Shown here: positions 1-64,000 of the stretch, piece after piece
How the letters are laid out: every line of letters begins with the position of its first letter
Position numbering within the stretch: position 1 is the first letter of the stretch
Translations under genes and position numbers: made by a program
The notes under the pieces: model-generated
The model's input: the letters and a program-made list of their open reading frames with translations, nothing else
What the model was told of the DNA's origin: nothing
Database searches by the model: none
Assembly: GCA_035627955.1 (NCBI GenBank)
Contig: DASPKU010000013.1
Coordinates: 1 to 64,000 of the forward strand
DNA from: Phycisphaerales bacterium
Lineage (GTDB): Bacteria > Planctomycetota > Phycisphaerae > Phycisphaerales > UBA1924
Direction: 5' to 3'
DNA length: 64,000 nt

Positions 1-2511
<2,511 letters not shown>

Positions 2512-2587
2512 AGCCCCCGAGGGCTAAGGGTTCCATTCTGTTCGGGTCTCTGCCGGAGATGTAAGGAGTAGCGACAGCGCGAGGTAA

Positions 2588-5212
2588 ATGCAGAACAGCG
2601 TCTCCATCCTGCTCGTTGACGACCAGCCGCGCAACCTCGACGTCCTGGAGTCCATCCTTTCCTCGCCCGAGTACGAGCTGGTCCGTGCACAATCCGCCGA
2701 GCAGGCGCTGCTGGAACTCCTGCACCGCGAGTTCGCGGCCATCGTCCTCGACATCAAGATGCCCGGCATCTCCGGCCTCGAGCTCGCGCAGATCATCAAG
2801 AAGCGCAAGCGCACCGAGAACATCCCCATCCTGTTCCTCACCGCCCACCTCATCGAGGAGCAGGACGTCCTCCGCGGGTACGGCGCCGGCGCCGTCGACT
2901 ACCTCAGTAAGCCCATCAACCCCGACATTCTGAAGACCAAGGTCGCGGTCTTCATCGACCTTTACCGGAAGAACCGCGCCCTCGCCGACGTCAACCGCCA
3001 GCTCCAGTCGGAAGTCGACAAACGCGAGAAGGCGCAGGAGGAGCTCCGCCAGGCCAACGAGCGGCTCGAGTCTCGTGTTCACGAGCGCACCGAGGACCTC
3101 ACCCTTGCAAACTACGCCTTGCGAGACAGTGAGCAGCGCGTCCGCCTGCTCCTTGAATCCGTCGGCGAGGGCATCTTCGGCATCGACCACGGCGGCTTCG
3201 CCACGTTCGTGAACCCGGCGGCGGCGCAGCTGCTGGGCTACTCGCCCGAGGAGCTCATCGGGCAGCCGCTGGCCCAACTGCTCCCGGAACCCGCGCCGGA
3301 AGTGCCGCAGCTACCCGCGCTCGACGGCGCGCCCCTTGTCTCCACGCCCGGGCCCGACCACTTCTTCACCCGCAAGGACGGGACCAGGTTCCCTGTCGAG
3401 TTCGTCCGCACCCCCGTCCGCAACGAGCGCGGCGTTATCACCGGCGAGGTGGTCGTTTTCCGCGACCTCACGTCCCGCCATCGCGCCTCCCGCCGCCTTG
3501 CCGCCGAGCACGCAGTCACAAAGATCCTCGCGACTGCGGAGAGCCTCGATGGCGCCGCGGACGAGCTGCTCGCGCGACTCTGCGAGACGCTCGATGTGTC
3601 GGCCGCCAAGATGTGGGTCGTCGAAGACGCCCATGTCCGCTGCACCGCGTGCCACGTTGAAGCCGATGCTCCGCAGCTCCTGGGGTTCAAGAAGGAGGCC
3701 CTCGGAACGCGGCTCGCCATCGGGCGAGGCCTCTCCGGCAAAGTTGCGCAGACCAGGGAGCCTCAGTGGTACGGCACGCTGACAGGCCTCTCCGGCCTCC
3801 CCTGGGTGGACCGGGCCATCGCCGCGGGCCTGCACAGCGCGTTGGGGTTCCCAGTGGTCGAATCCGGCCGTTGCGAAGCCGTGATCACCATGTACTCGCG
3901 CGATGTGGCCCCGCCCGACGAGAGCCTCATCGCGATGGTGGGGTCCATCGGGCGCGAGATCGGCGCCTTCGTCCGTCGCACCCGCGCGGAGACCGAGCTT
4001 CGCGCTCACCGCGAGCAGCTCGAGGAGATCGTTCAGCAGCGCACGGGGGCGCTCGAGCGGTCGCATGAGCGGCTGCGCCAGGCCGAGCGACTCGCTGCCG
4101 TTGGTACGCTCGCAGCGGGCCTGGGGCACGACATGAGCAACCTGCTCCTGCCAATCCGCGCACGGCTGCACAGCCTTGCTGAGTCCGGCCTGGCCCAGCA
4201 GGCGATGGGTGATGTCGCCGCAATTGGCGAGGCGGTGGGCTACCTCCAGCGCCTGGCCTCGGGCCTGCGCCTGCTGGCGCTGGACCCAGATCGCATTACC
4301 GACCAGAATACTGGCACCAACCTCTCGGCATGGTGGCGCGACGTCGAGGGCGTCTTCCGCGCCGCCCTCCCGCGTGGCGTCCGCCTTGAAGGAAGTGCCG
4401 CGCCCGACCTTCCGGTGGTCTCTATTCCTGCGGCCCGTCTCACACAGGCCGTGTTCAACCTCGTGCAGAACGCTGGCGAGGCACTGGCTACCGCGCCTGG
4501 ACGCGGGGCGGACAAGGGCGTGATCCGCATCTCCGCCCGCCCGATCGCGGGCGAGCAGGACGGCTCCGTCGAACTGATCGTTGAAGACGATGGGCCGGGC
4601 ATGACCGCGGACGTCGCCGCCCGCTGCTTCGAGCCGTACTTCAGCACCAAGACCCGCGTGGTTTCCACCGGCATGGGTCTCGCCATGGTCCGCGCTTGGG
4701 TCGAGGGTGCCGGCGGTAGCGTCATCCTCAACACCGCGCCCGGAAGGGGAGCGAAGTTCACACTCGTCCTCCGCCCCCGGACCGGCGCGCCCACGGGCGA
4801 CCAGGCCGGGCGTGCACCCGCGGCCCACGCCGCGATCACCATCGAGGATAAGCGAACGCTCTCCTTCGTCTCCGTGCTCATCGAGGCTTCCCACGCCCGT
4901 GCCCTCGCCTTCGACCAGGAGGGCGTGCCCGACGCCGAACTCTGGGTGGTCGGCGGCGCTGCCGCCACGCCGGAGCGTGTCGCCGCGTTCCTGGCTCAGG
5001 ATGGGGCAAGGCGGGCCGTGGTGCTCGAAGACCTCGCCCCCGGGGCCCGCGCCCGCGACGGCCACCAGCCGCAGATCGCCGATCCCCGTGTCTGCTACCT
5101 GGGTAAGAAGCCCGGGACCTCGCATCTCCGAAAAGCACTGGTGGACGCCCTTGGCGTCACCCGCACCAGTGCCGGAACCCCGGCCCCCGAGCCGGCAGAG
5201 GCCACCTCATGA
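2588..5212 (+). CDS. REC-PAS-GAF histidine kinase
   Basis: 874-residue sensor kinase with an N-terminal receiver (phospho-Asp55 in VLDIKMPG, Lys in SKPIN), a coiled coil (~130-175), PAS (~183-297), GAF (~310-465), a second helical segment and a transmitter. The likely phospho-acceptor is His514 in GLGHDMSN, an HDxxN form typical of NtrB/HisKA_2-like kinases rather than HELRTP. The ATPase domain shows LVQNAGEAL (~620), VEDDGPGM (~665) and TGMGLAMV (~695). The last ~120 residues (after ~750) resemble a degenerate receiver fold without an obvious Asp. An N-terminal receiver suggests it is phosphorylated by another kinase, plausibly the upstream hybrid. Its stop overlaps the start of the next gene by ATGA, so the two are probably translationally coupled. 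No membrane segments seen. Confidence 0.93.
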   Translation: MQNSVSILLVDDQPRNLDVLESILSSPEYELVRAQSAEQALLELLHREFAAIVLDIKMPGISGLELAQIIKKRKRTENIPILFLTAHLIEEQDVLRGYGAGAVDYLSKPINPDILKTKVAVFIDLYRKNRALADVNRQLQSEVDKREKAQEELRQANERLESRVHERTEDLTLANYALRDSEQRVRLLLESVGEGIFGIDHGGFATFVNPAAAQLLGYSPEELIGQPLAQLLPEPAPEVPQLPALDGAPLVSTPGPDHFFTRKDGTRFPVEFVRTPVRNERGVITGEVVVFRDLTSRHRASRRLAAEHAVTKILATAESLDGAADELLARLCETLDVSAAKMWVVEDAHVRCTACHVEADAPQLLGFKKEALGTRLAIGRGLSGKVAQTREPQWYGTLTGLSGLPWVDRAIAAGLHSALGFPVVESGRCEAVITMYSRDVAPPDESLIAMVGSIGREIGAFVRRTRAETELRAHREQLEEIVQQRTGALERSHERLRQAERLAAVGTLAAGLGHDMSNLLLPIRARLHSLAESGLAQQAMGDVAAIGEAVGYLQRLASGLRLLALDPDRITDQNTGTNLSAWWRDVEGVFRAALPRGVRLEGSAAPDLPVVSIPAARLTQAVFNLVQNAGEALATAPGRGADKGVIRISARPIAGEQDGSVELIVEDDGPGMTADVAARCFEPYFSTKTRVVSTGMGLAMVRAWVEGAGGSVILNTAPGRGAKFTLVLRPRTGAPTGDQAGRAPAAHAAITIEDKRTLSFVSVLIEASHARALAFDQEGVPDAELWVVGGAAATPERVAAFLAQDGARRAVVLEDLAPGARARDGHQPQIADPRVCYLGKKPGTSHLRKALVDALGVTRTSAGTPAPEPAEATS

Positions 5213-5637
5213 CCACGACCACCAAGCGCATCAAGGTCCTGCTCGTTGACGACAACGCCATCCTCGCGGAGGCGATGTCGCGCGTGATCGGCAGAGACGC
5301 ACGTTTCACCTGGGGGGGGTGGCTGGAGTCGACCGACACCCTCGTCGATCACGTGCATGAGACCTGCCCGGCCGTGGTCCTCATGGACGTAGACATGCCG
5401 GGCGTCGAGACCTTTGAACTCGTGAAGCTGCTTTCCGAGAAGTGCCCGCAGACCAAGGTCGTGATGTTCAGCGGGCACATCCGCGAGGACTTTGCGGACG
5501 CAGCCCTCGACTCCGGCGCCTTCGGCTACCTCCACAAGGATGACGAAATCGAGGTGCTGCTCCAGAACCTGCAGCGCGTGGATGCCGGCGAGGTTGTACT
5601 AAGCCCACTCGTGCGCAAGGTGATCTGGCGCACCTGA
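5209..5637 (+). CDS. Single-domain response regulator (receiver only)
   Basis: 142-residue CheY-like receiver. The acidic pair is in LLVDDN, the phospho-Asp is Asp60 in LMDVDMPG, and the Lys is in LHKDDE (~residue 110). There is no DNA-binding or enzymatic output domain: the protein ends about 20 residues after the last receiver helix. The ATG overlaps the stop of the upstream kinase (ATGA), which makes that kinase the obvious partner. It could act as a phosphate shuttle or by protein-protein contact. The neighbour downstream is convergent and only 48 bases away, with no clear terminator between them. Confidence 0.92.
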   Translation: MTTTTKRIKVLLVDDNAILAEAMSRVIGRDARFTWGGWLESTDTLVDHVHETCPAVVLMDVDMPGVETFELVKLLSEKCPQTKVVMFSGHIREDFADAALDSGAFGYLHKDDEIEVLLQNLQRVDAGEVVLSPLVRKVIWRT

Positions 5638-5685
5638 GTTCTGTGGAGGCTTCGTACCTCTAACGCACGTGGATGGGCGCACCGC

Positions 5686-7023
5686 TCACTGTGGTGCTGC
5701 CGCCGAGCCTGTGCCATCAGGCGCAAAGTCAAAGCTGATCAGGTACTCGGTGCTCCACACCGGGTACTCGAGCGCCACGCGGTAGGTCACGAACTCATCC
5801 GCGTCCCACCCCACCTCCGCGAACATGTGGCGTGTAAGCGCCCCGAGCTTGGGGTATCCAGGGTCAGCCAGCTGTTCCAGCCCTGGGGATAGCTGTTCCA
5901 ACGCCACTGCCTCGGGCGCACGGTCGAACCACCGCTCCGTCGGGCGTCGGCTCGACACCTTCCCGTCAGGCCCGACCGCCGACGCTACGGTCCCCCGGGC
6001 GCCCAGCACGTAGCACCCGGCCGTGCCCACGCACTCACGGGCGAGCTCGCGGTGAAGCATCATGACGAGCGAGTAGTACCTGCATGGCGGGTCCACCAGC
6101 GTCGATACGTTCACCACCGGCGGGTCGCTCATCCGCGGATGCTGCCCTCCCCACGAGCGATCCGCCAGCACCACGTCGCCGGCGCCGCTCACCTCCACGA
6201 CAAGCAGCAGACCGGAGCTGGCTCTTCGGATGGAGACGCGCGGGAGCGGCTCGGTGCAGAACTCCGGCACCAGCGCTCGCGCGGTTTCACCCTGCAGCGG
6301 CCGCCCCTCCACGAGGCTCCGCAGCGGCGACGACCCGGTGTCGCCCTCAAGCCCCGACGCCAGACGCGTGTGCTGGCACAGCGGCTGAGCGCGTGGACCG
6401 CCGTTGAGGCCCGCGTAGCCGGTCACCGCGGCGTGCTCGATGTACGCGCTGTCCTCGGGCATCGGCCGCAGGGCGATCACGCTGAACTTGCACTCCGCCC
6501 AACGGTCCATGATCGCCCGGGCAGCTTCGAACATTGCACGGCGTGCCGCGATCGTCCCGGTCTCCTCTGGCCCCGCTCCGCTCCGCACGCGTTCCGCCAG
6601 ACGGATCAGCTCCGCCTGGCTCCCGCCGCACCGGTCGATCAGGGTGCCGTAGCGCTCGGCGGCGCGTGACGCGTTCGCCACGGCGGTTTCGTCGCACCCG
6701 AGCCGGCGTGCTCGCTCCACAACCTCCTGCAGCCCTTTCACGCCCGGCAGGGCCGCGACGACCTCCGCACCGTCCTGCACGCGCCGCACGGCCGCGACCA
6801 GCCGCTGGCAGACCGGGCGGCTCACGCCCAGCCACCGCGACATCTCGGATGCGCCCCGCGCGTGTGACGGGAATGCCCCGATCAGCGCATCGAAGTCTCC
6901 CTGAAGAGATTCCCCAACGCGGCGCAGCTCCGTGAGGGTGATCGCCGGCCCTGTGCGCGCTCCGGCCCTGCGGCGGGCGGCGGTGGGCGTACGGACCCGG
7001 GTTGTGGCTGCGCGACGCTTCAA
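5686..7023 (-). CDS. Uncharacterised protein with N-terminal helix-turn-helix-like region
   Basis: I do not recognise a family. The chosen start is TTG at 7023, preceded by a GGGGGCCC ribosome-site-like run; an in-frame ATG lies upstream at 7158, but that stretch is AT-richer and looks like promoter DNA. The product is 445 residues with a basic N-terminus. A segment reading GASEMSRWLGVSRPVCQRLV (residues ~65-85) has the spacing of a helix-turn-helix, so DNA binding is an inference. The middle contains many Arg/Glu helices. The C-terminal half (from ~220) is a mixed alpha/beta domain with no motif I can name. It is divergent from the secreted FG-GAP protein at 7201, which it could regulate. 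Coding is supported by sustained third-position GC and absence of stops. Confidence 0.7.
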   Translation of the reverse strand: MKRRAATTRVRTPTAARRRAGARTGPAITLTELRRVGESLQGDFDALIGAFPSHARGASEMSRWLGVSRPVCQRLVAAVRRVQDGAEVVAALPGVKGLQEVVERARRLGCDETAVANASRAAERYGTLIDRCGGSQAELIRLAERVRSGAGPEETGTIAARRAMFEAARAIMDRWAECKFSVIALRPMPEDSAYIEHAAVTGYAGLNGGPRAQPLCQHTRLASGLEGDTGSSPLRSLVEGRPLQGETARALVPEFCTEPLPRVSIRRASSGLLLVVEVSGAGDVVLADRSWGGQHPRMSDPPVVNVSTLVDPPCRYYSLVMMLHRELARECVGTAGCYVLGARGTVASAVGPDGKVSSRRPTERWFDRAPEAVALEQLSPGLEQLADPGYPKLGALTRHMFAEVGWDADEFVTYRVALEYPVWSTEYLISFDFAPDGTGSAAAPQ

Positions 7024-7089
7024 AGGGCCCCCAGCATAAGCGAGAACAACCCAGAACACCAGTATTTCTGCTGTTCGAGCGGATTTCTC

Positions 7090-7118
7090 TTGACGCATCC
7101 CAGCGGTTTTGTCATGCT
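7090..7118 (+). promoter_or_regulatory. Possible sigma-70-type promoter for the FG-GAP gene
   Basis: TTGACG at 7090-7095, a 17-base spacer, then CATGCT at 7113-7118, about 80 bases before the start at 7201. The -35 matches consensus at 5 of 6 positions but the -10 at only 3. It lies in the AT-richest part of a 177-base divergent intergenic region, which supports a regulatory role but not this exact site. Confidence 0.35.
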
Positions 7119-7200
7119 GTTCCCACTTGATCTGAATTCGACAGCGATCCGAGAACAAGAACCCCGCCCGAAACCCCTCTCATTTCCTTGGAGCCCTGCC

Positions 7201-8589
7201 ATGCAACCCGCCGTCTGCGCCCTCGCCGCTCTTGCCATCCTGCCCGCCGCCGCCAGCGCCCAGTGCCAGCTCCAGAAGCACCTGCCGGACCCAGCTTACA
7301 ACGGCTTCGGCATCTACACGGCCCTGTCCGACAACTATGGCGCTGTCGCCAGCGACTCCGAGGGCGACTCCCCCGCCACCGCCTTCGTCCTCTACCGGCG
7401 CGCCGGTAACACCCTCACCCACGTCGGCCCGCTGCTCCCCTCCGAGGGCGTCAACCCCAGCACCACCCGCTACGGGCACGGCATCGCCATGCACGGGAAC
7501 ACGATCGTGACCACCGACTACATGGCCAACAACTTCGCCGGGCGCGTGTACACCTTCGTGGACACCGGTACTGCATTCGCGCAGCAAGCCACCCTGAACC
7601 CCCCGGCCGGCGTGCAGGCCTTCGGCACCGCCGTGGCTACTGATGGCGCCCGCCTGGTCGTCACTACCTCATGGACGCACCCCAACGGCGGCCCCGGTGG
7701 CAATGCGTTTGTCTATACCCGCACGCCCACCGGCTGGGCGCACGTTCAGTCCAACCTCAACCCCTCCATGATGGACGGCCCTGAGTTCGGCATGTCCGTC
7801 TCCTTGCAGGGCGACACTCTCGCTATCGGCGCCCCCGACCAGTTCGACCCCGGCTTCTACGGTTCGGTTTTCGTCTATATCTGGAACGGCACTCAGTATG
7901 AGCTGCACTCGCAGGTGCTCCCGCCCGCGGAGATCTTCCCGCCAAACGGCTACGGCATGGGAGTTCTCGTCCACAACGATCTGCTCTTCGTCGGCGCGCC
8001 CGACCGCCCCTTCTCCGGGCAGGTCTACACCTACCGCCGCAACGGCAACAACTACGACTACGTCGAGACCATCAACCCCGGCACCTACAACAACGAGTTC
8101 GGCCGGCGCCTCGCCTTCCTCCCGGAGACCTCCACCCTCATTGTGAGCGCCGAGGGCGACATGACCAGCGGCGCCTCCGCCGGGGCCGTCTACCCCTACC
8201 AGATCAGCCCCCAGGGGAACGCGACCCCGCTCCCGCCTATTTACCCCAATGACGCGGCCGAGGGGCAGCGCTTCGGCGCCTGCGTTGCCGCCAGCAACGG
8301 CCTGCTCCTCATCGGCGCACGCTCCGACGGCGACGGCTCCGCCTACGTGTTCACCCCGACCGGCCCGTGCGCCCCCGCGTGCCCCGGCGATCAGTGCGGG
8401 CCCCAGGACTACAACGGCGACGGCGACTCCGGCACCGACCAGGACATCGAGGCGTTCTTCGCCTGCCTGGGCGGCACCTGCTGCGAAACGTGCTTCTGCC
8501 AGGGCTCCGACTTCAACGGGGACGGTGACATCGGCACCGACCAGGACATCGAGGCGTTCTTCCGCGTGCTCGGCGGCAACCCCTGCTGA
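7201..8589 (+). CDS. Secreted FG-GAP-like repeat protein with C-terminal Ca-binding repeats
   Basis: Start placed at ATG 7201, after a TTGGAG-like ribosome site, because it opens directly onto a signal peptide ([20 protein letters not shown], cleavage before QC). The 462-residue product has about six repeats of the type 'FG.. v...gd.l.vGAp......G.vyvy', the pattern of FG-GAP/integrin-alpha beta-propellers. The C-terminus carries two near-identical units, [16 protein letters not shown] and [16 protein letters not shown], flanked by Cys pairs. These resemble dockerin/EF-hand Ca loops and are a common tail on exported Phycisphaerae proteins; they may serve anchoring or sorting. Extracellular or periplasmic. 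A structural or adhesive role is inferred only from the fold. Confidence 0.85.
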
Positions 8590-8624
8590 GCCTCGTCCTT
8601 CCCGCTCTCCAGCCTCCAGAGACG

Positions 8625-9545
8625 ATGACGACGAGGAGCACCTTGATCCACTCACTTCAACGCCCCGCGCCATTCCACGAAAAGCGCAACAGCTCCGGCT
8701 TCACCCTGATCGAGCTCCTCGTCGTCATCGCAATCATCGCCCTGCTCATCGGCATCCTGCTGCCTTCGCTCGCGCAGGCACGCGAGGCCGGGCGCGCCGT
8801 CAAGTGCATGTCCAACCTGAGCCAGATCAGCAAGGCCGCGAACAGCTACGCAACTGACTGGAAGGATCGCATCTGGCCCGGCTACGACTGGTCCAAGGCC
8901 GCGTACGAGCGCGACTCGACGCTCCTCCGCGGCAACGGCCTCATTTACCAGTACGTCGGAGACACCAACGAAATCGCCGAGTGCCCCAACCGCAAGCGTC
9001 AGGGCGCCACGCCGGAGCTCGGCCCACCGTGGCGGTCCTGGTGGGTCACGCCCGACGACAAGCTCGAGTTCGACTACACCATGGTTGGCCGCATGCAGGG
9101 ACTGCGCATCGGCAACACCGTGAAGATAGGCGTGCTCGAGAACCCCGAGACCTACGCCCTCTCCGCCACGCCCCCCAACACACTCCCCGGCAACACCACA
9201 GCCCTCCGCCTGCTCTCCGGTGTGCCGCTCTTCGTCGAGGAGTCCATCTACTTCCACAACCAGTTCGTGCGCGACGGCTGGTTCGGCAGCAGCGACCAGG
9301 TCGCTGAGAACCACACCAAGCGCGGCTTCATCGGCTACGCCGAGGGCCACGTTGCTCTCTTCGACGTCTCGCGCGGCCCGCAGAAGAAAGTCCGGGAAGC
9401 AGCCGACACCGACTGCTGGGACCTCTACGCCCTCAACACCAGCACGTTCGTCCGTGTCGAGCCGGACAACACCAGCAACGCCACGAACTGGCGGCAACGC
9501 CCCTATGGCTGGATCAACTCGCCGGTCGTCACGCCACCCCTGTGA
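8625..9545 (+). CDS. Prepilin-type pseudopilin (type II secretion/type IV pilus-like)
   Basis: 306 residues with a type III signal: leader to Gly25, then [24 protein letters not shown], with Glu at +5 after cleavage. This is the classic prepilin peptidase site and hydrophobic alpha-1 helix. The globular part (~50-306) contains [10 protein letters not shown] near the C-terminus, a remnant of the motif seen in the large planctomycete pseudopilin family. ATG 8625 is used; TTG 8643 in the same frame is an alternative. The gene lies 35 bases after the FG-GAP gene and ends just before a strong terminator, so the two may share a transcript. Planctomycetes carry many such proteins; which one, if any, forms the main pilus cannot be told here. 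Confidence 0.88.
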
Positions 9546-9567
9546 ACGCCCGTCGAGCTCTGATGCC

Positions 9568-9598
9568 AAAACGGCCGCGAAAGCGGCCGTTTTTTTTT
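9568..9598 (+). terminator. Intrinsic terminator after the pseudopilin gene
   Basis: Perfect inverted repeat (AACGGCCGC, loop GAAA, GCGGCCGTT) followed by a run of T. It ends the plus-strand 7201-9545 unit; the flanking A run makes it potentially bidirectional for the convergent PEP-CTERM gene. Confidence 0.9.
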
Positions 9599-9615
9599 CA
9601 TTCCGTCTTCGTGGT

Positions 9616-10452
9616 TCAGCCGCGCCGTCTCCGCTGTACCACAGCGAGGGGTGCCAGGAGGAGCAGTGTGCCTGGCGAGGGGAGCAGATTGATTGACGCC
9701 GTCACTACGGATGGCACCTCCAGCAGCGAGCCCACCGGCTCGGACATGCTCTGGAACCACGCGACGTACGGCTGCCCGTTGTTGCGTCCGTTGCTGATTC
9801 CGGCGGCAGGGATGTCCACGTGCAGAGTGCGGCCGACTTCCGTGCTCGAGAGCTGGACTTTGAACTTGAACAGCGTCACATTGACCAGCGCGGGACTGAA
9901 TGCGGGCGTGGACGCCGTTCGACCCTGGTCGCTGAGCTGCCACGCGGTCACGCCGCTGCCGCCTGAGGTGTTCCCCGTGCCGCCGAACCATGATGTCACC
10001 TGCCGCTGTGCCACGCGCAGGTACGTGGTGCCCGACACTGTGTTGATGTGCCCGATTACCCGGTTGTTCTCGGGAATATTCGAGAACGCGTAGGGAATGA
10101 TCCGTCCGTACTGCCCCGGTGCATCCTGCACGGCCCCGATGGGGGTGGTCTGCTGACCGCCCCAGCCGTTGTTGACGAGCGGCCCGAGTGTGTCAGTCGC
10201 ATGCCAGTTGCTGAGGGTGGGCTGATAGCTTGTGAACGCAAATCCCAGCGGCGCCGCGCTCCCCTGGTAGGACACCAGCACCCGCACGTCCACCGACGCG
10301 CCTGGGAAGGCGTTGAGCGAGGTCTGCCAGTTCTCCTGGCCGGCCAATGAAACCTGCACCGCAAGCGTCGTAGCTGACTGGGCAGCACCCGCGGCCAGCA
10401 GCAAAACGCTCAACCCGGCCGCGACGCGGCCACGCCCAGGGAACTCGGTCAT
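9616..10452 (-). CDS. PEP-CTERM-like exported protein
   Basis: Start at ATG 10452, preceded by GAGAGGAGAG (good ribosome site); the frame extends upstream but over murA. The 278-residue product has a signal peptide (MTEFPGRGRVAAGLSVLLLAAGAAQSA). The C-terminus, LPSPGTLLLLAPLAVVQRRRRG, is a short PEP-CTERM-type tripartite tail (Pro-Ser-Pro, hydrophobic helix, Arg cluster), the signal recognised by exosortase-type sorting systems. The body is rich in Gly, Ser, Thr and Asn, without a domain I recognise; it reads like a cohesin/PEP-CTERM beta-sandwich (residues ~30-245). Convergent with the pseudopilin gene. No exosortase gene is in this window. Confidence 0.82.
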   Translation of the reverse strand: MTEFPGRGRVAAGLSVLLLAAGAAQSATTLAVQVSLAGQENWQTSLNAFPGASVDVRVLVSYQGSAAPLGFAFTSYQPTLSNWHATDTLGPLVNNGWGGQQTTPIGAVQDAPGQYGRIIPYAFSNIPENNRVIGHINTVSGTTYLRVAQRQVTSWFGGTGNTSGGSGVTAWQLSDQGRTASTPAFSPALVNVTLFKFKVQLSSTEVGRTLHVDIPAAGISNGRNNGQPYVAWFQSMSEPVGSLLEVPSVVTASINLLPSPGTLLLLAPLAVVQRRRRG

Positions 10453-10573
10453 GTCTCTCTCCTCTCGCTGACGCCCGAGTCTACTGAGCGGGGTGCAGGC
10501 CGGTTGCTGCAAATCCGCGCAAGGAAAAACCGGGGCGAGGGCGCCCCGGTCGATGGTTCTGCAGGACAAGTAC

Positions 10574-12055
10574 TTACGAAGCGCCGACGGCTTCGGCCCC
10601 CATCGCCACCTTTTCGTCCACCCGCTCGATGCACGCGCCCAGGGACCGCAGGCGGTCCTCCATGCGCTCGTAGCCGCGGTCAAGGTGGTACACGCGGTTA
10701 ACGACCGTCGTTCCCTGCGCCGCCATGCCGGCGAGCACCAGCCCCGCGCTGGCACGCAGGTCGCTGGCCATGACGGGCGCGCCGACCAGGCCACGCACGC
10801 CGCTGATGACGATGGTCGAGCCCTGGCGGATCACCTTGGCGCCCATCCGGAGCAGTTCGGCCACGTGCAGGAAGCGGTCGGGGAAGATGCGCTCGGTGAT
10901 CACCGAGTTGCCGTCGGCCAGGGTGAGCAAGGCCGCGAGCTGGGCCTGCAGGTCGGTCGGGAACCCGGGGTGCGGCTGCGTGGTCACTTCGACCGGCCGC
11001 AGCACGCGGTCGCAGGTTACTCGCACGCTGCGCCGCATGGGGTCGTTATCCGTATTCCTAAATGGATCGCTGCTGCCGCTCGTGATCGTCAGCGCCGGAG
11101 TGCGGTGGCGCACTCCGTTGCCGTTGGCGTAGCCGTTCCCATTCGCGTGCCCGTTATGCCCATTGCCGTGTCCGAACCCATTCGTGCTCGTCACCGGCAG
11201 GCTGGTCAGTGGCTGCACGTGCACGCCGCAAGCTGCAAGCGTGTACGTCACGCTCAGCAGCGCGTCCATCGGGCAGTTGTCGAGCGTGAGATCGCCGTTC
11301 GTGATGGCCGCAGCCATCATGAACGTGCCCGCCTCGATGCGGTCGGGGATGACGGTGTAGTCCGCGCCATGGAGCTCTTCCACGCCCTGGATGGTGATGC
11401 GCGGCGAGCCCGCGCCGGTGATCTTCGCGCCCATGGCGTTCAGCAGGTTCGCGAGGTCCACGATCTCCGGCTCGCACGCGGCGCTCTCGATGATGGTGGT
11501 GCCCTTGGCCAGGGTCGCGGCGGACATCACGTTCGCGGTACCCAGCACCGTCGAGCCGAACGAACCGCCCAGGAATACCGTCGCCCCCACCAGCCCGCCC
11601 GGGGGCGCCTTGACATAGATATCGCCCGCCGTGAGCGTCACCTGCGCACCGAGGGCCGCCAGCCCCCGCAGGTGCAGGTCCACGGGCCGATCGCCGATGG
11701 CGCACCCGCCGGGCATGGAGACCCGGGCGTACCCGCGCCGGGCCAGCATCGGACCGAGCGTGCAAATCGACGCCCGCATGGTCTTCACAATCTCGTACCG
11801 CGCGTGCGAGAGGCTCTCGTCGGTCGACTGAAGCCGCACGGCCCCGTCCACCAGCCCTGCCTCGCTGGTGCAGCCGAGCTCGCCCAGCAACTTGAGCATG
11901 TTGCGGATGTCCGCGAGGCTGGGGACGTCCCGCAGCGTGACGGGTTGGTCCGTCAGCAGGGCCGCCGCCAGCATGGGCAGGGCCGCGTTTTTGGAGCCAT
12001 TGATCCGAACCCGCCCGAACAGGCGGTGACCGCCCTCAATCACGAACGTATCCAT
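10574..12055 (-). CDS. murA: UDP-N-acetylglucosamine 1-carboxyvinyltransferase MurA with internal insertion
   Basis: First committed step of peptidoglycan synthesis: transfers enolpyruvate from PEP to UDP-GlcNAc in the cytoplasm. Start at ATG 12055 (MDTFVIEGGH), which matches the family N-terminus; the frame runs further upstream without family similarity. Recognisable motifs: GSKNAALP, MPGGCAIGDRPVDLHL with the catalytic Cys at 118 (equivalent to Cys115 of E. coli), VIPDRIEAGTF, FPTDLQAQ and the C-terminal DRGYERMEDRLRSLGA. At 493 residues it is ~70 longer than usual. The extra is mainly a Gly/Asn/His-rich stretch at residues ~289-340, followed by a normal C-terminal half. Shows this organism makes, or can make, peptidoglycan precursors. 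Confidence 0.96.
   Translation of the reverse strand: MDTFVIEGGHRLFGRVRINGSKNAALPMLAAALLTDQPVTLRDVPSLADIRNMLKLLGELGCTSEAGLVDGAVRLQSTDESLSHARYEIVKTMRASICTLGPMLARRGYARVSMPGGCAIGDRPVDLHLRGLAALGAQVTLTAGDIYVKAPPGGLVGATVFLGGSFGSTVLGTANVMSAATLAKGTTIIESAACEPEIVDLANLLNAMGAKITGAGSPRITIQGVEELHGADYTVIPDRIEAGTFMMAAAITNGDLTLDNCPMDALLSVTYTLAACGVHVQPLTSLPVTSTNGFGHGNGHNGHANGNGYANGNGVRHRTPALTITSGSSDPFRNTDNDPMRRSVRVTCDRVLRPVEVTTQPHPGFPTDLQAQLAALLTLADGNSVITERIFPDRFLHVAELLRMGAKVIRQGSTIVISGVRGLVGAPVMASDLRASAGLVLAGMAAQGTTVVNRVYHLDRGYERMEDRLRSLGACIERVDEKVAMGAEAVGAS
11035..11190 (-). repeat. Gly-Asn-His low-complexity insertion inside murA
   Basis: On the minus strand this stretch encodes NGFGHGNGHNGHANGNGYAN and then a Ser/Asp/Arg-rich linker, with degenerate repeats of GGCAACGG-like units. 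It replaces the short beta hairpin between the AACGVHV-equivalent and the VTTQPHPGFPTD motif of other MurA proteins. It keeps the frame, so the enzyme is probably intact with a surface loop. Confidence 0.75.
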
Positions 12056-12439
12056 GGAATCCCTTCGCGCCCGCTGCTGGCCGCCACGCCCGTCCCGGCT
12101 CCGTTGGTCCCGATAACCGCGTTCCGTCCGCGGCCACAGGACCGCCCTTGGGCCGGCGGGCCGCACACTACATCGGCCCCCCGGGTGCTTTGGCTTGGAA
12201 GACAGCAACCGCGCGCTGATCCACACCGCTGACGCAGCTCGATGGACTCGGAAAGGCGATGGAGCGAGGGCCGAACGCGAGGGGGCCGCTACACCCCGCA
12301 CAGGCCCACCTGCTCCGGCGCATCACCCCCAACTTTCCGCCCATGAGGCTGGCACGCCGCCGGCGCGAATCGGAACCTTGATCGTGTGCGGTTCCCGCGT
12401 GGGCCACAAGCCGACGCGACGTTTGCAGGGAGGTTCCTT
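12056..12439. other. Divergent intergenic region between murA and the fibro-slime gene
   Basis: 384 bases with no gene I can support. It must hold the promoters for murA (minus) and the fibro-slime protein (plus). I saw no convincing -35/-10 pair, riboswitch or repeat. A short open frame on the minus strand (12168-12407) has no start signal or recognisable content. Confidence 0.5.
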
Positions 12440-13444
12440 ATGCGTCTCAAGCTCTCCACCTTCGCTCAGTCAGCAGCCGTCCTGGCCGCGCTCGCCGGCG
12501 GGCTCGCCCTGGCCGTGCCCCCGCCTGGCAACGGCAACGGGAACGGCGGTAGCGGCGGAAGTGGGGGTACTACCGGCGGCACGACCGGCGGCACCACGCC
12601 ATCCGACCCCTACGCTGCGCTCCCCGCGTTCGTCCGCATGGAGGGCGTGGTGCGCGACTTCCGCGCCCGCAACGTCGCGGGCGGCCACCCCGACTTCGAG
12701 ATGACCCCCGCCCAGGGCTTCGGCCACTACGCCGGCATGGTGCAGGACACCCTCGACGCCGACGGCAAGCCGATCTTCCGCTCCACGGGCTACAAGGTCT
12801 CCACCCAGTGGAAGGACGCCTCGGGCCAGAACATCATGCCGGGTCCGGCGAAGGCTTATATCCAGGGCCGTGTGGGCGACGTCACGGGTCAGATGGATGT
12901 GAATCCCGGCGGCGCGGTTACCAGCGCCAACAGCTTCTCGCAATGGTTCCGCGATGTGCCGGGCGTCAACATGTCCGCCCTGATCCCGCTCACGCTGAAC
13001 CGGATCCCGGGCACCAACCGCTACGTGTTCGACGACTCGCTCGACACGCACTACGCCCAGCTCGAGGGCTTCTTCATGGTCAACGGCCGCCTGCAGGGCG
13101 CCAATGGCGGCGCCCAGGGCGGCAACAAGAACTACCACTTCACCTACACGATCGACTCGACCTTCACCTACCGGCACGGGCAGGGCCAGTACTTCTCCTT
13201 CAAGGCCAACGACGACCTCTGGGTCTTCATCAACGGCCAGCTCGTGATCGACCTTGGCGGCGTCGCGGCCAACACCCTTCAGCGCATCGACCTCGACCGC
13301 TTGAGCTTCCTGAGCGACGGTCAGGACGCCCGCATCCAGGTGTTCTACGCCAACCGCAACCGCCCGCTGTGCAACTTCCGAATGGAGATGTCGATGGCGA
13401 TGCGCCGCGTCGATCCGCCGCCGATCACCGAGCCTTTCGACTGA
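12440..13444 (+). CDS. Fibro-slime domain protein, secreted
   Basis: Start at ATG 12440 after a clear AGGGAGG site; an in-frame ATG at 12386 lacks one and would spoil the signal peptide. The 334-residue product has a signal peptide (MRLKLSTFAQSAAVLAALAGGLALA), then a Gly/Asn/Thr tract (~30-55), then a PA14-like fibro-slime domain. Characteristic pieces are MEGVVRDFRA, HPDFE, FSQWFRDVPGVN, NYHFTYTIDSTFTY and KANDDLWVFINGQLVIDLGG (~255-280). Fibro-slime domains occur in slime-mould and bacterial surface proteins and in cellulosomal/carbohydrate-binding proteins; carbohydrate or matrix binding is therefore likely. Ends just before a strong terminator, so it is transcribed alone. Confidence 0.88.
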   Translation: MRLKLSTFAQSAAVLAALAGGLALAVPPPGNGNGNGGSGGSGGTTGGTTGGTTPSDPYAALPAFVRMEGVVRDFRARNVAGGHPDFEMTPAQGFGHYAGMVQDTLDADGKPIFRSTGYKVSTQWKDASGQNIMPGPAKAYIQGRVGDVTGQMDVNPGGAVTSANSFSQWFRDVPGVNMSALIPLTLNRIPGTNRYVFDDSLDTHYAQLEGFFMVNGRLQGANGGAQGGNKNYHFTYTIDSTFTYRHGQGQYFSFKANDDLWVFINGQLVIDLGGVAANTLQRIDLDRLSFLSDGQDARIQVFYANRNRPLCNFRMEMSMAMRRVDPPPITEPFD

Positions 13445-13467
13445 TCGCGACCACAACTGAGCACCCC

Positions 13468-13500
13468 ACGGCCGGCGCCACACGCCGGCCGTTTTCTTTT
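13468..13500 (+). terminator. Intrinsic terminator after the fibro-slime gene
   Basis: Inverted repeat ACGGCCGGCG, loop CCACA, CGCCGGCCGT, then TTTCTTTT. Confidence 0.9.
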
Positions 13501-13504
13501 CATC

Positions 13505-13901
13505 ATGCATGGACGAAGCCGGACTGAGCCGCTCTCCACGAGGCCGGGACTGAGCCGCTCGTGGCGAAGTCCCGGATCGGCGGCGACGCAGTTCGCTGCG
13601 ACGCCCTCCCACCCCTCCCACATCCACCCTCCGCGCACGCCAATTCGTTGCCCCACCTGGCAGCGAATTTGAAACTAGAGGTGTCCGACGGGTATGCGAC
13701 GGATCGCAAGGCTGCCCGGAGGAAGGAGAGACGGCGGGCTTCAAGCACCCGCCCTTTGCCCTCGGCCTGCGGGGCCCCGGCGGACTGGACGCTTCCGGGG
13801 CGGCAGGGACCGCCAATGGACCCGGCGGTGGGCGCGACGCCGAGGGGACTGAGTTCCACGCCCGGGTTGGCCTCGTGGCCGCCCGGGCGTTGACTTTTTT
13901 T
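13505..13901 (+). ncRNA. Candidate structured non-coding RNA with its own terminator
   Basis: 474 bases separate two gene ends, and this stretch is dense in perfect hairpins. From left to right: 13536-13542/13558-13564; a UUCG-loop hairpin at 13587-13600; an 11-bp stem with one G-U pair at 13642-13652/13659-13669; 13733-13738/13748-13753. Next comes a long-range stem, 13759-13766 with 13839-13846, enclosing two smaller stems (13775-13780/13795-13800 and 13810-13814/13824-13828). It ends in a very strong terminator with seven T. A possible promoter (TTGAAA at 13669, 18 bases, TATGCG at 13693) would start a ~195-base RNA near 13705, leaving the first three hairpins upstream. No RNase P, tmRNA, SRP or riboswitch core motif matched. 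No protein gene in it is convincing. Confidence 0.5.
13858..13901 (+). terminator. Intrinsic terminator of the 13.5-13.9 kb RNA candidate
   Basis: Stem ACGCCCGGG (13858-13866) with CCCGGGCGT (13882-13890), inner stem GGCC/GGCC around TCGT, then TGAC and seven T. No plus-strand protein gene precedes it, which is the main argument for a non-coding transcript. It may also serve the minus-strand side, where a lipoprotein gene ends at 13919. Confidence 0.85.
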
Positions 13902-13918
13902 GGCTCGATGACGCGGGC

Positions 13919-14320
13919 TTACTCCCAGGAGCGCCAGTAGAAGTACAGGTCGCCGCGCTGCGAGCCCCGCGGGTTGGCGGTGTTGAAGTAGATCAGCGTG
14001 CGTGCATCCCGCGGCAGGACCAGGTACCGGGCGTCATCCAGCGCCGGGACCGGTGCCGAGGGCCAGGAGTCGATGTCGAATGCGGTTGCCGGCTCGCGCA
14101 CGTTCAGGGCCGCGTCGCGGCGCGACAACTCGTCGCCGGCAATTTCGTCCGCGACGGCGATCAGTACGCCGTGGAACACGACCTCCGACCCGGCTCCCTG
14201 CGACCCCGCGTAGACAGGGGCGGGGCTGCGGGTGTGCGGCACAGAAACGCGGCTGGAACCGCACGCCGCCAGAGGCAGCACCGTCGGCAAGGCCACCAGG
14301 ATGACAGCCAATCTGCACAT
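13919..14320 (-). CDS. Small lipoprotein of unknown function
   Basis: Start chosen at ATG 14320 because GGGAG lies eight bases upstream and the protein then opens with a lipoprotein signal (MCRLAVILVALPTVLPLAAC; lipobox LAAC). An ATG 42 bases upstream is possible. The mature part (~115 residues) contains ARYLVLPRDARTLIYFNTANPRGS and ends in GDLYFYWRSWE. I do not recognise a family. Probably anchored in the outer membrane or periplasmic leaflet. Confidence 0.72.
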   Translation of the reverse strand: MCRLAVILVALPTVLPLAACGSSRVSVPHTRSPAPVYAGSQGAGSEVVFHGVLIAVADEIAGDELSRRDAALNVREPATAFDIDSWPSAPVPALDDARYLVLPRDARTLIYFNTANPRGSQRGDLYFYWRSWE

Positions 14321-14478
14321 GCGCCAGACTCCCGGCACAAGTGTGACCCGGTTTTGACTCATCCACCAGCAATCCAGACCCGCCGCCAGCGGTCGTGGCT
14401 TGGCGCGCAGCTGCTGACGCCCGAGAACCTTGCGCGCGGATGCCGCCCCGCACGCAACCAGCGTCCTCAAACAGGTGA

Positions 14479-14507
14479 TTGAGCCCCGTGCCCTCGTCTG
14501 CTCTAAT
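14479..14507 (+). promoter_or_regulatory. Probable promoter upstream of the purL leader
   Basis: TTGAGC at 14479-14484, exactly 17 bases, then TCTAAT at 14502-14507 (5 of 6 consensus positions for the -10). Predicted RNA start near 14514, just ahead of a chain of hairpins ending in a terminator. Confidence 0.5.
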
Positions 14508-14513
14508 CCGCCC

Positions 14514-14678
14514 TCCCTTCCGCAATGGAACGGGCGCAGGCAACATGACACTTTCAGCGGCCAGCTCAGGACCAGTGGCCGCCCCCAATCAAGTGCTCGG
14601 CGGCGGGTCGCAAGACCCGGTCACGCCCGCCGAGCGCCCCACGCCCCAGGGTCTCACGATCCCGGGGCGTTTTCGTTT
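14514..14678 (+). ncRNA. Candidate small RNA or attenuator leader of purL
   Basis: About 165 bases between a plausible promoter and an intrinsic terminator. Hairpins: GCGGCCA (14557-14563) with TGGCCGC (14576-14582); a two-part helix 14595-14603 with 14627-14635, enclosing CGGGTC-GCAA-GACCCG (a GNRA-type tetraloop, 14604-14619); then the terminator. purL starts 97 bases after it on the same strand, so it could be a terminated leader controlling purL or an independent small RNA. I could not match it to the purine, ZTP or other known riboswitch cores. A short open frame from ATG 14546 crosses the terminator and is unlikely to be the product. Confidence 0.5.
14641..14678 (+). terminator. Intrinsic terminator upstream of purL
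   Basis: ACGCCCC (14641-14647) pairs with GGGGCGT (14664-14670), with an inner GGG/CCC stem, then TTTCGTTT. Located 97 bases before the purL start on the same strand. Confidence 0.8.
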
Positions 14679-14774
14679 GCACCTAAGTATTGCGTGGCGT
14701 GATAGATGCGCCGGTGGCGCCGGCCCCGCCATGTGCGATGATCACCTCTCAACCGTCCGCACTACCATGGCCCC

Positions 14775-17700
14775 GTGCCCACCCTCCACCGCATCGAAGT
14801 ACGGACCCGTCCCAACCTGCCCGATCCGCGTGCTCACAGTGTGAAACGCCGGGCCGAGGCGCTGGGGTTCCATGGTCTGCGCGAGGTCAACACCGCGAAG
14901 GTGTACCTGGTGGAGGCGGACCTTGACGGGCCGATGCTGGACCGGGTGTTGGCGCGGCTGCTGAGCGACCCGGTGACCGAGCAGGCGACGGTCGGGGCCG
15001 CGGAAGTGAAAGGGGCGGTGCAAACAATTGAGGTGCACCCGTTGCCGGGCGTCATGGACCCCGCGGCCCAGTCGGTGATGGACGCGATCAAGGACCTCAC
15101 CGGGTCGATGCCACTGGTTTCGACGGGGTCACGGTTTGATCTCGCAGGAGTATCGAAAGAGCAGGCAGAGACACTGGCGAAGCAGGTGCTGGCGAACCCG
15201 GTGATCCACCAGATCAGCGCAGGGCCGTGGCAGCCGAAGGCGCTGCCGCGGGGGCACGGGTACAAGCTGCAACTGCGGTCGGTGCCGATTCTCGGGTTGA
15301 GCGAAGAGGAACTGACGCGACTCTCGCGGGATGCCCACCTGTTCCTGAGCCTGGACGAGATGCGGGCAGTGCAGGCGGAGTTCCGGCGGATCGGGCGCGA
15401 CCCGACCGACATCGAGCTGGAGACGCTGGCGCAGACGTGGTCCGAGCACTGCGTGCACAAGACACTCAAGAGCACGATCCGGTACACGCCGGGTTCTGGG
15501 CCGAAGGGTTGGAAAGACCCGATCCCGTGGGGCGAGCACCCGAACCACACGGTGAACGCGGATGGGTCGGTGACGATCGGGAACCTGCTGAAGTCGACGG
15601 TGGCGGCCGCGACGTTCGAGCTGATCGATGAGGGGATCGACTGGACACTGTCGGTGTTCAAGGACAACTCGGGGGTGATCGCGCTGGACGATCAGCACGG
15701 CGTGTGCATCAAGGTGGAGACGCACAACCACCCGTCGGCGCTGGAGCCTTACGGCGGCGCTGCCACGGGCGCGGGCGGGTGCATCCGCGACGTGATCGGC
15801 ACAGGGCTGGGCGCGAAGCCGATCGCGAACACGGATGTGTTCTGCGTGGCGAACCCGGGGATGACGAGCACGCCGCCGGGGACGCTGCACCCGCGCAGGA
15901 TTCTGAGCGATGTGGTGGCGGGGGTGCGCGACTATGGCAACCGGATGGGGATTCCTACGTTGAACGGGGCCGTGTACTTCGATGACCGGTACGTGGGTAA
16001 TCCGCTGGTGTTCTGCGGGTGCATCGGGCTGATCCCGCGGCACCTGATCAAGGGCAAGGCGAAGAACGGCGACCGGATCATCGCGCTGGGCGGGCGGACG
16101 GGGCGGGACGGGATCCACGGGGCGACGTTCTCGTCGGCGGAGCTGGAGGAGGGGCACAGCGACGAGTTCAGCCATGCGGTGCAGATCGGCAACGCGATCG
16201 AGGAGAAGCGGCTGCTGGATGCGATCCTGCGGGCGCGCGACTTTGTCCCGCCCGAAAGCACTTCGTCACTTCGACCCTCCGTCACTCCGTCACCACTTTT
16301 CAACGCCATCACGGACTGCGGCGCCGGCGGGTTCTCGTCGGCGGTGGGCGAGATGGGCGGCGAGATCGGTGCGGAGGTGCATCTGGAGCGGGCGCCGCTG
16401 AAGTACGCGGGGCTGTCGTACACGGAGATCTGGATCAGCGAGGCGCAGGAGCGGATGGTGCTGGCCGTGCCGCCGGAGAACCTGCCGCACCTGCAGCGGA
16501 TCTGTCTCGAGGAGCACGTCGAGCTGGCGGACCTGGGGCACTTTGGCACCGAGGGTGCGGAGCTGGTGCTGTTCTACGAGAAGACGGAGGTTGGGCGGCT
16601 GTCGATGCACTTCCTGCACGAGGGCATTCCGACGCCGACGCGGGAGGCGACGTGGGCGTTGTCCGGGGGCAGTGATACAGCGGTGCAGCGATACAGCGAT
16701 CCATCGGGGAAGGGCGTGCAGCAGTCGCTGCTCTCGCTGCTCTCACACCCGACGATCGCGAGCAAGCACTGGATCATCCGCCAGTACGACCATGAGGTGC
16801 AGGGGAACACGATTCTGAAGCCGCTGGTGGGGCCGGGCGGGCGCGGGCCAGGGGACGGGGCGGTGCTGGAGCCAGTTTCTGGGAGTGGAAGAGGGATCGC
16901 GATCGGGTGCGGGCTGGCGACGCCGCTGGGCGATCCGCAGGTGGCGGGGAGCGACCCGTACTGGATGGCGATCGCCGCGATCGATGAGTGCGTGCGGAAC
17001 ATCGTGTGCGTGGGCGGCAACCCGGACCGCACGGCCATCCTTGACAACTTCTGCTGGCCCAGCTGCGCCAAGCCGGAGAACCTGGGCTCGCTGGTGCGGG
17101 CGGCGGAGGGGTGCTATTCGGGGGCGAAGGCGTACCGCACACCATTCGTGAGCGGCAAGGACTCGCTGAACAACCAGCTGCGGTACACCGACCCGGCGAC
17201 GGGGAAGGAGCGGGTGATCGAGATCCCGCCGACGCTGCTGATTACCGGGCTGGCTCACGTGACGAACGTGTCGCGGTGCGTGACGATGGACGCGAAGAAG
17301 CCTGGGAACGTGCTGGTTCTGATTGGCGTGAACCAGCCGCAGATGGCCGGTTCCTTGTACGCGGCAGTGGCTGGTGCCCGGTCTTTCAGCCCGGCTCATG
17401 ACACCATCCTCATCCCGGACCTCACGCTGGGGCCAGCAACGGCGCGGGCCGTGGCGCAGTGCATCCAGGATGGGCTGGTGCAGAGCGCGCACGATGCATC
17501 GGACGGCGGCCTGCTGGTCGCTATCGCGGAGATGCTGATCGCGACAACGGGGAGCACGACGGCGAGCCAGCGCGGCACGCCTGGCGCTTCTTCCGGCGCA
17601 GGCTCCTCTCTGCTCTCCACGATTCTGGGCAAGTCCGACGCGCAGGCCTCGACCCCGCCGCTGGGCGCCGAACTCACGATCAGCGACGACCACCTGGACG

Positions 17701-17921
17701 CGGCCCAGCTCGCGTTCAACGAGTCGGCCAGCCGCTACATCCTCGAAGTTCGCGATGCGGACCTGCCGAAGGTGCGTAACGTGCTCCGCGACTTTGGCGG
17801 CGTGCGGCTCACCGTGCTCGGGCGCGTGAATGACTCGGGCCGGCTCACGTGGCAGCACGCGGACGTGGATGTTGGGGTGAGTGAGCTGGCGCAGGCGTGG
17901 CTGAACCCGCTGGACTGGTAA
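14775..17921 (+). CDS. purL: Phosphoribosylformylglycinamidine synthase, PurL fused to PurS-like domains
   Basis: Fourth step of purine synthesis (FGAR to FGAM, ATP-dependent). GTG start at 14775. The first ~76 residues (LHRIEVRTRPNLPDPRAHSV...) form a PurS-like domain and residues ~83-146 (VQTIEVHPLPGVMDPAA...) a second one. The PurL part follows with TLAQTWSEHCVHKTLKS, HNHPSALEPYGGAATGAGG, CGAGGFSSAVGEMGGEIG and SAHDASDGGL motifs. At 1048 residues it lies between small PurL (~740) and large PurL (~1300); the glutaminase domain is absent, so a separate PurQ must supply ammonia. Two stretches look like repeat insertions that stay in frame (16257-16297 and 16671-16704). Preceded by a candidate attenuator; purE and purK lie at the far end of the window, not in an operon with it. 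Confidence 0.95.
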   Translation: MPTLHRIEVRTRPNLPDPRAHSVKRRAEALGFHGLREVNTAKVYLVEADLDGPMLDRVLARLLSDPVTEQATVGAAEVKGAVQTIEVHPLPGVMDPAAQSVMDAIKDLTGSMPLVSTGSRFDLAGVSKEQAETLAKQVLANPVIHQISAGPWQPKALPRGHGYKLQLRSVPILGLSEEELTRLSRDAHLFLSLDEMRAVQAEFRRIGRDPTDIELETLAQTWSEHCVHKTLKSTIRYTPGSGPKGWKDPIPWGEHPNHTVNADGSVTIGNLLKSTVAAATFELIDEGIDWTLSVFKDNSGVIALDDQHGVCIKVETHNHPSALEPYGGAATGAGGCIRDVIGTGLGAKPIANTDVFCVANPGMTSTPPGTLHPRRILSDVVAGVRDYGNRMGIPTLNGAVYFDDRYVGNPLVFCGCIGLIPRHLIKGKAKNGDRIIALGGRTGRDGIHGATFSSAELEEGHSDEFSHAVQIGNAIEEKRLLDAILRARDFVPPESTSSLRPSVTPSPLFNAITDCGAGGFSSAVGEMGGEIGAEVHLERAPLKYAGLSYTEIWISEAQERMVLAVPPENLPHLQRICLEEHVELADLGHFGTEGAELVLFYEKTEVGRLSMHFLHEGIPTPTREATWALSGGSDTAVQRYSDPSGKGVQQSLLSLLSHPTIASKHWIIRQYDHEVQGNTILKPLVGPGGRGPGDGAVLEPVSGSGRGIAIGCGLATPLGDPQVAGSDPYWMAIAAIDECVRNIVCVGGNPDRTAILDNFCWPSCAKPENLGSLVRAAEGCYSGAKAYRTPFVSGKDSLNNQLRYTDPATGKERVIEIPPTLLITGLAHVTNVSRCVTMDAKKPGNVLVLIGVNQPQMAGSLYAAVAGARSFSPAHDTILIPDLTLGPATARAVAQCIQDGLVQSAHDASDGGLLVAIAEMLIATTGSTTASQRGTPGASSGAGSSLLSTILGKSDAQASTPPLGAELTISDDHLDAAQLAFNESASRYILEVRDADLPKVRNVLRDFGGVRLTVLGRVNDSGRLTWQHADVDVGVSELAQAWLNPLDW
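16257..16297 (+). repeat. Short tandem repeat insertion in purL (TCACTTCG/TCACTCCG type)
   Basis: Degenerate repeats of CACTTCG, CCTCCGTCACT and CCGTCAC, translated as Ser/Pro/Thr-rich STSSLRPSVTPSP just before the conserved NAITDCGAGGFSS motif. Base usage differs sharply from the surrounding G/C-ending codons. Confidence 0.65.
16671..16704 (+). repeat. Second short tandem repeat insertion in purL (GATACAGCG type)
   Basis: Contains GATACAGCGGTGCAGCGATACAGCGAT-like units (three copies of A/GCAGCG, two of GATACAGCG), translated as SDTAVQRYSDPSGKG. It lies in the linker between the two halves of PurL, where added residues are tolerable. Confidence 0.6.
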
Positions 17922-17935
17922 GCAAGCAGGAGACC

Positions 17936-17956
17936 CGTCGGGCGATTCGCCCGACG
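17936..17956. repeat. Nine-base-pair hairpin after purL
   Basis: CGTCGGGCG, loop ATT, CGCCCGACG; no T run follows. Lies in the 45-base gap before the next gene and could protect or weakly terminate the purL transcript. Confidence 0.6.
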
Positions 17957-17966
17957 ATGCACTCGC

Positions 17967-19259
17967 ATGCCCGAGCCCCACACCACCACCTGGGAGAAGC
18001 TCGCGGCGACATACGACCCGCTGGCGGGGCTCGCGGCCTTCGAAGAACTGCCGGTGAAGCGCCCCAAGCGCGCGATGCGCCGCCTGGGGAGACTCGCCGG
18101 GTGGGTTACAGGAGGGCGGTTCCGGGGGAAGGTCAGGCTGCGGAGCCGGTACACGCTGGACCTCAAGCGCCTCACGATGCGACGTCTCACGGTGGTGCTG
18201 CGCCGGCGGCCCATGATGATCGTGGGGCCGGTGCTGATGATCGGACTGGTTCTCGGCGTCGTGGTCCTGATGCTGAACGCGGGGACCGCCCTGAGCGAGT
18301 TCTTCGGGACGAAGACGACCCCCAAGTACGCGTATTCGGTGTTCATTCTTGCGATGATCGCGGTGATGCTGGTGTCTGCCGTGCGCAAGCCGCGCGACAC
18401 GCTGCCGATGCTGGCGCTGCGGCTGCGGCGCGAGGCGTTGCTGCACCACGCGCGACGGTACCGCGCGTTGCATGTGGAAGCCGGCTTGCTCCGCACGGCA
18501 GAAGAAGTGGCCGAGAAGCTCCGGCGGCGGCGGGCCTACTGGCTTGCCGTGCTGGAGAAGCCCAAGTGGGGGCACCGCGCATCGTTCGCGTACATGGATT
18601 CGCAGTGGGTAGGGTTGATCCCGATCCTGTACTTTCTCCCGCAGGTGCTGCCGTTGGCGGGGGCGTCGGGGTGGGGGCTGCCCGCGCCGTACATCACAGC
18701 ACCGTTGATGTTGCTGGTGATCCCCGCGTCGATGCTGGCGCCGATGTGGATCGGTCAGCGGCGGATGAGGCGGATGGGCGCGGCGATGAAGGGGCGTGCA
18801 TGCCCGGACTGCGCGTACCCGCTGGAGTCGGCGCCTGATGCGGAGGTGCGCGGCTTCGGGGTGGTCACCGGCATTGGGCCGAGGGCGTGCGTGGAGTGCG
18901 GGTGCCCGTGGCCGCTGGTGCCGCCCCCGCCGGCGCGCGAGCCGTCGGTTGAATCAATGCTGGGGCGGAACTTCGAGTATGTGCACCCGGACGCGATCCC
19001 CCCGGCGGTGCTGCGAGGCGTCAACCGCGACCGTTACAGCCGGGGGGAATGCCCGTACTGCGGGTACAACCGCGCGGGGCTTGTGCCGCATGCGCGGTGC
19101 CCGGAGTGCGGGTCCACGATCGCACGGCGGGCGGCCCCGCAGCCGCTACCGCCGGTAGGGACGCCGGTGTGCGCGCGGTGCCGCGCGGACATGACAGGGC
19201 GGGTGGACCGGGTGTGTCCTGATTGCGGAGTGATGAACGGGATTGACTGGGTGAGTTGA
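17967..19259 (+). CDS. Multi-pass membrane protein with three zinc-ribbon-like Cys4 modules
   Basis: 430 residues, no family recognised. The N-terminal third is basic and likely cytoplasmic. Hydrophobic segments lie at ~82-105 (MMIVGPVLMIGLVLGVVVLM), ~120-140, ~212-232 and ~238-262. The C-terminal ~170 residues contain six CxxC motifs (CPDC, CVEC, CPYC, CPEC, CARC, CPDC), enough for three zinc ribbons of the CPxCGY type that precede or follow membrane segments in many planctomycete proteins. Pro-rich linker at ~310-320. A sensory or assembly role is possible but unproven. Start ATG 17967 lies 45 bases after purL. Confidence 0.75.
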   Translation: MPEPHTTTWEKLAATYDPLAGLAAFEELPVKRPKRAMRRLGRLAGWVTGGRFRGKVRLRSRYTLDLKRLTMRRLTVVLRRRPMMIVGPVLMIGLVLGVVVLMLNAGTALSEFFGTKTTPKYAYSVFILAMIAVMLVSAVRKPRDTLPMLALRLRREALLHHARRYRALHVEAGLLRTAEEVAEKLRRRRAYWLAVLEKPKWGHRASFAYMDSQWVGLIPILYFLPQVLPLAGASGWGLPAPYITAPLMLLVIPASMLAPMWIGQRRMRRMGAAMKGRACPDCAYPLESAPDAEVRGFGVVTGIGPRACVECGCPWPLVPPPPAREPSVESMLGRNFEYVHPDAIPPAVLRGVNRDRYSRGECPYCGYNRAGLVPHARCPECGSTIARRAAPQPLPPVGTPVCARCRADMTGRVDRVCPDCGVMNGIDWVS

Positions 19260-19282
19260 AGTTCGTGGCGGGCGGGAAGGGT

Positions 19283-19387
19283 TGATCGCGGGCGCGCGAT
19301 CGGTCATCCGTGGGGTGATGAGAACTGATCGCTGGCGCGGCTGGCTCGTCAGGACGATGGAACTCGATCGCTGGCGCGATCGGCTCT
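19283..19387. repeat. Three degenerate copies of a palindromic GATCGC(T/G)GGCGCGATCGG unit
   Basis: Copies begin near 19283, 19327 and 19367, roughly 40 bases apart, each with core GATCGC-GGCGCG; the third is a near-perfect palindrome (CGATCGC TGGC GCGATCG). They fill the gap between two convergent gene ends, a typical place for REP-like elements. Confidence 0.55.
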
Positions 19388-20158
19388 CAGCAGAGCAGGC
19401 GGAGAAGTTCGGGCAGCACCTCGCCGCTCTTTCCGCGGAGGCTCACATCCACAGAGCGGCTGATCGGAGTTTCGTCGCGGTTGATCTCGGCCGTGAACGC
19501 GCCCCCGGGCGCAGGCCTGCTGGATGTAGCCGGCGGCGGGGTAGACGACGCTGCTGGTGCCGATACTGATGAAGACATCGCATGACGCGACCGCGTCATC
19601 CGCGGCGTCCAGGGCCTCGGGCGGGAGCGTCTCGCCGAACCAGACAACGTCAGGGCGGAGGAGGGCTCCGCAGGTGCTCCGGGGAGGGAACTCCTTGAAG
19701 GCCTCGGGTGGGGGCGTGGTCTTGTCGCCGGTCTTGCAGCAGCGCCACTGGAGGATGGAGCCGTGGAGTTCGACCACGTTGACGGAGCCGGCGCGCTGGT
19801 GGAGGCGGTCGACGTTCTGGGTCAGCAGGGTGAAGCCCATTGCCCCGCCGGGGCTTTGAGGGTTGTGCTTCGAGCGTTGCTGTCGTTCCAGGTCGGCGAG
19901 GGCCATATGCCCCGGGTTGGGCTCGGCCGCGAGGCAGCCCAGGCGTCGCCAGTCGTACCAGCGGGTGACCAGCTCGGGGTCGGCGGCAAAGGCCTCGGGG
20001 GTGGCAAGCCTGGCGGGGTCGAACTCTTTCCACAGCCCTTCCATGGTGTCGCGGAAGGTGCGGATACCCGACTCTGCCGAAACGCCGGCCCCGGTGAGCA
20101 CCACGATACTTCGAGCGTCGCGCACACGGGCGGAGAGCTGAGCGAGCAGGTGGTCCAT
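19387..20158 (-). pseudogene. Sir2-family NAD-dependent deacylase, frameshifted near its C-terminus
   Basis: Sirtuin: NAD-dependent removal of acyl groups from lysine. From ATG 20158 one frame reads through the Rossmann core: VVLTGAGVSAESGIRTFR, TQNVDRLHQRAGS, ELHGS with the catalytic His, LRPDVVWFGE and SIGTSSVVYPAAGYIQQA. It then degenerates into Arg-rich sequence. The true ending (AFTAEINRDETPISRSVDVSLRGKSGEVLPELLRLLC, split here only by frame) continues in another frame and stops at 19387. The switch falls at a run of five C (19502-19506); removing one base restores the protein. This could be a sequencing error or a recent inactivating mutation. The zinc Cys pairs are irregular (CC and a single Cys in STCGALLRP). 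Confidence 0.78.
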
Positions 20159-20227
20159 GCCTCAGGGTACGGGTTGAGAGACCGGCTCCCGGGATGGGTG
20201 CTTGGCGGTGCGTGTACAGTTCGGCCC

Positions 20228-22357
20228 ATGGCCGAGCGCAACCTTCAGACCGACCCCGCCAGCAGCGATCACGTGCACGGCGCCCCGACGTTGGCGGAGG
20301 ACGGGGCGACCCGTCCCGCGCCGGGGCCGATGCTGTTCGAGGTGGCGTGGGAGGTCTGCAACCAGGTCGGCGGGATTTACCAGGTGCTGCGGAGCAAGGC
20401 GCCGCTGATGGTGCAGCGGTGGGGGGACCGGTACTGCCTGATCGGCCCGTGGGACGCGGGGAAGGCGCAGGTTGAGTTTGAGGAGGCGAAGCCCGCGGGG
20501 TGGGTTTCGCGGGCGTTGCAGCAGCTGCGCGATCAGGGCCTGGTGGTGCACTACGGCCGGTGGCTGGTGCCTGGACGGCCGCGGGTGATGCTGATCGAGC
20601 ACTGGCCCGGGCACGACCGGATGGGGCCGATCAAGTACGAGTACTGGGCCGACCACCGGATCGAGAGCCCCTCGCAGGACTACCTGATCGACGGCGTGAT
20701 CAGCTTCGCGGACGGCGTGCGGCGGCTGCTGGAGGCGCTGGCGGAGCACCGGCCGTACGCGCAGACGCGGGCGACCAGCCCGGGCGTGACGCCGCAGCCG
20801 ATGTTGGCGCACTTCCACGAGTGGATGGGCGGGCTGGCTATCCCGGCGATCCGCAAGAGACGGCTGCCGATCGCGACGGTGTTCACCACGCACGCGACGC
20901 TGCTGGGGCGGTACATCGCCAGCAGCCGCGATGACTTCTACGACCAGCTCCCCTGGCTGAACCAGGAGTGGGAGGCGAAGAAGTACAACGTGGTCACGCA
21001 GCACACCATCGAGCGTGCGTGCGCCCATGGGGCCCACGTATTCACGACGGTGTCGAGCGTCACGGCCGAGGAGTGCAACTACCTGCTGGGGCGGCCGGTG
21101 GATGTGGTGACGCCCAACGGGCTCACGATCGGGCTGTACAACGCGGGGCACGAGCAGCAGCGGCTGCACGGGGTGTACAAGGACGAGATCCACAAGTTCA
21201 CGATGGGGCACTTCTTCCCCAGCTACGGCTTTGACCTCGACAAGACGCTGTACTTCTTCACCAGCGGCCGGTACGAGCCCAAGAACAAGGGCTTCGACGT
21301 GGTGCTGGAGGCCATGGCGCGCCTCAATGCGGAGCTGAAGGCGCAGGGGTCGGACAAGACCGTGGTGTGCTTTGTGATCTCCAAAAAGGCGACCAAGAGC
21401 CTCAACCCGCTGGCGATGGAGAAGCGGGGCGTGCTCAACGAGCTCGAGGAGGTGTGCGGGCACATCACCGAGGGCGTGGGGCGGCGGCTGTTCTCGCGCG
21501 CGGCCGCGGGGGAGAAGCTGCGGCTGGACGACCTGATCGACGAGTACTGGATGCTTCGGTACCGGCGGGCGCAGCACGCGCTGAAGCAGCATTGCCTGCC
21601 GATGGTGGTGACGCACATCCTGGAGGAGGACCAGCAGGACCCGGTGCTCAATCAGATCAGAAATCTCCAGCTGTTCAACCGGCAGGAGGACCCGGTGAAG
21701 GTCGTGTACCACCCGGACTTCATCACGCCGACCAATCGGCTGTGGGGCGTGGAGTACGACCAGTTCGTGCGCGGGTGCCACCTGGGGCTGTTCCCGAGCC
21801 TTTATGAGCCGTGGGGGTACACGCCGCTGGAATGCGCGGCGATGGGGGTGCCGGCGGTGACGAGCGACCTGGCGGGCTTCGGCCGATACGTGCAGGAGAA
21901 CTACCAGGAGCCGGAGAAGAGCGGTCTGATGGTGCTCAAGCGGCGCGGGCGGGGGTTCTTCGACGCGGCGGCGGAGCTGGCGAAGTACCTGGTGGAGTTC
22001 TGCAAGATGGAGCGGCGCGACCGCATCGCCCTACGGAACGAGGTGGATCGGCGGTCGTGGGACTTTGACTGGAGCAAGCTGGGCAAGGCATACCACGCGG
22101 CCCACGACCTCGCCCTGGCGCGGTTCATGCAGGAGACCGGCGGCGAGGGTGGGGGCGTGGCGATGGTTTCGGCCGCGGCGTTGAGCGGGCGGGCGATACC
22201 GGAGGAGACACGGGCCGAGACGCGCTCGGAGCCCAAGCCGGCGGAGGTGAAGGCGGAGACCGCGCCAACGCCCAAGCAGGAGCCCGCGCCGCCGCAGCCG
22301 GCCAAGGCGCCGCCGCCCAAGCCCGGTCGAGTCGAGCGCAAGTCGGGGACGAGGTAA
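20228..22357 (+). CDS. Glycogen synthase of eukaryote-like GT3 type
   Basis: Transfers glucose from a nucleotide sugar to growing glycogen. Start at ATG 20228 (MAERNLQTD); the frame extends upstream over the antisense sirtuin and is not used. 709 residues. The GT3 features are [22 protein letters not shown] at the N-terminus, [46 protein letters not shown] and the E-x7-E motif in [18 protein letters not shown]. This is the animal/fungal GYS family rather than bacterial GlgA (GT5). The last ~70 residues are Pro/Glu/Lys-rich and probably disordered. RNase HI starts 11 bases downstream. Confidence 0.92.
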
Positions 22358-22368
22358 CGCGTCGTGCC

Positions 22369-22830
22369 ATGACCGACGAAGCACCCACGAAAGTCGAGCT
22401 GTACACCGACGGCGCGTGCTCGGGCAACCCGGGCCCCGGCGGGTGGGCGTACATCCTCAAGCACCCCGCGAGCGGCACTCAGCGCGAGGCCAGCGGCGGT
22501 GAGCCCGACACCACCAACAACCGCATGGAGCTGCGGGCCGTGATCGAGGGGCTGACCGCGCTCAAGCGGCCGAGTATCGTCGAGCTCTACAGCGACTCGC
22601 AGTATGTGCTCAATGGGCTGAAGGACTGGATCAAAGGGTGGAAGGCCAAGGGCTGGCGCACCGCGAGCAAGCAGCCGGTGAAGAACCAGGACCTGTGGAT
22701 GGCGCTGGACGCGCTGGCGTCGCAGCACAAAGTGACGTTCCACTGGATCCGCGGCCACAACGAGCATCCGGAGAACGAGCGGTGCGATCAGATGGCGGTG
22801 GCGGCCTGCAAGGCCGTGCAGGGTGGGTAG
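22369..22830 (+). CDS. rnhA: Ribonuclease HI
   Basis: Degrades the RNA strand of RNA-DNA hybrids in the cytoplasm. 153 residues, normal family length. The catalytic acids are in place: Asp14 ([11 protein letters not shown]), Glu54 (NNRMEL), Asp76 (YSDSQYV) and Asp140 (ERCDQMA), with the His of GHNEHPENE. Starts 11 bases after the glycogen synthase stop, so probably cotranscribed with it. Confidence 0.96.
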
Positions 22831-22931
22831 ATCGGCGACCCTGCGGGAAAGTGGCACCCTATTCCACAGCTTCGCAGGCTTGCGATCCTCAACATTGAGG
22901 CGTAAGCTCGGCGTGCTGCAGGGGGACGGCC

Positions 22932-23876
22932 GTGCGAGTCACACTGGTTGTAGACATTACATATCGCTGTAACGCAAGGTGCCGCTATTGCCGCTGGGGC
23001 GACGGTAGGACGGGGGAACGTCGCGATCGGCCAACTTTGGAGTGCTGCGCCGATGAGGCAATCATTCGGAGGGCCGGGGTTGATCGGGTGGTGTTTTCCG
23101 GCGGCGAGCCACTCTTGAACCGACAGCTAAATCGGATAGTGGCGCACTACGTCGACTGCGGCGTCTCGGATCGGATTGTCATCACCAATGGCCTGATCGC
23201 ATCGGCGGAGAGGCTGGAGGCCTGCAGGCAAGCGGGAGCAACCGGGTTTGCATTCTCGATTGATGGCGCCGATGAAGCATCCATGATGCGAGCCCGCGCA
23301 ATGTCCCGCGAGCAGATGGAGCGCATCTTCGATAACTTAACCACTGCGGCTGCACTCGCGCAAGCGCACGGGCTCGAACTCACGGTTAACTGCGTACTCT
23401 CGGCAGCAAACTGCTCGCTCACTCACGTACAGCGGCTCGTGCAACGGTGCGAGGACGCTGGTGCGGCGGGGGTGAAGTTCCAGCCGGTGTTCGATGACGG
23501 GTACATGGGAGTCAACGCGCCTGACCTCCGGCTCCGTCCGGAACATGCGCCGGTGATCCGCGCTATCGAGAGGGACTCGGCGCGATGGAAGATCAAAACC
23601 AATTCTCCCCGGTTCTTCGCTGACATTGCACGATGCTGCGAGGGGGAGGCTCTCGATGGACGCTCTTGCGGATTGGAGGGTCGCACCCTGGTTCTGCAAG
23701 ATGGGGGCTTGGTAATCTGTCCTTGGGTCAGTTCACGCGCGCGTCAGCGGCCGACGGAGCTTGTGCAACTGCGCGTCGAGTTTCGTGATGTTCGCGAATC
23801 GTGCGACACCGGAGCGCATTGTTTCTGTCTACAGCCACATGAGCAGGCGTGGATGTTCCGCAATGGAAACGCTTGA
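22932..23876 (+). CDS. Radical SAM protein with C-terminal Cys cluster
   Basis: GTG start at 22932 after GGGGGACGG. 314 residues. The [4Fe-4S]/SAM site is CNARCRYC (Cys13, Cys17, Cys20), followed by FSGGEPLL and SIDGAD, the usual radical SAM strand motifs. The C-terminal ~90 residues hold Cys in CCEG, SCGLEG, ICPW, SCDTGAHCFC, suggestive of a SPASM/twitch-type auxiliary cluster. Substrate unknown. It overlaps the next gene, a glycosyltransferase, by 14 bases, so the two are translated as a pair. Codon choice is looser and GC lower than in flanking genes, which suggests later acquisition. Peptide or sugar modification are both possible. Confidence 0.88.
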   Translation: MRVTLVVDITYRCNARCRYCRWGDGRTGERRDRPTLECCADEAIIRRAGVDRVVFSGGEPLLNRQLNRIVAHYVDCGVSDRIVITNGLIASAERLEACRQAGATGFAFSIDGADEASMMRARAMSREQMERIFDNLTTAAALAQAHGLELTVNCVLSAANCSLTHVQRLVQRCEDAGAAGVKFQPVFDDGYMGVNAPDLRLRPEHAPVIRAIERDSARWKIKTNSPRFFADIARCCEGEALDGRSCGLEGRTLVLQDGGLVICPWVSSRARQRPTELVQLRVEFRDVRESCDTGAHCFCLQPHEQAWMFRNGNA

Positions 23877-24975
23877 CATCATCGTTCCAACGTATCGTCT
23901 CGAGACGGCCCCCCTTCGGGCGATCCTGTCGCTTGCGCCACCGGCGGGCGTTCGCACGCGTTGGTTGATCGTGATCGACAATCCATGCAGTGCTCTACCT
24001 CCTGAAGTCGCCGCGATGTGCGATCGAGAGAGCGTGGACGTGATCCGCAACGAGCGCAATCTGGGCTCTGCGGGTGCTCGAAACACGGCACTCGACAGGA
24101 GTCAGGGGGAATGGGTCCTCTTCCTCGACGATGATGTCGCCCCGGCTCCGAATCTACTGGTCCGATACGAGGCTGCCGTGGCGCGCAACCCGAACGCAAC
24201 CGGCTTCTTCGGCCCTACTCGGTTTCAGCCTGCACAGACGCGGTATCAGCGGGGCGTGGAGGCCTCGGACATTCTGACCTTCTTCCGATTAGCCGAGCAG
24301 GCCTGCGAACTCGCTTGGGCTCCGACGTCGAACGTGCTTGTGCGCGGTGCCGTGGCCCGATTGGAGCGCTTCCGGACGGTCTTCCCCAAGGGCGGCGGCG
24401 GCGAGGACATCGATTACCTCTTGCGAGTGTCTCGACGACACGGGGGCGCGTTCATCGCCGAACCCTCTGCGGTTGTTGAGCATCCATGGTGGTTTGAGGG
24501 TCGGAGAGACTACACGCGGTTCATGCGTTGGTCTTACGGGGACTCCCTCCTGCATGATCTACACCCTGAGTTCACATACCGCTCGGCACCCAATGCCATT
24601 GAAGTACTTGCGGTTGGACTCCCAGTGACGGGTGCTATCGCCGCAGCCACGGGAACGCTCATGCCGATGTTTGCGCTCGCGGGAGGCGTGGTTGTCGGAG
24701 AGCTACTGGTCGAGTTCTCCCGACTGTGCGCCCTGAAGTCGTGGCGAGATGCGGTGTTCTGCATGGAAACGGTGCTCATTCGGAGCGCCAACGACCTTGG
24801 CCGGGTGAGCATGCAGCTCCGTTTGGGCCGGCTCCACGGAATCACCGAACGATGGGACCACTTCTGCAACGGAGAGCATGTGTCCTATCACAAGCGATGG
24901 TCTGCGATCAAGTTCGCTGCACACCTATTGTTCAGCGGCGTTCTGGCCGCAGGTTTTGCCGCGCTTCACTCTTGA
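23863..24975 (+). CDS. Family 2 glycosyltransferase with C-terminal membrane segment
   Basis: Start at ATG 23863 (METLDIIVPTYR), overlapping the radical SAM gene; the frame begins earlier without GT2 similarity. 370 residues. GT-A fold motifs: IIVPTYR, RNERNLGSAGARNTAL, WVLFLDDDVAP (metal-binding Asp triplet) and GGGGEDIDYLLR. Hydrophobic stretch ~245-285 (PVTGAIAAATGTLMPMFALAGGVVVGELL) probably anchors it in the inner membrane. Product sugar and acceptor unknown. Together with the upstream radical SAM gene it forms a two-gene unit flanked by housekeeping genes, with similar unusual codon use. Its end overlaps the convergent HxlR gene by 10 bases. Confidence 0.87.
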   Translation: METLDIIVPTYRLETAPLRAILSLAPPAGVRTRWLIVIDNPCSALPPEVAAMCDRESVDVIRNERNLGSAGARNTALDRSQGEWVLFLDDDVAPAPNLLVRYEAAVARNPNATGFFGPTRFQPAQTRYQRGVEASDILTFFRLAEQACELAWAPTSNVLVRGAVARLERFRTVFPKGGGGEDIDYLLRVSRRHGGAFIAEPSAVVEHPWWFEGRRDYTRFMRWSYGDSLLHDLHPEFTYRSAPNAIEVLAVGLPVTGAIAAATGTLMPMFALAGGVVVGELLVEFSRLCALKSWRDAVFCMETVLIRSANDLGRVSMQLRLGRLHGITERWDHFCNGEHVSYHKRWSAIKFAAHLLFSGVLAAGFAALHS

Positions 24976-25301
24976 AGCGTTTCCCGCGAACGCAGTTCGG
25001 ACTGGAGCTTCTCGACCTCATCGATGATCTTCGCGAACTTCTCGCCGAAGGGCGTGAGGTGGTACTCGACGCGCGGGGGGACCTCCGGGTACGCCTTGCG
25101 CTCGACGATGCCGAAGCGAATCATCTTGTCGAGGCGCTCCGCGAGGACCTTGGTGGACAGTCCCGGAGCTGAGCGGGCGAGGGCGCCGGGGCGGGTGGTG
25201 CCCGCGCGGATCTGCGTGAGAACGTGGATCGACCACTTGCAGCCGACGATGCTTTCGACCATGTGGCTGACGGGGATGGCGGGGATGGAGTTTTTCTGCA
25301 T
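24966..25301 (-). CDS. HxlR-family transcriptional regulator
   Basis: 111-residue winged-helix repressor/activator. Start at ATG 25301 (MQKNSIPAIPVSH); the frame runs on upstream but over the divergent promoter. Family marks: CKWSIHVLTQI, RPGALARSAPGLSTKVLAERLDKMIRFGIVERKAYPEVPPRVEYHLTPFGE. HxlR proteins commonly sense redox or electrophile stress. It is divergent from a small CxxC redox protein, which is the likely target; a perfect 9-1-9 palindrome lies between them. The usual N-terminal sensing Cys is not present, but one Cys sits in VGCKW. Confidence 0.92.
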   Translation of the reverse strand: MQKNSIPAIPVSHMVESIVGCKWSIHVLTQIRAGTTRPGALARSAPGLSTKVLAERLDKMIRFGIVERKAYPEVPPRVEYHLTPFGEKFAKIIDEVEKLQSELRSRETLQE

Positions 25302-25391
25302 CGGGAATCGCCGTGATTGCGACCGTTTGGTGCCTACCCCACCGGACGGTGCCCTCTTGAAGACGGGCATCGCGCCGGTACGGTCCTCAAG

Positions 25392-25410
25392 CGCGTCCAC
25401 GGTGGACGCG
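25392..25410. promoter_or_regulatory. Perfect palindrome, candidate HxlR operator
   Basis: CGCGTCCAC-G-GTGGACGCG, located 25 bases before the start of the redox gene and ~90 bases from the divergent HxlR start. Symmetry and position fit a dimeric repressor site. Confidence 0.5.
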
Positions 25411-25434
25411 TGCAGTTTATCAGGAGGTTCAGCC

Positions 25435-25668
25435 ATGAAGAAGGCCACGTTCTACCACGCCGGGTGCCCCGTGTGCGTCGCCGCCGAGCAGCAGGTCGCG
25501 GCGGCGATCGATCGCCGGCAGTACGACGTCGAGGTGGTGCACCTGGGCAGCGCCAAGCAGCGGATCGGCGAGGCACGCAGCGCGGGCGTGAAGTCGGTCC
25601 CGGCGCTGGTGATTGATGGGCAGCCCTTCCACATCAACTTCGGGGCGAGCCTGGAGCAGCTGGGCTGA
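25435..25668 (+). CDS. Small thioredoxin/glutaredoxin-fold redox protein
   Basis: 77 residues, started at ATG 25435 behind a strong AGGAGG (25422-25427). The active-site-like motif is CPVC (MKKATFYHAGCPVCVAAEQ), and the cis-Pro motif is SVPALVIDG, so the fold is complete though short. Probably a cytoplasmic thiol-disulfide oxidoreductase or electron donor. Divergent HxlR regulator and palindrome suggest redox-controlled expression. Confidence 0.85.
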   Translation: MKKATFYHAGCPVCVAAEQQVAAAIDRRQYDVEVVHLGSAKQRIGEARSAGVKSVPALVIDGQPFHINFGASLEQLG

Positions 25669-25678
25669 GCAGAGACGC

Positions 25679-25724
25679 GGCCCATAGGTCCTATAGGTCG
25701 AACGGGTCCTATAGGTCCTGTGGG
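25679..25724. repeat. TATAGGTCC-type short tandem repeats upstream of pilT
   Basis: Four or five degenerate units of (CC)TATAGGTC in the gap between the redox gene and pilT. The same unit recurs in inverted form before pilC (26919-26955) and before the YyaL-type gene (40523-40563). Confidence 0.75.
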
Positions 25725-25843
25725 AGCGTGACAGGAATCACAGAGCGCCCCGGTTAACTCGCCCGCCGGAAGCGCCGATAGCTCCTTGAGCCCTTCCGGA
25801 CCGCCGCGGCTTGGCGGTGCGTTGGGCCAATCGGGAGCTACCT

Positions 25844-26899
25844 GTGGACCTGATCCAGATTCTGAAGGCCGCGTATGAGGCGGACGCGTCGGACGTGCAC
25901 CTGATCAGCGGGCAGCCGCCCATGATCCGCTGCCACCAGGTGATGACCCCGATGGACTTCCCGGTGATCACGCCGGCTATCGCGCAGAGCTTCGTCGAGA
26001 AGATGGCCCCACCCGAGGCCCTCTCGACCTTCAACAAGAACAAGGACTCGGACTTCTCGTTCCAGGTCGAGGGCCTCGCACGCTACCGCGTGAACGCGCA
26101 CATGCAGCGCGGCACCGTGGGGCTGGCGATGCGAATGATCAAGACCAAGGTGCCGCCGCTGGCGAACCTGAACCTGCCCGAGGTGATCGCCCGCCTGACC
26201 TACCTGCCCCGCGGCCTGGTGCTCGTCACCGGGGACACGGGCTCGGGTAAGTCGACGACGCTCGCCGCGATGATCGAGGCGATGAACCAGCGGTACAAGA
26301 AGCACATCATCACCCTCGAGGATCCCGTCGAATACGTGTTCGAGAGCAAGCAGTGCGTGATTGAGCAGCGCGAGCTGCACGCCGACATGCCCAGCTTCGC
26401 CAGCGGCCTCAAGCACGCCTTGCGTCAGGACCCCGACATCATCCTGGTGGGCGAAATGCGCGACCTGGAGACCACGGCGCTGGCGATCTCGGCCGCCGAG
26501 ACCGGCCACCTCGTGCTCTCGACCCTGCACACCGTCAATGCCTCGCAGACGGTGGAGCGAATCGTCGACATGTACCCCGCGGGTCAGCAGAACCAGATCC
26601 GCTCGATGCTGGCCAACACGCTGCAGGCGGTGGTGAGCCAGACGCTGTTCAGCCGCATCGACCGACCGGGCATGGTGCCCGCGGTCGAGACGCTGCTGTG
26701 CACGCCGGCGGTGCGGAACCTGATCCGCGAGGCGCGCACGTTCGAAATCCCCAACGTGATCGAGACCAACCGGGCGATCGGCATGACCAGCCTGGACAGC
26801 TCGATCGCGGAACTGTACTTCAACGGCCTCATCAGCCGCGAGGACGCTATCGCGCAGGCGGCGTTCCCCGACAAGCTGGAGCGGCAGCTGGCGGCCTGA
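25844..26899 (+). CDS. pilT: Type IV pilus retraction ATPase PilT
   Basis: Cytoplasmic hexameric ATPase that depolymerises type IV pili. GTG start at 25844, after GGGAG eight bases upstream; an in-frame TTG at 25811 is less likely. 351 residues. Features: SDVHLISGQPPMIR at the N-terminus, Walker A GDTGSGKST (~130-138), the Asp box EDPVEYVF, the Walker B/His box region DIILVGEMRD, and the AIRNLIRE-like motif (VRNLIREARTFEIPNVIETN), which is diagnostic of PilT over PilB/GspE. First gene of a pilus operon with pilC 60 bases downstream. Confidence 0.94.
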   Translation: MDLIQILKAAYEADASDVHLISGQPPMIRCHQVMTPMDFPVITPAIAQSFVEKMAPPEALSTFNKNKDSDFSFQVEGLARYRVNAHMQRGTVGLAMRMIKTKVPPLANLNLPEVIARLTYLPRGLVLVTGDTGSGKSTTLAAMIEAMNQRYKKHIITLEDPVEYVFESKQCVIEQRELHADMPSFASGLKHALRQDPDIILVGEMRDLETTALAISAAETGHLVLSTLHTVNASQTVERIVDMYPAGQQNQIRSMLANTLQAVVSQTLFSRIDRPGMVPAVETLLCTPAVRNLIREARTFEIPNVIETNRAIGMTSLDSSIAELYFNGLISREDAIAQAAFPDKLERQLAA

Positions 26900-26918
26900 G
26901 TGAGATGTGCATCCATCG

Positions 26919-26955
26919 TAGAGGTCCTATGGGGCCTCTAGGACCTATAGGACTT
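26919..26955. repeat. GGACCTATAGGTCC-type repeats at the pilC ribosome site
   Basis: Units AGGTCCTAT, GGGGCCTCTA, GGACCTATA, GGACTTC occupy the whole gap between pilT and the pilC start at 26960, so the pilC translation-initiation region lies inside the repeat. The array is partly palindromic. Confidence 0.75.
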
Positions 26956-26959
26956 CGCA

Positions 26960-28186
26960 ATGGGCAACTACCGCTATCAGATCCGCACAAGCGGCGGCCA
27001 GGTGCAGACGGGCGTCATCGCCGCGGACAGCGCGGGCACGGCCTCCACGCTGCTGCGCAACCAGGGCGCGCACATCCTCTCGCTCTCGGCGGTCGCCAGC
27101 GACACGCTGCAGGGCGGCTGGGTGGCGAAGTTCAAGGAGCTGAACCAGGGCAAGCCCAGCCAGAAGCACGTGCTGGACTTCACCACGCAGCTGGCGGTCA
27201 TGATCCGCGCCGGTATCAACCTGCGCTCGGCCCTTGACGGCATCGGCGAGCAGACCACGCACCCGGGGTTCCGACGCGTGCTGCAGCAGCTCAAGCAGGA
27301 CGTGGAGGGCGGCAAGCAGTTCAGCGAGGCGATCGCCAAGCACCCCAAGCTCTTCAACCCGCTTTACATCAACATGGTGCGGGCGTCGGAGATGTCGGGC
27401 TCGTTCAGCAAGATGCTCGACCGCATCGCGCAGTACATCGGGCAGCAGCTCGAGACCCGCAAGATGGTGGTGGGCGCCGCGATCTACCCGGCGATCATCG
27501 GCACGCTCGCGGTGTGCGTGACCGTGTTCCTGCTCACCTTCGTGCTGCCCAAGTTCGGCGCGGTGTTCGAGGGCAAGGAGGACATCCTTCCCTGGGCCAC
27601 CAAGTTCCTGATGGGGCTGTCGAAGTTCATGGTGGAGAACTGGTACCTGCTGGTGGGCGGGCTGGCGGTGATCATCGGCTGCCTCTACGCCTTCACCAAG
27701 ACCGAGGTCGGCTCGTTCTGGGTGGACAAGCTCAAGCTCACGATACCCGTGATCAGGACGATGTTCCGCTCGCTGTACATCAGCCGCTCGCTGCAGACCA
27801 TGGGGCAGCTGATCAACGCGGGCGTGCCCATGCTCGACACCCTGGCCATCACCGGCGACATTTCGGGTAACGTGATGTTCAAGGGGCTGTGGCGGCGCGT
27901 GCACGCCGCGGTGAAGACCGGCAAGAAGCTCACCAGCCAGCTCGGCCAGGGCGACATCCTGCCCAAGGCGGTGACGCAGATGATCAGCGCCGGCGAGGAG
28001 TCGGGCAAGCTTGGTGAGGTGCTTGACGAGATTTCCGTTTATTACGCCAAGCAGCTCAAGGACAACATCAAAGCGGTGACGTCGATGATCGAGCCCATCA
28101 TGATCCTCATGATGGGTACAGTCGTTGGCTTCATCGCCATGGCGATCATCCTGCCCATCTTCAAGATGAGCCAGATCGTCAAGTAA
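26960..28186 (+). CDS. pilC: Type IV pilus/type II secretion inner-membrane platform protein PilC/GspF
   Basis: 408-residue inner-membrane protein that couples the ATPases to pilin addition. The first ~55 residues (YRYQIRTSGGQVQTGVIAADS) are the typical N-terminal extension. Two T2SSF domains follow: FTTQLAVMIRAGINLRSALDGI (~75-200) and SLYISRSLQTMGQLINAGVPMLDTL (~275-400). Membrane segments at ~170-195, ~220-242 and ~378-402 (MIEPIMILMMGTVVGFIAMAIILP). ISAGEESGKLGEVL is a family signature. Follows pilT and precedes pseudopilin-like genes. No pilB/gspE ATPase is in the window. Confidence 0.95.
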   Translation: MGNYRYQIRTSGGQVQTGVIAADSAGTASTLLRNQGAHILSLSAVASDTLQGGWVAKFKELNQGKPSQKHVLDFTTQLAVMIRAGINLRSALDGIGEQTTHPGFRRVLQQLKQDVEGGKQFSEAIAKHPKLFNPLYINMVRASEMSGSFSKMLDRIAQYIGQQLETRKMVVGAAIYPAIIGTLAVCVTVFLLTFVLPKFGAVFEGKEDILPWATKFLMGLSKFMVENWYLLVGGLAVIIGCLYAFTKTEVGSFWVDKLKLTIPVIRTMFRSLYISRSLQTMGQLINAGVPMLDTLAITGDISGNVMFKGLWRRVHAAVKTGKKLTSQLGQGDILPKAVTQMISAGEESGKLGEVLDEISVYYAKQLKDNIKAVTSMIEPIMILMMGTVVGFIAMAIILPIFKMSQIVK

Positions 28187-28248
28187 CCGATGCTTCAGGG
28201 GAGGGGTCGCGTGCCCCGCACAGGCCCCGCTGGAGGCAGGGAGAAGGC

Positions 28249-28929
28249 ATGAGGCCCCGTCTGTTCCGTCGCAAGCCATCGGTTTCGGGTCGCCGCGGCG
28301 CGTTCACGCTGCTGGAGACGATGATGGCCCTGGTGATTATCGGCGTGGGCGTGCTCGCCTTCGTGGATGCCCAGGCGTCGTTCTCGCGCACCAACGCCTG
28401 GTCGAGCCAGGCGGCTACGGGCATGCTGCTGGCGAACGAGGTCCGCGAACTCTCGCGCCGCCTGCCGCGCCATGACCCGGTGACCGGCCTCACCCTTGTC
28501 GGCACCGGCCCCTCCGCCGTGGTCGTGGGCTGGGGTCGGGAGACCGGCGAGTACACCATTGATGACATCGACGACCTCGACGACCTCTCGGCCCTGTCGT
28601 TCGGCCTGGGCGGGACATTCAACGGCCCGGTGGATGCCTTCGGCAACCTCGTGCCCGAGATCGGGCCCGACGGCGAGCCGGTGCTCGATACCGACGGCAA
28701 CCCGCGCCCGCTCAGCGGCTGGTCGCAGCAGATCACCGTCGAGAAGGTTGACCCTTACAACTTCAGCACCATCCGCGTGCCCGCGTACGAGCAGGTGGCC
28801 AACAGCGGCCTGCCCGCGATCGCGGTGGACAAGTTCCCCGTGCGTGTCACTGTGAGCGTCCGCTACCAGGGGCCGCACGAGACTCAGAGTGAAGAGATCA
28901 CGCGGCTGACGTGGATTGTGTCCCCATGA
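28249..28929 (+). CDS. Prepilin-like minor pseudopilin (PilV/GspI type)
   Basis: 226 residues. Prepilin-type N-terminus with FTLLETMMALVIIGVGVLAFVDAQ. The expected Gly(-1) is followed by Ala, so cleavage is either after Gly17 (Glu at +6) or after Ala18 (Glu at +5). The rest has an acidic stretch (DDIDDLDDL, ~105-115) and a beta-rich C-terminus. Its stop overlaps the next start (ATGA), showing tight coupling with the PilX-like protein. Confidence 0.85.
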   Translation: MRPRLFRRKPSVSGRRGAFTLLETMMALVIIGVGVLAFVDAQASFSRTNAWSSQAATGMLLANEVRELSRRLPRHDPVTGLTLVGTGPSAVVVGWGRETGEYTIDDIDDLDDLSALSFGLGGTFNGPVDAFGNLVPEIGPDGEPVLDTDGNPRPLSGWSQQITVEKVDPYNFSTIRVPAYEQVANSGLPAIAVDKFPVRVTVSVRYQGPHETQSEEITRLTWIVSP

Positions 28930-31862
28930 GCGGGCGGAGCAGCGCCATGACAACCCTTCGCACCAGCCCTCGCAGCACTACCCCGGCCGCGCCCGGCGCC
29001 TTCGGCCGCCGCAAGTGGCTCCGCAAGCGCCGCGGCGTTGCCGCCGTGCTGGCGATGATGTTCCTCATCCTCTTCGGCTCGCTCTCGGTAGCGATGGCTA
29101 TCTCGAGCAAGGGCAACATCACCACGGCCGCGACGCACCTTCACGTGTCGCGGGCGCAGTCCGCTGCGGAGACGGGCCTCTCCATCGCGGCCCGCCGCCT
29201 GAGCAACGCGTCGTCACGTTTCGTGATTTCCCGCAGCAACGTGGACAGTTCCTTTGGCTGGAACCTGTGGAGCGGCAATCTCGGCGCCCTGGGCCAGCAC
29301 GCCGTGCTGCGCCCAACGACGGGGCGGCAGGACCTGAGTCTGCCCAGCGGCCTGGCGGCGGCGATCGCCGAGGACCACGCCCAAGACCAGGACATCGTGA
29401 CCGAGGTCGGTCTCTCGCAGGTGGCGGTCGGCAATGCGCCCGCGAACACCAGCAGCGAGTACCGTACGACGTACTGGGTGTTCACGCCGGCGGTAGCGGT
29501 GGAGCCGCGCCAAACGGGGTCCACGACCCCTCCGCTGGCGTACACGGTGACGTACGCGCCGCTGGCGAACGGCACCGATATCCGCGTCATCGCCACCGGG
29601 TACGACTACGCCTACTCGCGGGCCGGGCAGCCGGTGAAGCGGACGATCTCGCAGGACTTCCGCATCGCAAAGCGGGTGAAGAGCGCGATCATCAGCCCGT
29701 CGCGGATCATGATCGGCAAGAACGTCATGATCAGCGGTGACATCGGCTCGCGGTTCACGGGCATCGACTACGTGAACGGCAACCCGCTGGTGCTGCGGTC
29801 CGACTTCCGCAACATCGACCCGATGCTGGACCAGAAGCTTGACGCCTTCTACACGAACCTCCCGCAGTACGACGTCGACGCCGACAACCGCCTGCGGGTC
29901 AGCCACCCGGTGGAGGCCAACGGCATCCCCTCGGGCACACAGGACTACGACGGCGACGGCCAGCCCGACAATGCTCACGACGACGTGACCGGCGATGGTT
30001 ACGTGGATGAGTTCGACGTCTTCGTGCGGCACTTCGACCGCAACAACGACGGCAAGGTGGTGCTGCCCTTTGCTCTGACCGCAGGCACCCCGGCCGCGAA
30101 CCTGTCTCCCGAGTTCGTGCGTGTGGACGGCACGGGGTACGACGACGACCTCGGCCTGCTGATCGACTCCTCGAACCCCGACCGCAACAAGAACGGGGTC
30201 TTCGGCTTCATCGACAGCAACCGCAACGGCCGCTGGGACGCGGGCGAGACGATGCTCGACTTTGACTCCTCGACTAACAAGTACCGCGACCAGGTGCTTG
30301 GCTACCGTGACGGCGTCATCGACAAGAAGGACCAGTACGCCAAGGTCACCGGCCAGCTCTCCTTCCGGGTCGACCGCTCGGCGTGGACCACGGCCCAGGG
30401 CGCCCTCCAGCCCATCCTCCGCGGCCCGATCTCACCCACGGATGGCAACTCGCCGATGCAGTTCAGCGCTGACGACACGGTGCTCCCGGACCTCAACGTG
30501 ACGGTCTTCGGCCCGGCTCAGAGCAACCTGCAGCTCGCGGCGGACGGCGCGGCGTTCAACCAGCAGGTCGCGAGCCAGCTGGGCATCTCCACGGTGCAGC
30601 TGCAGACCTATGTGGAGACGCAGCCCGCGACGGCGACAACGCCGCGGTACCTGCGGCTGGACGGGGATAGCAACAACGACCAGCTGCCGGACAACTGGGC
30701 CACGGCGTACTTCGAGAAAATGCCCTTCAACTCGCCAGCTTTCACCGACTACTACTACCGCCCAGTGTACGAGAACATGGTGTTCAAGGACGTGCAGATC
30801 CCCATGGGCACCAACGCCCTGTTCCGCAACTGCACGTTCGTGGGCGTAACCTACATCCGCTGCGAGCAGGACAACACGCACCTCTTGTGGGGCGAGTACG
30901 GCAAGATGGTGATCCCGTCGGGCCAGACCAAGCCCCACCCGCGGTTCATCCGCGAGGTGTACGGCGATGACCTCGCGACCGAGCCCAACTCGGACCGGCC
31001 CAGCTCGCTCTCGGCGGTGCCGGGGCTGGTGCTGATGTCCAAGCTCCAGCCGCTGGACCAGGCGGACCTGCCGCAGAGCGTCGCCAACGTCACGCAGGGC
31101 TACACCGACCTTCCGATGCCGCTCATCATCAACAGCACGCGGGTGGTCGATACCAAGAAGTACTCCAACAACATCCGCTTCCACGACTGCCTGTTCGTCG
31201 GGTCGATTACCAGCGACGCCCCGCAGGGCTACACGCAGGCCCGCAACAAGCTGCAGTTCACCGGCAGCACGCGCTTCGTGCAGCAGCACCCCAGCGCGCC
31301 CGACGACCCCAGCCTCAACCCCCAGCAGCAGGACATGGCGGACATCAAGTCCAGCTCCATGATGGTGCCCAACTACTCGGTGGACCTGGGCTCGTACAAC
31401 AGCCCTAACGAGCAGGACCTGCAGCTGCAGGGAGCGATCATCGCCGGCGTGCTCGACGTGCGCGGCAACGCCAACATCAACGGCGCCCTGCTGCTCACCT
31501 TCGCGCCGACGCTGGGCTCCGGCCCGCTGCGGGACGCCCTGGGCTTGCCGGCCGGAAACCCCGCCGGGTTCAACACCACCATCGGCTACTTCGGCCCCAC
31601 CGACGGCGACGAGGAGGCCCTTGACCCCAACAACCTCCCGCTGGTCAACGGCGTCCGCATAGCCGGCTGGGACGTGGACGGCGACGGCCTGGTTGACCTC
31701 GGCGCCGACCAGCCGCAGCCCGCCGGCTCCACGGCCATCCCGTTCCACGGCTACGGGCGTATCCAGCTGCGGTTTGATCCCAAGATGGCTATCCCCAGCG
31801 GCATCATGCTCCCCATGACCATCGACCCGCTGCCCGCCACCTACCGGGAGGGCAACTCGTGA
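28926..31862 (+). CDS. Very large PilX-like protein with Ca-binding motifs
   Basis: 978 residues from ATG 28926 (overlapping the previous stop). An N-terminal basic segment precedes one hydrophobic helix, AAVLAMMFLILFGSLSVAMAISSKG (~37-62), followed by AETGLSIAARRL, the arrangement of PilX/PilX_N pilus-assembly proteins, but without the FTLIE site. The exported part has Asp/Asn-rich loops resembling EF-hand or dockerin Ca sites: DYDGDGQPDNAHDDVTGDGYVDEFD (positions ~340-365, split here from a longer run), DRNNDGK and DRNKNG...DSNRNGRWDAGE. The distal half has repeats like polymorphic/beta-helical proteins (VFKDVQIP, RFHDCLFVG). PilX proteins are usually ~150-250 residues, so this one is several-fold longer. 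Possibly a pilus-tip adhesin. Confidence 0.8.
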   Translation: MSGRSSAMTTLRTSPRSTTPAAPGAFGRRKWLRKRRGVAAVLAMMFLILFGSLSVAMAISSKGNITTAATHLHVSRAQSAAETGLSIAARRLSNASSRFVISRSNVDSSFGWNLWSGNLGALGQHAVLRPTTGRQDLSLPSGLAAAIAEDHAQDQDIVTEVGLSQVAVGNAPANTSSEYRTTYWVFTPAVAVEPRQTGSTTPPLAYTVTYAPLANGTDIRVIATGYDYAYSRAGQPVKRTISQDFRIAKRVKSAIISPSRIMIGKNVMISGDIGSRFTGIDYVNGNPLVLRSDFRNIDPMLDQKLDAFYTNLPQYDVDADNRLRVSHPVEANGIPSGTQDYDGDGQPDNAHDDVTGDGYVDEFDVFVRHFDRNNDGKVVLPFALTAGTPAANLSPEFVRVDGTGYDDDLGLLIDSSNPDRNKNGVFGFIDSNRNGRWDAGETMLDFDSSTNKYRDQVLGYRDGVIDKKDQYAKVTGQLSFRVDRSAWTTAQGALQPILRGPISPTDGNSPMQFSADDTVLPDLNVTVFGPAQSNLQLAADGAAFNQQVASQLGISTVQLQTYVETQPATATTPRYLRLDGDSNNDQLPDNWATAYFEKMPFNSPAFTDYYYRPVYENMVFKDVQIPMGTNALFRNCTFVGVTYIRCEQDNTHLLWGEYGKMVIPSGQTKPHPRFIREVYGDDLATEPNSDRPSSLSAVPGLVLMSKLQPLDQADLPQSVANVTQGYTDLPMPLIINSTRVVDTKKYSNNIRFHDCLFVGSITSDAPQGYTQARNKLQFTGSTRFVQQHPSAPDDPSLNPQQQDMADIKSSSMMVPNYSVDLGSYNSPNEQDLQLQGAIIAGVLDVRGNANINGALLLTFAPTLGSGPLRDALGLPAGNPAGFNTTIGYFGPTDGDEEALDPNNLPLVNGVRIAGWDVDGDGLVDLGADQPQPAGSTAIPFHGYGRIQLRFDPKMAIPSGIMLPMTIDPLPATYREGNS

Positions 31863-32488
31863 AGTTCCAAATGGCAAATGGCAAAGGTGCAAGGGGCAAA
31901 GGCCGGTATGGCTTCAGCCTGATTGAGGTGCTGGTCGCGCTCACCATTCTGGGCACGCTGCTCACGGCGGCGATGACCGCGCTGGACACCTCGTTCAAGA
32001 GCTACAAGGTCACCACGGAAGGGGCGTCCACTCACGTGATCGCCCGCATGGTGATGAGCCGCATCATGACGATGGTGCGGACAGGCACGCAGTTCGGGCC
32101 CTACCCCGTGGACCCGCTGGACAGCGCTCAGAATCCCGTGACTTCCGACTACTTCGAGTTCGTGACGCGCGAGAGCGGCACGGACAAGACCATTGTGCGC
32201 ATCGAGCGGCGGGACAAGGACGACCCAGCCGAGGGGCCTTACGAGCTGTGGTATGTGCAGAGCGACTACACCAACGGCGTGCGGACGGGGCTCTACGCCC
32301 GCCCGCTGCTCAGCGGCGTGCAGGAGGCGCGGTTCACGCTCGAGTACGACGTAGGGCAGAACCTCAAGCGGGCGACGGTGGACCTGACCATCAAGCCGAC
32401 GAACTTTCAGGCGGCGTCGATCGGCGGGAACATCGAGGCGCCGTCGATCCGGCTGGTGTCGAGCGTGAACCCGCGGAAGCTGCAGTAG
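31859..32488 (+). CDS. Prepilin-like minor pseudopilin (PilW/GspJ type)
   Basis: GTG start at 31859 overlapping the previous stop (GTGA); ATG 31871 is an alternative. 209 residues. The prepilin cleavage site is after Gly18, followed by FSLIEVLVALTILGTLLTAAM, with Glu at +5. The leader (MANGKGARGKGRYG) is encoded by a short GGCAAA-type repeat. The C-terminal domain is beta-rich, like GspJ (YELWYVQSDYTNGVRTGLYARPLLSGVQEARFTLEYD). Last gene of the pilus operon; the next gene is convergent. Confidence 0.88.
   Translation: MKFQMANGKGARGKGRYGFSLIEVLVALTILGTLLTAAMTALDTSFKSYKVTTEGASTHVIARMVMSRIMTMVRTGTQFGPYPVDPLDSAQNPVTSDYFEFVTRESGTDKTIVRIERRDKDDPAEGPYELWYVQSDYTNGVRTGLYARPLLSGVQEARFTLEYDVGQNLKRATVDLTIKPTNFQAASIGGNIEAPSIRLVSSVNPRKLQ
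31869..31902 (+). repeat. AAATGGC/AAAGGGGC short tandem repeats in a prepilin leader
   Basis: AAATGGC AAATGGC AAAGGTGC AAGGGGC AAAGG: five heptamer-like units at the 5' end of the GspJ-like gene, encoding the basic leader peptide. Confidence 0.75.
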
Positions 32489-32521
32489 GCGGCACGATCA
32501 TGAAGCATGTTCGTGGCACGT

Positions 32522-33442
32522 CTACCTGAGCCCCTCCAGCGCCGCGGGGACTTCTTCCGCCAGCTCGGTCGCGATCAGCCCGCCCGACGCCCCGCGGGAC
32601 TTCGCCCACCGCTCCCCCGCGATCGCGTGCGCCTGCACGCCGATGCGGGCCGCGTCGAACAGGCTCAGGACACGCTTCGGCCCTGCGCCGTGCTGGGCGA
32701 TGATGCCGGCGATGACGCCCGAGAGCACGTCGCCGGTGCCCGCCGTCGCCAGGCACGGGTGGCCCCGAGTGCATACCCAGGTCTGGTGCCCGTCGCTCAC
32801 CACCGTGCCCATCCCCTTGAGCACGACGATGCAGCCCAGCCGTTGCGCGAGCGCCTCCGCGGCCGCGGGCCGGGTGGCTTCGTTTACGGGATCGAGCGTG
32901 ATGTTCAGGGCGGCGGCGAGGCGGCGGAACTCGCCCGGGTGGGGCGTCAGCACGGCCGCGCCCCGGAAGTCGCGCTGGAGCTGCGGGATCAGGGCGAGGT
33001 TGTTGATCGCGTCGGCGTCCACGACCACCGGGATGTCCTCCTGCTGCACGGCCCGCAGGCTCGATGCCGCGGGCCCCTCGCCCACCCCCAGCCCGGGGCC
33101 GACGACAAGGCAGGTGGAATCGAGAATGACGTCGTCGATCACCTCGGCCGCGAGGTGCGGGACGAGCTCGCCGCGGTCGTCCACGTGCAGGCCGACGCCG
33201 GTGGCGGAGGGGCAGATCGCGATTCCGGAGCCGAGGATGGGCGTGGGCATGACCAGGCGGGCCAGCCCCGCCCCGGCACGCAACGCCCCGAGAGCCGCGA
33301 GCGCAGGGGCGCCGATCATTCGGGCATCGCCGGCGCACGAGCCGCCGAGCACGGCCACGGTGCCGAACGTGCCCTTGTGCCCGCCCGCTGGTCGCGGCGG
33401 CAGTGTGGGCAGCTCGCCCGCGTTGGAGCCCGCCTCGCTCAC
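32522..33442 (-). CDS. nnrD: ADP-dependent (S)-NAD(P)H-hydrate dehydratase
   Basis: Repairs damaged NAD(P)H hydrates in the cytoplasm. 306 residues, the C-terminal YjeF/carbohydrate-kinase domain alone, without the NnrE epimerase domain that is often fused. Motifs: GHKGTFGTVAVLGGS, AGAGLARLV, LVVGPGLG, VVDADAIN, LTPHPGEFRRL, VLKGMGTVV and the ribokinase-type catalytic GTGDVLSGVIAG. GTG start at 33442 overlaps the stop of the upstream transglutaminase gene (GTGA), so the two are coupled. The remaining ~30 N-terminal residues are Pro/Gly-rich. Confidence 0.92.
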   Translation of the reverse strand: MSEAGSNAGELPTLPPRPAGGHKGTFGTVAVLGGSCAGDARMIGAPALAALGALRAGAGLARLVMPTPILGSGIAICPSATGVGLHVDDRGELVPHLAAEVIDDVILDSTCLVVGPGLGVGEGPAASSLRAVQQEDIPVVVDADAINNLALIPQLQRDFRGAAVLTPHPGEFRRLAAALNITLDPVNEATRPAAAEALAQRLGCIVVLKGMGTVVSDGHQTWVCTRGHPCLATAGTGDVLSGVIAGIIAQHGAGPKRVLSLFDAARIGVQAHAIAGERWAKSRGASGGLIATELAEEVPAALEGLR

Positions 33443-34974
33443 TTGCCGCCCGCTCCCGCGCCCACGCCCGCCGCGGCGTGCTCGACGCTCTCAACCTTGA
33501 TCTTCAGTGCGCCGAGCAGCGGCGCGACCGCGCCAAGGCCAGAGGCGGGAGCCCCGTCCTCGAGCTTGGTGACGTCGAGGGCGATGTGCGTGGCGTCGAA
33601 GGGGGTCGAGTCGTCGAGCGTGGCGTCCAGATCGACCCAGCGGTGCTTGCCGTCGACTTCGAGCAAGGCCTGCGTCCACATGTGGTAGCCGAAGATCCCC
33701 TGCGACCCGGCGAACTGGTCGGCGTACACGAGGCCCACCACGGCGCGGGAGCGGATCCCATTGGACCGCAGGAGGGCTGTCAGCAGCACGCCGTGCTCGG
33801 TGCAGTCGCCCTGCTTGGAGCGTGCGACCTCGGAGGCGGTGGCGAACGCGGTGCCGAGGTTCTTCTTGCTGATGTAGCGGTGGACGAAGCGGCGGCACGC
33901 CTCGGCCTTGGCCGCGGGGGTGTCCTCGCCATTGTTGAGGCTGGCGATCGCCCGGGTCGCGAGCTTCGCGACCTCGGGGTCCTGCGAGTTGGCCAGGGTG
34001 GTGGCGGCGAGGAGGGCGGGGTCGGTGGCGTCCGCCTCGGGGGCGGGGCTAAGGCTGGTGGTTGAGATGGTGAGGGTGGCCCTGTTGCCGTCCGCGGCCA
34101 CCTTCTGCGCTCCGGTCTCGGGCAGCTTGGGCATGTCCTCTTCGACCGAGAGCGTCAGCACCGCCCGCGTCACCTCGCGCGGGTTCTCGATCGGCCGGTC
34201 GGGCTTGCAGAAGGTGCTCACCATGATCTCCGGAGGCGCGGCCTTGGTCTTGGCCCCCGCCTGGGCTTCCGCCCGTGTGCTGGCGATCACGTCGATGTTG
34301 ATCCCGCCCACCGACATGCGGCTCTTGATCAGCTCGCCGTCCTCATCCACGTAGTCGGTGCTCTTGAACACGCCCTGGCCGGTGTCGGTTGTGATCTTGC
34401 GTTTGGTCGCCTCCACTGTGCGGCCGTCAACGACGACGCTGGTCTTCTCGAAGTCTGTGTACTTCACCGTGACCGGGGTGGCGCCCATCTCCGGGGTCAC
34501 CGAGCGCAGCGTGATCTCCTTAGCCCCGCTCTTCATCCGCTGCCTCACGAACTGATCCGCCGCGTTGGGGGTCAGCCACACGCCCTCGGGTTTGGGCAAC
34601 TGCTTCGTGATCGGTTTGCCGTTCTGCTCCGTCACGAGCTCGATCGAGCCGTCCTGTTGGAAGGTGTACGTCGAAGTGATGGGCTTGCCGCCGGTGTTCT
34701 GCACCGACTTCATCATGACCGGCGTGCCGTCGACGGTCTCAACGAAGAGCGATTCCATGGTGATCTTGGCGACCGCGTCGCCGCGCCCGATGGAGATAGT
34801 GGTCTTGCTGCTGGTGGTGACCTTGCCGTCCTCGGTCTTGATGACGCTGTGCATGTCGCCGCATGCCTGGCCCATCATTTTCAGAATGTACCAGCGGTCG
34901 CTGTCGGCCAGCGCTCCCGACGCCAGCGAGACCAGCACGAACAACGCAGGCACGACGCGGCGGAAGATCATCAT
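33439..34974 (-). CDS. Secreted transglutaminase-like protein
   Basis: Start at ATG 34974 (MMIFRRVVPALFVLVSLASGALADS gives a signal peptide). 511 residues. Residues ~25-300 are a beta-rich region of unknown type. The transglutaminase/protease-like core (~360-470) has the Cys-His-Asp triad in KQGDCTEHGVLLTALLRSNGI, GYHMWTQALL and WVDLDATLDD. It probably acts in the periplasm; bacterial members of this superfamily are often proteases or amidases rather than cross-linking enzymes. Followed by nnrD with overlapping stop/start. Divergent from tatD with only 53 bases between starts. Confidence 0.85.
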   Translation of the reverse strand: MMIFRRVVPALFVLVSLASGALADSDRWYILKMMGQACGDMHSVIKTEDGKVTTSSKTTISIGRGDAVAKITMESLFVETVDGTPVMMKSVQNTGGKPITSTYTFQQDGSIELVTEQNGKPITKQLPKPEGVWLTPNAADQFVRQRMKSGAKEITLRSVTPEMGATPVTVKYTDFEKTSVVVDGRTVEATKRKITTDTGQGVFKSTDYVDEDGELIKSRMSVGGINIDVIASTRAEAQAGAKTKAAPPEIMVSTFCKPDRPIENPREVTRAVLTLSVEEDMPKLPETGAQKVAADGNRATLTISTTSLSPAPEADATDPALLAATTLANSQDPEVAKLATRAIASLNNGEDTPAAKAEACRRFVHRYISKKNLGTAFATASEVARSKQGDCTEHGVLLTALLRSNGIRSRAVVGLVYADQFAGSQGIFGYHMWTQALLEVDGKHRWVDLDATLDDSTPFDATHIALDVTKLEDGAPASGLGAVAPLLGALKIKVESVEHAAAGVGAGAGGK

Positions 34975-35027
34975 GCCGAGAGTGTACGTGCAAGCGGCCG
35001 TGACCACCCCTGGGGCTACCCTGCCGC

Positions 35028-35819
35028 GTGATCGACACCCACTGCCACCTCACGTTCGCCGACTTTCAAGACCCCCGGTACCCCGGTGGGGTGGCGGCGG
35101 TGCTGGAGAAGGCTGCGGCGGAGGGGGTGACGGGCGCGATCACAATCTCGACGACCACGCGCGACTGCCTGAAGGCCCTTGCGATCGCCGAGGCTTTCCC
35201 CAACGTCTGGTGCTCGTCGGGCGTGCACCCGCTCTATTCGCACGAGGGGCCGCACGAATGGGCCAACCTGGCCAGGGTCGCGGCCAGCCCCCGCTGCGTC
35301 GCATGGGGTGAGCTGGGCCTCGACCACCACTACGAGGGCCCGCACCGCGCAGTGCAGTTCCAGGTGCTGGAGGAGCAACTCGCGTTCATCAAGCAGGTGC
35401 GGGAGCAGGGCATCGACAGGCCCATCGTGCTGCACTGCCGCGAGGCGTTCGCGGACCTCATCCCGATCCTGAAGGGAAGCGGGCTCGACACCACGCGCAT
35501 GGTCTTCCACTGCTTCACCGGGACGGTGGAGGAGGCCCGGGCGGTGCTGGACATTGGGGCGTGGATCTCCTTCACGGGTGTGGTGACGTACAAGAACGCG
35601 CCCGACGTGCGGGAGGCAGCGGGGCTGATGCCCGCCGACCGCATCATGATCGAAACCGACGCGCCCTTCCTCAGCCCGGAGCCCCACCGCGGCCAGCGGC
35701 CCTGCCAGCCATGGATGTCGGCGGTGACGGCGAGGTTCATTGCGTCCTTGCGAAGGGAGCCGTGGGACGCCTTCCACGCGCAGATCAACGCGAACGTGCA
35801 GCGGTTCTTCGGGGTTTGA
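35028..35819 (+). CDS. TatD-family metal-dependent hydrolase
   Basis: 263 residues, GTG start at 35028. TIM-barrel DNase/hydrolase with metal ligands in IDTHCHL (His5, His7), WGELGLDHHY (Glu), VLHCREAF (His), VFHCFTG (His) and IETDAPFLSP (Asp). Members act as 3'-5' exonucleases on single-stranded DNA or RNA. A possible intergenic repeat element begins right at its stop codon. Confidence 0.93.
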   Translation: MIDTHCHLTFADFQDPRYPGGVAAVLEKAAAEGVTGAITISTTTRDCLKALAIAEAFPNVWCSSGVHPLYSHEGPHEWANLARVAASPRCVAWGELGLDHHYEGPHRAVQFQVLEEQLAFIKQVREQGIDRPIVLHCREAFADLIPILKGSGLDTTRMVFHCFTGTVEEARAVLDIGAWISFTGVVTYKNAPDVREAAGLMPADRIMIETDAPFLSPEPHRGQRPCQPWMSAVTARFIASLRREPWDAFHAQINANVQRFFGV

Positions 35820-35959
35820 AGGCGGAACACAGAAGGCACGGAGAGCGAGCAGAGGAAGCAGAGTTGGAGAGAGCGATCGGATCCGAGTCGCCATCATCAA
35901 CCTCTCAATTCCTGCTCAGTGCCCTCTGTCCACCCTCCGTCCCCTCCGTGTTCCGCCTT
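35819..35959. repeat. Imperfect inverted repeat element between tatD and lgt
   Basis: Outer arms AAGGCGGAACAC (35819-35830) and GTGTTCCGCCTT (35948-35959) are perfect complements, with inner complementary pieces ACGGAG (35838-35843) and CTCCGT (35935-35940). The left half is A/G-rich (AGAAGGCACGGAGAGCGAGC style), the right half C/T-rich. It fills nearly the whole gap between tatD and lgt. Looks like a mobile or amplified non-coding element rather than a terminator. Confidence 0.7.
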
Positions 35960-35984
35960 TGCCGGTCTTCCCTAAACTGCACGC

Positions 35985-37091
35985 ATGACCCTGACCCTGG
36001 CGGCGTGGCTCCACGACCTCAGCCCCGTCATCTTCAAGTTCACCGACGCGCTCGCGATCCGCTGGTACGGCTTGGCCTACGCCCTGGGCTTTATCCTTGG
36101 GTGGCTGTGGCTGCGGTCCATGTCGCGCCGCGGCATGACGCCGCTCTCGCAGCAGCGCATCGGCGACGCGATGCTCATCCTGGTGCTGGGCGTCGTGCTC
36201 GGGGGGCGGCTGGGTTACGTGTTCTTCTACGATCCCGCGCTCCTGGTCGAGTTCACCCGAGACGCGCCCTTCTGGGGCGTGTTCAAGGTCAACAAGGGCG
36301 GCATGTCCTCCCACGGCGGTATCCTGGGTGTCATCGTCGCCTCGTGGGTCGTCGCCCGGGGGGTGAAGGACAACAGCGGGCAGCGCCGGTTCGCCGTGCC
36401 GTGGATGCACGTCCTGGACCTCACGGCCGTCGCCTGCACCGTGGGCCTGGGCCTGGGGCGCATCGCCAACTTCATCAACGGCGAACTGTTGGGCCAGATC
36501 GTGGCCATGCCCGGTAAGGCCGCGCCGGGGTGGGCGGTGAAGTTCCCGCAGGAGCGCATGAACGGTGATCCGCTCGGGGTTGATCCCACCATCCCCGTCG
36601 AGCACGCCCCGCCCCTCACCCCCGAGCAGACCGACGCTCTGGCCGCACTGCTCGACCGCTTCCGCATCGGCATGGAGTCCGACGGCACCGCCTACGGGCG
36701 GATGATCCAGGTTCTGCAAAAGGGCGGCGAGCAGGGTGAGGCGGTGGCCCGAGACCTCGCGCCGCTGATCTCGGCCCGCTACCCGAGCCAGCTCATGCAG
36801 GCCGCGACCGACGGCCTCATCCTTGGGCTGGCCCTCTGGCTTATCTGGTACAAGCCCCGCCGCCCGGGCGTGGTGGGGGCGTGGTTCATGATCCTCTACG
36901 GCGTGATGCGGATCGCCACCGAGTTCATCCGCCTTCCGGACCCCGAGCTGGCCGCGCTCAAGCAGTCGTCGGGGCTCTCCATGGGCCAGTGGCTCAGCAT
37001 CGCCATGATCGTGGTAGGCATCGGCGCTCTCGTCGTATTCCGCCTCCGGCCCACCGACCTCCGCTATCCGGGTTGGCTGCGGAAGGCCTGA
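35985..37091 (+). CDS. lgt: Prolipoprotein diacylglyceryl transferase
   Basis: Inner-membrane enzyme that moves diacylglycerol onto the Cys of lipoprotein precursors; needed by the LpoB-like and other lipoproteins in this window. 368 residues. Motifs: IRWYGLAYALGFILGW, GGRLGYVFFYDP, GGMSSHGGILG and the Lgt signature GLGLGRIANFINGELLG. Then comes an insert of ~90 residues (~190-275) not present in the short proteobacterial enzyme, and the final DGLILGLALWLIWYKPR and MRIATEFIRLPD segments. About seven membrane helices. galE starts 79 bases downstream. Confidence 0.94.
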   Translation: MTLTLAAWLHDLSPVIFKFTDALAIRWYGLAYALGFILGWLWLRSMSRRGMTPLSQQRIGDAMLILVLGVVLGGRLGYVFFYDPALLVEFTRDAPFWGVFKVNKGGMSSHGGILGVIVASWVVARGVKDNSGQRRFAVPWMHVLDLTAVACTVGLGLGRIANFINGELLGQIVAMPGKAAPGWAVKFPQERMNGDPLGVDPTIPVEHAPPLTPEQTDALAALLDRFRIGMESDGTAYGRMIQVLQKGGEQGEAVARDLAPLISARYPSQLMQAATDGLILGLALWLIWYKPRRPGVVGAWFMILYGVMRIATEFIRLPDPELAALKQSSGLSMGQWLSIAMIVVGIGALVVFRLRPTDLRYPGWLRKA

Positions 37092-37170
37092 CCAGCGTGC
37101 ATTCATGGGGGCCGCCGAGAGTGCTCCCTACCCTTCCGCTCCCGGCTGACACCCGGGCTCGGAGGTCTCC

Positions 37171-38199
37171 ATGAACGTTCTCGTCACCGGCGGAGCCGGG
37201 TACATCGGGTCGCACGCCGTGCAGCGGCTCCTCCGCGAAGGCCACCATGTGACCGTGCTGGACAACCTGTACCGCGGCCACCGCCGGGCCATGGACCTGC
37301 TGGGCGACACCGCCAAGGGCCGGCTCGCGTTCATCGAGGCCGACGTGTGCGACCGAGGGGCGGTGCGGTCGGCCGTGCTGGACCACAAGGTCGAGACGGT
37401 GATGCACTTCGCCGCGGTGGCGTACGTGGGCGAGTCGGTGGAGGACCCGCTCCGCTATTACCGGTGGAACGTCGATGGGCTGCTCTCAGTGCTGGAGGCG
37501 TGCACGGCCGGCAGCGTGCCCCGCCTTGTGTTCAGCTCCAGCTGCTCGACCTATGGCCAGCCGCCGGACCACCTGATCCCGATCCCCGAGCACTGCCCGC
37601 AGGACCCGGTCTCGCCCTACGGGCGCACGAAGCTGATGGGCGAGCACATCATCCGCGACTACGCGGAGTCACGCCGGCTCGCGGGCAAGCCCTTCGGGTA
37701 TGCCCTACTGCGGTACTTCAATGTCGCGGGCTGCGACCGCACCGGGCTGCTGGGCGAGGACCACACGCCCGAGTCGCATCTGGTGCCGGTGGTGCTCCAG
37801 GTGGCATTGGGGCAGCGGTCCAGCATCGGGATTTTCGGCACCGACTACCCGACACCCGACGGAACCTGCATACGCGACTACGTGCACGTCGAAGACCTTG
37901 CCGATGCCCACGTGCTTGCGATGCAGAAGCTCCAGCCCGGCGACGGGCTCTTCTATAACGTTGGCATCGGGCGGGGGTACTCGGTGCGGGAGATCATCGC
38001 GTCGGCCCGGCGTGTCACGGGGCACCCGATCCCCGTGGTGGAGCAGCCGCGGCGTGCGGGTGACCCGCCGCGGGCGTTTGCGGACCCGGCGAAGATCACG
38101 CGCGAGCTGGGCTGGAAGGCGCAAGTGACCGATCTAGATGACATCATCGCCTCCGCGTGGAAGTGGATGAGCAGGCACCCTAAGGGCTACCGGTCGTGA
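37171..38199 (+). CDS. galE: UDP-glucose 4-epimerase
   Basis: Interconverts UDP-glucose and UDP-galactose, or the GlcNAc pair. 342 residues. NAD site VTGGAGYIGSHAV, DNLYRGHR, HFAAVAYVGESVEDPLRYY, catalytic FSSSCSTYG and YGRTK (Tyr-x3-Lys), LRYFNVAGCD, and the substrate part YPTPDGTCIRDYVHVEDLADAH. Likely feeds surface polysaccharide. The next gene overlaps its stop (GTGA). Confidence 0.94.
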   Translation: MNVLVTGGAGYIGSHAVQRLLREGHHVTVLDNLYRGHRRAMDLLGDTAKGRLAFIEADVCDRGAVRSAVLDHKVETVMHFAAVAYVGESVEDPLRYYRWNVDGLLSVLEACTAGSVPRLVFSSSCSTYGQPPDHLIPIPEHCPQDPVSPYGRTKLMGEHIIRDYAESRRLAGKPFGYALLRYFNVAGCDRTGLLGEDHTPESHLVPVVLQVALGQRSSIGIFGTDYPTPDGTCIRDYVHVEDLADAHVLAMQKLQPGDGLFYNVGIGRGYSVREIIASARRVTGHPIPVVEQPRRAGDPPRAFADPAKITRELGWKAQVTDLDDIIASAWKWMSRHPKGYRS

Positions 38200-39530
38200 A
38201 CAAGCTGGGCCGTATCGCGATTGTTGCGCTTGCCGCCGCGGTGGCGCCCGTCGTGCAGGCGCAGAATGGCGCCGCCCCGCACGCGCCGGCTGCGGAGATT
38301 TCCAGCTCGCACCCGGCGATGTTTGCGGAGTTCCCGCGCCCGCGGGCGGACCTGCCGTTCCTGGACTCTGCGAACGCGTGGCCCAAGCGTTGGAACAACA
38401 GCGAGCAGAGACGCGGTGTGGTGATTGAGGTGGACAACCCCGCGGAGTTCCCCGCGGGGTACCGAGCGCCCGACTTCAGGCCGCTGGCCCGCAATGCGTC
38501 TGAGCTCCGGGCGCTCAAGGGCGACGCGCCCCTGCCGGAGAGCCTGGATGTGCTCACCGCCGGGCGCGGCTCGTTCATGTACATCGTCCGCGAGGCCGAC
38601 GCGGAGAAGCCCGTTCCACGCTCGCGCCGCAACACCGCTGACGCGATGCTCAAGTTCGTCTCGGCGCAGGAAGAGGACCTCGACAGCGGGCCCGCGCTCG
38701 TCATCGAGCAGACGTGGTTCGCCGTGTACCAGCCAAAGGTCCAGCCGCGCGGCCTCGCGCTCGTCTCTCCGGGCCTTCTCGGCACCCCACCCGGCACGCT
38801 CCAGAACGTATCGGAGCTCCTGCGCAAGGATGGTTGGCTTGTGCTCCGCATGCTCAGCCAGCCCTCCCGCTTCACCGAGCAATTGGAGTTCAAGCTCGAC
38901 GGCGCGGCCGACATCGACGCCCAGGCAAAGGCCATCGCAAAGATCACCGGCAACCGCACCGCCGAGTGCGCCTACGCCGTGCAGGCCGCCGCCGCGCACC
39001 TCGAATCGGCGCATCCGGGGCTGAAGACGCAGCCCCGCGTGGCAGTGGGCTTCAGCGGCGGCGCCATGACGCTGCCGACGATCATCGCGCGTGAGCCCGA
39101 GCGTTACGCCGCCGCGGTCCTCGTCGGCGGTGGCGCCGACTTCTGGCTGATGAACCAGCGCAGCAACTACCGTGAGCTCATCAAGGCGGTCAAGGAAACG
39201 TGGGCCGAGAAGCCCTCGCCCGAGACGCTCGCCGCGCTCGATGAGGCCTACCTCAAAAACGCGCCTCTTGATTCCTACCACACCGCCGCCGTGCTGAAGG
39301 GCAAGCCCGTGCTCATGATCCAGGGCACGGCGGACCGGGCGGTGCCCGCGCCGCTTGGCGACCTGCTGTGGGAGCGGCTGGGCCGCCCCGAGCGCTGGCT
39401 CGACGAGGGCGCCAGCCATGAATCTCTGTTTATGAACCTGCCGCGCGACCACTTCCCGAGAATGATGGAGTGGTTGAACCGTGCCGCCCCGCGCCTTGCG
39501 CAGGATGCGCCCGCGGCCCAACCGGAGTAA
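38196..39530 (+). CDS. Exported alpha/beta-hydrolase-like protein
   Basis: GTG start at 38196 overlapping the galE stop. 444 residues with a signal peptide (NKLGRIAIVALAAAVAPVVQAQ). The second half has the alpha/beta-hydrolase order: nucleophile elbow VGFSGGAM (~285), acid in IQGTADRAVP (~375) and His in EGASHESLF (~410). Residues ~30-200 are a lead-in domain I cannot name. Substrate unknown; acts outside the cytoplasm. The family is uncertain, since the nucleophile Ser lies in GFSGG rather than GxSxG with small side chains. Confidence 0.75.
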   Translation: MNKLGRIAIVALAAAVAPVVQAQNGAAPHAPAAEISSSHPAMFAEFPRPRADLPFLDSANAWPKRWNNSEQRRGVVIEVDNPAEFPAGYRAPDFRPLARNASELRALKGDAPLPESLDVLTAGRGSFMYIVREADAEKPVPRSRRNTADAMLKFVSAQEEDLDSGPALVIEQTWFAVYQPKVQPRGLALVSPGLLGTPPGTLQNVSELLRKDGWLVLRMLSQPSRFTEQLEFKLDGAADIDAQAKAIAKITGNRTAECAYAVQAAAAHLESAHPGLKTQPRVAVGFSGGAMTLPTIIAREPERYAAAVLVGGGADFWLMNQRSNYRELIKAVKETWAEKPSPETLAALDEAYLKNAPLDSYHTAAVLKGKPVLMIQGTADRAVPAPLGDLLWERLGRPERWLDEGASHESLFMNLPRDHFPRMMEWLNRAAPRLAQDAPAAQPE

Positions 39531-39591
39531 GGAACGCTCGTTGTTCGTTGCTGTCAGCCCATACCACCTCACCACGCGCGAAGCCCCTGCG

Positions 39592-40500
39592 ATGGCCTCA
39601 CTGCTGCTCGCAGAGCGCGTGCTCACGATGGTGCCGGCGCCGGGCTCTTCGACCGCAACACAGGCGACCACGGCCGGAGCTCGGATCCCCGGGTACCTCG
39701 CGTTCATGAACACCTGGAGCTGGACAGTGCCCCTGTGGCAGGCGGGCGTCCTCGCGGCCGAGCACGAGGGGCAGTCTGCGGTGGCCGACATGCAGGCGGT
39801 GTCGGGGCGTGTGGAGAGCGACGAGCTGCTCGCGCCGCTCCGCCGCTTCATGCACAGCGAGCTATATCAGGACGAGCAGGCGTACCTCTCCGCCGTCGCC
39901 GCGGACCTGCTCAAGGGCGGGCCCGACCCGGGCATCAACGTGCCCGTCGCGGCGGGGATTGACCGCTTCGCGACGCGCCACCAGCTGCTCGTTGCCCGGG
40001 CTCAGCCGACCTCGGTCGTGCAGGTCGCGGAGTCGCGCATGGGCGAGCGGCTCGACTCGATCGCCCTGCCGGTGCTGCTCCAGGCCGATGCCGACCGCAT
40101 CCTGCATGCCCGCGAGGTTCTGGCGGATGTGCTTGAGGGCCTGTGGGACGCGTACGACGACCTCACCGACGAGATCGAGGACGGCGCATCCCTCACCGAC
40201 GCCGCCACCGCTTACACCGACGCGTACACGGATCGGCAGGGCGAGATCACCATGGGCGGCGAGGACGACGATGTCCGCATCGTCGAGGGCACCGTCACGG
40301 TCCACGCGGTGCGAATGCCCAGCGATGTGGTGCTCCGCAGCAGCCTCGCGGCGGTGGAGAACCTCACGGGCCGGCAGAAGTCCGCCCCAGTCGCGACCAA
40401 CGGCTCGGACCTCGCCCACTACGATCCGCTCGCGGCCCAGACGTTCATCTCGCTGGTGATCAAGCCGCTGGGCGCCCGGCCCCAGCAGCGTCGCCGCTGA
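39592..40500 (+). CDS. Hypothetical protein, probably cytoplasmic
   Basis: 302 residues from ATG 39592; the frame is open further upstream but overlaps the hydrolase gene. No signal peptide, membrane segment or motif that I recognise. Sequence is mostly alpha-helical up to ~200 (ELYQDEQAYLSAVAADLLKGG, RILHAREVLADVLEGLWDAYDDLTDEIEDG), then a shorter beta-rich part (RIVEGTVTVHAVRMPSDVVLRSS). Strong G/C third positions support coding. Ends 72 bases before the YyaL-type gene, with a repeat in the gap. Confidence 0.65.
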   Translation: MASLLLAERVLTMVPAPGSSTATQATTAGARIPGYLAFMNTWSWTVPLWQAGVLAAEHEGQSAVADMQAVSGRVESDELLAPLRRFMHSELYQDEQAYLSAVAADLLKGGPDPGINVPVAAGIDRFATRHQLLVARAQPTSVVQVAESRMGERLDSIALPVLLQADADRILHAREVLADVLEGLWDAYDDLTDEIEDGASLTDAATAYTDAYTDRQGEITMGGEDDDVRIVEGTVTVHAVRMPSDVVLRSSLAAVENLTGRQKSAPVATNGSDLAHYDPLAAQTFISLVIKPLGARPQQRRR

Positions 40501-40522
40501 ACCGCACCAACTCGGGCTGGTT

Positions 40523-40563
40523 CTCATAGGTCCCATAGGACTCATAAGACCTATACGACTTAT
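40523..40563. repeat. CATAGGTCC/TAGGACTCATA-type repeats before the YyaL-type gene
   Basis: Units CTCATAGGTC, CCATAGGACT, CATAAGACC and TATACGACTTAT. Third copy of the TATAGGTCC family in the window, in opposite arms; again it lies right upstream of a start codon (40573). Confidence 0.7.
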
Positions 40564-40572
40564 GCTCCGTCA

Positions 40573-42894
40573 ATGAACCGCCTCGCGAGCCAGACCAGCC
40601 CCTACCTCCTCCAGCACGCCCACAACCCGGTTGACTGGTGGCCCTGGTGCGACGAGGCGTTCGAGGAAGCCCGCAAGCGCAACCTGCCGGTGTTCCTCTC
40701 AATCGGCTACTCCACGTGCTATTGGTGCCACGTGATGGAGCGCGAGAGCTTCGAGGACGCCGCGACCGCTGCGCTGCTGAACACACACTTCATCCCGATC
40801 AAGGTGGACCGCGAGGAGCGGCCCGACGTCGACGATGTCTACATGGCCGCCACGGTGATCATGACCGGGCGCGGCGGGTGGCCAATGTCGGTGTTCCTCG
40901 AGCCCACGCAGCGGCGGCCCTTCTGGTGCGGCACGTACTTCCCCAAGGCCAACCACCCGCAGATCCCCACGTTTACCGAGGTTCTCAGCGCCATCAACAC
41001 CGCGTGGCGCGAGCAACGCAAGGAGATCGACGAGCAGAGCCAGCAGCTCGCCGCGGCGGTACGCGACCAGGTCTCAGGCTCCACCAATACCGCGCAGCTC
41101 GGCCAACAGCAGGTCGCGGATGCGGTGTCGGCGCTGCTCAAGATCTTCGACCGCACCAACGGCGGCTTCGGCGGGGCGCCCAAGTTCCCCCAGCCCTGCT
41201 TCCTGGAGTTCCTGCTCGACGCCCGCGAACGCGCGGCCGACGACTCCACCGCCGACGCCATCGACGCGGCCGTCAAGCTCACCCTCAACCGCATGGCGGT
41301 GGGGGGGATCAACGACCAGGTCGGCGGCGGCTTCCACCGCTACGCCGTGGACGCCACGTGGACCGTGCCGCACTTCGAGAAAATGCTGTACGACAACGCC
41401 CAGCTGGCGCGCGTCTACGCACGCGCGGCCCGCTTCTACGGCGATTCGTACCTCGAGCACACCGCCCGCCGCACGCTCGATTATGTGCTGAAGGAGATGA
41501 CCTCGTCGCAGGGTGCGTTCTATTCGGCCCAGGACGCCGAGGTCGATGGCAAGGAGGGGCTCAACTACCTCTGGACCGCCGCGGAGCTTCGGACGCTGCT
41601 CGAGGATGAGGATGACATCAACTTCGCCGTGCGGCTCTACGGGCTGGACAGGGGCCCCAACTTCCAGGACCCGCACCACAAGGGCGAGCCGCCGCGGAAT
41701 GTGCTGAGGCTGGATGACCGACCCGATCGGCTGGCTAAGTCCCTGAACCTCCCGCCCGAGGCGATTGCCGAACGAACGGCGGCCCTGAACGCACGCCTGT
41801 ACGCAGCCCGTCAGCAGCGCAAGCAGCCGCGCCTCGACGATAAGGTTCTCTCGGCGTGGAATGGCATGATGATCGGCGGCTTTGCAACTGCCGCGCGGGA
41901 GCTCGAGGAACCGCGGTACCTCGACGCCGCCGAGATGGCCGCGGCCTTCGTGCTCTCGAAGCTCACGGATAGCGCGGGCGAGGGCGGCGAGCGCCGACTC
42001 CTCCGCACCTACCGGGACGGCCAGGCCCACACACCCGGGTTCCTCGAGGACCACGCTTACCTCATGCACGGCCTGCTCGAACTCGCCCGCGCCACCATTG
42101 GACCGAAGCGCGACCTGCACCTCCAGCAGGCAAAGGCCATCCTGACGCTTGCTGACGCTTCGTTCCTGGACCCAAAAACCAACGCCTGGTTCGACCAGCG
42201 CGATGACGCCCAGGACCTCTTCGTCCGCACCCGCAGCGCCCATGACGGCGCGATCCCCAGCGCCACCTCGCAGATGCTGCACAACCTGCTCGATCTGGCC
42301 GAGCTGACCGGCGAGGACGCTTACCGCGAGCGAGCGCTCGCATCGCTCATCGCCAACAGCGGCGCCATCGCCGAGAGCCCCGTCGGCACAGTCAACTCCA
42401 CCCGCGCCCTGCTTCGCCTCCTCGCCACCGACTCCAGCGCCGCGGCCCGTTTTCAGCAGGCACCCGCCGCCGCACAGGCAAGCACGCAGCAGGCCCCGCC
42501 CGAGGCCGTGGAGATCTACGCCTCCACCGATCGTGTCTCGATCCGCAAGGACGAGCCGGCGGAGCTCAGCCTGTTTGTCAAGATTGCCGACGGCTACCAC
42601 GTCCCCGCTGCCGACCCCGGCAGCAACGACGCGGCCCGCTCCATGATCCCCTTCCGCATCGGCATCATCAACGGCACTGGCATTTCTGCCTTCGCGGGGT
42701 ACCCCGAGGGCCAGCCCTACCACGACGGCACGAAGGTCTACACCGGCTCCTTCGAGCTCCAGGTCGCGCTCGAGCGCACCGGCGAGTGGACCGGCCAGCC
42801 GCTGCTGGGGCTGCTCTATCAGGTGTGCACCGAGACCGAGTGCCTGATGCCCCGCAACGTGGAGCTCGACATCGCCCTCGACCGCATCGACTGA
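40573..42894 (+). CDS. Thioredoxin-fold protein of the YyaL/DUF255 family with a DsbD-like tail
   Basis: 773 residues. N-terminal thioredoxin-like domain ([19 protein letters not shown], then the active-site-like STCYWCHVM and [12 protein letters not shown]), followed by an alpha/alpha toroid resembling six-hairpin glycosidases ([61 protein letters not shown]). The last ~125 residues ([32 protein letters not shown]) look like a DsbD N-terminal-type beta domain, an unusual addition. No signal peptide. Family function is unclear; human SPATA20 is a relative. Confidence 0.9.
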
Positions 42895-42966
42895 CCGCTC
42901 CCCGTGCACCGCTCCGGTGCCGCTCCGGGGCGGCACGCCAGCCGCAGGGGCCTAACATCCCCACCC

Positions 42967-43779
42967 ATGCCCACCGCCGTCATTTCCGACATCCACGCCA
43001 ACGCCGCCGCCCTCAAGGTGGTCCTGGCCGACATCGAGAAGCGCGGCATCAAGCGCATCGTGTGCCTGGGTGACACCGTGGGCTACGGCCCCGATCCGCT
43101 GGAGTGCGTGGACCTCGTCCGCGAGCGCTGCGCCTGGACCCTGATGGGCAACCACGACTACGGCGTGCTCTACGAGCCGACGAACTTCAACGCCGCCGCG
43201 GAATCGGCGGCGTTCTGGACACGCCAGCAGTTCGATCAGGAGCCCGACGACAACCTGCGTGCCCAGCGGTACGACTTCCTCAACCGCCTCAAGGTGCGGG
43301 TGGTCGAGCGGATCGGCACCGACGGCGCGGAGCCGGTCACCAACGTTCCGGCGATCCCCGGCCACCCCCTGCTCGCCGTCCACGGCTCCCCCCGTCGCCC
43401 GATCAACGAGTACATCTTCCCCGATGACGCGATCAATGCGACCGACAAGCTCGAGAGCATCTTCGACCGCGTGGGCAAGATCTGCATCGTGGGTCACACG
43501 CACGTGCCGGGCGTCTTCACCAACGAGCCCGACTTCTACCCGCCCGCCGAACTGGGGGAGAACGGGTACAAGTTCCAGGAGGGTGAGAAGGCCGTGATCA
43601 ACGTCGGCTCCGTGGGCCAGCCCCGCGACGGCGACCCCCGCGCCAGCTACGTCATCCTGCACCCGACGCACGCCCAGTTCATCCGCCTTGAGTACGACGT
43701 CGCGGCCACCGCCGAGCGCATCAAGGCCATCCCGGAGCTGGGCACGTGGCTGGGCGACCGGCTGTACAAGGGCCAGTGA
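42967..43779 (+). CDS. Metallophosphoesterase (calcineurin-like)
   Basis: 270 residues from ATG 42967. Binuclear-metal motifs: SDIHANAAALKVVL, LGDTVGYGPDPLECV, MGNHDYGV, HGSPRRPINEY and VGHTHVPGVF, with GSVGQPRDGDPRASYVI at the end. The set resembles YfcE/DR1281-type and bacterial serine/threonine-like phosphatases of unknown substrate. Cytoplasmic. Starts 72 bases after the YyaL-type gene. Confidence 0.92.
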   Translation: MPTAVISDIHANAAALKVVLADIEKRGIKRIVCLGDTVGYGPDPLECVDLVRERCAWTLMGNHDYGVLYEPTNFNAAAESAAFWTRQQFDQEPDDNLRAQRYDFLNRLKVRVVERIGTDGAEPVTNVPAIPGHPLLAVHGSPRRPINEYIFPDDAINATDKLESIFDRVGKICIVGHTHVPGVFTNEPDFYPPAELGENGYKFQEGEKAVINVGSVGQPRDGDPRASYVILHPTHAQFIRLEYDVAATAERIKAIPELGTWLGDRLYKGQ

Positions 43780-43795
43780 CGCCCAGCGGCAGGTA

Positions 43796-43830
43796 AACCG
43801 GAAGTCGGAGACCGGAAACCGGAAGGAAGA
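43796..43830. repeat. ACCGGAA-type short repeats upstream of yidC
   Basis: Units ACCGGAAGTC, GGAGACCGGAA, ACCGGAAGG in the 150-base gap before yidC. A different unit from the TATAGGTCC and GGCAAA families but of the same size class. Confidence 0.6.
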
Positions 43831-43929
43831 GCGCCGAAGGGTGATCGCTGATCGACCCGTGGCCTTATCCACTGCCAGCCGGCACTTTGCCCTATGGTTC
43901 CCCCCTATCCCGTGGAACCCTGACCCACC

Positions 43930-46203
43930 ATGCCTCAACCCAAGAACCCGTTCCTGCGCACCTTCATCCCCACCCTGCTCATCGTGCTGGGGATCGGCTT
44001 CGCCATTGCGGTCTGGCGCAATAGCTCCAAGTCTGCTACGAACACCACGCCCACCCAGCAGGCCGAGGCCCCCGCCTCGACCACGCCGGCACAGCCGTCG
44101 TCGCCGATAACGCCTGACGGCACGCAGCCTGCGCAGCCCGCGACCCCACCCCCGACGCAGACCACCGATGCCGCGGCCACGCCGCCGCAGCCCACTCCTT
44201 CGACCCCCGCGCAACCGATCGCCGGCACCTTCCGCGCCGAGCGGGTCGAGAGCACCGGTCCGATCCCGGTCCTGGGCAGCGCCGACGCGGCGGGCCCTTA
44301 CAAGCTCCAGCTCGAGTTCTCGCCCAATGGCGCGGGGATCGACGCCATCCGCCTTGCCAACCACGAAGAGAACATCACCACCACCGACAAGGTCGTGGTG
44401 CAGTCCTCGACCGTCTCGCACCTGCCCGAGGCCCCTAACTATCCGCCCTTCGCGGCCGTGTCGATCGTGATCACGCCGCAGGGCGGCACGTCCTCGCTGC
44501 CCATCCCGCTCGACGGCCCGGTGTGGGCCCCGGTCTCAGGGCGCCCCGGCGCGTTCCAGGCCCGGATCCTGGATGACCACGACCGCCCCGTGCTCCGCAT
44601 CGAGCGCGTGTACCTGTTGAGCGAGGGCAAGTCGCACTTCACCATCCGCCAGCAGATGGTGAACCTCAGCGGTGCACCGATCTCGTTCTTCTTCTTTGAG
44701 CGCGGCCCCGTGGACCTGCCCGGCGGCCCCAGCGGCTACGGCGGCGACAAGCGCCGCGTGCACTTCGGCTACTTCATGTCCGCCGACCCCTCGCAGATGG
44801 TGCTCTCCAACAAGTTCCTGATCGAGCGCCCCGACCTCATCAAAAAGGACGACCCGCTCGTCAAGCCCATCTGGCCGACGGAGAAGACCAAGGCCTACAC
44901 GCTCACGTGGGTGGGCAGCACCAACCGCTACTTCGGCGCGGCCGTGTTCCCGGTGATCGACAACCCCGCCCAGGGCAAGGCCCTCGGGTGGGTGCAGCGG
45001 GTCGACCGCGTCGTGATCCCCAACACCGGCTTCGACACGCATTCGAGCACGGCCCTGGAGCTCGCGAGCAACCAGTTCACGTTGGCGGCGGCGGGCCAGC
45101 CCGGCGACTGGGCCGACCTTTCCCACAATGTCTACGCCGGCCCGCTCAACCGCAAGGAGCTGCGTCAGGACCCGGTAACCGAGGCGGTCGGACTGCCGGG
45201 CCTGGTCGTGTACAACTTCGGCGGCATGTGCGCCAGCTGCACCTTCGAGGCGGTCAGCAACGCGCTGCTGTGGATCCTGCACGCCCTGCACGACTGGCTG
45301 CTGAAGGACTGGGCCCTGGCCATCATCGGCCTGGTGCTGATTGTGCGCACGCTGCTGCACCCCGTGACGAAGTGGTCGCAGATCCGCATGGCCCGCTTCG
45401 GCAAGCAGATGGCGGCGGTCGGCCCCAAGCAGAAGGCCCTGCAGGACAAGTACAAGGCCGACCCCAAGAAGCTGCAGGAGGAAACGGCCAAGCTGTGGCG
45501 CGAGGAGGGTGTGAGCCCGCTGGGCATGCTCGGCTGCATCCCCATGGTGCTGCAGATGCCCATCTGGATCGCGCTGTACGCGGTGCTCTACTTCTCGGTC
45601 GAGCTGCGGCACACCGGCGCGTTCTACGGCGTGTTCCAGAACATCCAGCCGCGGAGCTGGCCGACGTGGCAGTTCCTGGGCGACCTCGCCGAGCCCGACC
45701 GCCTGCTGATGTTCAAGAGCTCGTTCCACGTGCCGCTGATCGGGGCGGTGATCGGCGAGATCAACGCGCTGAACGTGCTGCCGCTGCTGCTTGCAGTGGT
45801 GTTCTTCATCCAGCAGAAGTACCTGACGCCGCCCACCAGCGCGACGCTCACCCCCGAGCAGGAGTTCCAGCAGAAGCTCATGAAGTGGATGACCGTCGTC
45901 CTGTTCCCGGTGTTCATGTACAACGCGCCCTCGGGCCTGGCGATCTATTTCATCTGCAACAGCACGTTCGCCATTCTGGAGAGCCGCTACGTCAGGTCCC
46001 ACATGGACAAGTACGACCTGCTGAACGTGGACAAGATGCGGGCCGAGCGACAGGCCCGTTCCAGCGTGATCGATAAGCGCGGCCCCGGCGCGGGCGGCGG
46101 CGCCGGACGCAAGGAGACGTTCCTGGAGCGACTCCAGCGCCTGGCGATCGAGAAGCAGAAGGAAGCCGAACGCCTCCGCAACCAGCCCCGCAAGAAGAAG
46201 TGA
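43930..46203 (+). CDS. yidC: Membrane protein insertase YidC
   Basis: Inserts inner-membrane proteins with or without SecYEG. 757 residues. One N-terminal membrane helix (~12-30) is followed by a Pro/Thr/Ala/Gln-rich linker (~37-108) and a P1-type periplasmic domain (~110-405). The YidC/Oxa1 core (~445-690) has the conserved Arg in LIVRTLLHPVTKWSQIRMARFGKQM, then IPMVLQMPIWIALYAVLY, FFIQQKYLTPP and PSGLAIYFICNS. C-terminal tail is Lys/Arg-rich (ribosome binding). mnmE follows after 54 bases; yidC-mnmE linkage is common across bacteria. Confidence 0.95.
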   Translation: MPQPKNPFLRTFIPTLLIVLGIGFAIAVWRNSSKSATNTTPTQQAEAPASTTPAQPSSPITPDGTQPAQPATPPPTQTTDAAATPPQPTPSTPAQPIAGTFRAERVESTGPIPVLGSADAAGPYKLQLEFSPNGAGIDAIRLANHEENITTTDKVVVQSSTVSHLPEAPNYPPFAAVSIVITPQGGTSSLPIPLDGPVWAPVSGRPGAFQARILDDHDRPVLRIERVYLLSEGKSHFTIRQQMVNLSGAPISFFFFERGPVDLPGGPSGYGGDKRRVHFGYFMSADPSQMVLSNKFLIERPDLIKKDDPLVKPIWPTEKTKAYTLTWVGSTNRYFGAAVFPVIDNPAQGKALGWVQRVDRVVIPNTGFDTHSSTALELASNQFTLAAAGQPGDWADLSHNVYAGPLNRKELRQDPVTEAVGLPGLVVYNFGGMCASCTFEAVSNALLWILHALHDWLLKDWALAIIGLVLIVRTLLHPVTKWSQIRMARFGKQMAAVGPKQKALQDKYKADPKKLQEETAKLWREEGVSPLGMLGCIPMVLQMPIWIALYAVLYFSVELRHTGAFYGVFQNIQPRSWPTWQFLGDLAEPDRLLMFKSSFHVPLIGAVIGEINALNVLPLLLAVVFFIQQKYLTPPTSATLTPEQEFQQKLMKWMTVVLFPVFMYNAPSGLAIYFICNSTFAILESRYVRSHMDKYDLLNVDKMRAERQARSSVIDKRGPGAGGGAGRKETFLERLQRLAIEKQKEAERLRNQPRKKK

Positions 46204-46211
46204 CCGGCGAC

Positions 46212-46235
46212 CCGGGTACCTCATGGGGTACCCGG
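46212..46235. repeat. Nine-base-pair hairpin between yidC and mnmE
   Basis: CCGGGTACC, loop TCATGG, GGTACCCGG, with no T run; the stem is perfect. It may stabilise or separate the two messages. Confidence 0.55.
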
Positions 46236-46257
46236 CCGCTCCGCGGCGGCTCTGACC

Positions 46258-47562
46258 ATGAACCCCGGTGACACCATCGTCGCCCCCGCCTCACCCCCCG
46301 GTCGGTCGGCGCGCGCCATAGTGCGGCTCAGCGGGCCGCTCGCCTTCGCGCCGCTGGGCGGCCCGCGCCCTCGCGGCATCGCCCCCGCCGTCCTCCGACT
46401 CGGAGGCCTGGAAGTGCCGGTCCTCGCCGCGGCCCTCCCCTCCCCAAACTCCTACACCGGCGAGGACACCCTCGAGCTCCAGCTCCCGGGCAACCCCGCA
46501 CTGGTTGAGCGCGTCCTCCACGCCATCACGAGTATCGAAGGCATCCGCCTCGCCACCCCCGGCGAGTTCACCGCCCGCGCCTACCTCGCCGGCCGGCTCA
46601 CCCTCTCCCAGGCCGAAGGCGTCGCGGCCACGATCGCCGCCACCACCCGCGAGCAGCTCGACGCCGCGGCCGACCTGCTCGGGGGCCGTACCGGCGAGCG
46701 CTACCGCGCCTGGGCCGAGGAGCTCGCCACCCTGCTCGCACTGGTCGAGGCCGGCATCGACTTCACCGACCAGGAGGACGTCGTCGCGATCGCAGCGCCC
46801 ACGCTCAGCACGCGCCTCACCACTCTCGCCCAGCAGCTCACTCAGCACCTCGGGGGCGTGGGGGAGCACGGTGGCACGGTGCCGCGGGTGGTCCTGGTGG
46901 GGCGGCCCAACGCGGGCAAGTCGACGCTGTTCAACGCCCTGCTGGGCCGCCGGCGTGCGGTGACCAGCCCCGAGGCCGGCACCACGCGCGATGTGCTGAG
47001 CGAGGAGCTTGACCTCTCCCGTGAGGTGCCCGGGGCTGGCGCCGTCATGCTCCAGGACCTCGCCGGGATGGAGGACACGCCGTCCCGCCCGGACCAGCAC
47101 GCGGCACGCGAGGCCGTGTGCGCCGCCGACCTGCTGCTGTGGTGCGACCCCTCCGGGCACTTCGATGCGGCGCCTCTGAACCTGCCGATGAAGCCCATCC
47201 TCCGAGTCCGCACCTTCGGCGACCGGCCGCCCGCGACTGGTACACGCGAGGATGTGGCCGTGTGCGCGCTCGACGGCTGGCACCTCGACACGCTCCGGCG
47301 CGCCGTGGCGGACGCCGCCACTACCGCCCACGCCGCCTCGGTTGCCGCCCTGCTGCCCCGGCATCGGCGGGCGATGCTCGCAGCGCTCGGTCGCCTGTAC
47401 GAGGCGATCGCCCTGTCCGCGGACGCCGAGCGTCTCGAGGAGCCCGAGGTGATCGCCCTCACCCTCCGGCTCGCACTTGACGAGGTTGGCGAGCTGGCCG
47501 GGCAGATCTCGCCAGACGAGGTGCTGGGCCGGGTCTTCGCGACCTTCTGCGTCGGCAAGTGA
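46258..47562 (+). CDS. mnmE: tRNA modification GTPase MnmE, with degenerate G4 motif
   Basis: Works with MnmG on the wobble uridine of certain tRNAs. 434 residues. N-terminal domain with [21 protein letters not shown] and [10 protein letters not shown] (folate binding), helical domain, then the G domain: G1 [17 protein letters not shown]2-like [11 protein letters not shown]3 DLAGM. The G4 position, usually NKxD or TKxD, reads VRTFGDRPP, so the normal Lys is missing. The C-terminal CIGK motif is present as CVGK at the very end. Slightly shorter than E. coli MnmE (454). Confidence 0.93.
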
Positions 47563-47592
47563 CGCCTCCGCCACCGTCACCGCAAGCGCGGC

Positions 47593-48012
47593 CTACACCA
47601 GCGCCCCCAGCCATGCCTCCAGGTACTTCTCCGCGAACAGGTCGGCCGCGGCCGCGGTGCGCTCCGCGTCGATCCCCCAGCAGCACGCGAGCGGCGCCTT
47701 GTCCCAATCGCCCTGCACCACCAGCTGGCCGTCGATGGCGAACACGCTGGGCAGCTTGTCGGCAAGGTACGCCGTGAGCGCGTTCACTGCCGGCCCGCCG
47801 ATGCTCACCGTGGGCAGTTCGCGGAGCGGGTCGCGGTTGAGGTACCACAGGTCCGAGCACACCAGCACCTGTTCGGGCCCGTCGGATTCCTGGATGGCGT
47901 GCAGCACCCGCTCGCGCAGGCGGTACGCAATCGGGCGGTCGTACAGCTCAGCCGACAGGTGCGCCCCAGTCACGATGAGAATCTGCTTATTCGGGCGCGG
48001 GCTGGATGCCAT
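47593..48012 (-). CDS. Hypothetical protein convergent with mnmE
   Basis: 139 residues from ATG 48012 (MASSPRPNKQILIVTGAHL); the longer upstream frame overlaps clpS and is not used. No motif recognised. Content: RPIAYRLRERVLHAIQ, VLVCSDLWYLNRDPLRELPTVSIGGPAVNAL, and VVQGDWDKAPLACCWG. It looks like a small alpha/beta (Rossmann-like) protein, cytoplasmic. Divergent from clpS with 80 bases between starts, so promoters are back to back. Confidence 0.65.
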   Translation of the reverse strand: MASSPRPNKQILIVTGAHLSAELYDRPIAYRLRERVLHAIQESDGPEQVLVCSDLWYLNRDPLRELPTVSIGGPAVNALTAYLADKLPSVFAIDGQLVVQGDWDKAPLACCWGIDAERTAAAADLFAEKYLEAWLGALV

Positions 48013-48092
48013 AACCCCGCACCTTCTGTACACTGCCGGCGCGGCGGAGCGGAGCCCGCCCACCAACGCCCAACAGTCGGAACATACACGAG

Positions 48093-48440
48093 ATGATCCA
48101 GCCTGTCTGCGAGCAGCAAGAGTCCACACCCAGGCCGACGCACAGCGAAGGAAGCGCGACCGCGACGGCCACCCGCCCCATCCCGACCAAGCCCAAGGTC
48201 GAGCAGCTCCCGCCATATCGCGTGCTGCTGCACAACGACCCGATCACCGAGATGGGCTTCGTGATCACCACGCTCATCGAGTTGACGCCGCTGAACCACG
48301 ATCACGCCGTGCGCGTGATGCTCGAAGCCCACAACACCGGGGTCGCGCTGGTGCTGGTGACGCACAAGGAGCGGGCCGAGCTCTACCAGGAGCAGTTCCA
48401 CAGCAAGAAGCTGATGGTGACCATCGAGCCGGCAGAGTGA
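48093..48440 (+). CDS. clpS: ATP-dependent Clp protease adaptor ClpS
   Basis: Delivers N-degron substrates to ClpAP. 115 residues. The conserved fold starts at ~42: YRVLLHNDPITEMGFVITTLIELTPLNHDHAVRVMLEAHNTG and ends VALVLVTHKERAELYQEQF. The N-terminal ~40 residues are a flexible Thr/Pro-rich extension, longer than in E. coli. NDP replaces the usual NDD/NDE. Confidence 0.92.
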   Translation: MIQPVCEQQESTPRPTHSEGSATATATRPIPTKPKVEQLPPYRVLLHNDPITEMGFVITTLIELTPLNHDHAVRVMLEAHNTGVALVLVTHKERAELYQEQFHSKKLMVTIEPAE

Positions 48441-48453
48441 GCGTGGAGCGGCG

Positions 48454-48996
48454 ATGAACACCCTGCCAAGCTTCGATCTGTACGACAGCAACGCCCTCAA
48501 GCACCTGCTGGAGGCGACCAAAGAGTCGTGCGACTCCTGCGGTCAGGCGCGGGGCTGGAAGTACACCGGGCCGTTCTACAGCGAGCATGACGACCCGGTC
48601 ATCTGCCCCTGGTGCATTGCTGACAGCGCGGCCGCGAGCAAGTTTGACGGCTCCTTCAACGATGGCCTCCATTCTGATTGCAAGGTCCCGCTTGCGGCGC
48701 CCGACCTCGCGCTCATCAACGAACGCACGCCCGGCTTCGTTACGTGGCAGGGGAACTACTGGTGGGCCTGCTGCGGAACACCGTGCCGGTTCATGGGCGA
48801 CGCCACTGCGGACGCGCTTCAGGGTTCATGGTCCTCGATCGTGCCTGCACTCCGCAAGGACCTCGGCGAGGTGATGAGCGACCCGGATGAGTTCGAGGAG
48901 TTCCTCGAGAACGCCGAACGGGGAGGCTCACCGGCCGTGTACGTCTTCCAGTGCCGCAAGTGCTCTAAGTTGCACTTCTACTGGGACATGGACTGA
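48454..48996 (+). CDS. CbrC-family (UPF0167) Cys-rich protein
   Basis: 180 residues, 13 bases after clpS. Cys pairs in ESCDSCGQARGWKYTGPFY, ICPWCIADGSAA-like (ICPWCIADSAAASKFDG), WWACCGTPCRF and FQCRKCSKLHFY suggest zinc sites. The pattern matches UPF0167/CbrC, implicated in colicin E2 tolerance in E. coli but otherwise without known activity. No signal peptide. Confidence 0.85.
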   Translation: MNTLPSFDLYDSNALKHLLEATKESCDSCGQARGWKYTGPFYSEHDDPVICPWCIADSAAASKFDGSFNDGLHSDCKVPLAAPDLALINERTPGFVTWQGNYWWACCGTPCRFMGDATADALQGSWSSIVPALRKDLGEVMSDPDEFEEFLENAERGGSPAVYVFQCRKCSKLHFYWDMD

Positions 48997-49238
48997 GGTC
49001 CGTGCCTGGGATTCAACTGCCCTCAAGGCAACCGGAATAAAGGTCGCCAAGGCCCGAGAATGACGCCGTGGCCGTCACCGGCCTCTGCTCTTGCCCCGCC
49101 GCCCCACGCGCCACAGCACCGCGCGCGTTCACGCCTTTTCACCGCAAGCACACACATTGCACGCCCCGCCTCCCGATGCAATAAAGCCGCGGCGTCCAGC
49201 GTCGGCCGTGCGGCTTGAGTCCCCCGGAGGCGTCCCCA

Positions 49239-49718
49239 GTGCGCACCCTTCACCTCGGCGACCTTCTCGTCAAGCACGGCGTTCTCACCAGCGAGCAGCG
49301 TGACCAGGTGCTGATCGCCCAGCGCTCCCGCGGCGGGCCCTTCGGCCTCATCGCGGAGGAGATGTTCGGGATCCACCCCTCGGCCGTGGAGCGGGCGTGG
49401 GCCGAGCAGTACTCGGGCTTCGCGCCGCACGTGGACCCGCGCGCGTACAACGTGAACCCGCGGGCCCTCGACGTGATCACCCGCCGTCAGGCGTGGCAGT
49501 TCCGCATGCTGCCGCTGGACCTGGCGGGCGAGGAGGTCGTGGCCTGCACGACTCAGGAGAACCTCTGCCGCGCCATGAAGTTCGCGGGCTGGCGGCTGGG
49601 GCACGCGTGCCAGTTCGTGCTCGCCGAGCCCAACCAGCTCGGCGAGGCGATGCTCCAGCACTACCCGATGGCGGGAATGACGCCGGAGATGGTCTACTCG
49701 ATGGTGATCCCGGGCTGA
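49239..49718 (+). CDS. MshEN/GspE N-terminal-domain-like protein without an ATPase domain
   Basis: GTG start at 49239, eight bases after GGAGG; in-frame start codons further upstream are poorer. 159 residues. RTLHLGDLLVKHGVLTSEQRDQVLIAQ at the start matches the helical opening of GspE/PilB N-terminal domains, and RQAWQFRMLPLDLAGEEVVACTTQENL continues it. These domains bind c-di-GMP or partner proteins in ATPases. Here the domain stands alone. The ~240 bases upstream of it hold no gene. Confidence 0.7.
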   Translation: MRTLHLGDLLVKHGVLTSEQRDQVLIAQRSRGGPFGLIAEEMFGIHPSAVERAWAEQYSGFAPHVDPRAYNVNPRALDVITRRQAWQFRMLPLDLAGEEVVACTTQENLCRAMKFAGWRLGHACQFVLAEPNQLGEAMLQHYPMAGMTPEMVYSMVIPG

Positions 49719-49740
49719 TGGGTGCTCAGCCCACAAGGTG

Positions 49741-50496
49741 CTAGGAGTCCGATACGCCGAACTTGAGGATGCGGCCAAGGATGTCCAGGACCCCCTCGAT
49801 CTCCGGCAGCGGAGACACATAGTCCGCTACCTTCTTGAGTTCCGGCACTGCGTTGCTCGGGCACGCGAAGAACGCCACGTTCTCTCGGATGGCCATGTCG
49901 CCGAGCGTGTCGCCGATCCCGATCAGCCGCTCCTTCTCGAGCCCGCACATCCGCATCAGCCGCTGCAGCCCTGTTGCCTTGCTGACGTGCTTGAGGTCGC
50001 AGTTGATCCATGCAACGGTGTTCGAGACCCGGATCGGCCAGCCCTCGCGCTCGATTCGCTGCTCGATCTCCGGCTTGAGCGACATTAGGAACGGCGTGTC
50101 CGGGTGCCACAGCGACATGCTCGCCGACTTGCCCGGCTGGTACACCACGCCCCGCGGCAGGAGTTCCGCGTCCGCCCATCGCATCATGTCGATCACCGCC
50201 CCTTTGTCGGCCGCGGTGATCGCCGGGTCCATGATGTATCGGTTGTCGCGCGGATCGTACAGCCACACGCCCATCTCGCACACGCATGGGAGGAGATCGT
50301 TCGCGATGATCCGGCAGATCGCCTCCGCGTACGGCTGCGGCCTGCCCGAGCACACCGTCAGCGCAGGCCGGTCCCCCGACCACGCCGCCCGGTTCCACTC
50401 CGCCACCCTCGCCAGCGCATCGGCATCCACGGGCGCGCTCGACTCCGGCCCCAGGCACCCGTCGATATCGGAAATCACGGCGAAGTACTGCGGCAT
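49741..50496 (-). CDS. HAD-superfamily phosphatase
   Basis: 251 residues. HAD motifs: I, ISDIDGCLG (nucleophile Asp, then Asp+2); II, VCSGRP; IV, IGIGDTLGDMAI. The cap region between them (~75-180) fits a type IIB enzyme such as sucrose- or mannosylglycerate-phosphatases. Substrate unknown. Convergent with the MshEN-like gene; the RMD1-like gene is 30 bases upstream on the same strand and probably in the same operon. Confidence 0.88.
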   Translation of the reverse strand: MPQYFAVISDIDGCLGPESSAPVDADALARVAEWNRAAWSGDRPALTVCSGRPQPYAEAICRIIANDLLPCVCEMGVWLYDPRDNRYIMDPAITAADKGAVIDMMRWADAELLPRGVVYQPGKSASMSLWHPDTPFLMSLKPEIEQRIEREGWPIRVSNTVAWINCDLKHVSKATGLQRLMRMCGLEKERLIGIGDTLGDMAIRENVAFFACPSNAVPELKKVADYVSPLPEIEGVLDILGRILKFGVSDS

Positions 50497-50526
50497 AGGC
50501 CCAAGGCTACGCCGCGAGACACGCCT

Positions 50527-51660
50527 CTACCGGATGAAGCTCATGACGACCTCAAACAGGATCAGCAGGATGATGATCCACTCCAGAATCTCCATGCGCC
50601 GGTTCGCCTGCCGGTCCGAGAGCTTGCTGTAGATGCTCTCCAGGGTCCCCAGCTTGCGGATAATGCTGCCGTCCCATTCGGGCAAGTGCAGGCGGCCCGC
50701 CGCCAGGCGGTACACCCGGGACAGGTACACATCCCCCAGCAGCTTGAGGGCGTTGTTGACGCCTTCGAACAGGATGGCCGAATCGATCTGCATGCGCGAG
50801 ATCCGCCGCAGCTCCGCCCCGCTCTCAAAGAACCCCAGTCGCGTGGTGCGCTGCGAGGTCTCGTACGCCTCGCCCAGGGCCCGGTCGAGCTGGTCGTCGA
50901 GGAACCGCATTTCCAGCAGCTCGACGTTGGCGAACTCCAGCACCGCAGTCACGTCCTGCATCTCGCGTCCGAAGAGAAGGGCCGCGTTCCAGTCAATGAG
51001 GGCGGCGTCGTTGTCGGCATACGCGATGCGGCACGACAGCGCGTCGTCCACCTCCTGCTTGCTGAGGATTTCGGTGTCCGACCGCAGGATGCGGGCGATG
51101 AGCGGCCCGCACTCGTCGATCCACCCCTGGAGCCCCGCGTGCCGCTCGGGCAACTGCCACTCGTCCACGTCGAAGACGATGTAGTCCTCGACCAACGCCG
51201 TCACGTGCGGCTTGTTGATCGTCGCTTCGAGCAGCCGCACGAGGTCATCGACGATCCGCCGGGACTCGGCGAGCAGGGCCGCGTTCTCGTAGAGTGCGCT
51301 GCTCAGCGGCAGCAGCCCCTCGACGGGGCCGCTGAGCGGGATCGTGAACGTGATCGAGATTGCCCCGAAGTCGTACACCAGCGCCTCGATCGACGCTTGC
51401 GTCGTGAACCGGCCGACGCTCACCGGAGTCCCCGATCGCGTCACGCGGATGGGCGCCGGCTGGTACTCGAAGTACTTGGGTGCGCGGCGGGAGTGCTTCA
51501 ACGTCTCGCGCTGCGGGATTTCCCGAGTCAGCAATGCCGCGGCCTTGTTCAGGTCCACCGCGAAGCCGACGTCGTAGGCGAACATGGCGACGCACTGGCC
51601 ACGCAGGATGGTGAACTCCCCGGTGCGCGGCGGTGGGGCGATGGTGGTCACTTCGGGCAT
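50527..51660 (-). CDS. RMD1/DUF155-like membrane protein
   Basis: 377 residues from ATG 51660. The central part and the C-terminus (SALYENAALLAESRRIVDDLVRLLEATI; RRMEILEWIIILLILFEVVMSFI) look like the RMD1/DUF155 family, in which an acidic helix bundle precedes a single C-terminal membrane anchor. The long N-terminal half contains SITFTIPLSGPVEGLLPLS. The family includes mitochondrial and bacterial inner-membrane proteins of unknown biochemistry. Family placement is by pattern only. Confidence 0.55.
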   Translation of the reverse strand: MPEVTTIAPPPRTGEFTILRGQCVAMFAYDVGFAVDLNKAAALLTREIPQRETLKHSRRAPKYFEYQPAPIRVTRSGTPVSVGRFTTQASIEALVYDFGAISITFTIPLSGPVEGLLPLSSALYENAALLAESRRIVDDLVRLLEATINKPHVTALVEDYIVFDVDEWQLPERHAGLQGWIDECGPLIARILRSDTEILSKQEVDDALSCRIAYADNDAALIDWNAALLFGREMQDVTAVLEFANVELLEMRFLDDQLDRALGEAYETSQRTTRLGFFESGAELRRISRMQIDSAILFEGVNNALKLLGDVYLSRVYRLAAGRLHLPEWDGSIIRKLGTLESIYSKLSDRQANRRMEILEWIIILLILFEVVMSFIR

Positions 51661-51729
51661 TCGGCCAATCCTACGGCAAGGGGGTTGGAGGACCGGGTGA
51701 ACGGGTTGAGTGGCGGCTAACCTGTGCCC

Positions 51730-52578
51730 ATGACGCGACTCTGCCGTGTGGGGAACGTGGAAATCGGGGCCGGGCGCGGGCTGGTGGTGATCGCCGGCCC
51801 CTGCGTGCTCGAGTCTCTGGAGCTCGGCCTGCAGATCGGGCGGCGTCTCAAGGCCGCGTGCGCCGAGGCGGGGCTCGCGTACGTTTTCAAGGCCAGTTTC
51901 GACAAGGCCAACCGCTCGAGCATCCGCTCGCCGCGCGGGCCGGGCCTCGAGCAAGGGCTCGCGTGGATGGCCGAGATCAAGCGAGAGCTGGGCGTCCCTG
52001 CGACTACCGACGTCCACGAGCCCACCCAGTGTGAGCCCGCCGCGGGCGTCGTTGAGCTCCTTCAGATACCGGCCTTCCTGTGCCGCCAGACCGACCTGCT
52101 CGTCGCTGCTGGCCAGGCCGCGGCGAGGCACGGCGGCGGCGTGAACGTCAAGAAGGGCCAGTTTCTCTCCCCCGGCGAGATGCGGGGTCCAGTGAAGAAG
52201 CTGGGCGAGGCCGGCTGCACCAACGTCATGACCACCGAACGCGGCACCTTCTTCGGGTACGGTCGCCTCGTGAACGACTTCCTCGGCCTGGGCGACCTGA
52301 TGGAGCTCGACGCCGAGGGCGGCGCGCCCCCCGTGTGCTTCGACTGCACGCACTCGACGCAACTGCCCGGTGCCGGCGAGCAGACCGGGGGACGGCCCGA
52401 GCGGGCGCCGCTGCTGGCCAAGGCCGCGGCCGCGGCGGGCGTGCACGCGCTGTTCCTCGAGTGCCACCCCGAGCCCAGGAATGCCATGAGCGACGCCAGC
52501 ACCATGCTGCCGCTGGAGAGCGTTCCTGCGCTGCTGCGGCAGGTGGCGGCCGTCGCCCGCGCTTCACGCCAGGGTTGA
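51730..52578 (+). CDS. kdsA: 3-deoxy-8-phosphooctulonate synthase (Kdo8P synthase)
   Basis: Condenses PEP with arabinose 5-phosphate to make Kdo 8-phosphate for lipopolysaccharide. Start at ATG 51730; GTG 51724 in frame is possible. 282 residues. Motifs: VVIAGPCVLES, FKASFDKANRSS, TDVHEPTQ, IPAFLCRQTDLL, NVKKGQFLSPGEMRGPVKKL, ERGTFFGYGRLVNDF and LFLECHPEP. The AGPC Cys (equivalent to Cys11 of the Aquifex enzyme) marks the metal-dependent class rather than the AGMN non-metal type of E. coli. Indicates Kdo-containing LPS. Confidence 0.95.
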   Translation: MTRLCRVGNVEIGAGRGLVVIAGPCVLESLELGLQIGRRLKAACAEAGLAYVFKASFDKANRSSIRSPRGPGLEQGLAWMAEIKRELGVPATTDVHEPTQCEPAAGVVELLQIPAFLCRQTDLLVAAGQAAARHGGGVNVKKGQFLSPGEMRGPVKKLGEAGCTNVMTTERGTFFGYGRLVNDFLGLGDLMELDAEGGAPPVCFDCTHSTQLPGAGEQTGGRPERAPLLAKAAAAAGVHALFLECHPEPRNAMSDASTMLPLESVPALLRQVAAVARASRQG

Positions 52579-52641
52579 GCGGACCGCACCCCGCAACGGA
52601 GGGGGTTGCGTGATTGCCCCCGGCGTGCTTTGATCGGGGCT

Positions 52642-54255
52642 ATGACCACCGCGCCCGCCGCACCCGCTGATCCTTCAACCCAGACCACGCCGCCGCCCAG
52701 GCGCCGCGCTTTCCCGCACGCGTTTTGGATGCTCAACACCATCGAGATGTGGGAGCGCCTCGCGTACTACAACCTCCGGGTCATGGCCCCGGTCTACATC
52801 ATGCAGGCCGACACCGGCGGCACGCTCCAGCTGGGGGCTACGCAGAAGGGCACGATTTACGCCTGGTGGGCCATCTTTCAGAGCCTGCTGCCAATCGTTA
52901 CCGGCGGGTTTGCCGACCGCTACGGCTACAAGAAGGTCCTGGGCTTCTCGATCTTCACCATGATGATTGGGTACATCTGCATCGCCCTGCTCCGCAAGGT
53001 GCCACCCGCGGGCGCCGACGAGGCGACCATCAAGGCCATCGCCGATTACAACTACTGGGCCCTGTTCGGCTCGATCATGCTGTTCGCCACGGGCACCGCG
53101 TTCTTCAAGCCCAGCATCCAGGGCTCGCTGGCCGCGACCATGACGAAGGAGACATCCTCCGTCGGTTGGGGCATCTTTTACTGGGTCGTCAACATCGGGG
53201 CGTTCATCGGCCACTTCCTCCCCGGCATCCTGCTCGGGCAGTCCCCGGACCCCGAGAGCTGGCGCAACCTCTTCCTCTGCTCGGCCGCGTTCACGTCTCT
53301 GAACCTTGTCATGCTCTTCACGATCAAGGATCAGCCCAGCGGGGCGGACAAGAACGAGAGCATCGGCACGGTGCTCAAGCGCACGTTCGTGAACATCCTC
53401 GAGCCGCGACTGGTCGCCTGGCTGGTCATCATGTCGGGCTTCTGGCTGATGATGTACCAGCTGTGGGACCTCCAGCCCAACTTCATCAAGGACTGGATCG
53501 ACACCTCGCCCGCGGTCGAGCACCTCCGCGGCATCCTCCCCGAGACCATGTTCAAACAGTGGACCGAGGAATCCCCCCGCGGCCTTCAGGTGCGGCAGGA
53601 GATCCTGCTGGCGGTGAACTCGATGTGCATCATCATCGGCGTGGTGGGCATGTCCTGGCTCACCCGCCATATGCGCAGCCTGACAGCGATGCTCTGGGGA
53701 ACGGGCTTTGCGATCGCCGGCATCCTGGTCGCCGGCCTCACGATGAACGTGTGGTACCTCGTCCTGGGCATCGTCTGCTTCTCCCTGGGCGAGATGACCA
53801 CCGGCCCCAAGAAGAGCGAGTACCTCGCCCAGATCGCCCCGCCGGGTAAGAAGGGCCTTTACCTCGGCTACGTCAACGTGCCCGTCGGCGTGGGCGTGTT
53901 CGTCGGCTCGAAGATCGCGGGCTACATCTACGGCACCTACGGCGAGAAGGCCACGCTGGCCCTGCGATACATCAAGGAGAACGGGCTCGCACCGGTGACG
54001 CCCCCGGCACCGGAAGTGCTCAGCAAGTACGGCACCGAGCTCGAAGCACAACTCCAGATCGCCCGCCCCGATGCCCTCAAGACGCTCATGGACATCAAGG
54101 GCATCGACGCCGTGCAGGCCACGCAGCTGCTGTGGGATACCTACAGCCCGCAGTACTACGTGTGGCTGCCCTTCGCCGCGGTGGGTGTCGTCTCTGCCCT
54201 GGGCCTGGCCGTGTTCGGCCAGATGGCCAAGCGCTGGAAGGACATGGACGCCTGA
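52642..54255 (+). CDS. POT-family (proton-coupled oligopeptide) MFS transporter
   Basis: 537 residues from ATG 52642. Multi-span inner-membrane transporter of about 12-14 helices. Family marks: FWMLNTIEMWERLAYYNLR (a variant of the ExxERFxYY motif, here EMWERLAYYN), FADRYGYKKVLGFSIFTMMIG, TGTAFFKPSIQGSLA, IFYWVVNIGAFIGHFLPG and GLYLGYVNVPVGVGVFVG. Substrate probably di/tripeptides or related compounds, inferred from the family. An unusual long segment (~440-495) with acidic and helical residues interrupts the C-terminal helices. Confidence 0.88.
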   Translation: MTTAPAAPADPSTQTTPPPRRRAFPHAFWMLNTIEMWERLAYYNLRVMAPVYIMQADTGGTLQLGATQKGTIYAWWAIFQSLLPIVTGGFADRYGYKKVLGFSIFTMMIGYICIALLRKVPPAGADEATIKAIADYNYWALFGSIMLFATGTAFFKPSIQGSLAATMTKETSSVGWGIFYWVVNIGAFIGHFLPGILLGQSPDPESWRNLFLCSAAFTSLNLVMLFTIKDQPSGADKNESIGTVLKRTFVNILEPRLVAWLVIMSGFWLMMYQLWDLQPNFIKDWIDTSPAVEHLRGILPETMFKQWTEESPRGLQVRQEILLAVNSMCIIIGVVGMSWLTRHMRSLTAMLWGTGFAIAGILVAGLTMNVWYLVLGIVCFSLGEMTTGPKKSEYLAQIAPPGKKGLYLGYVNVPVGVGVFVGSKIAGYIYGTYGEKATLALRYIKENGLAPVTPPAPEVLSKYGTELEAQLQIARPDALKTLMDIKGIDAVQATQLLWDTYSPQYYVWLPFAAVGVVSALGLAVFGQMAKRWKDMDA

Positions 54256-54386
54256 GCACTCGCCGCGCGAGCGGCGTACGACTCGAGAGCGCAGCAGCCC
54301 GGGATGAGCGCGGCGGGAGCAACGCGTGCAATCGCGGATGAGCCGGTTCTCACAGAAGGCCAAGTGAAACCAGCTACCATGCCCGC

Positions 54387-54611
54387 ATGCAGGCGATCAA
54401 GGCTGACCCCGACATCATGCACGGCACCCCGTGCTTCAGCGGCACCCGCGTCCCCGTGGCGAGTTTGTTCGACCACCTCCGGCAGGGCTACCCGCTCGAG
54501 TACTTCCTCGCGCAGTTCCCCAGCGTCAAGCGGGAGCAGGCCGAGGACGTGCTCGACCTCGCCAAGCAGGCCCTCACCAACGCCGAAACCGGCGCGAGGG
54601 CGGTGGGATGA
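54387..54611 (+). CDS. DUF433 antitoxin-like protein, copy 1
   Basis: 74 residues. DUF433 pattern: DPDIMHGTPCFSGTRVPVASLFDHLRQGYPLEYFLAQFP, followed by a helical C-terminus. The fold is a small winged-helix protein usually paired with DUF5615 PIN-like proteins. Its stop overlaps the next start (TGA/ATG), as in most such pairs. Preceded by a 130-base gap after the transporter. Confidence 0.9.
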   Translation: MQAIKADPDIMHGTPCFSGTRVPVASLFDHLRQGYPLEYFLAQFPSVKREQAEDVLDLAKQALTNAETGARAVG

Positions 54612-54934
54612 AGGTCCTCCTCGACGAGAACCTGCCGCAGGACCTGCAGTACTTCCTGCCCGGGCATCAGGTGTCGACGGTCGGCTCGCTGCACTGGCAC
54701 ATCGCCCAGGACGAGCGGCTGCTGGAGCGCGCCGAGACCTTCGGCTTCGACGTGTTCATCACCCACGAGACGGGGCTGCGCCTGGCCCAGAGCAACGGCC
54801 ACACGCCACGCCTGTCGGTGATCACACTGCGCAGCGAGAGCAGCGTGATGGAGCACGTGCGCCCGCTGGTGGTGCCGCTGCTGGAGGCGCTCAACGCCTT
54901 CCGGCCGAACACGGTGATGACGATTCCGGAGTGA
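54608..54934 (+). CDS. DUF5615 PIN-like protein, copy 1 (putative toxin)
   Basis: 108 residues from ATG 54608, overlapping the DUF433 stop. PIN-like fold: MKVLLDENLPQDLQYFLPGHQVSTV, QDERLLERAETFGFDVFITHETG. The Asp expected after the Thr (T-x-D in relatives) is Glu here (FITHETG), which may weaken the metal site. Putative nuclease toxin of a type II-like pair; activity not established for this family. Confidence 0.85.
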   Translation: MKVLLDENLPQDLQYFLPGHQVSTVGSLHWHIAQDERLLERAETFGFDVFITHETGLRLAQSNGHTPRLSVITLRSESSVMEHVRPLVVPLLEALNAFRPNTVMTIPE

Positions 54935-54961
54935 GGTGGACGCGGTCCCTACAATGGGCGC

Positions 54962-55186
54962 ATGGAAAGCCCGATCAAAGTTGATCCCGAGATCATGCAC
55001 GGCACGCCGTGCTTCGCGGGCACACGGGTGCCCGTTGAAGCGCTGTTCGACTACCTCGAGGATGGGCGCACAACTGCGTTCTTCCTCGAGCAATACCCCT
55101 CGGTGACAATGGAGCAGGTGCAAGCAGTCCTGCGGATGGCGCGCGACATCATCCCCGCCCCTGCGACTCGGCGAGCGGCTGGATGA
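54962..55186 (+). CDS. DUF433 antitoxin-like protein, copy 2
   Basis: 74 residues; nearly the same opening as copy 1 (KVDPEIMHGTPCFAGTRVPVEALFDYLEDG). Begins 27 bases after the copy 1 toxin and overlaps the next gene by ATGA-like spacing, so it forms the second antitoxin-toxin pair of a tandem array. Confidence 0.9.
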   Translation: MESPIKVDPEIMHGTPCFAGTRVPVEALFDYLEDGRTTAFFLEQYPSVTMEQVQAVLRMARDIIPAPATRRAAG

Positions 55187-55524
55187 AAGTGCTGCTCGAT
55201 GAGAACGTGCCCGTCGAGCTGAGGCATCTGCTTCCTGTCCACGAGGTGTTCACCGTCTCCTACTTGGGGTGGAAGGGAATCGTGAACGGCCGCTTGCTGG
55301 CACTCGCTGCGTCAAACGCGTTCGAGGTGATTGTGACAAAGGACGCGGGGATCAAGGACCAGCAGAACCTTGCCGCGCTCCCGGTGGCCGTGGTGTACCT
55401 GCAAGCGAAGTCGAACAAGATCAGGGACGTCCTGCACCTCATTCCCGAGCTCATTGAAGTGCTGCAAGAGATTAGGCCGTGCACTTACGTGCATATCCCA
55501 CGAGGTGCCGATGCCGCACCTTGA
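55183..55524 (+). CDS. DUF5615 PIN-like protein, copy 2 (putative toxin)
   Basis: 113 residues. MKVLLDENVPVELRHLLPVHEVFTVSYLGWKGIVNGRLLAL, then FEVIVTKDAGIKDQQNL with the normal T-x-D arrangement. The start overlaps the antitoxin stop and its C-terminus overlaps the aroC start by 14 bases, so aroC translation is linked to this module. The two copies differ clearly, so they are not a recent duplication. Confidence 0.87.
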   Translation: MKVLLDENVPVELRHLLPVHEVFTVSYLGWKGIVNGRLLALAASNAFEVIVTKDAGIKDQQNLAALPVAVVYLQAKSNKIRDVLHLIPELIEVLQEIRPCTYVHIPRGADAAP

Positions 55525-56707
55525 CTGTCACACCGCCGGCGAGTCGCACGGCCCCACCATGGTCGTCACGATCACGGGCATGCCCGCGGGTGTGTTCGTG
55601 GCTGAGGCCTTCATCAACGCCGAGCTGAAGCGCCGCCAGGGCGGCTTCGGGCGCGGCGGCCGTCAGGGGATCGAGGATGACAAGGTCAACATCCTCACCG
55701 GCGTCCGCGCCAGCCGCACCACCGGCGCGCCCGTCACCTTCGCCATCGCCAACAAGGACTCGCGGCTGGAAGACTCGAAGCGCACACCCCCCGTGTTCCG
55801 ACCCCGCCCCGGGCACGCTGACCTTGCGGGTGCGGTCAAGTACCTCACCACCGACTGCCGCGACGTGCTTGAACGCGCCAGCGCCCGCGAGACCGCCTGC
55901 CGCGTGGCCGCGGGAGCGCTCGCCCGCTGCCTGCTGCGAGAGTTCGAGATCGAGGCCTTTGGCTGCGTGCGGTCCATTGGGGGCGTTGAGGGCTCATTCG
56001 AAGTCGCTCCAGGCACTTGGCGCGAGCTCATCGCACACCGCGACAGCAGCGAGACCTACTGCCCCGACCCAACAGCGAGCGAGAAGCAGAAGGCCGTGAT
56101 CCGCGAGGCTAAGCTCGCCAAGGACGCCGTCGGCGGCCTTGTCGAGGCCCACGTGTTTGGCTGCCCCCCCGGCCTTGGTTCCTGCATGGACTGGCGCGAC
56201 CGCCTCGACGCCCGCATCGCCGGCGCGGTCATGGGCGTGCAGGCGATCAAGAGCGTCGAGATCGGCCTCGGGCGCGACGCCGCCGCACGCCCCGGCAGCC
56301 GTGTGCACGACCCGATCCGCTACGACACCGCCCGTCGCGACAAAGAGCCATCCCTCGGCTTCCTCCGCGACACCAACAACGCCGGCGGCATCGAGGGCGG
56401 CATGACCAACGGCCAGCCCATCGTGGTCCGCGCCGCGATGAAGCCCATCTCCACCCTGCTCCAGGGCCTCCCCAGCGTCGACCTTAACACCAAGGCCCCC
56501 GAGCGCAGCCAGTACGAGCGCAGCGACATCTGCGCCGTGCCCGCCGCCAGTGTCGTCGTCGAGAACGCCGTCGCCTTCGAGGTCGCCCGCGCCTTCTGCG
56601 ATAAGTTCAGCGGCGACTCCCTCGTCGAGGTCCGCGCCCAATATCAGGCCTTCCTCAAGCTCGCCCGTCAGCTGCCCCTCGAGGGCGAGGGCACGAAGCT
56701 CGCCTGA
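55511..56707 (+). CDS. aroC: Chorismate synthase
   Basis: Last step of the shikimate pathway, needing reduced FMN. Start at ATG 55511 (MPHLDCHTAGESHGP); the frame is open upstream but only over the toxin gene. 398 residues. Signatures: TAGESHGPTMVV, RRQGGFGRGGRQ, SRTTGAPVTFAI, RPRPGHADLAGAVKY, ERASARETACRVAAG, NNAGGIEGGMTNGQPIVVRAAMKPI and RSDICAVPAASVVVENAVAFEVARAF. Complete. Overlaps the PIN-like gene and is followed by ispD 19 bases later. Confidence 0.96.
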   Translation: MPHLDCHTAGESHGPTMVVTITGMPAGVFVAEAFINAELKRRQGGFGRGGRQGIEDDKVNILTGVRASRTTGAPVTFAIANKDSRLEDSKRTPPVFRPRPGHADLAGAVKYLTTDCRDVLERASARETACRVAAGALARCLLREFEIEAFGCVRSIGGVEGSFEVAPGTWRELIAHRDSSETYCPDPTASEKQKAVIREAKLAKDAVGGLVEAHVFGCPPGLGSCMDWRDRLDARIAGAVMGVQAIKSVEIGLGRDAAARPGSRVHDPIRYDTARRDKEPSLGFLRDTNNAGGIEGGMTNGQPIVVRAAMKPISTLLQGLPSVDLNTKAPERSQYERSDICAVPAASVVVENAVAFEVARAFCDKFSGDSLVEVRAQYQAFLKLARQLPLEGEGTKLA

Positions 56708-56726
56708 CCGCCACATACCATCGGCC

Positions 56727-57524
56727 ATGCGAATCGGCGTCATCATCCCCGCGGCCGGAGCCTCCTCCCGCTACCTCGCCACCGGCGGGCTCCGCTCCAA
56801 GCTCGACGAGGACCTGGGCGGCAAGCCCGTCCTCCAGCGCACCGTGGAGCTCTTCACCAAGCACGACGATGTCGGCGAGATCATCGTCGCCGGCCCCGCC
56901 GATGACGCGGCGTACGCCGAGTTCAAAGACCGGCACGCCGACCGCCTGGGGCTGCTCGGCGCGAAGATCTGCAAGGGCGGCGTGATGCACCGCTGGGAGA
57001 CCGTCAACGCCGCGCTCGAGCACGTTACCGCTGACTGCACCCACATCGCCGTGCACGACGCAGCGCGCCCGTGCGTTTCGATGGAGCTGCTTGACCGGGT
57101 GTTCAACGCAGCAAGGCGGCACAACGCCGCCATCCCAGCCGTCGAGGCCTCCGACACCGTGAAGCGAATCACGGACACCGGCGAGACCATTGGCGGCGAC
57201 GATGACGTGGCCGCGATCCTCGGCGAGACCGCTGAGAGCAGAAAGCCGCTCCGCGCAGTTCAAGAAACGGTCGACCGCCGCTCCCTCGTCCTCGTGCAGA
57301 CCCCCCAGGTCTTCGAGGCCGGCCTGCTGCGCCGCGCCTATGCGCAGTCCGACCTCACCAGCACCGACGACGCTTCGATTGTCGAGAAGCTCGGAGTGCG
57401 CGTGGTCGTTGTCGATGGCGAGTCCCGCAATATCAAAATCACCCGCCCGGGGGACCTCGCCCTTGCACGCGCCATTCTCGGGCTGAGGGAACCCGAGGGG
57501 CGTCCCGTACATAAGCGGTTCTGA
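56727..57524 (+). CDS. ispD: 2-C-methyl-D-erythritol 4-phosphate cytidylyltransferase
   Basis: Adds CMP to MEP in the non-mevalonate isoprenoid pathway. 265 residues from ATG 56727. Motifs: IIPAAGASSRY (nucleotide loop), KLDEDLGGKPVLQRTVELF, IAVHDAARPCVS, PAVEASDTVKRI and QTPQVFEAGLLRRAY, with DDASIVEKLG and NIKITRPGDLALA. Insert of ~20 residues (TGETIGGDDDVAAILGETAE, ~150-170) not usual. In operon with aroC. Shows the organism uses the MEP pathway. Confidence 0.92.
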   Translation: MRIGVIIPAAGASSRYLATGGLRSKLDEDLGGKPVLQRTVELFTKHDDVGEIIVAGPADDAAYAEFKDRHADRLGLLGAKICKGGVMHRWETVNAALEHVTADCTHIAVHDAARPCVSMELLDRVFNAARRHNAAIPAVEASDTVKRITDTGETIGGDDDVAAILGETAESRKPLRAVQETVDRRSLVLVQTPQVFEAGLLRRAYAQSDLTSTDDASIVEKLGVRVVVVDGESRNIKITRPGDLALARAILGLREPEGRPVHKRF

Positions 57525-57676
57525 GGAAACAGATTGCGACGTGCGTGAGCCCTCCTGACTGGTACCCAGGTTAGGGCGGGCTAAACTTCCCGGCCCGCAT
57601 GGGCGAACACAGAAGTGCAGCCGCGGAAGTGACACGCCCGCGGCACGGAAGAGAGCAACGTTCCAGGAGTTGAGCG

Positions 57677-58285
57677 ATGAACCTGCGTCTTTGTGGTGGT
57701 GCGGTGGTCCTGAGTGCGGTCGTCCTCGGCGGGTGCGCCAACCCGCCCCCGCCCCCCCGCGGCCAGCACAACGGGCGCGTCGAGGTGACCGACACCACCC
57801 CCGCCGAGCGGAATAGCCGCGAGGTGCAGCTGACCGCGCAGCACGAGTTCAGCGATCAGGTTGCCCAGCAGCTGGCCGAGGATCTCGCTCAGGTCCCTGA
57901 GCTGAACCGCGGCGGGCGTGTCACGGTGGTCTTCGGCGACATCGTAAACCGCACGCAGGTGGTCCCCACCAGCGAGTTCGAGGGCTTCCGCACCCGCATC
58001 CGCAGCAAGCTGATGCAGAGCAACCACATCCTCAAGAACGTCCGCTTCGTCGAGAACCGCGCCCGCCTCGAGTCCCTCCGTTCGCGCGAGCTTGGCGGCG
58101 ACGGCAAGGGCGCCGCGGGCCTCGACGCCGCGTCGACGTTCTTCTTGAACGGCGAGATGTACCGCGGCACCCGCGGCGCGTACGAGGAGGTCAACGAGTA
58201 CCTCATGTCGTACAACCTGATGAGCGCCGACACCGGCGAGATCGTCTGGCACAGCCGCCAGTACGCCGTGAAGCAGGTGCGCTGA
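57677..58285 (+). CDS. LpoB-like penicillin-binding protein activator lipoprotein
   Basis: 202-residue lipoprotein (lipobox VLGGC at ~16-20, then Pro-rich linker NPPPPPRGQ). The C-terminal part matches the LpoB/TolB-N-like fold: RVTVVFGDIVNRTQVVPTSEFEGFRTRIRSKLMQSN, STFFLNGEMYRG, MSYNLMSADTGEIVWHSRQYAVKQ. In E. coli LpoB stimulates PBP1B from the outer membrane through the periplasm. First gene of a five-gene lipoprotein unit. The 150 bases upstream, after ispD, hold the likely promoter. Confidence 0.82.
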   Translation: MNLRLCGGAVVLSAVVLGGCANPPPPPRGQHNGRVEVTDTTPAERNSREVQLTAQHEFSDQVAQQLAEDLAQVPELNRGGRVTVVFGDIVNRTQVVPTSEFEGFRTRIRSKLMQSNHILKNVRFVENRARLESLRSRELGGDGKGAAGLDAASTFFLNGEMYRGTRGAYEEVNEYLMSYNLMSADTGEIVWHSRQYAVKQVR

Positions 58286-58310
58286 GCGACGGGCGGACAG
58301 GAGCTGAACC

Positions 58311-58868
58311 GTGAAGGTCACTGCTGCGGTCATTCTGTTCACACTGGTCGCGATGGTGGGTGGCTGCGCCGCCCCGGCACGCTCCACTCAGATGACCAGC
58401 GCTGACCTTGACGAGACCACGGCCGTCATGGCGCAGAAGCTCTCGGCCAGCCGCCTGCTCGCCGAGCGCACGCCCGACTCCCCGAAGATGGTGATCGCCA
58501 TCGCCAAGGTGCAGAACCTCACCAGCGACCTCATCCCTGAGGGCGAGCAGTGGATGCTCATGGAGAAGGTCAAGGGGTCGCTGCCGCTGCTGAACCTAGG
58601 GCGCGAGCGGAACGTGGCGTTCGTCATCCCCGCCGAGCACCTGAGCGCTGCGAAGCGCGCGGGCACGCTGCCCGAGGAGGCCGCGCTCGCCCGCAACCCC
58701 ACCCACGAGATGACCGCGACGTTTCTCTCCGGCACGCGCATGGCCGGCAAAGACCGCACCGACGCGTACCTGGTGGAATACCGCATCACCTCCCTCTCAA
58801 CGGGCGCCCTCGAGTGGGTGGAAACCTTCGAGTTCAAGCGGGCCGCGTCGGGTATCGCCTACGACTGA
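58311..58868 (+). CDS. Second LpoB-like lipoprotein
   Basis: 185 residues, GTG start 58311. Lipobox MVGGC (Cys19). The body has the same order of elements as the preceding protein: DLDETTAVMAQKLSASRLLAER, MVIAIAKVQNLTSDLIPEGEQWMLMEKVKGSL, then a beta ending AYLVEYRITSLSTGALEWVETFEFKR. Similarity to LpoB is weaker but the layout (N-terminal Cys, nucleotide-like alpha/beta domain, TG.leWve ending) is the same, suggesting a diverged paralog. Confidence 0.65.
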   Translation: MKVTAAVILFTLVAMVGGCAAPARSTQMTSADLDETTAVMAQKLSASRLLAERTPDSPKMVIAIAKVQNLTSDLIPEGEQWMLMEKVKGSLPLLNLGRERNVAFVIPAEHLSAAKRAGTLPEEAALARNPTHEMTATFLSGTRMAGKDRTDAYLVEYRITSLSTGALEWVETFEFKRAASGIAYD

Positions 58869-58919
58869 GCGGCGGCGTTCGACGCATCCGGTAATGATCG
58901 GGGATCAACAGGAGCTGGC

Positions 58920-60641
58920 GTGCGGCTGATGCGGGCAACAAGGACGGGAGTAGCGGCAATCGCGCTAGCCTGCGGCCTCGGCGGCTGCGAGTATTCCAAC
59001 GTCCACCCGCGCATGATGGCCGACGCCGACGCCGGTGCATACGGCGCTCCCCGCGTCGAGCTCCAGTCCCGCCTCACCGACAATCCCAGCGACCGCGCCT
59101 ACCTCCTCGACCGCCTGCGCCTGCTCATCCTCACGCTCGCCGACGGGCAGCCCGCGCAGGCCGAGGAGGTCGCCAACCAGACCTTCCGCCTCCTGCGCAC
59201 GCAGGGCCTCAACGCCGACCGCACCACCGCGGCCGTGGTCGTCAATGAGGGCGTGAAAATCTGGAAGGGCGAGCCCTTCGAGCAGGCGATGGGCTTCAGC
59301 TATATCGCCGTGCAGAAGGCACAGGTCGGCCAGTGGGACAACGCCCGCGCCGCCGCCAACGCCTCGCTCTTCCTGCTCAAGAGCTTCGGCGAGAACGAAC
59401 GCGGCGAGGAGATGGACAGCGTCGAGCTCGCCCGTCGCGCCGCCGAGGAGGACGCCCGGCGGGGCCAGGGCGCCGGCGACCGCTACATCAACAAGGGCTA
59501 CACGCCCGTCAAGACCAACTTCGTGCTCGGCTATCTGCTCAACGGGCTCGCGAACAAGGCCATCGGGCGCGCCGACGAGGCCTCCGACAACTTCCACGAG
59601 GCCGCCGCCGTCCGCGAGCACCTCAAGCCGCTCGCCGAGGCCCTTGACGCCGGCACGTACAACACCGTGTTCGTCGTTGACTACGGGCGCGGCCCAACCA
59701 AGATCGCCACCGGCCCCGACAACGCCTTCGCACGCTACGTCGAGAACTGGCCGAGCGGCGCCGAGCCCATCCGGGTCGCGGTAGAGGATGGGGGGGCCCC
59801 GCTCGCTGAGGCCCCGCCCGTGCAGGACCTCAACCGCATGGCCCGCAGCCTCATGTGGAACAATCTCGAGGACGTCCGCACGGCCAAGAGCGCCATCGGC
59901 ACCGGCCTGCTCGTGGGCGGCCTCGCCGTCGCGGGCACCAGCCGCGACAACGAGGCGCAGCTCGCGGGCGTCGGCGCGGCCCTGATCGGCCTGGCGATGA
60001 AGGCCACCGCCCGCGCCGACACCCGTCACGCGGAGTTCCTGCCGCAGCGCGTGTACCTCGTTCCCGTCAATATCACTGGCCCCGACGCGACTGTCACACT
60101 GGAAGTCGCCGGCGACAGCCGCTCGCGCATGGTGCTCACCGCAATTGATCCGCCGGCCGCGGGCGGTATCCAGCTCCGCTACGTGAAGGTCCCGCCCACG
60201 GGCGGCGAGTGGGCCCGCAGCGGACGTGTCCTTTACGGCAACGACGAGTACAGCGGGCGCATCGACGGCGATTCGCTTCCCTACATCCTCGGCGGTCGTG
60301 ATGTCTCGCTGCCCACACCCGCGGCCATGAAGCGCTACCACGCTGCGGGCTGCCTCCGCAGCATGACCTACACCGAACTCGAGAACCTCTACCGCGAGGA
60401 GGGCATCGCCCTGAGCGTGGAGGACGCCAAGGGCCAGTCGCGCGCCCACGTCCTCGAGGGCGGCGACTCGCTCGTCCCGCCGCTGCCGGGGACCGCCGGG
60501 TACGCCCGACTCTTCGGGCAGGACCACCCGCCCTACCGCCCGCGCAGCCGCGGGCTGCAGGACTTCCTCAATGAGCTGAACGAAACAAGCCAGGCCGCGA
60601 TCGGGCGGCCGAAGAATGACACACAAGGAGCCGAGCGATGA
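58920..60641 (+). CDS. COG3014-like lipoprotein with TPR-like helices
   Basis: 573 residues, GTG start 58920. Lipobox GLGGC (Cys at ~23). Residues ~50-260 are alpha-helical, TPR-like (AEEVANQTFRLLRTQG, WKGEPFEQAMGFSYIAVQKAQVGQWDNARAAANASL), a pattern recalling COG3014 proteins that accompany LpoB/YcfL in gammaproteobacteria. Later parts contain NTVFVVDYGRGPTKIATGPD, GTGLLVGGLAVAGTS, and a beta-rich C-terminal domain. Ends in a four-base overlap with the YcfL-like gene. Assignment to COG3014 is from remembered pattern, not a search. Confidence 0.62.
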   Translation: MRLMRATRTGVAAIALACGLGGCEYSNVHPRMMADADAGAYGAPRVELQSRLTDNPSDRAYLLDRLRLLILTLADGQPAQAEEVANQTFRLLRTQGLNADRTTAAVVVNEGVKIWKGEPFEQAMGFSYIAVQKAQVGQWDNARAAANASLFLLKSFGENERGEEMDSVELARRAAEEDARRGQGAGDRYINKGYTPVKTNFVLGYLLNGLANKAIGRADEASDNFHEAAAVREHLKPLAEALDAGTYNTVFVVDYGRGPTKIATGPDNAFARYVENWPSGAEPIRVAVEDGGAPLAEAPPVQDLNRMARSLMWNNLEDVRTAKSAIGTGLLVGGLAVAGTSRDNEAQLAGVGAALIGLAMKATARADTRHAEFLPQRVYLVPVNITGPDATVTLEVAGDSRSRMVLTAIDPPAAGGIQLRYVKVPPTGGEWARSGRVLYGNDEYSGRIDGDSLPYILGGRDVSLPTPAAMKRYHAAGCLRSMTYTELENLYREEGIALSVEDAKGQSRAHVLEGGDSLVPPLPGTAGYARLFGQDHPPYRPRSRGLQDFLNELNETSQAAIGRPKNDTQGAER

Positions 60642-61057
60642 AGAGCGTGCTGCTGGCGATCGTGACCATGACCGGAATCGCGGCGGGCCTGGGCGGCTGC
60701 AAGGGCCGCCCACCGACGGAGCCCTTTACCCCGCGTGCCGACCACATCCCGCTCGAGGCCTACCCCAAGATCACCGCGCCCGCGGAGCTCGCGCAATACC
60801 TCGCGGTGTCTGACACGACCGTCGAGCGCGGCCCGGTGATGAAGGTCACCACCCCCGTCCGCCTCATCAGCCGCCCCGGCGAGTGGTCCAAGGTGCAGTA
60901 CCGCTACATCTTCCTCAATGACCGCGGCCTGCCTGTGCGCGAGCAGCCCGAGTGGACGCCCGTCACCCTCGAGCCCCAGCAGCAGGTCTTCCTCTCGCAG
61001 AACTCGCTCGACAGCGACGCCGTTGACTGGCGGCTCGAGATCCGCCCGCAGCGGTGA
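60638..61057 (+). CDS. YcfL/DUF1425-like lipoprotein
   Basis: 139 residues from ATG 60638, overlapping the previous stop (ATGA). Lipobox GLGGC (Cys21). Single beta-sandwich domain with VKVTTPVRLISRPGEWSKVQYRYIFLNDRGLPV-like order (YRYIFLNDRGLPVREQPEW), WTPVTLEPQQQVFLSQNSLD and WRLEIRP. This fits YcfL, encoded beside lpoB in E. coli. Its role is not known. Confidence 0.7.
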   Translation: MKSVLLAIVTMTGIAAGLGGCKGRPPTEPFTPRADHIPLEAYPKITAPAELAQYLAVSDTTVERGPVMKVTTPVRLISRPGEWSKVQYRYIFLNDRGLPVREQPEWTPVTLEPQQQVFLSQNSLDSDAVDWRLEIRPQR

Positions 61058-61116
61058 GACTCACGGCGGTCGCGACGGCCTGTGCGCGGGCGCTGGTCTT
61101 CACGAAGGAGCAGCCC

Positions 61117-62673
61117 ATGGTCAGGATGGCTTGGTTGATCGCGCTGCTGTGGATGTTGCCCGGCGTGTCAACGGTCCACGCGCAGGACGGCGCAACGGCT
61201 CCTATGGCACAGCCCGCGACCAACCCGCCAGAGAAGACCCCGCCAGACTTCCCAGGCACCTACGCGCGGGCCGGCTCGCCGCGCGTGGTGGTGTACGCAG
61301 ACATCGGCGGCCTCTCGCCCAAAGGTGCCGAGGGTCCCGCTTCGCGTCTGGGCGGCGAGATTGAGGATCAGCTGCGAACCGCCGGCGTGACCGTCGTCCC
61401 CGCCCCGGCCCTCACACCCGGACAGGCCGACGTCGTCCGCTCAAGCGGCTCCTTCGCGGCCGCACGGATTGTGGGCAAGGCGGCCAACGCCGACACGGTG
61501 CTTTACCTCCGCGTCGTGGAGCAGGCGGGCAAAGCAGCCGGAGTGCCGTCGTACACCGGCACCTTCGTCCTCGCCGACCTGCGCCGCGGCACCACCCTCG
61601 GCACCCACGCCTGGGACATCATCGGTGCCGACAGGGGCGTCACCGACGCGCAAGTCGAAGAAACCGCCGCCCGCCTCGCCGCCGTCGTTCAGCGTCAGTT
61701 CACAACAGCCTTCCCGCCCGGCGGGAACATGATGAACGCCCGCAGGCACGTGGTGCGTCTGGTGGGTCCGTACACCAGCGACGACCTCGCCACGCTCGTG
61801 GAAGGCCTGAGCGCCGGGGCCGAGTTCAAGCAGGGCTCGGTACAGCTCCGCGCCGAGGACGCCACGGAGGTCGGGCGCGTCGCAACGCTGGAGGTCGCGT
61901 CTGTCGCCGAGCTCCCGGATGTCCGCCGCGCCGTCCGGCGAGACATCGTTAGTCAGCTCGCCATGTCATCAGCGTTCATCGACTCGCGCGAGGGCGCCAT
62001 CGGCCTCAAGGTCACCCCCCTCGCGGTGAACGAGCGGGAGCGGCTGCTCATGGGCGGCGCTCAGATCAAGCGGAACACCGCCGAGCGCGAGCGCCTCCGC
62101 CTGGCCTATGCCAACGCGGCCCGCCCGCGCATCCTGGTCATGCTCAACCCCGAGAAGAAGGGTGGTCAGGGCATCACCCCCGTCGATCGCGTCCGCGTCG
62201 GCCCGGGCATCTCCGGCCAGCTCCTCGATCAGGCCGGCGAGCGGGCCGACCGCCGCCAGGAGTTCGACCCACGCCTGATCGAAGACTGCCTTTCCCGCCG
62301 CCTTCAGGAACTCGGCCTCAATGTCGTTGACGCGGCGAACTCCCAGCGAACCCTCCTTGCCCGAGCCGAGAACGCGAACCGCGCCTGGACTTCCGATGAC
62401 CTGGCGCGGGAGCTCGGTGCCGCCGCGGGCGCGGCCATCGTCATCACCGGCAACGCCCGCACCACCCGCGAAGGCGAAGCACAGGGAGCGATCGTGACCC
62501 TGCGCGCCATCGACCTCCCAACCGGTTCGGTAGTCGCCGAGACCGAGGTTCAGGCCGCCCTTGGGACCTCCGGCGAGGCCGTGGCCCAGTCCACCGAGGA
62601 ACTCAGCGCCCAAGCCGCCGGCAGGCTCATCACCGCACTCACCGATCGCTGGGAAGGCACCGCCCGCCGCTAG
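61117..62673 (+). CDS. Exported protein of unknown function at the end of the LpoB-like unit
   Basis: Start at ATG 61117, preceded by GAAGGAG; an upstream GTG at 61054 overlaps the YcfL-like gene. 518 residues with a signal peptide ([23 protein letters not shown]). Two alpha/beta halves: a first domain with an internal [13 protein letters not shown]...[17 protein letters not shown] element, and a second with [41 protein letters not shown] and [19 protein letters not shown]. The latter has the order of CsgG/FlgT-M/LpoB-like domains (nucleotide-like alpha/beta with TG.ivae). Periplasmic, likely part of the same envelope complex. No exact family. Confidence 0.62.
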
Positions 62674-62735
62674 CATCGCCCGCACGGCCCTGGGCCACGG
62701 GAAGCCCCCGCCGTGACTGGTTACAGTGCACGTCT

Positions 62736-63296
62736 ATGGCGAAACGTCCGGTACAAGGCAGCAGTGGGGGGAGCGCCAGCCGCGCCGGCAGCAAAGCCGC
62801 GCCGATCGTCGGCGTCGTCATGGGCTCCCGCTCCGACTGGGAAACCATGCAGCACGCCGTGGCGATCCTGGAGGAACTCCGTGTTCCCCACGAGGTCAGC
62901 GTTGTTTCTGCCCACCGAACGCCCGACCTGCTCTTCGAGTACGCCTCGACCGCCGAAGATCGCGGCCTCCGGGTCATCGTCGCCGGCGCCGGCGGCGCCG
63001 CCCACCTTCCGGGCATGATCGCCAGCAAGACCATCATCCCCGTGCTCGGCGTGCCGGTCGAGAGCCACGCCCTCAAGGGCATGGACTCGCTGCTCTCCAT
63101 CGTGCAGATGCCCGCGGGCGTCCCCGTGGGAACGCTTGCCATCGGTCGCGCTGGGGCGACCAATGCCGCCCTGCTCGCCGCGTCGATCGTCGGCGACGCC
63201 GTGCCCGGTCTGCGCGAGCGTCTGCATGCCCGCCGCCGCACTCAGACTGAAGTCGTGATGAGGAACCGAGACCCCCGCAAGCCGGTGAAGGACTGA
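62736..63296 (+). CDS. purE: N5-carboxyaminoimidazole ribonucleotide mutase
   Basis: Purine synthesis, moves the carboxyl group in N5-CAIR to CAIR. 186 residues. Motifs: [48 protein letters not shown] and [25 protein letters not shown], the complete class I PurE set. The first ~22 residues are a Gly/Ser/Ala-rich extension. Three bases before purK starts, so they form an operon. Confidence 0.96.
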
Positions 63297-63299
63297 CCC

Positions 63300-64000
63300 A
63301 TGCTGATCGGTGTGCTGGGTGCGGGGCAACTGGGTCGCATGCTCGCGCTCGCGGGCATCCCGCTGGGCGTCCGCTTCCGCTTCCTCGACCCCACGCCCGA
63401 CAGCCCCGCCGGGCACGTCTCCGAGCAGATCGTCGGTGGATTCGAGGACCCCGGCGCGGTCAAGGAGTTCTGCCGCGGCCTCGACATCGCGACATGGGAG
63501 TTCGAGAACGTCCCCGTGGCTGCCGCGCGGCGCGTCGCCGAGCAGGTCCCCATGTTTCCGCCGCCCGTCGCGCTCGAGGTCGGCCAGGACCGCCTCCACG
63601 AGAAGCTGCTCTTCCGCGAGATGGGCCTGGAGGTGCACCCCTTCGGCGCGGCCTCCACTTTCGCAGAGTTCGAAGCGGTCGTCGCGCAGGTGGGAATTCC
63701 CGCGGTCGTCAAGACCCGGCGCGGCGGCTACGACGGCAAGGGCCAGGCGCTCCTGCGCGAGGGCGCGACACGGGCCGACATCGCTCAGGCCTGGGAGAGC
63801 CTGGGCGGCGTGCCCGTGCTGGTCGAGAAGTTCGTGCCCTTCGAGCGAGAGCTCTCCATCATCGGCGTCCGCGCGCGCACCGGCGAGCTCTGCGCCTACC
63901 CGCTCACCCAGAACGTGCACCGCGCCGGCATCCTCCGCGTCTCCACCGCGCCGTGCGAAGGCTGGTCCCGCCCCCTCCAGGAGCGCGCCGAGCGCTACGC
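63300..64000 (+). CDS. purK: N5-carboxyaminoimidazole ribonucleotide synthase (3' partial)
   Basis: ATP-grasp enzyme making N5-CAIR from AIR and bicarbonate, substrate for PurE just upstream. ATG at 63300; the frame stays open to the window edge (~233 residues seen of ~380). Visible parts: GVLGAGQLGRMLALAG, FLDPTPDSPA, ATWEFENVP, GQDRLHEKLLFREMGLEV (ATP-grasp lid side), VVKTRRGGYDGKGQ and VEKFVPFERELSIIGVR, all as in PurK. Confidence 0.95.
   Translation, partial: MLIGVLGAGQLGRMLALAGIPLGVRFRFLDPTPDSPAGHVSEQIVGGFEDPGAVKEFCRGLDIATWEFENVPVAAARRVAEQVPMFPPPVALEVGQDRLHEKLLFREMGLEVHPFGAASTFAEFEAVVAQVGIPAVVKTRRGGYDGKGQALLREGATRADIAQAWESLGGVPVLVEKFVPFERELSIIGVRARTGELCAYPLTQNVHRAGILRVSTAPCEGWSRPLQERAERY

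Follow-up and report, generated by a model that had tools for sequence, protein, structure and literature searches.

A stretch of 397 bases (13505-13901) lies between a gene for a fibro-slime-domain protein, which ends at 13444, and a convergent open reading frame, which ends at 13919. Both belong to the window, the whole 64,000 nucleotides of Phycisphaerales DNA that was analysed. A first-pass annotation of this DNA had proposed that the stretch is an orphan structured RNA. The question that this locus raises is whether one RNA of about 400 bases is present here or whether its parts have separate origins. The stretch is a composite intergenic region that consists of a genome-specific repeat, an unconserved spacer, and a conserved 3'-end hairpin (Table 1). 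Only the terminal hairpin looks like a real RNA feature. The earlier proposal therefore stands for the last 51 bases, which are conserved with compensatory changes, but not for the 400-base unit, whose 5' end is a repeat and whose middle has no convincing relatives. In the following, G000 is the window's own genome, other G-numbers are other genomes, L-numbers are loci, and g-numbers are genera.

Table 1. Features of the intergenic region and its flanks (positions in the window).
Feature	Position	Strand	Evidence
Fibro-slime-domain protein gene, 334 aa, PA14-like	12440..13444	+	NCBIfam TIGR02148 E 2.6e-24, 85.5 bits (cut-off 45); Pfam PA14 E 1.5e-5
First terminator-like hairpin, 10-bp stem and T-rich tail TTTTCTTTT, 3' of the fibro-slime gene	13468..13500 (stem 13468-13492)	+	Fold z -5.2
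Dispersed palindromic repeat copy	13513..13592	+	85-92% identity to long copies elsewhere in own genome
UUCG-loop hairpin, 5-bp stem	13587..13600	+	z -0.8; conservation not seen
Spacer, holds 11-pair stem 13642-13669	about 13593..13841	+	No convincing relatives in own genome or 60 relatives
Conserved leader GAGTTCC of the element	13851..13857	+	19-sequence alignment A3
Conserved element hairpin	13858..13890	+	Lower stem 13858-13867/13881-13890; bulged U at 13868; upper stem 13869-13872/13877-13880; loop at 13873-13876
T7 tract of the element, begins 4 nt past the stem	13895..13901	+	Sequence
Convergent open reading frame, 210 aa, without family match	13919..14551	-	ORF list, Pfam/NCBIfam profile searches

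Coding potential, known RNA families and hairpin content

No supported gene had been seen in the stretch, and this agrees with the profile searches, in which the two open frames tested inside it have no Pfam match. A protein-coding reading of the two open frames that overlap the conserved hairpin was rejected on the same result and because the loop length varies among relatives by non-multiples of three. A plasmid origin was likewise rejected, with no match of the stretch in a plasmid collection. Known RNA families, for several of which no core motif had been seen, were rejected as well. The Rfam covariance search that had been proposed was run, and nothing in the window reaches a gathering score; at E values up to 10, Rfam 15 gives three matches in the window, all far below gathering. 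Rfam 15 also gives no match above the gathering score in six of the 12 exact-pattern loci described below. The models of tmRNA and of bacterial class A RNase P RNA do not match at the stretch, and matches over their cut-offs lie elsewhere, at C15:278405-278756 and C1:396109-396554.

Several of the individual hairpins that had been pointed out are real. The terminator that ends the preceding gene and the UUCG-loop hairpin are both there, and the 11-bp stem is present, though one of its 11 pairs is G-U and the stem is thus not perfect. The number of hairpins, taken as a sign of structured RNA, is no higher than base composition gives. Watson-Crick stems of at least 5 pairs with loops of 3-14 number 6 against a shuffle mean of 4.9 (73 of 200 shuffles as high), and those of at least 6 pairs number 3 against 1.7 (43 of 200). 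With G-U pairs allowed, there are 7 stems of at least 6 pairs (shuffle mean 6.4; 94 of 200 as high) and 8 of at least 5 pairs (10.1; 193 of 200). A count restricted to loops of 3-8 gives 3 hairpins against 3.05 in shuffles. Stem counting in GC-rich intergenic DNA can thus mimic a large RNA where there is really a repeat, a spacer, and a short motif.

The 5' end is a dispersed repeat

The repeat copy at the 5' end is composed of a degenerate unit at about 13518-13532 and a full hairpin, CCGGGACT..AGTCCCGG, at 13544-13575. When up to 3 mismatches are allowed, G000 has 46 sites of the 28-base core GGGACTGAGCCGCTCTGGGCGAAGTCCC and the 162 other genomes of the family have 1, and the same pattern read backwards, used as a control, has 0 sites in G000. 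The 15-base repeat unit, with up to 2 mismatches tolerated, gives 110 sites and its reversal 15. A lone site in another genus (G115:C13:73901-73928) resembles the repeat core and has both arms changed together (GGGGCT with AGCCCC).

In 47 sources, the window and 46 loci of its own genome, 57 unit sites were compared. The 3' arm is present in 49 of these; 37 have the common stem, 4 have both arms altered together (CCGAGACT with AGTCTCGG), and 8 lose 1-2 pairs. The sequence GA stands on both strands between the outer and the inner stem, and units can form tandem arrays with a spacing of 27 nt (L028). Crude gene calls place 8 of 49 repeat copies within a called frame and leave 6 without a left neighbour. 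By the same calls, a same-strand gene is found upstream of 29 of the 35 copies that lie outside called frames and have a called left neighbour.

The repeat fits a REP-like family. It is a short palindrome with many copies (46 sites) that are mostly extragenic (8 of 49 inside called frames). It resembles the GTAG- and CGTC-tagged REP elements of PMC3733652 in its short palindrome, 8-bp outer stem, tens of copies, position mostly outside called frames, and restriction to one genome. The sequence GACG, which is CGTC on the other strand and may correspond to the published tag, directly precedes the stem in 42 of 57 units; in its place the window's full unit has GAGG. The repeat differs from the CGTC families in the 16 nt that separate the arms of its 8-bp stem; theirs have loops of 4-5. 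A tyrosine transposase flanked by the repeat, as in GTAG-type elements, was not found: the genome has 9 Y1_Tnp matches, none so flanked in the loci read. A transposase carrying the repeat was rejected on the same loci, in which no Y1_Tnp match is tied to it. In this the repeat is like the CGTC repeats, for which PMC3733652 reports no associated transposase either. At L234 (G000:C17:21000-23800), a Y1-type transposase match at about 960-1580 is flanked on either side by a direct copy of another palindrome (GGCATGGCCGCGACTGAGCGGCCATACG).

The middle is an unconserved spacer

The sequence 13593-13848 has no second copy in its own genome, where the next best match has an E value of 0.08. As part of a 411-base query against 60 other genomes, with at most 11 candidates scored per genome, the middle gave short matches only, in stretches that differ from genome to genome. 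The best of these (E 3.4e-4 over 37 bases) reaches into the conserved 3' element. The middle also folds little better than shuffles (13604-13846, z -1.1, 33 of 200 shuffles as stable), despite its stable 11-pair stem, which, chosen post hoc and folded alone, has a z of -6.1 with 0 of 200 shuffles as stable.

These results bear on the reading of the entire 397 bases as a single orphan structured RNA. The fold of the whole stretch (z -2.4, 2 of 100 shuffles as stable) and the 11-pair stem agree with it, but it would have to accommodate a repeat at its 5' end and a middle that neither folds well nor has convincing relatives. The relatives themselves have no room for an RNA of 400 bases, because their copies of the 3' element begin 20-245 nt after the stop codon. 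We regard this reading as highly improbable. Conservation of the stems in relatives had been named as a check on it; the terminal hairpin passes with covariation, but conservation of the UUCG hairpin was not seen and the middle has no convincing relatives.

The 3' element follows fibro-slime genes

The conserved element is the last 51 bases of the stretch, 13851-13901, and is composed of GAGTTCC, a 14-bp GC-rich hairpin with a bulged U, and a T7 tract. It belongs to fibro-slime genes in part of one Phycisphaerales family. It first came to light because G003, G002, and G011 each have a 90% identical match to the last bases of the stretch, in every case 3' of a fibro-slime gene. A covariance model built from four sequences (R1) was then run over 163 genomes of the family, and 50 of these have a match at E<=0.01. 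Among the best 30 R1 loci, 19 have a fibro-slime gene, and in all 19 the element is on the gene's strand and behind its stop codon. The other 11 have no fibro-slime gene and mostly weaker scores, and several resemble ordinary terminators by eye. The 19 loci are the window and 18 relatives from eight genera, seven besides the window's own. The element lies 20-245 nt from the stop codon in the 18 relatives and 411 nt from it in the window.

A second model (R2) run over 400 genomes of the order gave 21 genomes at E<=1e-6. All are in the window's family: the same 19 plus G091 and G001, in which the R2 match lies on another contig than the fibro-slime gene. Both the R1 and R2 runs used stricter filters, with which weak matches are lost. 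An exact pattern, CCACGCCCGGGYTGG-N6-11-CCGCCCGGGCG, was searched in 84,980 species genomes (one per species) and occurs at 12 places, each of which follows a fibro-slime gene at a distance of 20-245 nt. Judged by this distance, the element, and protein identity, the 12 coincide with loci of 12 of the 18 relatives; the scan therefore shows specificity and adds no members. Eleven of the record titles name Phycisphaerae, Phycisphaerales, Phycisphaeraceae, Planctomycetaceae, or Planctomycetota; the twelfth record bears the title Leptolyngbya sp. PLA1. This last one (L182, QWIH01000037.1) has the fibro-slime gene and element of G143, and its assembly is probably mixed or mislabelled.

Fibro-slime genes as such are widespread, with 148 of the family's 163 genomes having them. 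No strong element was found behind other fibro-slime genes in 77 oriented regions of the 80 that were fetched (L120, L133, and L134 were dropped). Run unfiltered on all 80, R1 gave best scores of 24.5 bits (L149, G036) and 22.5 bits (L164, G001), and these two matches are perhaps diverged copies of the element that fall outside the count of 19. In genus g23, four fibro-slime genes (L143, L144, L146, and L147) precede another long hairpin that is alike among them (ACGCCGTG..CACGGCGT) and has no long T-tract.

The element was not found in Rfam and is modestly interesting as a conserved 3'-end hairpin motif. Among the listed titles and opening lines of abstracts on fibro-slime, Phycisphaerae noncoding RNA, planctomycete REP elements, UTR-derived small RNAs, and planctomycete small RNA or termination, none names such an element.

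The element hairpin is supported by covariation

The strong terminal hairpin with seven T that had been described was confirmed. Like an intrinsic terminator, it is GC-rich and stable, with 13842-13901 folding at -34.6 kcal/mol (z -3.9, 1 of 200 shuffles as stable). Alignment A3 is composed of the 19 fibro-slime loci and excludes the 11 best-30 loci without such a gene. It has 10 lower pairs, the bulged U, and 4 upper pairs, and the same helix is found unaided by RNAalifold. In A3, 97.7% of the alignment cells are paired, and pairing falls to 36-47% when the partner is shifted by 1-3 columns. Changes on both sides occur at 3 base pairs and amount to 10 cells; shuffles give 2.8, and none of 500 reaches as many. 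The independent events number fewer than 10, because a single pair (columns 28-39) accounts for 8 of these cells, 6 of them with G-C in genera g3 and g4. Half of the pairs (7 of 14) are invariant and hence uninformative on structure.

The first five nucleotides of the leader, GAGTT, have a mean pairwise identity of 72%, against 25% at positions -14 to -8, and are kept without consistent pairing. An outer helix of GAGUU with GACUU was rejected, being unpaired in 9 and 10 of the 19 sequences at two of its five pairs; the covariation score of the extended structure stays above shuffles because the inner helix is included. On the 3' side, a run of at least four T within 14 nt of the stem is present in 15 of the 19 genomes. 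G002, G011, G145, and G035 have no T-run of 4 and retain the hairpin. In the window, where the T7 is offset from the stem, a simple terminator scan made no call at the element.

The palindrome CCCGGG in both stem arms would also suit a DNA site for a dimeric protein or for recombination. Such a site would not be expected to keep one orientation to the gene at all 19 loci, and both the one-sided bulge and the U-G pair at columns 24-42 (14 of 19) suit RNA better. A DNA site is, in our view, barely credible.

The element is more conserved than its surroundings

A comparison of 19.9 kb around the element with five relatives, in which no more than 40 candidates were scored for any genome, gave 101 matches. 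All five genomes match the element, at 88-93% identity. Only three other matches in the 19.9 kb are as alike, each of 42-45 bases (88-91%) and in one genome. A script checked 56 of the 101 match rows against GC-frame gene calls, and the other 45 were checked against one called frame. The rows outside called frames, other than the element, were seen by eye to be in or to run into other open frames, including RNase H-like and Sir2-like ones. The element is thus, as a judgement on gene calls and not a proof, the sole recurrent match outside frames taken as genes in these 19.9 kb and five relatives; the judgement is limited because open frames abound in GC-rich DNA and the element itself overlaps two unsupported ones.

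Could the element be an ordinary intrinsic terminator, alike among these genomes merely through short divergence time and of no special role? At the 3' side of the family's other fibro-slime genes, the most stable hairpins are often terminator-like and alike within some genera (some may sit in downstream genes), and stems with CGCCCGGG also occur at L055, L056, L059, and L065 without a fibro-slime gene. Short divergence is at odds with the fibro-slime gene itself, which in the same five relatives is 65-67% identical in long matches, against 88-93% for the element. Moreover, the fibro-slime frames of the 18 relatives are only 35-54% identical to the window's protein, and the spacers between stop codon and element share little: those of G142 and G143 are 98% identical over 59 nt, and five other pairs match over 12-21 nt. 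We therefore consider a plain terminator without further role unlikely.

The element was also considered and rejected as the marker of a single protein clade. A protein tree of 49 rows does not unite the genes that bear it in one clade, and the label needs 7 changes, at least 5 of them forced. In genus g12, the element is behind a gene of a second paralog group; by this tree, two different fibro-slime paralogs have it at their 3' side. The window's protein is diverged, with an end branch of 0.86.

A probable mRNA 3' end with a likely sequence-specific constraint

In the reading that we prefer, at a probability of roughly 0.6, the fibro-slime mRNA would end in the element, which would act as a terminator or protecting hairpin under an extra sequence-specific constraint. 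The hairpin and U-tract would stop transcription, and the hairpin may shield the 3' end from exonucleases. The element shares with intrinsic (Rho-independent) terminators a GC-rich hairpin at the 3' side of a gene and, in most genomes, a T-run after it. It is unlike them in its near-invariant lower stem, bulged U, and 5' leader over eight genera, and in its T-tract, which here stands 4 nt away from the stem and which 4 of 19 genomes lack. Because these four keep the hairpin, plain intrinsic termination would not be sufficient everywhere, and with the stem nearly invariant, a further sequence-specific role is likely. Terminators usually drift quickly. A hairpin kept near letter-for-letter in eight genera, whose proteins are 35-54% identical, indicates an extra reader of the RNA, and the near-invariant stem, bulge, and leader suggest that it would read by sequence. 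Candidates are an RNA-binding protein, an antisense partner, or use of the element as a 3'UTR-derived small RNA.

In the window's genome, gene and element are separated by a REP-like repeat, an unconserved spacer, and an extra terminator. Most transcripts of the gene may miss the element here because the first terminator intervenes; the window's element would then be either the gene's second terminator or the end of a separate transcript.

The latter touches on a different account, in which the element is a separate small RNA, transcribed from a promoter in the spacer or cut from the mRNA, that would pair through GAGUUCC or its loop. A separate transcript is possible in the window's genome because the terminator at 13468-13500 lies upstream of the element. 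The retention of the element beside so diverged a protein, and of a leader that lacks consistent pairing, would also suit a small RNA. However, G061, G177, and G062 have only 20-24 nt from stop to element, which leaves no room for a promoter outside the gene, and that the spacers share little also speaks against this account. A scan for sigma-70-like promoters in 11500-15500 found none and is uninformative, as shuffles average only 0.1. A separate small RNA is, on balance, rather doubtful.

The 3'UTR-derived small RNAs of bacteria have a conserved 3'-end sequence that closes in a terminator-like hairpin. The element resembles them in this. It differs in that its conserved unpaired part is only about 7 nt. 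A bolder form of the preferred 3'-end reading would make the element a new RNA regulator that acts on fibro-slime genes in a sequence-specific way, either a 3'UTR hairpin with a dedicated partner or a released small RNA. We put this forward tentatively, as possible rather than probable. The element would offer a small, testable entry into planctomycete RNA regulation. In G011, G061, and G181, another fibro-slime gene lies downstream on the same strand, and the element stands between the two tandem genes. If the element were an RNA regulator, it could set their relative expression.
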